From assembly GCA_016793885.1 (NCBI GenBank), contig JAEUHE010000104.1, positions 1 through 33,207 of the forward strand: a stretch of 33,207 nt of DNA, in the 5' to 3' direction. This document shows, in pieces, positions 1 to 33,207 of this stretch. The DNA comes from Verrucomicrobiales bacterium. GTDB taxonomy: Bacteria > Verrucomicrobiota > Verrucomicrobiia > Limisphaerales > UBA11320. The number at the start of each line of letters is the position of its first letter. Position 1 is the stretch's first letter. The notes under the pieces were generated by a model. The model saw only the letters and a list, made by a program, of their open reading frames with translations, was not told the origin of the DNA and did not search any database. Position numbers and translations under genes: made by a program.

Positions 1-138
1 TTACGGACTGGCAGTTCACTTCCAGTTGCTCTCCACGGTCACATTGCTGTGCCGCGGTTACTTTCAGTCACAGGCCTGGTGAACATAGGCCTGACAGGGA
101 CTCTCACCCTGCTATGTTGGTGCGCTTCACAGTCGCAC
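1..138 (-). mobile_element. 5' end of a probable group II intron (truncated by window edge)
   Basis: Read on the minus strand, this stretch begins at 138 with GTGCGAC, matching the group II intron 5' consensus GUGYG. It continues through small hairpins (GTGCG/CGCAC at 120-124 and 134-138; CAGGG/CCCTG at 95-99 and 107-111; CAGGCCT/AGGCCTG at 71-77 and 87-93) and a GGGTGAGAGTCCC-type segment that I associate with domain I of bacterial group II introns. The junction supports insertion: the neighbouring hairpin repeat is shared with the copy at 5393-5414 up to base 139 and diverges exactly at 138. The maturase and the catalytic domain V would lie left of the window and cannot be checked. It could instead be another structured element. 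Confidence 0.5.
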
Positions 139-163
139 TAGCGTGGGCCGTGTCGGCCCATGG
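139..163. repeat. Dispersed hairpin repeat, copy 1 (TGGGCC-loop-GGCCCA)
   Basis: TAGCG followed by the hairpin TGGGCC (144-149), loop GTGTC, GGCCCA (155-160). The same core occurs at 5393-5414 and, with changes, at 16422-16443; a degenerate copy lies near 14347-14366. This copy lies just beyond the 3' end of the minus-strand dehydrogenase gene and is cut on its left side by the probable group II intron. Confidence 0.7.
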
Positions 164-192
164 GGGGGCGGAGCAATGAGCAATGAGAAATC

Positions 193-3100
193 CTACTTCC
201 CTCCTCCAGGTCCTGACTGCTGCAGAAGATAGGCTAGCAAATGATTGAAGTCGGCTGGCGGTATTGCCTCGCCCAGATTCTCAGGCATCAGAGAGTTGGG
301 TGAGTCACGTCGTTCCTGGATGTCCTTCTTGGGATAGGAGGTTTCTTGCCCAGCGGCATTGGCCAGCACCACCAGGTCGCCCTCTTCCCGACGCGGCAAT
401 CCGGTCAGCACTTCGCCATCCTTCATGACCCACAGCTGGGTCCGGAAGGCCTGATCGACGTTCCGGTTGGGATCCAGGATGTCCTCGCAGAGACGTTCCA
501 ACCCGCGGTTTCCAATGCCGTCCAATTGGGGGCCAACCAACTTGCCGACCCCTTTCAGCTGATGGCATACGGCGCAGGCTTGGGCATACACAGCCGCCCC
601 CCGGACTGCATCCGCTTGAGTGGGGTTAAAGCCGTTACGCCGATCATCGATCAGCTTTTGCACCGTTTGATCCGCGTTCGGCAGCCCGGCGGTGAGCTGT
701 TCAATTCGGTCCTTGGAGGCGGGCAGCGTGGCCGACAGCTTGGAGCGGACGGCGGTTTCCTTGAGCAGGCGGGCGTTCACCTTGGATTGGCTGGCCCAAT
801 CCATCAGCTGCCCCGCCAAGACCGGATGCCCAGCCATCGTTTCGGCCAGCTTGGTCTGAATCCGCGACGAGGTCTGACGGAAGGCTTCCAGCAGGACATC
901 AGCGGAGCGTGCGGAATCCCCTTGGGCGAGGGCGGTGCACAGCTCGCGACGCAGGTGAGGCGACAGCAAGGGATCCGCCGCGAGCATACCCACGAGGGAC
1001 AGTCCGTCGGCCTTCGATTGCGACGTGAGGATACGCACTGCCGTCGACGCCACGGCGAGATCGGTGGAAGGTGTTTCGGCGAGTTGTTGGAGCACTGCTG
1101 AGAGACGGGCGAGATCCGCCCCCTCGGCGAGGTCGATTACTGTTTTGAGGTGGGCTCCGATGTCACGCGGAGCCAGTCGAGGCCAGCCGATCAGGTCGGT
1201 CTCAAATTTTCCTGCGGCGATCCAAGCATAGGAGGGTCCGTTGTCCTGGTCCACGATCTCGATGCGGGCGCGCTTCCCTTGATGTGGGGAAAGGTTCCAT
1301 ACAGCCGGGGTGGCTACATCGGTGCGAGGCGCGAAGGTCTCGGCCAGCACCTGTCCTGTCGAGGCCTCCCGCAAGATGACCCGGTTGGTGTGCTTGGCGG
1401 GTTGATCCGGAAATCCATCGTGTCCCGCGACGTAAAACTTCAGCTCGCCGGGAACCGTGAACTCGGAGGAAACGAAGCTTCCGGTCAGGGCTTCCCCACC
1501 GGGAGGCAGACTGCTGATCAGGGACAAAGCAACACCCGCTCGGTTGCGTCGTTCCTGAAAGATCCACGGGCTGGCGCTTTCCCTGGCTGGGTCAGCCGGA
1601 ACAGACACCCAGCCGCCGTCGGCCCCGATGAACTGTTTCAGCAGGGATTCGGCAACGTCGGTTGACCATTCGGTGACCGCGGGAAGTTTGGTGTGCCCTT
1701 TCTCGGCCAGTCCCTGCCGCATCGCCGTGAGCAATTCCGCCTGCTGCTGGGCGTCCTTGGCGAATGTGCGTTTGAGCAGGTCGATCAGGGCCGGCACTTG
1801 ATCCGGGGCGGTGTAGCGAGCGGCCTGCTTCAGGGCTCGAGTTTGAAAGCCGGCGTCGGATGGGAATTTCTGCAGGTGATGCAGCAGGAACTGGCCGGCC
1901 TCGGCCGACCCGACGGCCAGGGCGATATCGGCGATGATTCGCGAAAGCTCCGCGTCGCCGGCTTTCGACTTCCATTCTTCGAATCCACCCGGCAGCCGGA
2001 ATTGATTGCGCAGGGTGACTCGCAAGGCATGCCGCAGGTGGGTGTCAGCCGCGGGTGTCACCCGGAGGGCGGCCAACGTCGGCTGAATACCGGCCACGGA
2101 GGGGTGCATCGACAGTCCTTCGGCAGCGGCCCGTTTCACGTGAGCATCACTGTCCTCCAGTCCGCGCATGAGCAGATCGGATCCGACCGAGCTGGGCTTG
2201 GCTTGAGCGGCGATGGCGCGCAGAGTGTGGATTCGGACGAGCGGGCTGCTGTCGCCCCCGGCCGATCGGATCACCTCATTGTCCAATTTGCTCAGGCGGA
2301 GGAGCAGCCAGAGAGCACCGACTCTTTCTTGAGGACTGGCCGTTTTTTGGGCCAGAACCTGTTTGGCCAGGCTCGCCGCGGGCATGCCCACCCGATCGAC
2401 GAGTTCGTTGAAGGCGAGAGTGCGCAACACCGGAAGAGTGGAGCCGAGTTGTTTGATCAAGGCAGGGGCATCCAGGCGTGCCAGATTGGGAATCGCCACC
2501 GGCGGCGTGCTCCCCGCACCGGTGTAACGGACGCGCCAAATCCGGCCACGTTCGCGGTCGCGACCCGGATGCGTGAGCGGGACCTCATAGTGGCCAATGA
2601 TGCGGTTGTAGAAATCGGCGATGTAGAGGGCGCCATCTGGCCCCCACTTCAAGTCCACGGGACGGAACCAGGGGTCGTCGGTGCTCAGGAAATCGGGCAG
2701 TTCATGTCCCACCGGACTGCTTCCTCGCCACTCCACGCGATCGCGATTGATCCGGCTGGTCATCACATTTCCGATGAACAGGTTGCCCGCAAACTCGGCC
2801 GGCCATCCGTCGTGTTCGACCATTACAATGCCGGAGATCGCCGTGGAACCATGGCTGTGTTCGACCGTGGTAGGAGCGAAGCCCAGTCCGTCGTCGGGTT
2901 TGCCGAAACTCGGGTAGTGAGCGCCGGGGATGAGCTGATAGATCGGTGAGCTATGGCAGTCGGCAGTGTAGAAGTAACCCCGTTCGTCGACACACATGCC
3001 GAAGGGGTTGACCTGGCCCCAGGTCATTTGTTCCACCCGCGAGCCATCCGGGCGGAAGCGGTAGGTGTTGCCCGAGTTGAGGCTGATGCTGCTTCCGTCC

Positions 3101-3726
3101 TTGGCCTTGAAGGTCGAGTTGTTGTTGAAGCCGTGGGTGCCGTAGATCCAGCCATCGTTTCCGCGGATAAAGCTGGCGATGTTGCCATGGGTGTCCCGTT
3201 CCCAGCCCAGCGGGCCGAAGACCACCTCTTGGCGGTCTGATTTTCCGTCGCCGTCGGTGTCCTGGAAATACCAGATGTTGGGAATGCTCCACGCGAGGCA
3301 TCCGTTTCCGTAGGGGGTGATGCCGATAGGGATGTTCAATCCCTCGGCAAACGTAGTGACACGGTCGTAGCTGCCGTCCCCGTTGGTGTCCTCAAACACC
3401 TTAATGGCATCCCGCGCTGCTTCGCCTGGCTTTTTGGGGAAAGGATATTCGTAGGAGGTGGTGACCCAAAGGCGGCCGCGGGCATCGAAGGCCATGTTCA
3501 TCGGCTTGGCGATCTGCGGTTCCGACGCCACCAACTCGATGGTGAATCCAGGAGGGAGATGGAACGTCTTCGCTTGGGCGGCCGGCGTGAGCGGATCGGT
3601 GGGGCGAACCCCCTCGGCGAACGGGTCGGCGGCCTGGAGTCCGGCGGGCACCAGAACGGCGGCCACAATTCCGAGACTGTTCAAGGATAACCGACGGGAG
3701 GATGGAACGATGTTCTGCATGGCCAT
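193..3726 (-). CDS. PVC-type membrane-bound dehydrogenase with HEAT repeats and C-terminal cytochrome c (CxxCH)
   Basis: A large exported oxidoreductase of about 1177 residues. The N-terminus is a signal peptide ending near LQAADPFAEG. It is followed by a glucose/sorbosone-dehydrogenase-like beta-propeller (roughly 40-410) with phrases such as GLNIPIGITPYGNG and KWGPDGALYIADFYNRIIG. HEAT-like alpha repeats follow (about 415-700), then a beta-rich, possibly carbohydrate-binding module (about 715-865), more helical repeats, and a C-terminal cytochrome c domain with CAVCH at 1051-1055 and a later Met-rich segment that could give the axial ligand. This architecture is typical of Planctomycetes/Verrucomicrobia, where such proteins are thought to oxidise sugars or alcohols in the periplasm; the substrate is unknown. 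The frame opens with TTG at 3741, but ATG 3726 or 3720 places a better signal peptide. No partner gene is adjacent. Confidence 0.93.
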   Translation of the reverse strand: MAMQNIVPSSRRLSLNSLGIVAAVLVPAGLQAADPFAEGVRPTDPLTPAAQAKTFHLPPGFTIELVASEPQIAKPMNMAFDARGRLWVTTSYEYPFPKKPGEAARDAIKVFEDTNGDGSYDRVTTFAEGLNIPIGITPYGNGCLAWSIPNIWYFQDTDGDGKSDRQEVVFGPLGWERDTHGNIASFIRGNDGWIYGTHGFNNNSTFKAKDGSSISLNSGNTYRFRPDGSRVEQMTWGQVNPFGMCVDERGYFYTADCHSSPIYQLIPGAHYPSFGKPDDGLGFAPTTVEHSHGSTAISGIVMVEHDGWPAEFAGNLFIGNVMTSRINRDRVEWRGSSPVGHELPDFLSTDDPWFRPVDLKWGPDGALYIADFYNRIIGHYEVPLTHPGRDRERGRIWRVRYTGAGSTPPVAIPNLARLDAPALIKQLGSTLPVLRTLAFNELVDRVGMPAASLAKQVLAQKTASPQERVGALWLLLRLSKLDNEVIRSAGGDSSPLVRIHTLRAIAAQAKPSSVGSDLLMRGLEDSDAHVKRAAAEGLSMHPSVAGIQPTLAALRVTPAADTHLRHALRVTLRNQFRLPGGFEEWKSKAGDAELSRIIADIALAVGSAEAGQFLLHHLQKFPSDAGFQTRALKQAARYTAPDQVPALIDLLKRTFAKDAQQQAELLTAMRQGLAEKGHTKLPAVTEWSTDVAESLLKQFIGADGGWVSVPADPARESASPWIFQERRNRAGVALSLISSLPPGGEALTGSFVSSEFTVPGELKFYVAGHDGFPDQPAKHTNRVILREASTGQVLAETFAPRTDVATPAVWNLSPHQGKRARIEIVDQDNGPSYAWIAAGKFETDLIGWPRLAPRDIGAHLKTVIDLAEGADLARLSAVLQQLAETPSTDLAVASTAVRILTSQSKADGLSLVGMLAADPLLSPHLRRELCTALAQGDSARSADVLLEAFRQTSSRIQTKLAETMAGHPVLAGQLMDWASQSKVNARLLKETAVRSKLSATLPASKDRIEQLTAGLPNADQTVQKLIDDRRNGFNPTQADAVRGAAVYAQACAVCHQLKGVGKLVGPQLDGIGNRGLERLCEDILDPNRNVDQAFRTQLWVMKDGEVLTGLPRREEGDLVVLANAAGQETSYPKKDIQERRDSPNSLMPENLGEAIPPADFNHLLAYLLQQSGPGGGK

Positions 3727-3946
3727 GGGGTTAGTTTGCAACGGATTTTCGACGAACGGGAGGAGAATCTGTTCATTTGGTGGGGCCTCGGTGCACCGCA
3801 GATTTCGGGAGCTAGCCTGAAGACAGCTATCCAGTCCTCAAGAGATCTCCACCAGGGATGACACGCTTGGTGTGAGAACATTGGAAACAACCTCGACGTG
3901 TTTCACACTGCCCATTTCACTTTGCTCATTTTTTATTGGAGTTCCG

Positions 3947-4197
3947 GAACCCGTAGGGTTCACAGAGATTAGCCGGGGCGTGGAGGGCAGCGACACCCCC
4001 GGTCTGTCGGCCCCCTGTTGAACAGCACCCTGAAGGGTGTGCCACCGGCCGGCGAGTAGCCTAGAACAGATCTGGTTTCTTGAGTAGGGCTGACGTGGGC
4101 CTCAGAACCCGGTGGCATCGCTGCGCGATGCTCGGTAATTCTAACGGTTCCGGGGGTGCTGGCACCCCCGGTTAATTTCTGTGAACCCTGCGGGTTC
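3947..4197. mobile_element. MITE-like element with 32-bp terminal inverted repeats
   Basis: The ends are inverted repeats: 3947-3978 and 4166-4197 match in 29 of 32 positions when one is reverse-complemented (both start GAACCCG and end CCGGGG inward). The interior holds further palindromes, including CACCCTGAAGGGTG near 4028 and GGGGGTGCTGGCACCCCC near 4152-4169, and no credible gene. No clear target-site duplication flanks it. Size and structure fit a non-autonomous transposable element or a REP/BIME-type cluster. It fills most of the gap between the dehydrogenase and the amidohydrolase; 3727-3946 and 4198-4389 show nothing else recognisable. Confidence 0.65.
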
Positions 4198-4389
4198 GGG
4201 CCCCCTAACACCAAGGTGAGGAACTGCCGTTTTGCCCAACTTGTTTAGTCCCGAATTTCCGAGTTAAAGATACGACGTCTCTGGTTGTGCCGGATGGGGG
4301 TAGTGGGACTTGGGCTGTTCGGCTTTAAGTCCCCTCTTGTACTTTTTTGCAATGGATTATCGAGGCAAAGCCAGGGATCCTGTCGGGCG

Positions 4390-5355
4390 ATGAAGCCAAT
4401 GATTGTGGACGCACACGTGCACATGGTCGGCAACGGAAGCTCGGGGAGCGGCTGTCGTTTGCGCCTGAGCGGCGCCCACCGGTTTCTTGCCCGTTTCATG
4501 CTGCAGCACATAGGCCTGTCGCAGGATGCGCTGGCCAAGGACCTGGACCGAATCTATGTCGAACGGCTTCTGGGTTTGATCAAGGAGTCGTCCATCCATC
4601 GGATCGTTCTTTTGGCGCACGATGAGGTTTATCATGCCGACGGACGGGTGATGGACGGCGTGGGCTCCCTGTATGTTCCGAACGATCATCTTCTGGAGCT
4701 GACGCGTCAGTTTCCGGAATTCCTTCCCGGGGTATCGATTCACCCGGCTCGCGCGGATGCCCTGGCCGAGTTGGAGCGGGCGATTGAGGGTGGGGCCGTT
4801 TTGATGAAGTGCCTCCCGAACTGTCATAACATTGATTGCAACGATCGGCGTTACACTCCGTTTTGGGAACGCATGGCGGAGGCGGATCTGCCCTTGCTCG
4901 CCCATACCGGAGGGGAGCACACCGTGCCGGTCGTGCGTGCCGAGCTGGCCGACCCGCGGGTGTTGACGCTCCCCTTGGAGTGTGGGGTGAAGGTCATTGC
5001 GGCGCACTGCGGGACTCGCAGCGGTTTGAGGGATCCGGATTACTTTGAGCACTTCCGGGAGATGACGCAGCGTTATCCGAATCTGTATGGGGACACGAGC
5101 GCGTTCAACCTTCCCATGCGTGGGCTGCACATTCGAAAGTGCCTGCAGTCTCCCCTGCGGGAGCGACTGGTGCACGGCAGCGACTTTCCGGTGCCGATTC
5201 AGGGTTTGTGGGCATGGATGCGCGGTCTGTTACCCTGGAAGGAGTATCGGAGATGCCAGAGAATACCCAACGTAATCGAGCGCGATGTCCAACTCAAGCG
5301 GGCGATGGGGTTTGATGCGGAGCATTTCAGCCGGATCGCGTCGCTGTTGCGGTGA
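4390..5355 (+). CDS. Amidohydrolase-family (Amidohydro_2-like) metal-dependent hydrolase
   Basis: A 321-residue TIM-barrel hydrolase. The start is taken at ATG 4390 because the conserved first strand with the metal-binding HxH (VDAHVHM, His at about 7 and 9) then lies at the N-terminus; an upstream extension to 4285 is low-complexity and unlikely. Later family motifs are LLAHTGG, VIAAHCGT and the near-C-terminal HGSDFP, whose Asp is the usual catalytic residue. The family includes decarboxylases and hydrolases such as ACMSD-like enzymes; the substrate cannot be told. It stands alone, with a MITE-like element upstream and dispersed repeats downstream, so it is probably monocistronic. Confidence 0.88.
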   Translation: MKPMIVDAHVHMVGNGSSGSGCRLRLSGAHRFLARFMLQHIGLSQDALAKDLDRIYVERLLGLIKESSIHRIVLLAHDEVYHADGRVMDGVGSLYVPNDHLLELTRQFPEFLPGVSIHPARADALAELERAIEGGAVLMKCLPNCHNIDCNDRRYTPFWERMAEADLPLLAHTGGEHTVPVVRAELADPRVLTLPLECGVKVIAAHCGTRSGLRDPDYFEHFREMTQRYPNLYGDTSAFNLPMRGLHIRKCLQSPLRERLVHGSDFPVPIQGLWAWMRGLLPWKEYRRCQRIPNVIERDVQLKRAMGFDAEHFSRIASLLR

Positions 5356-5383
5356 GCGGGGAATCGTCCGGGGACGGACGACC

Positions 5384-5565
5384 CTACAATTGTAGCGTGG
5401 GCCGTGTCGGCCCATCGGAGGGGGAAGCGACGGAAACGAGGGAGGTGTTGCCCACGGATCACACAGATCACACGGATTGAGAGAAAACCAGGGGACCTCG
5501 GATCTCTTCATTTCTAAGTTTCGTTCCCGTCCGCGTGATCCGTAGGCAATACAGCCCCCTCTGTG
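5384..5565. repeat. Composite dispersed repeat (TGGGCC hairpin plus CCCACGGATCACAC palindrome), copy A
   Basis: Starts with CTACAATTGTAG (5384-5395) and the TGGGCC/GGCCCA hairpin (5398-5414). About 30 bases later a long imperfect palindrome begins at TGCCCACGGATCACAC (from 5449) and closes near GTGATCCGTAGGCA (5535-5548). Nearly the same composite recurs at 14346-14521, with the intervening sequence also conserved. It fills most of the gap before the BlaI-type gene. Frames through it encode only repetitive, non-conserved peptides. Confidence 0.8.
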
Positions 5566-5627
5566 GTCAAAATGGAACAAGTGGCCTCTACAGCGATGCT
5601 TCAAAATTTCTCTTGCCACACACTGCC

Positions 5628-5637
5628 TACAGTTGTA
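5628..5637. promoter_or_regulatory. BlaI/MecI-type operator box 1 (TACAGTTGTA)
   Basis: Matches the TACA-NN-TGTA dyad recognised by BlaI/MecI repressors. It lies 38 bases upstream of the repressor start and 25 bases (about two and a half helical turns) from an identical box at 5653. Autoregulation is the expected role. Assigned by motif and position. Confidence 0.72.
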
Positions 5638-5652
5638 GTTCTCATGAATGCC

Positions 5653-5662
5653 TACAGTTGTA
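5653..5662. promoter_or_regulatory. BlaI/MecI-type operator box 2 (TACAGTTGTA)
   Basis: Second identical TACAGTTGTA dyad, ending 13 bases before the ATG of the BlaI-type gene, so repressor bound here would cover the start of the transcript or the ribosome-binding region. Two spaced dyads are the usual layout for dimer-dimer binding by this family. Confidence 0.72.
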
Positions 5663-5675
5663 GGCGATCGCTAGA

Positions 5676-6047
5676 ATGAAACCGATACCGCGTATTTCCG
5701 AGACGGAGTGGGAGGTGATGAAAGTGGTTTGGCAGAAGTCACCCCGGTCGGCGGGGGAGATCCTGGACGAGCTTCGCCGCGACGACCCGAGTTGGCATCC
5801 CAAGACGGCGAAGACCTTGATCGCCCGCCTGGTGCAGAAGGGCGCGCTTGGGTTTAGAAAAGACGGCCGAGCGTATTTCTATCATCCGCTGGTGGATGAG
5901 CGCACCTGCTCAAGCGTGGAGAGTGAGAGTTTTCTGAGTCGTGTCTTTGGAGGCTCCCTCAAGCCGCTGCTCGTTCACATGGTGGAAGAAAAGAAGCTGT
6001 CAGCGTCCGATATCAAGGAGCTCCGAAAACTTCTCGACGGAAAATAA
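5676..6047 (+). CDS. blaI: BlaI/MecI/CopY-family transcriptional repressor
   Basis: A 123-residue winged-helix repressor, the usual length for the family. The N-terminal half has the characteristic ISETEWEVMKVVW opening, the helix-turn-helix (AGEILDELRR...HPKTAKTLIARLVQKG) and the wing (FRKDGRAYFYHPLV). The C-terminal half is the helical dimerisation region (SFLSRVFGGSLKPLLVHMVEEKKLSASDIKELRKLL). In the family, the dimer represses its operon until the M56 metalloprotease partner cuts it. The partner gene follows 21 bases downstream, and two operator dyads lie immediately upstream. The symbol is a family label; no beta-lactamase gene is present here. Confidence 0.93.
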   Translation: MKPIPRISETEWEVMKVVWQKSPRSAGEILDELRRDDPSWHPKTAKTLIARLVQKGALGFRKDGRAYFYHPLVDERTCSSVESESFLSRVFGGSLKPLLVHMVEEKKLSASDIKELRKLLDGK

Positions 6048-6068
6048 CGATCAACAGGGGGGCAACCG

Positions 6069-9000
6069 ATGAACATTTTAGACTCAGCGTTGTTAGCTCT
6101 GCTCCGCTCCTCCTGGCAGGGGGGAGTGCTCGTGCTGATTGTCTTGTCCCTTCAAGCTCTCCTCGGTCAACGGCTTGCCCCGCGTTGGCGGCACGGCCTT
6201 TGGTTGATCGTCTTGGTGCGCCTGGCGCTTCCTGTTTCATTCGAATGGCAGGGGAGTATGTTCAGCTTGGTGCCTTCGTTGCGGGTGCCGCTTTTTTCCG
6301 AAAAGCTGGATCGAGCGACCGACTTGCCTGCGAGGCAGTCCGGGTTCGAGTCCTTGCCCGTCGGACCGCCGATCTCGAAGGATATCTCCTCTGCCGATGA
6401 GCCGCGTGAGGACCTGCAGCTTGCAGGGGCTTCTGTTCCTCTTCCTACCAGTGACATCACCCCATTCGCGAATCGGGAGAGCTTCTCTCCATCGCTCCCG
6501 CAGAGCCCGTGGCCCTGGATGAAGTGGGTCGCATTCGTTTGGGCACTGGGAGCGGTGGGTTTTGGGGTTTTGATTGGGTTGCCGGCCTGGCATTTCAGTC
6601 GACGCGTTGCGCGGCTCCATCCCCTGAACGATCCGAGAGTTGATTCGATTCTGACGGCCTGCCGGAACCGAATGAGCCTCAAGCGAAATCTACTAGTTTT
6701 TGAGACAGACGCTGTCGCGAGTCCGGCGCTCTTCGGATTGTGGCGGCCTCGGCTCCTGCTGCCTCCTGGTCTGGTCAATCGCTTCGCGGTCTTGCAACTC
6801 CAGCACATCTTCCTGCATGAGTTGGCGCATCTTCGGCGTAGAGACCTACCACTGAATGGGATCATGATCTTGCTGGTGGTTGTTCACTGGTTCAATCCCC
6901 TGGTCTGGCTCGCGATGAGACGCATTCGGGTGGACCGTGAGTTGGCCTGTGATGCGTTGGCCCTGCAATATATCGACCCCAAGGAGGCCAGGGGTTATGG
7001 AGAAACGATCATCAGCCTTGTCGAGGATATCTCGCAGCGGCCGATGGTCGCCGGGTTGGTGGGCATGGGTGAGGATCCTGGGGCGTTGCGTGCACGCATT
7101 CGGATGATCGCCCGTTTTCGAAAACCGGGACGATGGTCTGCTCTGGCGCTGGTATTGCTTGTGGGGCTCGGGGCGGTTGGACTCACGGACCCTAACGGTA
7201 AAGATGTCGATCCGGTCCGGGCGGAGTCTTCCTCGCAAAACCCCGAATCGGCTGGCGCAGGCCTCATTACCGCTGCCGCAGTCGCTTTGGAGGGGGCGAA
7301 TGTCTCCAATGGATACAAAGATAATGACGGGTCTTCCGAACCTGTCTGCCGCATCGAGGTGCTGGATGAGAAAACGGGACAACCGATCGAGAAGGCGGTG
7401 GTGATGGTGGATACCCTGGGCTATATTAGGGTACAGCCTCCGCAGTGGATCGTGGAGACGGATGCGCGCGGCATGGCCTCGATACGTCACTTCGCTCTCA
7501 TACAGTACAAGATGATGAGCGTCGTGGTCGCTCACCGTGACTATGCTGCCAGCCGCGTCCAGTGGCATAATTCTCCAGGAACCCTCGGGACCGGTGTGAA
7601 GGGGGACCTGCAGGTGCGTCTGGGTCGTGGCGTGCGTTTGGGGGGAAGACTCGTCGACTCGGAGCAAAAGCCAATCGCTGGGGCGCGCGTCCGTCTCTCC
7701 AGTTTTGGCATCCCCTGGCCCGTGCCTGCCGGAAAGCCTGGCTTGGAGCTTCCGACTATCTCCCAAATGCCAGGATGGAGCTTTCAGACGGTGGTGGAGA
7801 CGGACGGTGATGGTCGGTGGACTTTCGACCGAGCGCCTTCGCCCGTGGTGAGGGCTAGCCTGGAGGTCCTTCGACCGACCGGTGGGCGCCGCTGGTTTAG
7901 TTCGGCACCCAATTCCGGGCTCTCTCCGAGTCATCCTCGTGTGCGGTTGGAATCACTCATGAGCCAAGCGGCGGTCCTGGAATGGAAGACTGGGATAGAT
8001 CTGGATGTCCGGGTCTCGGATGCGTCTGGAATGCCGGTGCCGGACGCGAGCGTGTACTTGTTGGTTCGCAACGAGGATCTTGATTACACAATTCGCGATC
8101 GATCTTTGAAGGATCTGGTACCGGAGGGGAAGACGGATCGGTCCGGGTCACTGAGTTTATGGGATCAGGCCTGGAGTGAGCATACCATCCTGGTGAAAGC
8201 TACGAACTACGCCGTTCAGGCTCAAGTTGTGCCTTTACGAAGGGGTAAAGTTCCGGTCTCGATCATTCTGCGGAAAGCTCTCCCTTTGCGGCTTCATGTT
8301 GTGGATCGATCTGGTAATCCAATCTCTCAGGTTCACGTGTCTTTCGCTGGTTCTTCGAACCTTGCCGCCCCGGCTATCCCCTGGTCTGGTTTTACCGATG
8401 CCCAAGGACGGTTGGAATGGATGGATGCACCGAGGGAGGATTTTGATCTGCTCTTCGCTCGCGGTTCCCGGCTCGTTTCCTTTCGGATGGGGGGGGAGCA
8501 GCGCGAGCGTACAATCAAGATCCTGGGTCCGTGGGAAAACGAGTCGATTTCACTCTCAGGACAGGTAGTTGACTCGATTACAGGTGCCCCAATTCAGAAC
8601 TACCAGATTCTGGGATTACGGAGGGAGGGATATCCCAATTCTGGCTATCAACTGCTGGCAAAACATGACAGCGGTGATTTTAGCTTTCAGCTGCATCGTG
8701 CGCAGGAGGCTACTGAACTGGATTCAGATTCTGCCTCCTGGAATCGCTATCGGTTAAAGGTGGTGGCAGCGGGTTATGAACCTTTGGTGACCGAGGAGTA
8801 CCACTTCACCCAAGGGGATCAACGACTCCGGTTTTCACTCAAGCCTAGCTCGGTTCCTCGCCACGTCAGGGTGCTTCAACCAGACGGTTCGCCAGCTGTG
8901 GAAGCGGTTATGTATCGCGCTCAGGGTCGTCAGGCGGGCTTCTTGCCAGAATTCGGTAGCCGCTATCCGTCAGGATCGGGCTCTGGTTTCGAGGAACGGC

Positions 9001-10292
9001 AGAGCGGCGCCGATGGTCGACTTGAACTCCCGATAGATGTGTCTGAAACTCCCTTGGTTGTCAGGCATATCACGGGAACAAAGGTAATCACTTTGGGTGA
9101 GTGTCACCAGCATTCCAGCATCCTTTTGGAAGCCTGGGGACGTATCGAAGTGCAGTGGGACCTGAACCAGCTGGATAAGACAGCGGTGGCATGTTCGCTA
9201 GAGAGTCTGATCTACATTCCAGGGCGCTTGAATGCAGGCGGTATCCAAGCCACCTCCGACAAGCAGGGAAAAGTTGTCTTCCAACATGTGACGCCGGGCG
9301 ATTATATCATCGGACGATACGGTTCTAGTTCCTCGGGTATTCTGCAGGATCATCACAGTGTGCATGTCAGTGCAGGGGAAACGGTCCGTCTGAATCCGGG
9401 GAGAGAAGCAGCGGATGTGATTGGGCGTCTGGTGCCTACCCCCGCGCGGGGTGCCGATGCCTACTCCGAGCCAGAGTTGGTCAATCTCTTGGTGAAGAAA
9501 CTACCTCGGTTGGAGTGGCCAGAACGACGCACGTTCGCTTCTCCGGATCGGTACTTCAAGGCGATGGTTGAGTTTCTTTCGACGGAGGCTGCCCGTGACT
9601 ACTTTCGGCAGAGGCGTTTTTATCTCATCCAGTGCCAGCCCGATGGAGCCTTTAGGATCCGCGGAGTGGAGCCGGGGGAGTATGAGATCTATTCTGGAGT
9701 GAGTCGGTATGCGACGTCACGCATCTTCCCTTGGATTCTCCAAGGACTGGATGAACCGGAGGCAATTGACCGCGTCACCATTCCCCGCGTGACCGGGCTG
9801 CGACCGGATCTTCCTTTGGATCTGGGGCTCATTGTATCGGGACGCTCGACGCCTGTGGAACTGTCGGGTGTTCCTCTGGAACTTGAAGGTCGTGGGCAGA
9901 ACGGGGCACCGTTGTCGCTCGCTTCCCTGCGTGGAAAGTGGGTGCTCTTGCATTTCTGGTCGAGTTGGTCGGACCGTTCGCTCGAACGGATGGCAGAGCT
10001 GAAGGAGGTTCATGCTTGGAGCCGCCAGCAACCCAAGTTCACTCTCATCGGGGTCAATTTGGATGGGGAGTTTTCCCAGTCGAAAGAGACTATCCAACGC
10101 CTTTCTCTAGATTGGGCACAACTTCATCTTACCAGCGAGCAGCGCGGTGCCATCGTTAAGCAGCTCAGCCTCGCTGAAATTCCGCGCTCGCTATTGCTCA
10201 CCCCCGAAGGTCGGCCATTCTTGCTCGATCTGCCCATCGGCAGGTCTTTGGAGGTGGCTCGGAAAGTAGTGGAGCAACCGATAATTCGCTGA
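6069..10292 (+). CDS. M56 (BlaR1-type) membrane metalloprotease with carboxypeptidase-regulatory-like repeats and Cys-less thioredoxin-like C-terminus
   Basis: A 1407-residue membrane sensor protease, preceded by a good Shine-Dalgarno (AGGGGG). Residues 1-375 form the M56 core: hydrophobic segments near 18-34, 42-58, 153-176, 262-282 and 355-371, the zinc motif HELAH at 250-254 and a likely third ligand E291 in RELACDA. BlaR1 has a penicillin-sensor domain outside the membrane; here there are instead several carboxypeptidase-regulatory-like beta-sandwich units (from about 427; for example VDSITGAPIQNY, LVDSEQKPIAGARV). The C-terminus (about 1270-1400) is a TlpA/redoxin-like fold (SLASLRGKWVLLHFWSSW) in which both expected cysteines are Ser (S1301, S1304). 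It probably cleaves the BlaI-type repressor encoded just upstream. The signal it senses is unknown. Confidence 0.85.
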   Translation: MNILDSALLALLRSSWQGGVLVLIVLSLQALLGQRLAPRWRHGLWLIVLVRLALPVSFEWQGSMFSLVPSLRVPLFSEKLDRATDLPARQSGFESLPVGPPISKDISSADEPREDLQLAGASVPLPTSDITPFANRESFSPSLPQSPWPWMKWVAFVWALGAVGFGVLIGLPAWHFSRRVARLHPLNDPRVDSILTACRNRMSLKRNLLVFETDAVASPALFGLWRPRLLLPPGLVNRFAVLQLQHIFLHELAHLRRRDLPLNGIMILLVVVHWFNPLVWLAMRRIRVDRELACDALALQYIDPKEARGYGETIISLVEDISQRPMVAGLVGMGEDPGALRARIRMIARFRKPGRWSALALVLLVGLGAVGLTDPNGKDVDPVRAESSSQNPESAGAGLITAAAVALEGANVSNGYKDNDGSSEPVCRIEVLDEKTGQPIEKAVVMVDTLGYIRVQPPQWIVETDARGMASIRHFALIQYKMMSVVVAHRDYAASRVQWHNSPGTLGTGVKGDLQVRLGRGVRLGGRLVDSEQKPIAGARVRLSSFGIPWPVPAGKPGLELPTISQMPGWSFQTVVETDGDGRWTFDRAPSPVVRASLEVLRPTGGRRWFSSAPNSGLSPSHPRVRLESLMSQAAVLEWKTGIDLDVRVSDASGMPVPDASVYLLVRNEDLDYTIRDRSLKDLVPEGKTDRSGSLSLWDQAWSEHTILVKATNYAVQAQVVPLRRGKVPVSIILRKALPLRLHVVDRSGNPISQVHVSFAGSSNLAAPAIPWSGFTDAQGRLEWMDAPREDFDLLFARGSRLVSFRMGGEQRERTIKILGPWENESISLSGQVVDSITGAPIQNYQILGLRREGYPNSGYQLLAKHDSGDFSFQLHRAQEATELDSDSASWNRYRLKVVAAGYEPLVTEEYHFTQGDQRLRFSLKPSSVPRHVRVLQPDGSPAVEAVMYRAQGRQAGFLPEFGSRYPSGSGSGFEERQSGADGRLELPIDVSETPLVVRHITGTKVITLGECHQHSSILLEAWGRIEVQWDLNQLDKTAVACSLESLIYIPGRLNAGGIQATSDKQGKVVFQHVTPGDYIIGRYGSSSSGILQDHHSVHVSAGETVRLNPGREAADVIGRLVPTPARGADAYSEPELVNLLVKKLPRLEWPERRTFASPDRYFKAMVEFLSTEAARDYFRQRRFYLIQCQPDGAFRIRGVEPGEYEIYSGVSRYATSRIFPWILQGLDEPEAIDRVTIPRVTGLRPDLPLDLGLIVSGRSTPVELSGVPLELEGRGQNGAPLSLASLRGKWVLLHFWSSWSDRSLERMAELKEVHAWSRQQPKFTLIGVNLDGEFSQSKETIQRLSLDWAQLHLTSEQRGAIVKQLSLAEIPRSLLLTPEGRPFLLDLPIGRSLEVARKVVEQPIIR

Positions 10293-10322
10293 CCTCACGA
10301 TGGTGTGATCCTTCTCTAAGCG

Positions 10323-11321
10323 GTGAATGTTATGAAAATCTGCCTCCTGCTCCTCATGGTGGTTCTGGTGAGCCCGTTGGTCGAAGCTGGGGTGTCGGTG
10401 TCGGGCCTCATCCTGGACAGAGCAGGGCGGCCGGTGTCTGGCGCTCGCGTGATCGTTCGGGGGCGGGCGGCCGAGTTCAAAACAGAGTGGTTGCCGAGTA
10501 GCGAAGCTGCCTTAACCGTCGTCTCGGATTCACAGGGGCGATTCCGCCTGCCGACAGAGACCGGATGGACCGCTTATCATGTTACCGTGCAAGCTACGGA
10601 CTTCGCTCCCCTCTGGTCTGCGCTGAATCTGGGTCGAGATCCGATCCTCGTTCTGCCTAAGGGAGCCGCCGTTTCCGGAAAGGTGGTCTCGCAGGGCAAA
10701 GGGGTGAGGGATGTTGTGGTGGTTGCCGAAACCGAGGCTCGTGGCCCCGGACTTTTCTTAAATGGCTTCCTGGCCCGCACCGGGGGGGACGGAGAGTTTG
10801 TCATGTCACACCTACCAGCGAACACACGCTTCGTGCTCTCCACTTCTCTGCGTGGGAGGGACGATGGCTCCATGGTGCCCGCCCGTGTTATTCGGACCTT
10901 GGACGATGGCCTTTCAGTGGGGGTCGGCGACCTGGCACTCGTCAAGGTAACTCCAATGAGGGGGCGAGTTGAACTGAAGGACGAAGTTTCTCTCGCCCTA
11001 TCGGCCAAGGCGCAGGTAATCCTCATTCGTGATCGATTCCAGGATCAGATGGAGACGTCCTTGAATCTGGATGGGTCATTTGAGTTTCCGGCCGTTCCAA
11101 TAGAGGTGGTTGCCCTGCGCGTGGATCTTCCAAACTATCGGGTGTCCGGTCGGAACCGAAGTCTTGATTCGGCCGATCCTAGGCAGCTCTTGGGATTTTG
11201 GAGTGGCGACGTTTACCCCCTGCGAATTCTGGTGGAGCCGGGAGACCCGTTAAAGCCGATGGATGTGCTTGGACGGCCGGTTTCTAACTCTCCCGAGGAT
11301 CCTCTCAAGGGCGTGGACTAG
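10323..11321 (+). CDS. Secreted carboxypeptidase-regulatory-like domain protein
   Basis: A 332-residue exported protein. A signal peptide (MKICLLLLMVVLVSPLVEA) is followed at once by a carboxypeptidase-regulatory-like unit (VSVSGLILDRAGRPVSGARV) and a second beta-sandwich region (GAAVSGKVVSQGKGVRDVVV). The start may be GTG 10323 or ATG 10332; the latter leaves a clean signal peptide. It begins 30 bases after the M56 protein ends and shares the same domain type, so it is probably co-transcribed and may work with the extracellular part of that protein. No catalytic motif was seen. Confidence 0.75.
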   Translation: MNVMKICLLLLMVVLVSPLVEAGVSVSGLILDRAGRPVSGARVIVRGRAAEFKTEWLPSSEAALTVVSDSQGRFRLPTETGWTAYHVTVQATDFAPLWSALNLGRDPILVLPKGAAVSGKVVSQGKGVRDVVVVAETEARGPGLFLNGFLARTGGDGEFVMSHLPANTRFVLSTSLRGRDDGSMVPARVIRTLDDGLSVGVGDLALVKVTPMRGRVELKDEVSLALSAKAQVILIRDRFQDQMETSLNLDGSFEFPAVPIEVVALRVDLPNYRVSGRNRSLDSADPRQLLGFWSGDVYPLRILVEPGDPLKPMDVLGRPVSNSPEDPLKGVD

Positions 11322-11331
11322 CAAACTTCAG

Positions 11332-11514
11332 GGCGAGGAGCCCGACTCCGTCGGGTGCTGAAAAGCTGTAGAGGGCTACAGCACTCCAAACGGCCAGTCG
11401 GCCTCGCGAAGCGTCTTGGAGTTGATCGAGAAACGATCCTACTAAGCTTCTAGTTCAGTCGTCGTGCAGCCCTCTGCCGCTTTTGGCCCCCCGAACGGAG
11501 TCGGGCTCCTCGCC
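11332..11514. mobile_element. Palindromic MITE-like element with perfect 20-bp ends
   Basis: The ends 11332-11351 and 11495-11514 are perfect inverted repeats (ggcgaggagcccgactccgt). The symmetry continues inward with mismatches: AAAAGCTGTAGAGGGCTACAGC on the left faces a TGCAGCCCTCTGCCGCTTTT-type segment on the right. A partial copy of the left half recurs at 32515-32572. No gene lies inside. It occupies most of the gap between two secreted-protein genes and could also fold as a very long hairpin in the transcript. Confidence 0.7.
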
Positions 11515-11670
11515 ATCATTCAGGTTTAATCCTCCTATACAACCCGCTCTATTCTCTTGCTTGCCTCTCCTCCCGAGCGCAGGTTGCTTCTCGAACCCAG
11601 TTCATGCGTGTCCGCATGAAGCGCCTTGTTTTCGCGGGCGTTCCTTTTCCAACTCTATCGGGATCTAACC

Positions 11671-14175
11671 GTGAAAACGAAACTTGTCCTCCCCTCTCTC
11701 GCCTACCTGGTCGCCTGCCTCCTGCTCACCGTGTCCCCCAGTTCGGCTCCCGCGGCCGCGCCGTGGGCCGGCCCGATCATGCAGCCCGGAATCGCGGCAC
11801 TCACGTGCGCCGCTCAGCAGAAGAACGCCAGCGGCGCGACAGTGCCGCCCAACTTGTCGTTCCCGTTCGGATTGGTGGATCTTCGAACGCCTCCTCTCCC
11901 GAAATACACCGTTCAGGGAACGACGGCCGCGTTGTGGAATCCCCCGATGTATCATCACCCGGATTGGTCCGCCCAGCGACTGGGCTGTGTGTTCGGGATC
12001 ACCATCGACTCCACGGGGAATATTTACGTGGCGGCTCACAGCTTGTTCGTGCCGTACTGGGGCGCTCCGTTCTTCGGGAATCCGTACCTGCAGTTTGGAA
12101 CCATCGGCGGCTCCAATCCGATTCAATCCTCCGGAACCATCTATCGCATCGATGCCCTCACGGGGGTGGTCACCGTGTTCGTGGTGCTGCCCCAGCAGGC
12201 GGATCCCAATCTGCCCTGGAACTCGGCCGCGGGGCCGGGCATCGGGAATCTCACCTACGACGAGGCTCACGACCAGTTGTTCGCGACCAATCTCGAAGAT
12301 GGTAGGATCTATCGGATCACGAAGAGCGGGTTGGTGGGTACGATCTCGGGAGTGTTTGACCCCCTGGCACCCGACAACGGGCTGCCGGGTATGCCCCCAT
12401 TGGGAGATAGGCTCTGGGCTATCGAGGCTTCAGGCGGGCAGCTCTTCTACTCGGTTTGGAACCAAGGCACCGCGTCAAACCCGCAAGTCATTCGCAGCGT
12501 GGGGATTCTTCCTGGGGGTGCGCTTAATCCATCCTCCGACATCGCGGTTTTGACCGTGACGCCGACAAGCGCAGCCGCGGCGGGGTATCTTTCCACCCCG
12601 GTTAGTGACCTCTCGCTGTCCCGTGATGGACTCACCATGACCTTAGCGGAGCGAGGTATGTTACGCACTACGGCTAACGGAGGTTCTTTCACCGACTACT
12701 ATGTGGTGGCCAACCACTACACTCCCGTGAAGCTGGCGCAGTATTCGGGAAGTTCTTGGAGTGTGGTGAAAACGCTGGCCTCTGGAAAGAACAGTTCCCT
12801 GGGGGAAGGTTATGGGGGAGCGGATTTCGGGCCGGAAAGTGGCCAGCCGGAGACGTTGGTTTGGATGAGTAGCGCAGACCTGGCGGGTAGTCCGGGACCC
12901 CATGGGATTCAAGGAGTGCGGCGCACGGACTTCCCCGCGGTTCTGGCCCAGGCCGTCCAGGCTTATGCGGTTCCCTACGACCCCGGCTATACCGCCTCGG
13001 GGCCCGATGTGAAAGGCATCGGCGCCGACGTGGAGATCATGCCAGAGAAGGCCTGCGTCCAGTTTGTCTCAGGTCGAGTGGAATGTCAGGCGGGGGAGGT
13101 GTATTCCTACAGTTTCTGCTTCACGAACCGCTGGACGAATACGATCTATCACATCGTTTCGTTGGGGTTGCCCTCCGGGGTGTCGATGTCGCCTGGGCCG
13201 ATTCTTGATTTTCCTTCGGGAATCGCGCCGGGGCAGGGCATCTGCACGAATGTCACATTGACGGTGGGCGCAGCGGGTGTGGACGTGAAGGAGTTGTGCT
13301 TTCAGCTGGCCTTTCACACCCTCGATTTCAGTCAGTGCTGTATCGTTCCGGTTTGCCTCCAGCTGCCTCGTTGCTGTCTGCCTCCGATCGGGGAGTCCAA
13401 AGTTGATTGTGATCCCGCCACGGGGGTGATGAGTTACACGTTCGCGTTCCAGAACAATTCGGGTCAGGCCGTTGGCGCGCTCTACTTGCTCCAGCTGAGC
13501 CCGGCCTGCTTCTCTATTTCGCCGGCGTCGGTTAGCTTCGTTCCGCCGGTCCCGATTGGCGGCGTCACCAACGTGACGGTTTCGGTGATCAAGACGAACC
13601 TGTGTCCCGATCAGCTCTGTCTCAAACTCTTGGCCTTAAACACCAATTCGACGGAGTGTTGCGTGATGGATCGTTGCGTGGATCTGCCGAAATGCGGGCA
13701 CTCAGGCGAGCTGGTTCATGATGGGAAGCGTGCGACGCTCTCATTTCCGGAAGAGGCGCGAGTCGAGGGAGTGAGTTTCTTCCTCGACGGCCGCGAGTTT
13801 GCTAGCGATGTGGTCGCGCCCTATGAAGCGCTGTTCCCTTCGGTCGTGCCTACCGGTCTCCATGAGCTAGCGGCACTCACTCGCTACTCCTCCGGAGCCT
13901 GGGTCCCATCCGACTCTCGTTGGGTTTACCTCGAGGGGGATACGACGGGTGGTACACCTGAGGCCCCGATCATCAGTGTAGCGGTTTCCACTGCTGGGAT
14001 CGAACTGACTGTGGGAACAATGCCGTTAGTGAAGTGCTATCTGGAAGCGAGCGAGGGTTTGGAGCCGGCGCGATGGGAGGTTTTGGAGGCCATCACGGGC
14101 GACGGAACACCACGGCTGGTTCGGGTTCAGGCCCCGGTGGGTAAAATGCGATTCTTTCGAGTGCGCGAGGAGTAG
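11671..14175 (+). CDS. Secreted beta-propeller protein with two Cys-rich repeats and Ig-like module
   Basis: An 834-residue exported protein. GTG 11671 gives a clean signal peptide (VKTKLVLPSLAYLVACLLL, cleavage after PAAA); the frame stays open to 11626 but that extension spoils it. The first half reads as an NHL/SMP-30-like propeller (FGITIDSTGNIYVAAHS, SGTIYRIDALTGVVTVF, LFATNLEDGRIYRITKSG). Two tandem units of about 100 residues follow, each opening with V-E/D-C and ending in CC-x3-C-x2-LP-x-C (near 13336-13372 and 13658-13698). An Ig-like segment (EGVSFFLDGREFASDVVAPY) and a C-terminal YLEASEGL...FFRVR module complete it. The C-terminal module also ends the giant protein at 26390. The function is unknown; surface or extracellular location is likely. 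Confidence 0.8.
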   Translation: MKTKLVLPSLAYLVACLLLTVSPSSAPAAAPWAGPIMQPGIAALTCAAQQKNASGATVPPNLSFPFGLVDLRTPPLPKYTVQGTTAALWNPPMYHHPDWSAQRLGCVFGITIDSTGNIYVAAHSLFVPYWGAPFFGNPYLQFGTIGGSNPIQSSGTIYRIDALTGVVTVFVVLPQQADPNLPWNSAAGPGIGNLTYDEAHDQLFATNLEDGRIYRITKSGLVGTISGVFDPLAPDNGLPGMPPLGDRLWAIEASGGQLFYSVWNQGTASNPQVIRSVGILPGGALNPSSDIAVLTVTPTSAAAAGYLSTPVSDLSLSRDGLTMTLAERGMLRTTANGGSFTDYYVVANHYTPVKLAQYSGSSWSVVKTLASGKNSSLGEGYGGADFGPESGQPETLVWMSSADLAGSPGPHGIQGVRRTDFPAVLAQAVQAYAVPYDPGYTASGPDVKGIGADVEIMPEKACVQFVSGRVECQAGEVYSYSFCFTNRWTNTIYHIVSLGLPSGVSMSPGPILDFPSGIAPGQGICTNVTLTVGAAGVDVKELCFQLAFHTLDFSQCCIVPVCLQLPRCCLPPIGESKVDCDPATGVMSYTFAFQNNSGQAVGALYLLQLSPACFSISPASVSFVPPVPIGGVTNVTVSVIKTNLCPDQLCLKLLALNTNSTECCVMDRCVDLPKCGHSGELVHDGKRATLSFPEEARVEGVSFFLDGREFASDVVAPYEALFPSVVPTGLHELAALTRYSSGAWVPSDSRWVYLEGDTTGGTPEAPIISVAVSTAGIELTVGTMPLVKCYLEASEGLEPARWEVLEAITGDGTPRLVRVQAPVGKMRFFRVREE

Positions 14176-14237
14176 GCCAGGGTGGGGTAGTAGAGGTAAA
14201 CCAGGTCGGCGGGGGAAAGATTCACGAACGGAGTTTG

Positions 14238-14320
14238 CACCGCAGAGACGGGATGAGCGCAGAGAGGGTACGAACACAGAGATCGGATTTCTTCTCTGCG
14301 GCCTTCCCGTCTCTGTGGTG
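14238..14320. repeat. Dispersed palindrome CACCGCAGAGACGGGA
   Basis: Left arm CACCGCAGAGACGGGA (14238-14253) pairs with TCCCGTCTCTGTGGTG (14305-14320) with a single mismatch. The interior also contains complementary cagagag/ttctctg segments. It resembles the intergenic CACAGAGA-type palindromes found in many environmental bacterial genomes. A fragment of similar character lies near 21609-21633. Confidence 0.75.
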
Positions 14321-14345
14321 TAAAAGTCCGTTCCTTCACCCCGCA

Positions 14346-14521
14346 CGTTGGTCGGGGTCTCGGCCCATCGGAAGGGGAAAGAACAGGAAGGAGGGAGGTG
14401 TTGCCCACGGATCACACCGATCACACGGATTGAGAAAAAACCAGGGGACCTCCGATATCTTCATTTCTGAGCTTCATTTCCCGTCCGCGTGATCTGCGTG
14501 CTCCGTGGGCAAACACCTCCC
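14346..14521. repeat. Composite dispersed repeat, copy B
   Basis: Second copy of the composite at 5384-5565: a degenerate TGGGCC hairpin (TCGGCCCATCGG core retained), then a palindrome whose outer arms TGCCCACGGA (14402-14411) and TCCGTGGGCA (14502-14511) are perfect inverted repeats. The sequence between the arms (ACCAGGGGACCTC and flanks) is also shared with copy A, so the two descend from one element and are not chance palindromes. Confidence 0.8.
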
Positions 14522-14608
14522 GGATGTCGCCCAAATCGACAAAGTTTCCGATGAAGTTTCCGACGAAGGCTGGGTAAAACGGCCAGGAGGCGCGCCGCAT
14601 CCGGGCAT

Positions 14609-14653
14609 AAAAAAACCGGGCTGTGTGGTCAGAGGATGACCCTCACAGCCCGG
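14609..14653 (-). terminator. Strong rho-independent terminator on the minus strand
   Basis: Ten-pair stem CCGGGCTGTG (14616-14625) with CACAGCCCGG (14644-14653), extended by an inner stem GGTCA/TGACC (14627-14631, 14637-14641). On the minus strand it is followed directly by seven U (14609-14615 are A on the plus strand). No minus-strand protein gene ends here, so it probably terminates a small RNA or leader transcript. Confidence 0.8.
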
Positions 14654-14790
14654 GGAATTTCGAATTAATACAGGAGTAGGCTTCCGTGGAGATCCGCTCG
14701 AGGTCTGTATCGTCCCCAAGCGAAAGTCTTAAAATAGTTAAGGTTCCGGGTTTAAGCTTCTCCAAGCTTGAACACTCAGGAGCCCATCTG
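14609..14790 (-). ncRNA. Candidate structured small RNA (orphan)
   Basis: Upstream of the minus-strand terminator the sequence is unusually foldable. ATACAG (14668-14673) pairs with CTGTAT (14705-14710) and GGGGA (14652-14656) with TCCCC (14713-14717), closing a hairpin of about 65 nt. CTTAAA (14728-14733) can pair with TTTAAG (14751-14756), or else AAGCTT (14754-14759) with AAGCTT (14764-14769); these are mutually exclusive. GGGGA also overlaps the terminator stem, so alternative folds are possible. The short frames here lack family features. I could not match it to 6S, tmRNA, RNase P or SRP RNA. The 5' end is not defined. Confidence 0.35.
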
Positions 14791-15097
14791 CGCAAAAGCC
14801 ACTACTGATTTTCTGTCAAAGAACATTCGAACTCCACTCAACTCTATCAAGCGCCGAGACTGAGAGTTGGGGCACGCGCACAGTAAAGAGCCATTACCTC
14901 TCGAAGTCAAGTGAGTCATAGCAAGAATTGTGGTGGTATTAATTTGTTGAGTAGCGATCATTAGTTGCAGGAGGGTAACGAGGAGTGGAATAGCTCCAAC
15001 CGCAGCACTTTACATTGACCCGCCCTTTCTCAAGAGCTAGCGTCCGTCCAACACATGGTTGGCGCGAATCCAGAGTGGTTTCCGTGGGCGAAATGAC

Positions 15098-15475
15098 ATG
15101 AGCGACAGCTACCATCCCTATTTCTTTCTGACGGTCTTTCTCGTGGTGGCGGTTTTGTTCCCCCTTGCGCCTCTCCTGCTCGCCCGCTTATGGGCGAACC
15201 AATTCTCTCCTGCCAAACCCGGACTCCAGAAGAACGCCACTTATGAGTGCGGTCTCGAATCCAAGCAGGACGCGACGGTGCAGTTTCGATCCGAGTATTA
15301 CCTGTACGCGATCTTGTTTCTGGTTTTCGATGTGGAGGTGGTTTTTCTGGTTCCATTCGCGGTGACCTTCACCGAATTGAGTGTGGGTGCCGCGCTGGCG
15401 ATGCTCTTGTTCATCTTTCTCCTGGTGGAGGGGTTGGTCTGGGCGTGGATGAAGGGAGTCTTGCGATGGCGATGA
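15098..15475 (+). CDS. nuoA: NADH-quinone oxidoreductase subunit A
   Basis: A 125-residue membrane subunit of complex I. Three hydrophobic segments (about 9-32, 68-88, 96-117) surround the conserved loop [36 protein letters not shown], cited here by its ends: YECG near 48 and FDVEVVFL near 78-85. NuoA contributes to the quinone-site/proton-channel junction in the cytoplasmic membrane. The start is ATG 15098 (MSDSYHPYF); an in-frame TTG at 15059 adds an implausible hydrophilic lead. It overlaps nuoB by four bases (ATGA), indicating translational coupling. Confidence 0.95.
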
Positions 15476-16083
15476 TCGACGCGGCCCTCCAGAACGAGCT
15501 GCAGAAGCAGGGAATCTTCGTGACCAAGCTCGAGGAGCTTTACAACTGGGGCCGGCGCAGTTCGGTCTGGCCGCTTCAGTTCGGTCTGGCCTGCTGCGCG
15601 ATCGAGATGATGGCTGCCAGCATGGCTCGTCACGACCTGGCCCGGTTTGGTGCCGAGGTGTTTCGTCCTTCGCCGCGTCAGGCGGATCTGATGATCGTGG
15701 CCGGCACGGTCACCAAGAAAATGGCGCCGCAGGTGGTTCGTCTGTTCAATCAGATGCCGGAACCTAAGTATGTGATCGCGATGGGGGCTTGCGCGATCTC
15801 AGGCGGGCCCTTCAAGCAGGGCTACAACGTTTTGAAAGGGATCGATCGTTTTCTTCCTGTCGATGTGCATATCCCGGGCTGTCCGCCTCGTCCTGAAGCG
15901 CTGCTTCATGCGTTTATGACCTTGCAGCGGAAGATTGATGCGCAGTCGCTCACCGGTCCGAATCGGCCGCGACATCTCCAAGCGGAGCTACCGAGCGAGT
16001 TCCCCGTGCCCGAGTTCGGCGAGCACGATCTCGTTCCGCCGCGAAACGACTCCCTCTGGCGTCCGCCCGTGGCACGTGGTTGA
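15472..16083 (+). CDS. nuoB: NADH-quinone oxidoreductase subunit B (N2 iron-sulfur cluster)
   Basis: A 203-residue peripheral subunit that holds cluster N2, the last electron carrier before quinone. The four cluster ligands are present: the tandem C41-C42 in [12 protein letters not shown]107 in [10 protein letters not shown] and C137 in [11 protein letters not shown] 15472 overlaps the nuoA stop; ATG 15466 is an alternative two codons longer. The C-terminal 40 residues are a hydrophilic extension ([20 protein letters not shown]). No nuoC or other complex I gene follows: the next 390 bases hold repeats and then a convergent kinase gene, so the remaining subunits must be encoded elsewhere. Confidence 0.95.
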
Positions 16084-16198
16084 TCGGGTGAAAGGGAGCG
16101 TCCGCTGCGCTCGGGAGCGGGGGGATCGTCCAGCATGGAATCCCCGCAGCCCTCTTGGAACCCCCGCTGAACGAGGAAGAGGGAATGAGGCGATTTTG

Positions 16199-16316
16199 TG
16201 CCCACGGATTACACGGATTAGACGGAGGGGAACCGGATTTTGGTGAGGTATTCCTAGTTTGGATGGGCTGTCAGTGGTCTTGGTTCCATCCGTGTGGTCA
16301 GTGTGTTCCGTGGGCA
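16199..16316. repeat. Dispersed palindrome TGCCCACGGATTACAC, copy C
   Basis: Outer arms TGCCCACGGA (16199-16208) and TCCGTGGGCA (16307-16316) are perfect inverted repeats, with weaker pairing inward (ACACGGATTAGACGG against CCATCCGTGTGGTC). It belongs to the same family as the palindromes at 5449-5548, 14402-14511 and 21671-21873 but has an unrelated centre. It lies between the end of nuoB and the convergent histidine-kinase gene; 16084-16198 shows nothing else clear. Confidence 0.75.
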
Positions 16317-16388
16317 ACAATTCGGATTTTGGACAGCTCGGTTGGCTTACGTTTACGCGTTGCGAGTTCCTGTGCCAGCCGCTGAACG

Positions 16389-16443
16389 CGCGCTGCCCCC
16401 ACTGAAGTGGGAACTCAGTTGTAGTGTGGGCCATGTCGGCCCA
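16389..16443. repeat. Dispersed hairpin repeat with CCCACT/AGTGGG extension
   Basis: A small hairpin CCCACT-GA-AGTGGG (around 16398-16411) is followed by the family hairpin TGGGCC (16427-16432), loop ATGTC, GGCCCA (16438-16443). The sequence before the second hairpin (TTGTAGTG) corresponds to TTGTAGCG at 5390-5397. It lies 34 bases beyond the stop of the convergent kinase gene and might act as a terminator, although no U tract follows on either strand. Confidence 0.6.
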
Positions 16444-16477
16444 GGGGGTGTGAGGGGAGGGAAAGGATGACGATAGA

Positions 16478-18745
16478 TCAAAACGCCGACAACTTTTCCT
16501 TGTGGTCGAGGCAATTCCGGATGGTTTGCGCCAGCGTCTCCGGCAGATAGGGCTTTTGCAGGAAATTGACTCCCTCGCGGAAATTGAAATCGGTCGCCAC
16601 CACATCGACGCTGTATCCGCTGGTGAAGATCACGCGCAGCGTCGGTTTGTCGGCGCTCAACCGCTGCGCCAGTTCGCGGCCCGAAACTCCCTCGGGCATC
16701 ATCATGTCGGTGAACAATAAGTCCACCTCGTCCTTGTGTTGATCCCACACCTGCAGTGCCTCGGTTCCCGACGACGCTTCCAAGACCCGATACCCATAGC
16801 TCTGTAAAATCTCCTTCACCAAGTCCCGCAGCGAGCCTTCGTCCTCCACCACGAGAATGGTCTCTTCTCCGCCCAGAGCCTGGCTTGGCTCCATCATCGT
16901 TTCGCTAGCGCTGGTCGCCTGGGCGCAGATTGGTAGATAGAGCCGGAACGTGGTTCCCACATCGAGATCGCTGCTCACCTCCACCCATCCTTCGTGCTGC
17001 TTCACAATGCCATACACGGTCGCCAGGCCTAAACCAGTACCCTTGCCGACCTCCTTGGTGGTGAAGAAGGGTTCGAAAATGTGGCTGAGCGTTTCCGGAG
17101 TCATGCCGCACCCGGTGTCGGTCACGGACAGGCAGACATACGTGCCGGGATGCGCCTCAGGATGGCGGGTCACATAACTCGCATCGATATCCACGCTCTT
17201 GGTAGTGATCGTGATGGATCCGCCGCGGGGCATGGCATCGCGCGCGTTGGCCGCCAGGTTAACGAGGATCTGCTCCATCATTCCGGGATCGGCGTTGATG
17301 ATCGGCAGCTGACGCGCCCGATCAAACTGCAGGGCCACCTGATCCCCGACCAGGCTGCGGAGCATCTTCGTGATGTTCTGGACCACCTCGTTGAGGTTCA
17401 TCAGCTGAGGCTGCATCGCCTGTTTGCGGCTGAACATCAGGAGCTGGCGCGTGAGATTCGCTGCGCGATCTGCGGCCAGGGAGATCTGCTTGACCGAGTC
17501 GTTGGCGCGATTCTCCAGCTTGGCCGTGCTCAAGAGCAGCTGGGCGTGGCCCTGAATGATGGTCAGGATGTTGTTGAAATCGTGGGCGATGCCGGCGGCC
17601 AGTTGTCCAACCGACTCCATCTTCGAGGACTGTCGCAGCTGATTCTCCAGATTGAGTCGGTCAGTGACGTCCTCCGACCAGGAATAGACGACCTGATGCG
17701 GGACAATGGGGGCGAACGACCAGCTCAGCGTCCGACGTCCCATGGTGGTGTCCATCCGGATCTTGCTCTGTCCGGTGGACAGGCACATTTTAACGATGGT
17801 CGTGATGTTGAGCGGCAGCACCTCGCGCGGATGGGTTTTTCCCAGGGCACGGGTCAGAGCCACCACCGCATCGTTGAAATAGATCAGATTGCCATCCGCC
17901 GCAAAGGCCCACACCGGATGCGGGTTGTAGCGCGGGAAAGCGGCTAGCCGTTCGATCTCGATTTCGGCCCGTTTGCGTTCGCTGATATCGCGCGAGACCA
18001 GCAGTGCCCGTTGAGGCTGTCCGCGCTCGTCGAAGATCCAATTCCCGGTCGTCTCAAAGCTCTGCCACTTGTTGTTCTGCATCCGCCAGCGGATTTCGAC
18101 ATTGCAGCCCTCTCGGAAAAACAAGGCTTCTTCGAAAGTGCGCCGGAGCGCCTTGACATCGCTGGGATGCACCCATTCCTCGTAGCTCTTGGCCAGCATC
18201 GCCTCCGGATCTTGTCCCAAGACCCGTTGGTGGGACGGGCTTACATAGAGAAAATGGTAGTCGAGATCCATCAGCGCGATCAGGTCGCGAGTGTTCTCGG
18301 TGATGAGTCGATACTGTTCCTCACGACGCCGGAACGCGAGTTCCGCATTGGCCTTCTCCGCTTCAAACCGGCGCTTCTCCAGCGCGTTGAGCACCGCCAT
18401 GGGCAGGCGCCTCAGGCTGGCCTTGAGAATGTAATCCTGAGCGCCGCGCTTCATGCACTCGACCGCGATCTCTTCCGAGTGATGTCCGGTGACGAGAATG
18501 AGCGGGATGTCCTTGTGCTCGCTTTGCAAGAGTTCGAGCGCGTTGAGGACATTGAATTGAGGAAGAGTGTAGTCCGACAGGATGAGGTCCGGCTGGAAGG
18601 CGTGGATCTCATGGATGAACTGCGCCCGGTTTTCGGCACGGCGCGACTCAAAGGGGATTTTGGCGCGGTGCAGTTCCGTTTCGATTAACTCGGCATCCAG
18701 TTCCACATCCTCAACGATGAGGATTCGATCAATCCTTTGATGCAT
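16478..18745 (-). CDS. Hybrid sensor histidine kinase: receiver - PAS - PAS - HisKA/HATPase - receiver
   Basis: A 755-residue soluble hybrid kinase. The start is taken at ATG 18745 (MHQRIDRILIVEDVELD), which opens the first receiver domain; the frame extends upstream to 18880 without domain content. Order: receiver with acidic pair E12/D13 and phospho-acceptor D58 (LILSDYTLP); PAS domain about 150-270 (YRLITENTRDLIALMDLDYH); second PAS about 275-375 (HPVWAFAADGNLIYFNDA); HisKA with H388 in GIAHDFNN; HATPase with N box (LVNLAANARDAMP), G1 (DTGCGM) and G2 (GKGTGLGL); and a C-terminal receiver with D680 (LLFTDMMMP). No transmembrane segment is visible, so it should sense a cytoplasmic cue or be driven by another kinase through the N-terminal receiver. 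It is divergent from the ECF sigma gene, with a 162-base shared upstream region. Confidence 0.92.
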   Translation of the reverse strand: MHQRIDRILIVEDVELDAELIETELHRAKIPFESRRAENRAQFIHEIHAFQPDLILSDYTLPQFNVLNALELLQSEHKDIPLILVTGHHSEEIAVECMKRGAQDYILKASLRRLPMAVLNALEKRRFEAEKANAELAFRRREEQYRLITENTRDLIALMDLDYHFLYVSPSHQRVLGQDPEAMLAKSYEEWVHPSDVKALRRTFEEALFFREGCNVEIRWRMQNNKWQSFETTGNWIFDERGQPQRALLVSRDISERKRAEIEIERLAAFPRYNPHPVWAFAADGNLIYFNDAVVALTRALGKTHPREVLPLNITTIVKMCLSTGQSKIRMDTTMGRRTLSWSFAPIVPHQVVYSWSEDVTDRLNLENQLRQSSKMESVGQLAAGIAHDFNNILTIIQGHAQLLLSTAKLENRANDSVKQISLAADRAANLTRQLLMFSRKQAMQPQLMNLNEVVQNITKMLRSLVGDQVALQFDRARQLPIINADPGMMEQILVNLAANARDAMPRGGSITITTKSVDIDASYVTRHPEAHPGTYVCLSVTDTGCGMTPETLSHIFEPFFTTKEVGKGTGLGLATVYGIVKQHEGWVEVSSDLDVGTTFRLYLPICAQATSASETMMEPSQALGGEETILVVEDEGSLRDLVKEILQSYGYRVLEASSGTEALQVWDQHKDEVDLLFTDMMMPEGVSGRELAQRLSADKPTLRVIFTSGYSVDVVATDFNFREGVNFLQKPYLPETLAQTIRNCLDHKEKLSAF

Positions 18746-18907
18746 AAGCTTGGTAGGGGCTAGTGAGACACAACACCAATGACTTCCGCGCCGCTGGGCC
18801 ATCATGGCCTGGTGGAGCGATCCTAGGTGAATTTCGGGTGACTGCAAGCTGCCTTTGTGGTCCAAATCAGACAAACTCAACTGCCGCCTGCGTCTCTAGT
18901 CTCAGAC

Positions 18908-19417
18908 ATGCCAACGCCGAATCTTGCCGATCTCTACGACGAGCACGCCTCGGCGCTTTTTGGCTTTCTCGTGAACTTCACCCGACACGACGCGGATGCC
19001 CGGGACGTTCTGCAAGAAGTGTTTATCAAACTGGTGCGGACTCCTGGGCTGATGGACGGAGTGCGGGATCCGCGAGCGTTCCTGTTGAGGCTGGCCCACA
19101 ACCTGGCCATCGATCAGGGCCGCCGGCGTCAAACCCGCGACCGTTATCATGCGGAGTCCGGTGCTGATGCGGTCGAGCTCTTCGCGCCCGCTCCCGATCC
19201 CGATCGGCGTGCCTTCCAGTCGGCCCTCGGCGTTGCCCTGGCTGAACTTCCTCCGGATCAACGAGCTGTGGTGCATTTGAAGCTCTGGGAGGGGCTGACC
19301 TTCGATCGGATCGCCGAGGTGTTGGAAATACCTCTGAACACCGCTGCGAGTCGCTATCGCTACGGGCTAGACAAGCTTCGAGTCCACCTGCGTCCCCTCT
19401 ATGACGAGATCCGATGA
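18908..19417 (+). CDS. ECF-type RNA polymerase sigma factor
   Basis: A 169-residue group 4 sigma factor. Region 2 (LADLYDEHASALFGFLVNFT...DARDVLQEVFIKLV) recognises the -10 element and core polymerase; region 4 (LAELPPDQRAVVHLKLWEGLTFDRIAEVL) carries the helix-turn-helix for the -35 element. ATG 18908 is preferred to an in-frame GTG at 18857, because region 2 begins soon after it. The stop overlaps the ATG of the next gene, a probable anti-sigma protein. Divergence from the hybrid kinase suggests common control. Confidence 0.9.
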   Translation: MPTPNLADLYDEHASALFGFLVNFTRHDADARDVLQEVFIKLVRTPGLMDGVRDPRAFLLRLAHNLAIDQGRRRQTRDRYHAESGADAVELFAPAPDPDRRAFQSALGVALAELPPDQRAVVHLKLWEGLTFDRIAEVLEIPLNTAASRYRYGLDKLRVHLRPLYDEIR

Positions 19418-19842
19418 AGACTGACGACCCATTCGAACGACTCCTCGCTGAGCAGTCCCTGAAACCCGTGCCGAGCCACTGGCGCGACTCTATTCTGGCC
19501 ACGGCTGAGGCCGCACGGTCGCCGGCGACCCCTCGTCCTCAGGCGGGCCTTTGGGACACATTGCGGTTTCTATTCTGTCCTTCGCCCCGGGTGGCCATGG
19601 GGTTGGGGGGCGTGTGGATTCTCATTTTCGGTTTAAACTACCTGTCGCTGCCGACCGTTGATCGGCCGGGACGAGTGACGCTGGCTTCCTCCTCTCCGGT
19701 TCTCCGCCTGGCGTGGTTGGAGCAGCAGCGCTTGCGTCAGCAACTGTTGAGCGAGGAGATTTCCAGTCCCGGGAGCACTCCCTCCCCGGTTCCCGCTCTC
19801 CGGCCGCGCAGTGCGCGTTCCGGGCAAACCCGAGTCTGTTAG
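19414..19842 (+). CDS. Small single-pass membrane protein, probable anti-sigma factor
   Basis: A 142-residue protein whose ATG overlaps the sigma-factor stop (ATGA), implying coupled translation. The N-terminal 55 residues are hydrophilic and should be cytoplasmic (DPFERLLAEQSLKPVPSHWR). One membrane segment follows at about 60-78 (VAMGLGGVWILIFGLNYL). The C-terminal part is a polar tail rich in Pro, Ser and Arg. There is no zinc-binding HxxxCxxC motif, so it is not a classical ZAS anti-sigma domain. The role is inferred from gene order and topology. An alternative is a membrane protein merely co-expressed with the sigma factor. Confidence 0.65.
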   Translation: MKTDDPFERLLAEQSLKPVPSHWRDSILATAEAARSPATPRPQAGLWDTLRFLFCPSPRVAMGLGGVWILIFGLNYLSLPTVDRPGRVTLASSSPVLRLAWLEQQRLRQQLLSEEISSPGSTPSPVPALRPRSARSGQTRVC

Positions 19843-19931
19843 CAACGTGAAGCTCGGCTTGATTCCAATCCGACGCCTCGAACCAACCTATGATGATGGT
19901 CGTTTTGATCTGATTCCTTAACTCCGAAGCT

Positions 19932-21503
19932 ATGAATTCCTCCTCTGATTCGACGGTTCCTGTGCGCAGCGGATGGCTCCGCTGGTTGCGAAGATTGTTC
20001 TTTGCCGGCGTGGCCTTGGTCACGTTGCTGGTCTTGGCGGTAGCATGGCTGAATTGGACGGGAGAGCGAGAGTGGAAGCAGGTCCGCTCGCGTTTGGTGG
20101 AGCAGGGCGAGGCGGTGAACTTGAAGGATATGCTGCCACCGTTCCCTCCGCCGGAGCGAAATTTGGCCATGATCCCTTTGTTGTCCCCGATGCTGGACTA
20201 TCGGACCCTGCCCAACGGGAGCATTGACTGGGCTGAGCCTGATTCACAGAAACGGCTGTTGTCGGGAGTTTTGATCATCTCCTCGAAAGAGCAGTCCACC
20301 AAACCGCCCCGGGCCGCGAAATGGCGATCCGGCGAGCTGACCGATCTGGTGGCTTGGCAGGACTACTATGCCGCCAATTCGGACTTCCCTCGTCCGGCCC
20401 AGCCCGGGACGCCGGGGCAGGATGTTTTGATGGCGCTCAGCCGTGATGCCTCCTCGCTGGCTCAGCTGCGAGAGGGATTGCAACGTCCTGAGTGCCGGTT
20501 CCCGGTCCATTATGATGACGCGAACTCAATGACGATTTTGTTGCCGCACTTGGCTGTGCTCAGGCGTGTCACGACCTATCTGCAGCTCTCCTCGCTGGCT
20601 CATTTGTCCGAGAAGCATCCGGTCGAAGCCTGGAACAACCTGGAGATAGGTTTCCGGTTGATGCAGGGCATCGAGCAGGAGCCCATCTTAATTTCCTACT
20701 TGGTGCGTAACGCGATGCTCCAGTTGATCGCTCAAACCATTTGGGAAGGGGCCGCTTACCGTCAATGGGATGCCGCGACGCTGGAGCGATTGCAGAAGGC
20801 CATGGAGTCGGTCGACATCCTCGGCCATCAACTGCGCTCGTTGCAGGGGGAGCGCGCCAGCATGAACGGGATGTATGAGCGCTGGGTGACAAGTCCCCGA
20901 TCGTTGCAGCAGGACTCCAGCATGATGAGCGACGGCGGACTCCAGGGTAATCCGATCTCCGGGCCGATCACTTTGCTTTTTCCGCGGGGTCTGCTCCGGA
21001 AAAATCAGGCGGCCCACAATCTGTATCTGCTGGAGATGATTCAACGTTTGAAAGCCCTGCGCGAGCCGGGTGGGGGATACCAACCCATCCAGATGGAAGC
21101 CTTGTCCGGGGTGTTGCGCAGCTATCTCGAACCCAAATCGATTTTCAATTCTTTGGTCCGGCTCTTGGCTCCGGCCATCGAAAGAACCACGCTGAAGGGG
21201 TTGGAGGCACAGGCTACCCGGGATGTGGTGGTCGTAGCTATTGCATTGGAGCGCTATCATTTGGCCAAAGGACAATATCCGGAGAGCCTGGCACCCTTGG
21301 TTCCGGAGTGGATCAAGGTGTTGCCGGAGGACATTTTCACCGGCGAGCCCTTGAGGTATCAGCGGTCGGCGAACGGGAGTTTTACGCTTTATTCCGTTGG
21401 CCAGAATGGGGCTGACGATGGTGGCGAGTGGCCTCCGTCCTCGAAGACCGATCCTAACCGCAGCACTTCCGACGACATCGTCTGGCGCTATCCCAAGGAG
21501 TAG
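19932..21503 (+). CDS. Membrane-anchored protein with pseudopilin-like C-terminal segment
   Basis: A 523-residue protein that I cannot assign to a named family. After a short basic N-terminus there is one membrane segment (about 20-42, LFFAGVALVTLLVLAVAWLNW), then a long, mainly helical extracytoplasmic part. The last 100 residues (AIALERYHLAKGQYPESLAPLV ... EDIFTGEPLRYQRSANGSFTLYS ... GADDGGEW) resemble the C-terminal part of type II secretion pseudopilin-like proteins, a pattern common in PVC bacteria. It starts 89 bases after the probable anti-sigma gene and may belong to the same operon. It might be a target or sensor of that sigma system; this is only inferred. Confidence 0.72.
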   Translation: MNSSSDSTVPVRSGWLRWLRRLFFAGVALVTLLVLAVAWLNWTGEREWKQVRSRLVEQGEAVNLKDMLPPFPPPERNLAMIPLLSPMLDYRTLPNGSIDWAEPDSQKRLLSGVLIISSKEQSTKPPRAAKWRSGELTDLVAWQDYYAANSDFPRPAQPGTPGQDVLMALSRDASSLAQLREGLQRPECRFPVHYDDANSMTILLPHLAVLRRVTTYLQLSSLAHLSEKHPVEAWNNLEIGFRLMQGIEQEPILISYLVRNAMLQLIAQTIWEGAAYRQWDAATLERLQKAMESVDILGHQLRSLQGERASMNGMYERWVTSPRSLQQDSSMMSDGGLQGNPISGPITLLFPRGLLRKNQAAHNLYLLEMIQRLKALREPGGGYQPIQMEALSGVLRSYLEPKSIFNSLVRLLAPAIERTTLKGLEAQATRDVVVVAIALERYHLAKGQYPESLAPLVPEWIKVLPEDIFTGEPLRYQRSANGSFTLYSVGQNGADDGGEWPPSSKTDPNRSTSDDIVWRYPKE

Positions 21504-21540
21504 GACGGGCAAGGGGGGGGGAAGGTGTCGGGTGTCGTGT

Positions 21541-21578
21541 CGTAATCGTAATCGTAATCGTAATCGTAATCGTAATCG
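21541..21578. repeat. Tandem hexanucleotide (CGTAAT)6
   Basis: Six perfect CGTAAT units plus CG, immediately followed by CCCCTCTCCCTCGGAAG. A three-unit version with a similar downstream sequence lies at 21899-21918. All six frames give short dipeptide repeats only, so it is non-coding. Copy-number difference between the two sites points to slippage. Confidence 0.9.
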
Positions 21579-21670
21579 CCCCTCTCCCTCGGAAGACCCC
21601 GCTTCTCTCACACAGAGGCCGCGGTGGTCGCAGAGGGAAGCCTCAGCAGCCGGCCAGGAGGGAACCTATT

Positions 21671-21873
21671 TGCCGACGGATCACACGAACCACACGGATC
21701 GGCAAGGGACAGCCGAACCTGATGGTCTCAAACCAGGGCACAAGGGCACGAAGAGGAAACCGACCTGAAAACGGCAGTGATGACCTCGGATTTCGCGGAT
21801 TGCTCGGATCGGAAAGATTCAACTCTTCAGGACTCTGGTTCTTGATCCGTGTGTTCCGCGTGTTCCGTGGGCA
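21671..21873. repeat. Large dispersed palindrome, copy D
   Basis: Arms TGCCGACGGATCACACGAACC (from 21671; the first ten bases pair with TCCGTGGGCA at 21864-21873 apart from one mismatch) enclose about 180 bases. The inner parts show weaker symmetry (CACACGGATC against GATCCGTGTG at 21844-21853). It is the longest member of the CCCACGGAT family here and sits between the two CGTAAT tracts, so the whole 21541-21918 block looks like a nested repeat cluster. The centre (21700-21830) holds a GGGCACAAGGGCACGAAGAGG-like segment and no gene. Confidence 0.65.
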
Positions 21874-21898
21874 ATATCTCTCTCCCTGTCCTCTCCTT

Positions 21899-21918
21899 CG
21901 TAATCGTAATCGTAATCG
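21899..21918. repeat. Tandem hexanucleotide (CGTAAT)3
   Basis: Three CGTAAT units plus CG, followed by CCCCCTCGGAAG as in the six-unit copy at 21541. The downstream bases (CTCACACCGAGG here, CTCACACAGAGG there) also agree, showing that a larger unit was duplicated. The remaining sequence to 22070 contains a short remnant of the CCCACG palindrome near 21993. Confidence 0.85.
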
Positions 21919-22070
21919 CCCCCTCGGAAGCCCGCCGCTTTTCTCACACCGAGGGAAAGGGAACCGAGGCAACGGCCGAAAAAGGAAGTGGTTGCCCACG
22001 CGGATCAGGAGGATGGTTCCGCAACTCTTCACTCTTCACTCCACCGGGCCTCTGGAGTAGAGTCGCTGCC

Positions 22071-22484
22071 ATGGGCACGATTTCAGTCAGTAGCGACCAG
22101 GATGATCCTTTGGCCAAACGGATGGCGGCCCTGGGAATTCAGGAGTCCGACTTGGAGGAAACCTTTGTCCGTTCGGGCGGACACGGGGGACAGAATGTCA
22201 ATAAGACATCCACGTGTGTGATGCTGGTTCATCGGCCGAGTGGCGTGCAGGTGAAATGTCAGACCACACGGCAGCAGGGGATGAATCGCGTCCTGGCCCG
22301 AACGATGCTGTTGGACAAGATCGAGGCGGAGCGTCGGAGCCAGCGGGCGGAAGCGCAGGCGGCCCGGGAGAAGGTGCGACGTCAAAAGCGTGGTCGCAGT
22401 CGCGCGGCGAAGCAGCGGATTTTGGCCAACAAGGCGCATCAGTCGCAGAAGAAAAAGCAGCGAGCGAACCGCCCAATCGATTGA
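22071..22484 (+). CDS. Small GGQ-motif peptidyl-tRNA hydrolase / release-factor-like protein (ribosome rescue)
   Basis: A 137-residue RF-1-domain protein. The catalytic GGQ lies at 39-41 within SGGHGGQNVNKTST, followed by the family's VxLxHxPSGxxVKCQxTR block and NRVLARTMLLDKI. The tail is very basic (REKVRRQKRGRSRAAKQR and on). There is no codon-recognition domain, so it should release peptides from stalled ribosomes or split large subunits rather than terminate at stop codons. In length and in sequence around the GGQ it looks closer to mitochondrial MTRFR (C12orf65) than to E. coli ArfB; this judgement is from memory of the families. ATG 22071 is chosen because upstream sequence is repeat-derived. 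Confidence 0.88.
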   Translation: MGTISVSSDQDDPLAKRMAALGIQESDLEETFVRSGGHGGQNVNKTSTCVMLVHRPSGVQVKCQTTRQQGMNRVLARTMLLDKIEAERRSQRAEAQAAREKVRRQKRGRSRAAKQRILANKAHQSQKKKQRANRPID

Positions 22485-22544
22485 TCGGAACGTTTTTCTG
22501 AAAGGAGTCGGGCGGGAGACGCTTATGTAGAGTGTAACGTATCT

Positions 22545-23180
22545 ATGTTAAGCGAACCCGGCACCGATTCACTCCTGCCGACGCGGCAGAGCCTGCTATC
22601 CCGGCTGCGCGACTGCCAGGATCAGGAGGGATGGCGGGAGTTTTTCGACACCTATTGGCGTCTCATTTACCGGGTCGCGCGGCAGGCTGGGTTGGATGAT
22701 TCTGCCGCGCAGGATGTTGTGCAGACAACGTTCATTTATCTTTCGCGCCGGATGCCGAGATTTCGTTACGACCCGGCGCGCGGTTCATTCAAATCCTGGT
22801 TGTGTCGGGTGACGCGGTCTCGCATCGCCGTGTTCCGCCGCCGCGCCGAGTTCAAAGAACCCTCACTGCCTGACCTTGGGTTGGAAAAGGATGATGCCCC
22901 CGTGTGGGAATCCGTCCCGGACCCGACTGGCGACAAAGTGGATGAGATCTGGCAGCGCGAGTGGGAGGACAATCTGATCAAGGCCGCCCTGCGTCAAATC
23001 AGTCCCAAGGTTAGCGCCCAGCAGTTGATGATCTTTGAGATGGCCGCGCTGGGCGAGGTGCCGCTGAAGCAGGTGGCTCGCAAGCTCGATGTCAGTCTGA
23101 TGCAGGTGTATTTGGCCCGTCACCGCGTCGGAAAATTGTTCAAGGCGGAAGTGTTGAGGTTGCGGCGGGAAACGGAATAG
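22545..23180 (+). CDS. RNA polymerase sigma factor of the ECF-like type linked to a Ser/Thr kinase
   Basis: A 211-residue sigma factor. Region 2 is recognisable in WREFFDTYWRLIYRVARQAGL...AQDVVQTTFIYLSRRMPRF. Region 4 is at the C-terminus (LMIFEMAALGEVPLKQVARKLDVSLMQVYLARHRVGKLF). A 50-residue charged linker separates them. The Ser/Thr-kinase gene begins 12 bases downstream with its own Shine-Dalgarno, so the two form an operon. Sigma-kinase pairs of this kind are typical of Planctomycetes and Verrucomicrobia, where the kinase is thought to control the sigma factor by phosphorylation or sequestration. No anti-sigma gene is adjacent. Confidence 0.9.
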   Translation: MLSEPGTDSLLPTRQSLLSRLRDCQDQEGWREFFDTYWRLIYRVARQAGLDDSAAQDVVQTTFIYLSRRMPRFRYDPARGSFKSWLCRVTRSRIAVFRRRAEFKEPSLPDLGLEKDDAPVWESVPDPTGDKVDEIWQREWEDNLIKAALRQISPKVSAQQLMIFEMAALGEVPLKQVARKLDVSLMQVYLARHRVGKLFKAEVLRLRRETE

Positions 23181-23192
23181 GAACAGAGGTTC

Positions 23193-26100
23193 ATGAGTGC
23201 GCCACCGGTCATTCCTGATCACACGCTGCGCCGTCCGATCGGTCGGGGCGCCTATGGGGAGGTGTGGCTGGCGCGCAATATCATGGGAGCCCCCCGCGCG
23301 GTGAAGATTGTGTGGCGTCGGCACTTTGAGAGCGATCGGCCCTATGAACGTGAGTTCGCCGGGATCCAACGCTATGAGCCCGTTTCACGCAGCGCGGAAG
23401 GGTTGGTACATGTGCTCCACGTGGGACGCAACAACGCCGAGGGGTATTTTTATTATGTCATGGAGCTGGCGGACTCGGCCGTGCCGATGCCCGATCTCAA
23501 CGGGCCGCTGGTCGGAGCTGCGGGCTCGGCGGAGCTGACGCCGCTCGCCGAATACGCGCCGCGCACCCTCCGATCCGACATCAAACTTCTGGGCCGTCTT
23601 CCCATCGCCGATTGCCTCCGTGTGGCATTGGATGCAGTGGGCGGGCTGGCGCGGCTGCACCAAAGAGGATTGGTGCACCGCGATGTCAAACCGGGCAATA
23701 TTATTTTCGTGGATGGGCACGCGAAGCTCGCCGATATCGGGCTGGTTTCCCGAGAGAGCGAGGGCCGCACGTTCGTTGGAACGGAGGGTTACATCCCTCC
23801 CGAAGGGCCGGGTCAGCCCACGGCTGATCTTTACGCGCTCGGCATGGCGCTGTACGAAGCCGCGACCGGATTTCCGCCCGAGCGCTTTCCCAAGGCTCCT
23901 AAGGAGTGGTTCGCGGAGACCGCACCCCCAGAGCTGCTCGAGTTTCACGCCGTTGTGCTCCGATCCTGCGAGGGATCGAAGGCGCGTCGATATCAGAGCG
24001 CCGACGAAATGCAGGCCGATCTGGCGCTGCTTCAAAGCGGTCAAAGCGTGCGCCGCCTGCGTGCTTTGGAGGAACGCGTGGCGCGTTGGCGCAGCGTCGG
24101 ATGGGCCGCGGGCATCAGCGTGGTGCTGGCATCGATGTTCGCCTTCGTGGGTCATTGGCGCGTCAAAGTGTTGGAGGAAACTCAGGCGCGGGAGACTCAG
24201 CTCCTGGACGACGCCCGCCATTCGCAGGCGCGGGCAGAGAATGCCGAGCGGGAGTCACGTCACCAGCTATACAGCGCCCTGCTTGAGCAGGCGCGGGCCA
24301 ATGTTCGCAGCGGGGAGATGGGCCAGCGCGTGCGCGCCCTGGACGCGGTTCGACGGGCCGCCGCGATCTCCAACAGCGCCGAACTCCGTCGCGAGGCGAT
24401 GGCGGCGCTCGCGCTTCCGGACTTGCGGCTCGACCGGGAAATGAAATTCCCGAGCGAGACCTCGCTGATCCAGCTGGATGCAACCTTCGAGCGCATCGCG
24501 CTGGGACGTCAGCGCGGGCCCGTCGAAATCCGATCGCTCAAGGAAGATCGGCTGCTGGCAACGCTGCCGGCGAGCACCAACCTGATCTGCTTTAGCGCGC
24601 TGTGGAGCGCGGATGGACGTTACATCGCGTTGAATCGCGACCACGACACCGCGGGCTATCGCAGCGATATCGAAGTGTGGGATCTGGCGTCAACGCCGCG
24701 GCGGGTTGTGCTGTTCCGCGACGCTCGATGGAAGGCGCGCGCGTTTCATCCCGGCCTACCGCGGTTCCTGGCCGGCGGCCCCGATGGTCTGATGGTGGCA
24801 TGGGATCTCGAAACGGGAAAGGAGCTTGCCCGCGCTCGATTCGATGCCACCCCGCAGGAATTGGCCTATTCGCCGGATGGCACTCGAACGGCCGCCACTT
24901 ATCAACGAACCGACGGATGGGGTGCCTCGGTTCATGAGGCGACGGGCGGTGCGATGATTTGCTCTCGTGTCTTTAAGTCTCAGATTCGCTCATTCGCCTG
25001 GCATCCGAGCGGGCGTTGGCTGGCCTTGTCCGAAACCGGGGGAACGATCTACCTGATGGACTCCAGCACCGGGGAGATTCAGGCGCTCGGGCGTCACAAG
25101 GCGGAGGCGGTCAGCACCACCTTCGAAGCGAAGGGACGCTACTTGATCACCGGGGCCTGGGGCCGTGAACTCATCTGCTGGGATATTAAACGCAAGCAGC
25201 GGGCTTTTGCCATCGATGTGGATGGGTTTATCGCTCAGTTTCGAAAAGATGGTCAGGCGTGCGCCTTCACGGACCACTCGCGTCTGCAGATCTGCACCTT
25301 CGAACGGCCGGGTTCGCACAGCGAGCTGGCCGAGGAAATGGCGCCCCAGACTAGGAATGCCGCCTTTTCCCCCGAAGGACGCTGGCTATCCGCCTCCAGC
25401 GCGGAGCGCCTAGGAGTCTGGGATCTGAGGAACGAAGGACCGGGTGCTTTCGTGAGCGATGGGGCGGACTCGCGGATGTATTGGGGGAACGACGGCATGC
25501 TGTTTGGTAGCAACAGTGGAGATGCGAAGTGCTTCCAATGGCAGGTTCGGTCGGCCACGAATGACAGCTCCCCCCCCACCCTTGAACCCCTCCTTCTCCG
25601 TCGCCCGAGTGGGCTGGGCTCGTTGTTCGTTCGATCCAATGCGGTGGCTTGGACCACGGCGCGCGGCTCCCAGATTCGGCTGCGACCTCAGCTGCCCCCG
25701 GAAGAGGAGGACTGGAAACCGACCATACAAGGCATCAACGGAATTTCGCCGGACCACCGCTGGCTGGCGATCTACGGCGCTTACACTCGACACCTGTCAG
25801 TCTATCAGCTGCCGGAGCTGCAGCTCGTGGCCCGGCTGACGAATCTCGCGAGGATTTCGGGATTCAGCTTCTCACCGGGCTGCGACCAGCTGGCCGTTGC
25901 CTCCACTGGCCAAGTTGAGTTTTGGAACACTCAAAGCTGGAACCGGGTGCGACTTGCGACCGGTTTTATTGGCCTACCCGTGGCAGGTGTCTTGTACCAG
26001 CCGGACGGCCGCGCGTTGTGGATGGCACGGAGTTCGCGAATTGCCGGTCTTCACGCCGCCGATGATCTCAGGTCCTTGCTTCCCCTGCCGAAAGGTTTGT

Positions 26101-26222
26101 ATCCGCTCGCGCAGACGGAGGACGGCGGCAGGCTCGCTGTGAGTGTGGACGGCCGACGCATTCAGATCTGGGATTTGCAGGTGTTGCGCAGCGAACTCGC
26201 GGAGCTCGGGCTTGGGTGGTAG
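23193..26222 (+). CDS. Transmembrane Ser/Thr protein kinase with C-terminal WD40-like propeller
   Basis: A 1009-residue kinase. Residues 10-290 are the protein-kinase domain: glycine loop GRGAYGEV (17-24), ATP lysine K38 (AVKIV), catalytic HRDVKPGN (162-169, D164 and N169), and a metal-binding motif read as DIG (D181) in place of DFG. The activation segment is GTEGYIPPE. A membrane segment at about 303-322 (GWAAGISVVLASMFAFVGHW) is followed by a short coiled coil (323-375) and a long WD40-like propeller (about 395-1005) with units such as IEVWDLAS, LMVAWDLETGKEL and IQIWDLQVL. The propeller should lie outside the cytoplasm and sense a ligand or partner. The sigma factor just upstream is the likely cytoplasmic target. 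Confidence 0.92.
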   Translation: MSAPPVIPDHTLRRPIGRGAYGEVWLARNIMGAPRAVKIVWRRHFESDRPYEREFAGIQRYEPVSRSAEGLVHVLHVGRNNAEGYFYYVMELADSAVPMPDLNGPLVGAAGSAELTPLAEYAPRTLRSDIKLLGRLPIADCLRVALDAVGGLARLHQRGLVHRDVKPGNIIFVDGHAKLADIGLVSRESEGRTFVGTEGYIPPEGPGQPTADLYALGMALYEAATGFPPERFPKAPKEWFAETAPPELLEFHAVVLRSCEGSKARRYQSADEMQADLALLQSGQSVRRLRALEERVARWRSVGWAAGISVVLASMFAFVGHWRVKVLEETQARETQLLDDARHSQARAENAERESRHQLYSALLEQARANVRSGEMGQRVRALDAVRRAAAISNSAELRREAMAALALPDLRLDREMKFPSETSLIQLDATFERIALGRQRGPVEIRSLKEDRLLATLPASTNLICFSALWSADGRYIALNRDHDTAGYRSDIEVWDLASTPRRVVLFRDARWKARAFHPGLPRFLAGGPDGLMVAWDLETGKELARARFDATPQELAYSPDGTRTAATYQRTDGWGASVHEATGGAMICSRVFKSQIRSFAWHPSGRWLALSETGGTIYLMDSSTGEIQALGRHKAEAVSTTFEAKGRYLITGAWGRELICWDIKRKQRAFAIDVDGFIAQFRKDGQACAFTDHSRLQICTFERPGSHSELAEEMAPQTRNAAFSPEGRWLSASSAERLGVWDLRNEGPGAFVSDGADSRMYWGNDGMLFGSNSGDAKCFQWQVRSATNDSSPPTLEPLLLRRPSGLGSLFVRSNAVAWTTARGSQIRLRPQLPPEEEDWKPTIQGINGISPDHRWLAIYGAYTRHLSVYQLPELQLVARLTNLARISGFSFSPGCDQLAVASTGQVEFWNTQSWNRVRLATGFIGLPVAGVLYQPDGRALWMARSSRIAGLHAADDLRSLLPLPKGLYPLAQTEDGGRLAVSVDGRRIQIWDLQVLRSELAELGLGW

Positions 26223-26389
26223 AGCGCAGCCCTCGGGGCCGCCTATCGCTCTCGACGCCCTAGAGCACTTCGACCGTTCGCCAAAGCCTTCTCACGTCGG
26301 CTCCTACACTCCGGACTGTAGTTTGCTGCTCGAATGAAACCATTTCGACATTTCTGAAAGGATTCTGACTGGGCCGGCTTATTCAGGTC

Positions 26390-29300
26390 GTGAAAAACGC
26401 ATCTGTGGTTCATTGGCGCTGGATCAAAACCTTAATCGTGGCCTTCGTCCTTCTGGGGCAGGGCCTGGATCTCGGCGTGTGGCGCACACTCGCTCAAACA
26501 TCCTCTGCGAACCTGTCGATCCCCGGAAACCTCTCGGTGGTCCTCGAACCGGCTGAGGCCGTCGAAGGAGGAGCCCAATGGGCACTGGATGGTGGGTCGC
26601 CTCGCTCCTCGGCTGAGACGGCGACCGGTTTGAGTGCCGGAACGCATCTCGTGCAGTTCGGTGTAGCGGAAGGCTGGCTCAAACCCGACGATCAGGAGGT
26701 GCTGGTGATTGGCGGAAAACTGGCCACGATGGTGGCGCGCTATCGTCCGGTGCCTCGATTCTATTTTCGGTCGGTGCCGGAGCAGCGCGTGCAGGTTGGC
26801 AAAGCGGTTGAGTTGCTGGTGCATACGGAGGATGCCGATGATCCTCAGAGCCCAGGTTCGGGTGCGGAGTTGCAGATGACGGCCACGCCACCGCCCGCGG
26901 GTCAGATCGCCTTCGAGAGCGCGAGCGGGCGCTTCCGTTATGCCCCGGTAGCCGCCGATCGCTTGCCGTTCACGGTTACCCTGCGCACCGCGCAGGGAGT
27001 CGAAGGTTCCTTTGAGATCACGCCTGTCAGAAGCCTGGGGGCTGAGGCGTCGGTCATCGAATACGATCGCCCGATGCCGGATGCCGAGAGCCGAGACTAC
27101 ATCCAAATCAGCGAGGTGCCGAATGCCCCGGAAACTTTCAACGACGCGATGCAGGAAACCTTTGTCGTCAGCATCTCGGGCCCGACGCTCGTCTTCGCCA
27201 ACGAGCATCGCGCGCAGCTACTCCGACAGTTTAATGCGCGTGAGAACATCCGAGAACTGCGCCTGTATGCCGATAAGGTGATCATCGGGAGCCCGCTGAC
27301 CCTGCCCCAGACGGAAATCACCATTCACGCGCGGGAGATCCGGTTCGAGAATGATGGGCGCATCGACACTACCCCGCGCGCGCGGGCGCGCGTTCCCGCC
27401 GGGGCGGTATGGGAGGACGATATGTTCGGCGGTCACAGCGGCGATCCTGGCCACGCCGGCGGGAGCGTCAACCTGCTCGTGGAACGCCTCTCGGATCCCA
27501 CGTCCCTCACCCGATTCTTCCTGCGCGGCGGCAATGGCGGTCCGGCGGGAGAGGGGCGGGACGGACGTTCCGAGCTGACGGTGAACTTCTTATCGGCCGA
27601 TTGGTATAAGCTCATGTCCAGGGCGAATAATCCCATCTGCGGATCGGCCGGGAACGGAAGCTCCGTGATGCTGTGGCTCGAGGAACGATTAAGCAATCGG
27701 GTGGTCAGCGTTTGCGGTGAGAAAGTCACCGCGTTTGGCGAGCACGCCGTTCCCTCTGGGAGCCCAGGCCAGGGTGGATCTGGCGGCCATTTGCGCACCA
27801 CCATCGCCTCTTTATCATCTCTGGAAGCACCCGGGGGTCAGGGTGGAGCCCGCGGGGGGGATCACGTCGGCGGCACGCTTTCCGCGCGGGCGTTTCTTTA
27901 TCGGGTCACTAACACGCGATATGATCGTTTTGGTGAAGAGATCGTCTCGATCTCGGATACCGCCGCCCCCAAGTCGGTGGGCCGAAGCTACGCCGCGCCG
28001 CTGAGTTTTCCTGGTGCGGCCGGCAGCGTGCAGACTGAGACCAATGCCGGCGCCTGGCTTCATTCCTTCACCGTGAGGAGCGTGCTGCACTATGCAAAGG
28101 ATGCCTACCTGAACGGGCGAACGGCCGAAACGCGGCGGATGCTCGGCGAGTATCAACAGCTGATTCGCGCCCACCAGCGGGAGATTCCACCGGAACAGGA
28201 GATTTCCGACACTGCGTTCTCGGAGAAAGTAAACCTCGATCAACTGCTGGCGGAGATCGAGAATCTCATTCATCGCATCGACTCCAACCTGGATTATTTC
28301 GGCAACCCAGCCGGCTGGGTGCCCATGCTATCATTCGAGGCAAACCTGCTCGCCTTCCAGAGCGAGATCCAGCATTCGATTCCCATTCTATACCTCTCCT
28401 ATTGGCTGAACCACGCAGCCACCAATATTCAAGCCTCCCTGGAGGCGACGGAGGAGGCCAAGGATGGCTTGGAATCCGAGCGGGAACGCTTGGAATCGGC
28501 CTTCAACGCCGCCCAGACCATCATCCCTCGGCTTAAAACCGAGGCGGAGACGATGAGCTTTCGAATTGGCATGCTCAACGGACGGATTGCCGCCAAGCTC
28601 GCCGAGCTGGAGCAACGTGCGCGTGATAATGTAACCGAACGCCATAAGCTGCCTTTCTGGAAAAAGAGCTTGGGGGTCTTGTCCGTCGTGGCTGACCTCA
28701 TTCCCGTTGGACAGCCGACCATCGGGCGCATCGGGGCCGGGCTCGGTTTGCTCGCGCAGGTCGATCCCGACCATCCGCTGCAGAGCGCCAAAGCCCTCGC
28801 GCCACAGGCCTTTGGTGTGATGACCAATAAGAATATATCTGTCTGTTTTGGTTCGAACGCCCCGCCGGTCACCGTCACGAACGTGCCGGGCATGACCAAC
28901 ACCCCCAGCGGTACGAACGCCGTCAAGAAGGCGCGGCAGGATCGGTTGAAGCAGCTGACCACGTGCGCCAAGTTCCTCGGCGGAGAACTCAAGGAACTCG
29001 CCGGAGTGTTCAAGGAGGCGCAGGTGGGGGATGATGAACTCGCGGCCGAACTCGAAAAGCTCAAGGCGGCCGACACCCATCTGATTGCGCTGACGTTGGA
29101 AGTGGCGACACTGAATGCGGACAAGGAACGTTTTGCCCAGGAGCTGGCGTCGGCCTTGCAGGTCATTGGGTCGTTCAGCGCCGGGTTGGCCGAAAATCTG
29201 GTAGCCACCCACGAGTTCGAGGATCGGATCGCAGCGCAGATCAATGTGCTGGATCACGGAGCTCTGATGCACATCAAGGAGATGGAGCGCCGCGCCAAGG

Positions 29301-30565
29301 ACAGACTGGTGCAATACCAGTACTTCCTGGCCAAGGCGTTTCAGTACCGGAGGCTGCAGCCGTTCAACGGAAACCTCCAGCTCACGCGTCTCTTCACCCG
29401 CTTCCAGCAGCTGATCGAAGCCAACAGCCCGCACCTGCTCACGGCGGACGAGTTTGATCGGCTCAAGGGGATCTTTGTGAACGAGCTGCGAGAGTTGGTG
29501 GCGCAGTCGCTGGACAATGTGAACGCTCCCTCGCGGTCGTTTCCCAAGAGCTACCGACTGAATGCTGACCAGCGTCGCCAGCTCAACGAGCAGGGCAGGC
29601 TCGTGTTGAACCTCAAGGATCTCGGCTTGATCAATCCGGGCGACGAGAACGTCAGGATTGCCGACCTGCGCACGCGCACCCTCGCGACTCATCCAGACGG
29701 CCCGGTGGGTTCGTTGGCGCTGGTGCGAGTGAACTATGAGCATCGAGGGGAGTCGCGGTTGACTTCCGGCGGACGAACCTTCCTGTTCCGACACTACCAG
29801 ACTGAGTCGGTGAACCCGATTGTGTGGAACGCGATTTTTGACGCGAACACTGGCCAGACCGTGAACAGCACGCCGTCTGCCGCACAGCAGTCGCTCATCA
29901 GCGTGCTGCTTCAACAACAGCCGGTGCCCTTCACGAACTTGGTGTTCTACACTCAGCCGGCAGCCCACGCGGAAATTCTCCTCACGAAGGATGTTTCCTC
30001 GTCCAATGGGACCGATTTTGTCATCGACGATTTGTTGTTCGAGATTCAGTACGACTTCTCGCCCACGACCGGCAACCTGCGTGAGCTAAGCGTTCGCGTG
30101 AACGATGATCTTAAGCCGGTCATCGCGGTGAGTCAGGCCGACATCAACAGCCTTCAGGATGGCTTGGGCGATTTCAACCGTGTGTTCCCATCCTTTACAC
30201 TGATCACTCTCCAGGCCCCGAGCAGCTACGGTCAGTACGTGTTTGATCGGTGGTTGGTGAACAACGAAGCGCAAACCACCCCGTTTCCCGCCCTGGCGGT
30301 TTTCCTGGCTGGCAACACCCAGGTTGAGGCGCGCTATCGGATCACCGGACCGCTGCGGCTTGTCCCGGTCGCGACCCCGCCCGGGCAAGTGGGGTTCAGC
30401 TTCGTGTCCGAGGTGGGCAAGACCTATCTCATCGAGCAAAGCCCGCGCCTGACGAGTCCCGATTGGACCCTGCTGGAGGCGCGGAACGGTGACGGCTCCA
30501 CGCTTCAGTTCACGCGTCCCGCCAGCGCGAACGCCGGATTCTTTCGGCTGCGCGTCAGTCCATAG
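26390..30565 (+). CDS. Giant secreted coiled-coil protein with PEGA-like, glycine-rich and divergent InlB-like modules
   Basis: A 1391-residue exported protein starting at GTG 26390. A signal peptide (LIVAFVLLGQGLDLGVWRTLAQ) is followed by a PEGA-like module (about 45-115: EGGAQWALDGG...AEGWLKPDDQEVLV), a cadherin- or Ig-like module (about 125-205), beta-helix-like strands (about 285-325: LRLYADKVIIGSPLTLPQTE) and a glycine-rich stretch (about 340-495: GGHSGDPGHAGG, GGQGGARGGDHVGG). Long coiled coils follow (about 615-760 and 847-955), then a beta-rich part with a divergent InlB-type unit (FDRWLVNNEAQTTPFP) and a C-terminal YLIEQSPRL...FFRLR module shared with the protein at 11671. It starts 167 bases after the kinase gene and ends at its own terminator. 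The function is unknown; a surface filament or adhesin-like scaffold is a guess. Confidence 0.82.
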   Translation: MKNASVVHWRWIKTLIVAFVLLGQGLDLGVWRTLAQTSSANLSIPGNLSVVLEPAEAVEGGAQWALDGGSPRSSAETATGLSAGTHLVQFGVAEGWLKPDDQEVLVIGGKLATMVARYRPVPRFYFRSVPEQRVQVGKAVELLVHTEDADDPQSPGSGAELQMTATPPPAGQIAFESASGRFRYAPVAADRLPFTVTLRTAQGVEGSFEITPVRSLGAEASVIEYDRPMPDAESRDYIQISEVPNAPETFNDAMQETFVVSISGPTLVFANEHRAQLLRQFNARENIRELRLYADKVIIGSPLTLPQTEITIHAREIRFENDGRIDTTPRARARVPAGAVWEDDMFGGHSGDPGHAGGSVNLLVERLSDPTSLTRFFLRGGNGGPAGEGRDGRSELTVNFLSADWYKLMSRANNPICGSAGNGSSVMLWLEERLSNRVVSVCGEKVTAFGEHAVPSGSPGQGGSGGHLRTTIASLSSLEAPGGQGGARGGDHVGGTLSARAFLYRVTNTRYDRFGEEIVSISDTAAPKSVGRSYAAPLSFPGAAGSVQTETNAGAWLHSFTVRSVLHYAKDAYLNGRTAETRRMLGEYQQLIRAHQREIPPEQEISDTAFSEKVNLDQLLAEIENLIHRIDSNLDYFGNPAGWVPMLSFEANLLAFQSEIQHSIPILYLSYWLNHAATNIQASLEATEEAKDGLESERERLESAFNAAQTIIPRLKTEAETMSFRIGMLNGRIAAKLAELEQRARDNVTERHKLPFWKKSLGVLSVVADLIPVGQPTIGRIGAGLGLLAQVDPDHPLQSAKALAPQAFGVMTNKNISVCFGSNAPPVTVTNVPGMTNTPSGTNAVKKARQDRLKQLTTCAKFLGGELKELAGVFKEAQVGDDELAAELEKLKAADTHLIALTLEVATLNADKERFAQELASALQVIGSFSAGLAENLVATHEFEDRIAAQINVLDHGALMHIKEMERRAKDRLVQYQYFLAKAFQYRRLQPFNGNLQLTRLFTRFQQLIEANSPHLLTADEFDRLKGIFVNELRELVAQSLDNVNAPSRSFPKSYRLNADQRRQLNEQGRLVLNLKDLGLINPGDENVRIADLRTRTLATHPDGPVGSLALVRVNYEHRGESRLTSGGRTFLFRHYQTESVNPIVWNAIFDANTGQTVNSTPSAAQQSLISVLLQQQPVPFTNLVFYTQPAAHAEILLTKDVSSSNGTDFVIDDLLFEIQYDFSPTTGNLRELSVRVNDDLKPVIAVSQADINSLQDGLGDFNRVFPSFTLITLQAPSSYGQYVFDRWLVNNEAQTTPFPALAVFLAGNTQVEARYRITGPLRLVPVATPPGQVGFSFVSEVGKTYLIEQSPRLTSPDWTLLEARNGDGSTLQFTRPASANAGFFRLRVSP

Positions 30566-30589
30566 TCCCCATCCCTAGAAAACCAAACA

Positions 30590-30622
30590 GGGGCGCCTCA
30601 CCTCCGGGGGGTGCCCCTTTCT
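30590..30622 (+). terminator. Rho-independent terminator of the giant secreted-protein gene
   Basis: Stem GGGGCGCC (30590-30597) with GGTGCCCC (30610-30617), one G-U pair, loop of 12 bases, followed by TTTCTC. It begins 25 bases after the stop codon at 30565. The following 30623-30979 contains no convincing gene: a 97-codon frame there lacks any recognisable feature and uses a GTG start. Confidence 0.75.
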
Positions 30623-30979
30623 CATGCTAGATTGGACCTTGAGTCGACACGCGACGGCAGGGAGAGACTCCGTCGAGCCCACGAAAGCTCGAGGCTCTGC
30701 TATTATCGAGAGATCAACTCCGAAGAGGACATTTGGACATCGATGACGCCCCATCCTCCTTGCCTTGGGTCCTATTTGAGTGTGTTGCCTGATGCGCTTG
30801 AACGGCCATTTCCGCCTCGACTTTTTCCCTTCCTAGCTTATTCTTCCGCAAGGAATTGGAACTCGAGGCAAGGCATTACCCCGGATAGGCAGGCGCTTGA
30901 GTAAACTCAAAACATGAGCGAGCTTACCCGACACATATCGTTATGCCACGTAAGTGATCGGTAATTTCCGTCTGCGATT

Positions 30980-31579
30980 GTGAAACAGAAACGCATCATT
31001 ATCGGCCTGGCCTCCATCGTCGCTGCACTCGCCGCCTGGGGCGTCATTGCATACCCTTTCAGGTATTCTTCGGTCTGTGACAGATGCGGCGAAGTACGGC
31101 ACACTACAGAGTGGATGCTGCCGTTCAGCGACTTTACGCTTCTCAGCCACTCAGCTCAGTCCAATTCGGTTTTGGCACACACTCTGTCTGCCAACGGTAT
31201 CATTCAGCCACACCCGCATCATTGGCTTTTTAGTGCCGGCGGCGGGCATGGAGTTCGATGTGCCATTGGCCCCGGGAGACACATCATGGGTGTGGTCAAT
31301 TCGGAAGAGTTCGCCAGCGTTGTCGTCAGGATTCATGCCTATGGTCTTATCGGTATCAGCGACCGAATCTTGCGAGGCGCACTCGATCCGAGCACTTCTC
31401 GCACTTTTTCGATGTTGGCCTTAGGCGTTCCTAAAGAGCCGACGACGGTCGTAGCGGTAGAGAGTTGGTTCACGGAAGAGTCCAAATATATCCCCGAGCT
31501 CGAGCGCCGAACAGAAACGGGGACGACCACCGGGATCTCTCCCAATGAACGGTCAACTGCTACGCAGTCATCACCTTGA
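30980..31579 (+). CDS. Uncharacterised membrane-anchored protein with CxxC motif
   Basis: A 199-residue protein beginning at GTG 30980. After a basic KQKR there is one hydrophobic segment (about 6-26, RIIIGLASIVAALAAWGVIAY), a signal anchor or uncleaved signal peptide. Immediately after is SSVCDRCGEVRHT, where the CxxC could bind metal or form a disulfide. A His-rich PHPHHW follows near 78-83. The last 35 residues are polar and Thr/Ser-rich. I do not recognise the family. Its stop overlaps the possible next gene. Confidence 0.62.
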   Translation: MKQKRIIIGLASIVAALAAWGVIAYPFRYSSVCDRCGEVRHTTEWMLPFSDFTLLSHSAQSNSVLAHTLSANGIIQPHPHHWLFSAGGGHGVRCAIGPGRHIMGVVNSEEFASVVVRIHAYGLIGISDRILRGALDPSTSRTFSMLALGVPKEPTTVVAVESWFTEESKYIPELERRTETGTTTGISPNERSTATQSSP

Positions 31580-31911
31580 GAGCGTCAGTTCCAGAGCTCC
31601 CTCGGCGGAGGTCGACATTCGCGGGCCGATTGAAACCGAGCAATTGGGTGCGCCGCGATTTGCACCAGGTTGCTCTCCCGGATGACAGCAGAACGCGATG
31701 GAATCGCGGGGTTCCTCCAAGATGGGATTTCGGTGTGCAGCCCGATCCCAAGCCGCCAGTCTTCCGTTGCCGACAGACAGCGCTAGCTTGGCACAACATC
31801 GAAGGGTTGCTTGAGTCATTCAGTGACGGCAGCTACTTCGGGGCAAGTCATCAGTTTCTCGATCAGCACGGCAAGGTTCAATTGGTCATTTCTGGAGGAC
31901 GCGGGTGGTGA
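31576..31911 (+). CDS. Possible small protein of unknown function
   Basis: A 111-codon frame beginning with TTG at 31576, overlapping the stop of the preceding gene. The N-terminal 25 residues look non-coding, but the rest (WDFGVQPDPKPPVFRCRQTALAW by its ends, then LLESFSDGSYFGASHQFLDQHG and VISGGRGW) reads like a folded protein with ordinary composition. No alternative ATG gives that core, so the gene may start at an internal rare codon or be the remnant of a longer one. No family recognised. Confidence 0.4.
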   Translation: MRASVPELPRRRSTFAGRLKPSNWVRRDLHQVALPDDSRTRWNRGVPPRWDFGVQPDPKPPVFRCRQTALAWHNIEGLLESFSDGSYFGASHQFLDQHGKVQLVISGGRGW

Positions 31912-32051
31912 GCACTTTTACAACGCATCCTAAGCCACTCCATCCAACAGCCCTGAGTTTCTTCCGTCGATTCCGTCTGCAGGAATCGACCAGCCCGTCG
32001 TAAGCATTTCAAACTTTTTGAGATTCGCCGATTGTAACCTAACAGGTCGCG

Positions 32052-32070
32052 GTGCCTCCCCGGGAGGCAC
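32052..32070. promoter_or_regulatory. Perfect hairpin GTGCCTCC-CCG-GGAGGCAC
   Basis: Eight-pair perfect inverted repeat with a three-base loop, ending 21 bases before the ATG at 32092. No U tract follows, so it is a poor terminator; it may be an operator or a leader hairpin for the next gene. The rest of 31912-32091 shows nothing recognisable. Confidence 0.4.
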
Positions 32071-32091
32071 TTGACCACTTCGCACCTATAT

Positions 32092-32415
32092 ATGACTACC
32101 GAAGAGTTTGTTCGCGGTTTCAAGGTCGAGAAGGACCGATTGTTGAAGAGTTACATTTCGGGGTCCACCGAGACGGCTGTCAGCGCACATATTCGCTCCA
32201 TGGGGCTGAATACGGAACAGTCTGACACGATGCGGGAAGTCCTCGACCAGGCACTGACCGATACTTTTTATACTATTCTGCTTGGCCTGGATGGATGCGC
32301 TCGCATTGGCGATGCGCTGCAGCAGGGTTTCAAGATTCAGGCGGAGGACGGTTCGGAGATTTCTAGTGGGGGCGGAGCGATTGAGGCGCTCGCCTATGAG
32401 TATTTTCAAACATGA
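32092..32415 (+). CDS. Small uncharacterised cytoplasmic protein
   Basis: A 107-residue protein starting at ATG 32092 (MTTEEFVRGFKVEKDRLL). It is mainly helical, with no signal peptide or membrane segment. A central DTMREVLDQALTDTFYTILLGLDGCA and a C-terminal GGGAIEALAYEYF are the most distinctive stretches. In size and composition it resembles small proteins with immunity-like or hypothetical annotation, but nothing proves this. It is flanked by a hairpin upstream and a dispersed repeat downstream. Confidence 0.62.
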   Translation: MTTEEFVRGFKVEKDRLLKSYISGSTETAVSAHIRSMGLNTEQSDTMREVLDQALTDTFYTILLGLDGCARIGDALQQGFKIQAEDGSEISSGGGAIEALAYEYFQT

Positions 32416-32514
32416 CGCCCAACGGTTCCTTGACCGCATCGCCGCCAGCCTTCGAGGAGTTGGCCCTGATGAGTGAGGTTTTAGGTTCTCCTGCGGGGTC
32501 GATTGCGGGGAGTT

Positions 32515-32572
32515 CGACTCCGTCGAAGAGACCAAAGCGGTAGAGGTCTACCGCACTCCAGGTCGAGAAGCG
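32515..32572. repeat. Partial copy of the 11332-11514 palindromic element
   Basis: CGACTCCGTCG, then AAAGCGGTAGAGGTCTACCGC and ACTCCAGGTCGAGAAGCG correspond to the left half of the element at 11332-11514 (CGACTCCGTCG, AAAAGCTGTAGAGGGCTACAGC, ACTCCAAA). The inner part can itself form a hairpin (GCGGTAGA/TCTACCGC). The right terminal repeat is absent. It lies between two small genes. Confidence 0.65.
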
Positions 32573-32621
32573 GTTGATGGTTCTTTAGCTATGGAGATGG
32601 CGCTCCATCGGAAAAACACAG

Positions 32622-33023
32622 ATGAAAACACACGCTGAGTTTCGATCTTCCAAGTTCCCGCCTTATGAGGGCGAGGAAGAGCAAATTAACCCCGGGCTCT
32701 GGGGCAAACGGTTGGCAGAGTATCTGGTCGCCAAGCTTTCGGATCGGGGGTTTGTAACCGAGCCGATGGTGGCCGAGGATTGGGGCTGGTACATTCCCAT
32801 TCGGAATGACGGGTTTCGGTTGGCGGTTTGTTGTGGGCATCAGGATGGGGAAGATGACCAGTTCATCTGCTTCACCGATCCCGCTACCCCGGTGGTCACC
32901 AAATTCTTCTTCAAGAAAATCGATGCGACCGAACCGCTGACTCGGCTGACTGAGGCGTTGCGGGAGATTCTTGCGTCGGATCCTGAGATCCGAGATGTGA
33001 TTTGGAGCGAATCGGCGCGCTAA
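32622..33023 (+). CDS. Conserved hypothetical protein (FPPYEGEEEQINPG family)
   Basis: A 133-residue cytoplasmic protein from ATG 32622. The N-terminal FRSSKFPPYEGEEEQINPGLWG and the central EDWGWYIPIRNDGFRLAVCCGH are signatures I associate with a widespread bacterial family without assigned function. The C-terminus is helical (LTRLTEALREILASDPEIRDVIW). There is no signal peptide or catalytic motif. Such genes are usually single and scattered, in keeping with its position among unrelated small genes here. Confidence 0.8.
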   Translation: MKTHAEFRSSKFPPYEGEEEQINPGLWGKRLAEYLVAKLSDRGFVTEPMVAEDWGWYIPIRNDGFRLAVCCGHQDGEDDQFICFTDPATPVVTKFFFKKIDATEPLTRLTEALREILASDPEIRDVIWSESAR

Positions 33024-33107
33024 GGAAAGGGCCCGAGTTTCAAACTGCGAAGGACGCTATGCCTGAAGCCCAATCCATGCAGTCGTTCAGCACGCGTTTG
33101 CTTGATT

Positions 33108-33188
33108 TTTTTGCGAAATCCTTCGTTGTTCGTCGCTTACGTATTTCGCTCAATACGCTCGCTCCTCACGCCTCGGTTTTCGCAAAAA
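33108..33188. repeat. Inverted repeat at the right edge
   Basis: TTTTTGCGAAA (33108-33118) is perfectly repeated in inverted orientation at 33178-33188, enclosing 59 bases. It could be one more dispersed palindrome or the end of a mobile element extending beyond the window. No gene was seen from 33024 to the edge. Confidence 0.45.
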
Positions 33189-33207
33189 CCTGCTGCGCAA
33201 CCGCATG

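Follow-up and report, generated by a model that had tools for sequence, protein, structure and literature searches.

Group II introns of bacteria have been described at three types of target, namely homing sites, terminators and attC sites, and the targeting of hairpins has been assigned to class C (PMC4424553). Class C introns insert after terminators or at attC sites, according to the accounts of Robart 2007 and Quiroga 2008 that are cited in PMC4424553 and PMC7923331, and introns of the IIB type have been documented at hairpins resembling attC (PMC7923331). In the part of a 2022 survey considered here, introns of the g6, U1 and U2 groups are also found near predicted terminators (PMC8919778). 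REPs, for which a link with Y1 transposases has been mentioned (PMC2936281), can be invaded as well. A table in PMC1525189 places two of the nine copies of a group II intron of Pseudomonas putida KT2440 in REPs, and ISPpu9, ISPpu10 and ISPa11 are presented as REP-targeting insertion sequences.

The window analysed in this work is a stretch of 33,207 nucleotides from a Verrucomicrobiales bacterium. Its positions 1 to 138, read on the minus strand, very probably correspond to the 5′ end of a mobile group II intron for which REP/BIME-like palindromic repeats are the sites of retrohoming. The first-pass annotation of this DNA had placed an intron start with domain I-like features at 138, an empty-site comparison breaking exactly at that base and an insertion point five bases past a hairpin stem, and all three proposals stood. 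The minus strand from 138 opens with GTGCGACTGTGAAG, the 5′ splice site falls between 139 and 138, and the intron, present here with its first 138 nt (the start of domain I), runs on past the contig edge. The conserved 5′ end GUGYG and a structured domain I are both present. A nucleotide HMM built from 15 related introns, host genome excluded, matches the window solely at 138 to 1 on the minus strand (E = 3.9e-30). The annotation had named a covariance-model search as a check on its reading; such a model, built from 21 related introns with the host genome again excluded, finds a group II intron over model positions 1–140 at 120.7 bits (E = 8e-34), with a match starting at base 138. The 26 pairs of this model are 98% formed across the 21 sequences, and 17 of them show compensatory changes on both sides, a number reached by no shuffle and a signal that is lost when the partners are slid. 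The 138-nt stretch is not due to chance. A search of the window with Rfam, at gathering as well as permissive thresholds, gave no intron match, as is to be expected when the contig contains no more of the intron than the beginning of domain I and breaks off before domain V.

The sequence upstream of the junction identifies the target. Positions 139–161 (TAGCGTGGGCCGTGTCGGCCCAT) are identical to 5393–5415 of the same window, and the first mismatch opposes the C at 138 to a G at 5392. Positions 139–163 are a REP half-unit that was broken by the intron and whose remainder is on another contig. They include the hairpin of the REP unit, TGGGCCG-TGT-CGGCCCA (144–160; predicted fold of −12.5 kcal/mol), which is separated from the junction by five bases, C-GCTA on the minus strand. 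The last four of these (139–142, minus strand) are the IBS1 of the 5′ exon and belong to the GTAG of the REP. The insertion at 138/139 is downstream of a 1182-aa reading frame (193–3741, minus strand) and outside it, with 54 nt separating the stop of this frame from the junction. The hairpin core occurs three times in the window versus 0.07 expected by chance. An intact, empty BIME-like target extends over 5364–5414, with a hairpin at 5364–5381, CTACAATTGTAG at 5384–5395 and another hairpin at 5398–5414. A second empty REP half-unit, which reads GGCCCACACTACA on the minus strand and has one mismatch in its hairpin, lies at 16420–16443.

The assembly of the host totals 8.7 Mb in 274 contigs, and searching it revealed ten intron 5′ ends and eleven intron 3′ ends, the latter outside the window, and thus 10–11 copies. 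Every end coincides with a contig edge, 5′ and 3′ ends are seen on separate contigs, and no contig spans one entire copy, probably because a repeat about ten copies deep was collapsed in the assembly. Intron copies explain at least 21 contig ends of this assembly. The first-pass annotation had also suggested that other introns be sought at the same hairpin: all ten 5′ ends are found at hairpin-N-RCTA/GTGCG (the slash marks the splice site), where N is C, T or A, next to stems of varied sequence (GGGCCG..CGGCCC, CGTCCG..CGGACG, TGTCCG..CGGACA and TGCGCCG..CGGCGCA) and within flanks that are unrelated to each other. The domain V/VI and 3′ junction that it expected to lie to the left of base 1 occur eleven times elsewhere in the genome, as all 3′ ends carry domain V/VI (49–52 bits against RF00029, cut-off of 40), terminate in CCTACCCCTAT and are followed by CA. 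Its prediction that the repeat resumes as CAATTGTAG was exact at six of these eleven junctions and inexact at the other five, two of which are close variants. An inverted second hairpin follows most CAATTGTAG-type 3′ junctions, and a clear second REP half is absent at three of the eleven 3′ ends. At the ten intron sites that were checked, most insertions are outside long reading frames; the copy at L002 may be inside an open frame.

Since a hairpin stands beside every intron 5′ end in the host genome, the REP-like hairpin could also be seen as travelling with the intron or being made by it, in which case the repeat would be a part of the element instead of its target. This explanation is extremely improbable in view of the about 100 strict half-sites that are empty of intron in the same genome (one in the reversed control). 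In addition, the stems differ among copies, whereas the introns show 94% identity or more over the length that they share, and the two flanks of the introns of Singulisphaera sp. GP187, once joined, give the empty repeat. As a side observation, two copies in G003, a genome of the same genus, are 5′-truncated with intact 3′ ends (L077 and L078), as expected for incomplete reverse transcription; the search of this genome for a full-length copy yielded only these truncated ones.

GTAG beside a hairpin and head-to-head pairing are marks of REP/BIME elements. The repeat targeted here, defined from a 0.82-Mb sample and a whole-genome pattern search, has the structure hairpin-AC-RCTAC-N(1-4)-GTAG-YGT-hairpin and often consists of two head-to-head units. 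It is a high-copy palindrome with the GTAG tetranucleotide, and it shares with the REP/BIME elements that have a RAYT the GTAG hairpin, the head-to-head pairs, a mostly extragenic position (seen at the ten intron sites) and a number of about 100 copies. It differs from them in its link to a Y1 transposase, which is suggestive here and concerns one of the six Y1-transposase genes of the host genome. This Y1-transposase-like gene (L103, 1465–2541 of C200) is followed about 95 nt past its stop by a head-to-head REP pair (about 2636–2690), and may possibly be the RAYT for these REPs. The idea of a high-copy dispersed hairpin serving as intron target, already put forward in the first-pass annotation, is confirmed by the ten 5′ ends and the about 100 strict empty sites. 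A reading of the hairpin as a terminator had to be abandoned, as no T-run was found after any of the ten intron-adjacent hairpins. The target hairpin is a REP/BIME-like unit and not a canonical terminator. A second hairpin repeat, CGGGGGTG..CACCCCCGGCTAAATCTCTTTGA, is present in nine copies in the 0.82-Mb sample of the host genome. It also displays GGCTA after the stem, but the next base is A and not C, and no intron was seen in any of these nine copies.

How this site is recognized could be deduced from an alignment of 52 distinct related introns, in which intron positions were tested for complementarity to the 5′ exon. The EBS1 loop is flanked by the conserved GGCGAGCCTGC and GCGAAGCC; its pairing includes the last three, four and five exon bases in 87%, 79% and 71% of the cases, versus 15%, 8% and 5% after permutation. 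The EBS1 of the host intron, read from a single copy, the longest one (L007), is UAGU; it pairs with both ACUA and GCUA, which accounts for the R in RCTA. A base in another loop, EBS3, covaries with the first base of the 3′ exon and is paired in 85% of the related introns (permuted: mean of 69%, maximum of 77%), with A–T and T–A switches in five of them; this evidence is from the relatives, the EBS3 of the host intron not being readable. On the IBS2 side, no covariation for an EBS2–IBS2 pairing was detected in the related introns past exon position −6, and no column between −7 and −19 was clearly over background. Nearly all members of the family have an upstream hairpin (median score of 17 versus 7 for shuffled sequences), which is usually spaced by 3–5 nt and seems to replace IBS2. 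Site recognition is class C-like in the sense that it combines a hairpin, a short IBS1 and the absence of IBS2.

These features could simply denote an ordinary class C (IIC) intron that inserted after a transcription terminator which happens to be repeated. Besides the hairpin directly upstream, the short IBS1 and the lack of IBS2, none of the other reference classes comes as near to the lineage as class C in our tree of intron-encoded proteins (IEPs). However, the 70 proteins of the lineage form a clade of their own (support of 0.91), apart from the group made by GsI-IIC, 7uim and C183 of the host (1.0), with which it is adjacent (0.975). Moreover, the Rfam model RF02001 (IIC-like D1–D4) matches the C183 intron at 138 bits and no intron of the lineage, for which RF01998 is silent too, and the protein of this positive control scores 496 bits to GsI-IIC. 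The hairpins also belong to one dispersed repeat family, devoid of T-runs, and not to varied gene-end terminators. Membership of class C, the assignment made in the first-pass annotation, was rejected on the basis of the IEP tree and the D1–D4 model, and an ordinary class C intron is quite unlikely, even though the target is recognized in class C fashion. Within a tree of few references (GsI-IIC, 7uim, T.el4h, C183 and C76, with no labelled D, E, F, g6 or U1–U3), the lineage thus appears to work like class C but to be separate in protein and RNA. The upstream hairpin, the short EBS1–IBS1, the single EBS3–IBS3 pairing and the lack of a detected IBS2 are common to both; the lineage of IEP and RNA, the IBS1 (RCTA here instead of TTGT) and the REP/BIME target without T-run set them apart. 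The g6, U1 and U2 introns share with our lineage a non-class-C nature, a proximity to class C in the protein tree and insertion beside hairpins; the part of PMC8919778 considered here measures the distance to predicted terminators and reports neither repeat targeting nor EBS covariation.

For a retrohoming intron of this type, the following scenario may be proposed. The excised intron RNA, together with the intron-encoded reverse transcriptase/maturase, would bind a site at which the hairpin of the REP has been extruded from DNA in single-stranded form. EBS1 (UAGU) would pair with RCTA and EBS3 with the C after it, the hairpin substituting for the usual IBS2–EBS2 pairing. The RNA would then reverse-splice between RCTA and the CA that belong to the CTAC of the REP (GTAG on the other strand), and the inserted RNA would be copied to DNA, probably primed at a replication fork. 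What the data establish is the identity of the intron, its exact boundaries, its 10–11 copies, the constancy of the repeat as target and the EBS1/EBS3 covariation of the family; splicing, mobility and the use of single-stranded DNA are inferred. According to the table in PMC1525189, the P. putida intron also has copies inside REPs, which are a minority there compared with all ten 5′ ends here. Likewise, ISPpu9, ISPpu10 and ISPa11 have REPs in common with it as a target of mobile elements, although these are insertion sequences and not a retroelement whose RNA probably pairs with the site. In the literature, for which our coverage was partial, no report was found of an intron systematically occupying REPs with a matching EBS1, and this systematic match appears to be new. 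REP targeting would explain how ten or more intron copies are accommodated mostly between genes, and it brings together group II introns and REPs, both of which are mobile systems of ancient origin.

The protein that would drive this process is seen in part. The annotation had looked for a maturase to the left, where the contig stops at base 1; what the host genome shows, in the 3′ pieces, are the last ~40 codons of the IEP, while the reverse transcriptase of the lineage was not found in the assembly bin. A 234-nt 3′ piece has an open frame that ends in ...ENREYQNRWFEEHGLFSLAGYPTQ before the stop and is homologous to the C-termini of the relatives' proteins, and the C-terminus ...NRWFEEHGLFSLAGYPTQ in a 3′ piece matches the ends of their 445–453-aa proteins. 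The latter are encoded by 1.9-kb introns found in relatives of the same order, and the three that were scanned reach 366–387 bits against TIGR04416 (cut-off of 300). The missing middle of the host copies probably encodes the same protein. The only group II reverse transcriptases of the host assembly, those of C183 and C76, were discarded as the intron's own protein with 280 and 315 bits versus 720–840 for clear members of the lineage; C183 is a class C intron after a terminator-like hairpin (L098) and C76 a group II intron of another class (L099). A third candidate, the reverse transcriptase of C137 (L097, 4586–6022), was dismissed as retron-like (NF038233, 167 bits, under the cut-off of 235).

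The absence of a cognate reverse transcriptase from the bin would fit with host copies that lack an ORF and depend for their movement on a helper protein in trans, especially as ORF-less members of the lineage of 0.49–0.86 kb are common in genomes of the same order (L079–L085, L088). This possibility is rather unlikely, since the 3′ pieces retain the open and homologous C-terminus of 40 codons. Furthermore, the smallest host contig encountered has 3480 bases, so a collapsed internal contig of ~1.9 kb (below 2 kb) that carries the reverse transcriptase was probably removed by filtering and may for this reason be missing from the bin. Bacterial introns without an ORF have been described as rare (PMC4424553). 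In another genome (G175), where no cognate reverse transcriptase was found for them, two ORF-less copies of 485 nt are 98.3% identical and reside at unrelated hairpins.

Most relatives of the REP-targeting intron are from Verrucomicrobiota and Planctomycetota, and the remainder come from Acidobacteriota, Deltaproteobacteria and additional phyla. Singulisphaera sp. GP187 harbours 11 introns at the 3′ end of GAGCGTCGNGGA inside a dispersed repeat, the empty form of which, GAGCGTCGNGGACGGCATTCCCACG, has 113 occurrences at three or fewer mismatches (control: 0). Four introns of Verrucomicrobiales H5_VER1 are inserted at hairpin-ACTC/CARACGC, a motif with 130 occurrences in that genome (control: 1). 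In both cases, EBS1 matches the repeat of its own genome (L128 and L107), and these relatives use other dispersed hairpin repeats independently. This suggests that dispersed hairpin repeats are able to serve as landing pads for retroelements. On balance, we favour the view that a non-class-C lineage has adapted EBS1/EBS3 again and again to conserved bases next to the high-copy palindrome of its host, i.e. GTAG-type REPs here, the CGGCATTCCCACG type in Singulisphaera and the ACTCCAAACGC type in H5_VER1, and that dispersed hairpins are a general safe-haven class of target besides terminators and attC sites. Such introns would offer many natural EBS1–IBS1 pairs for predicting retargeting. Finally, single relatives were observed at hairpins of the ATTCCCGC..GCGGGAAT type (L168, L176 and L184).
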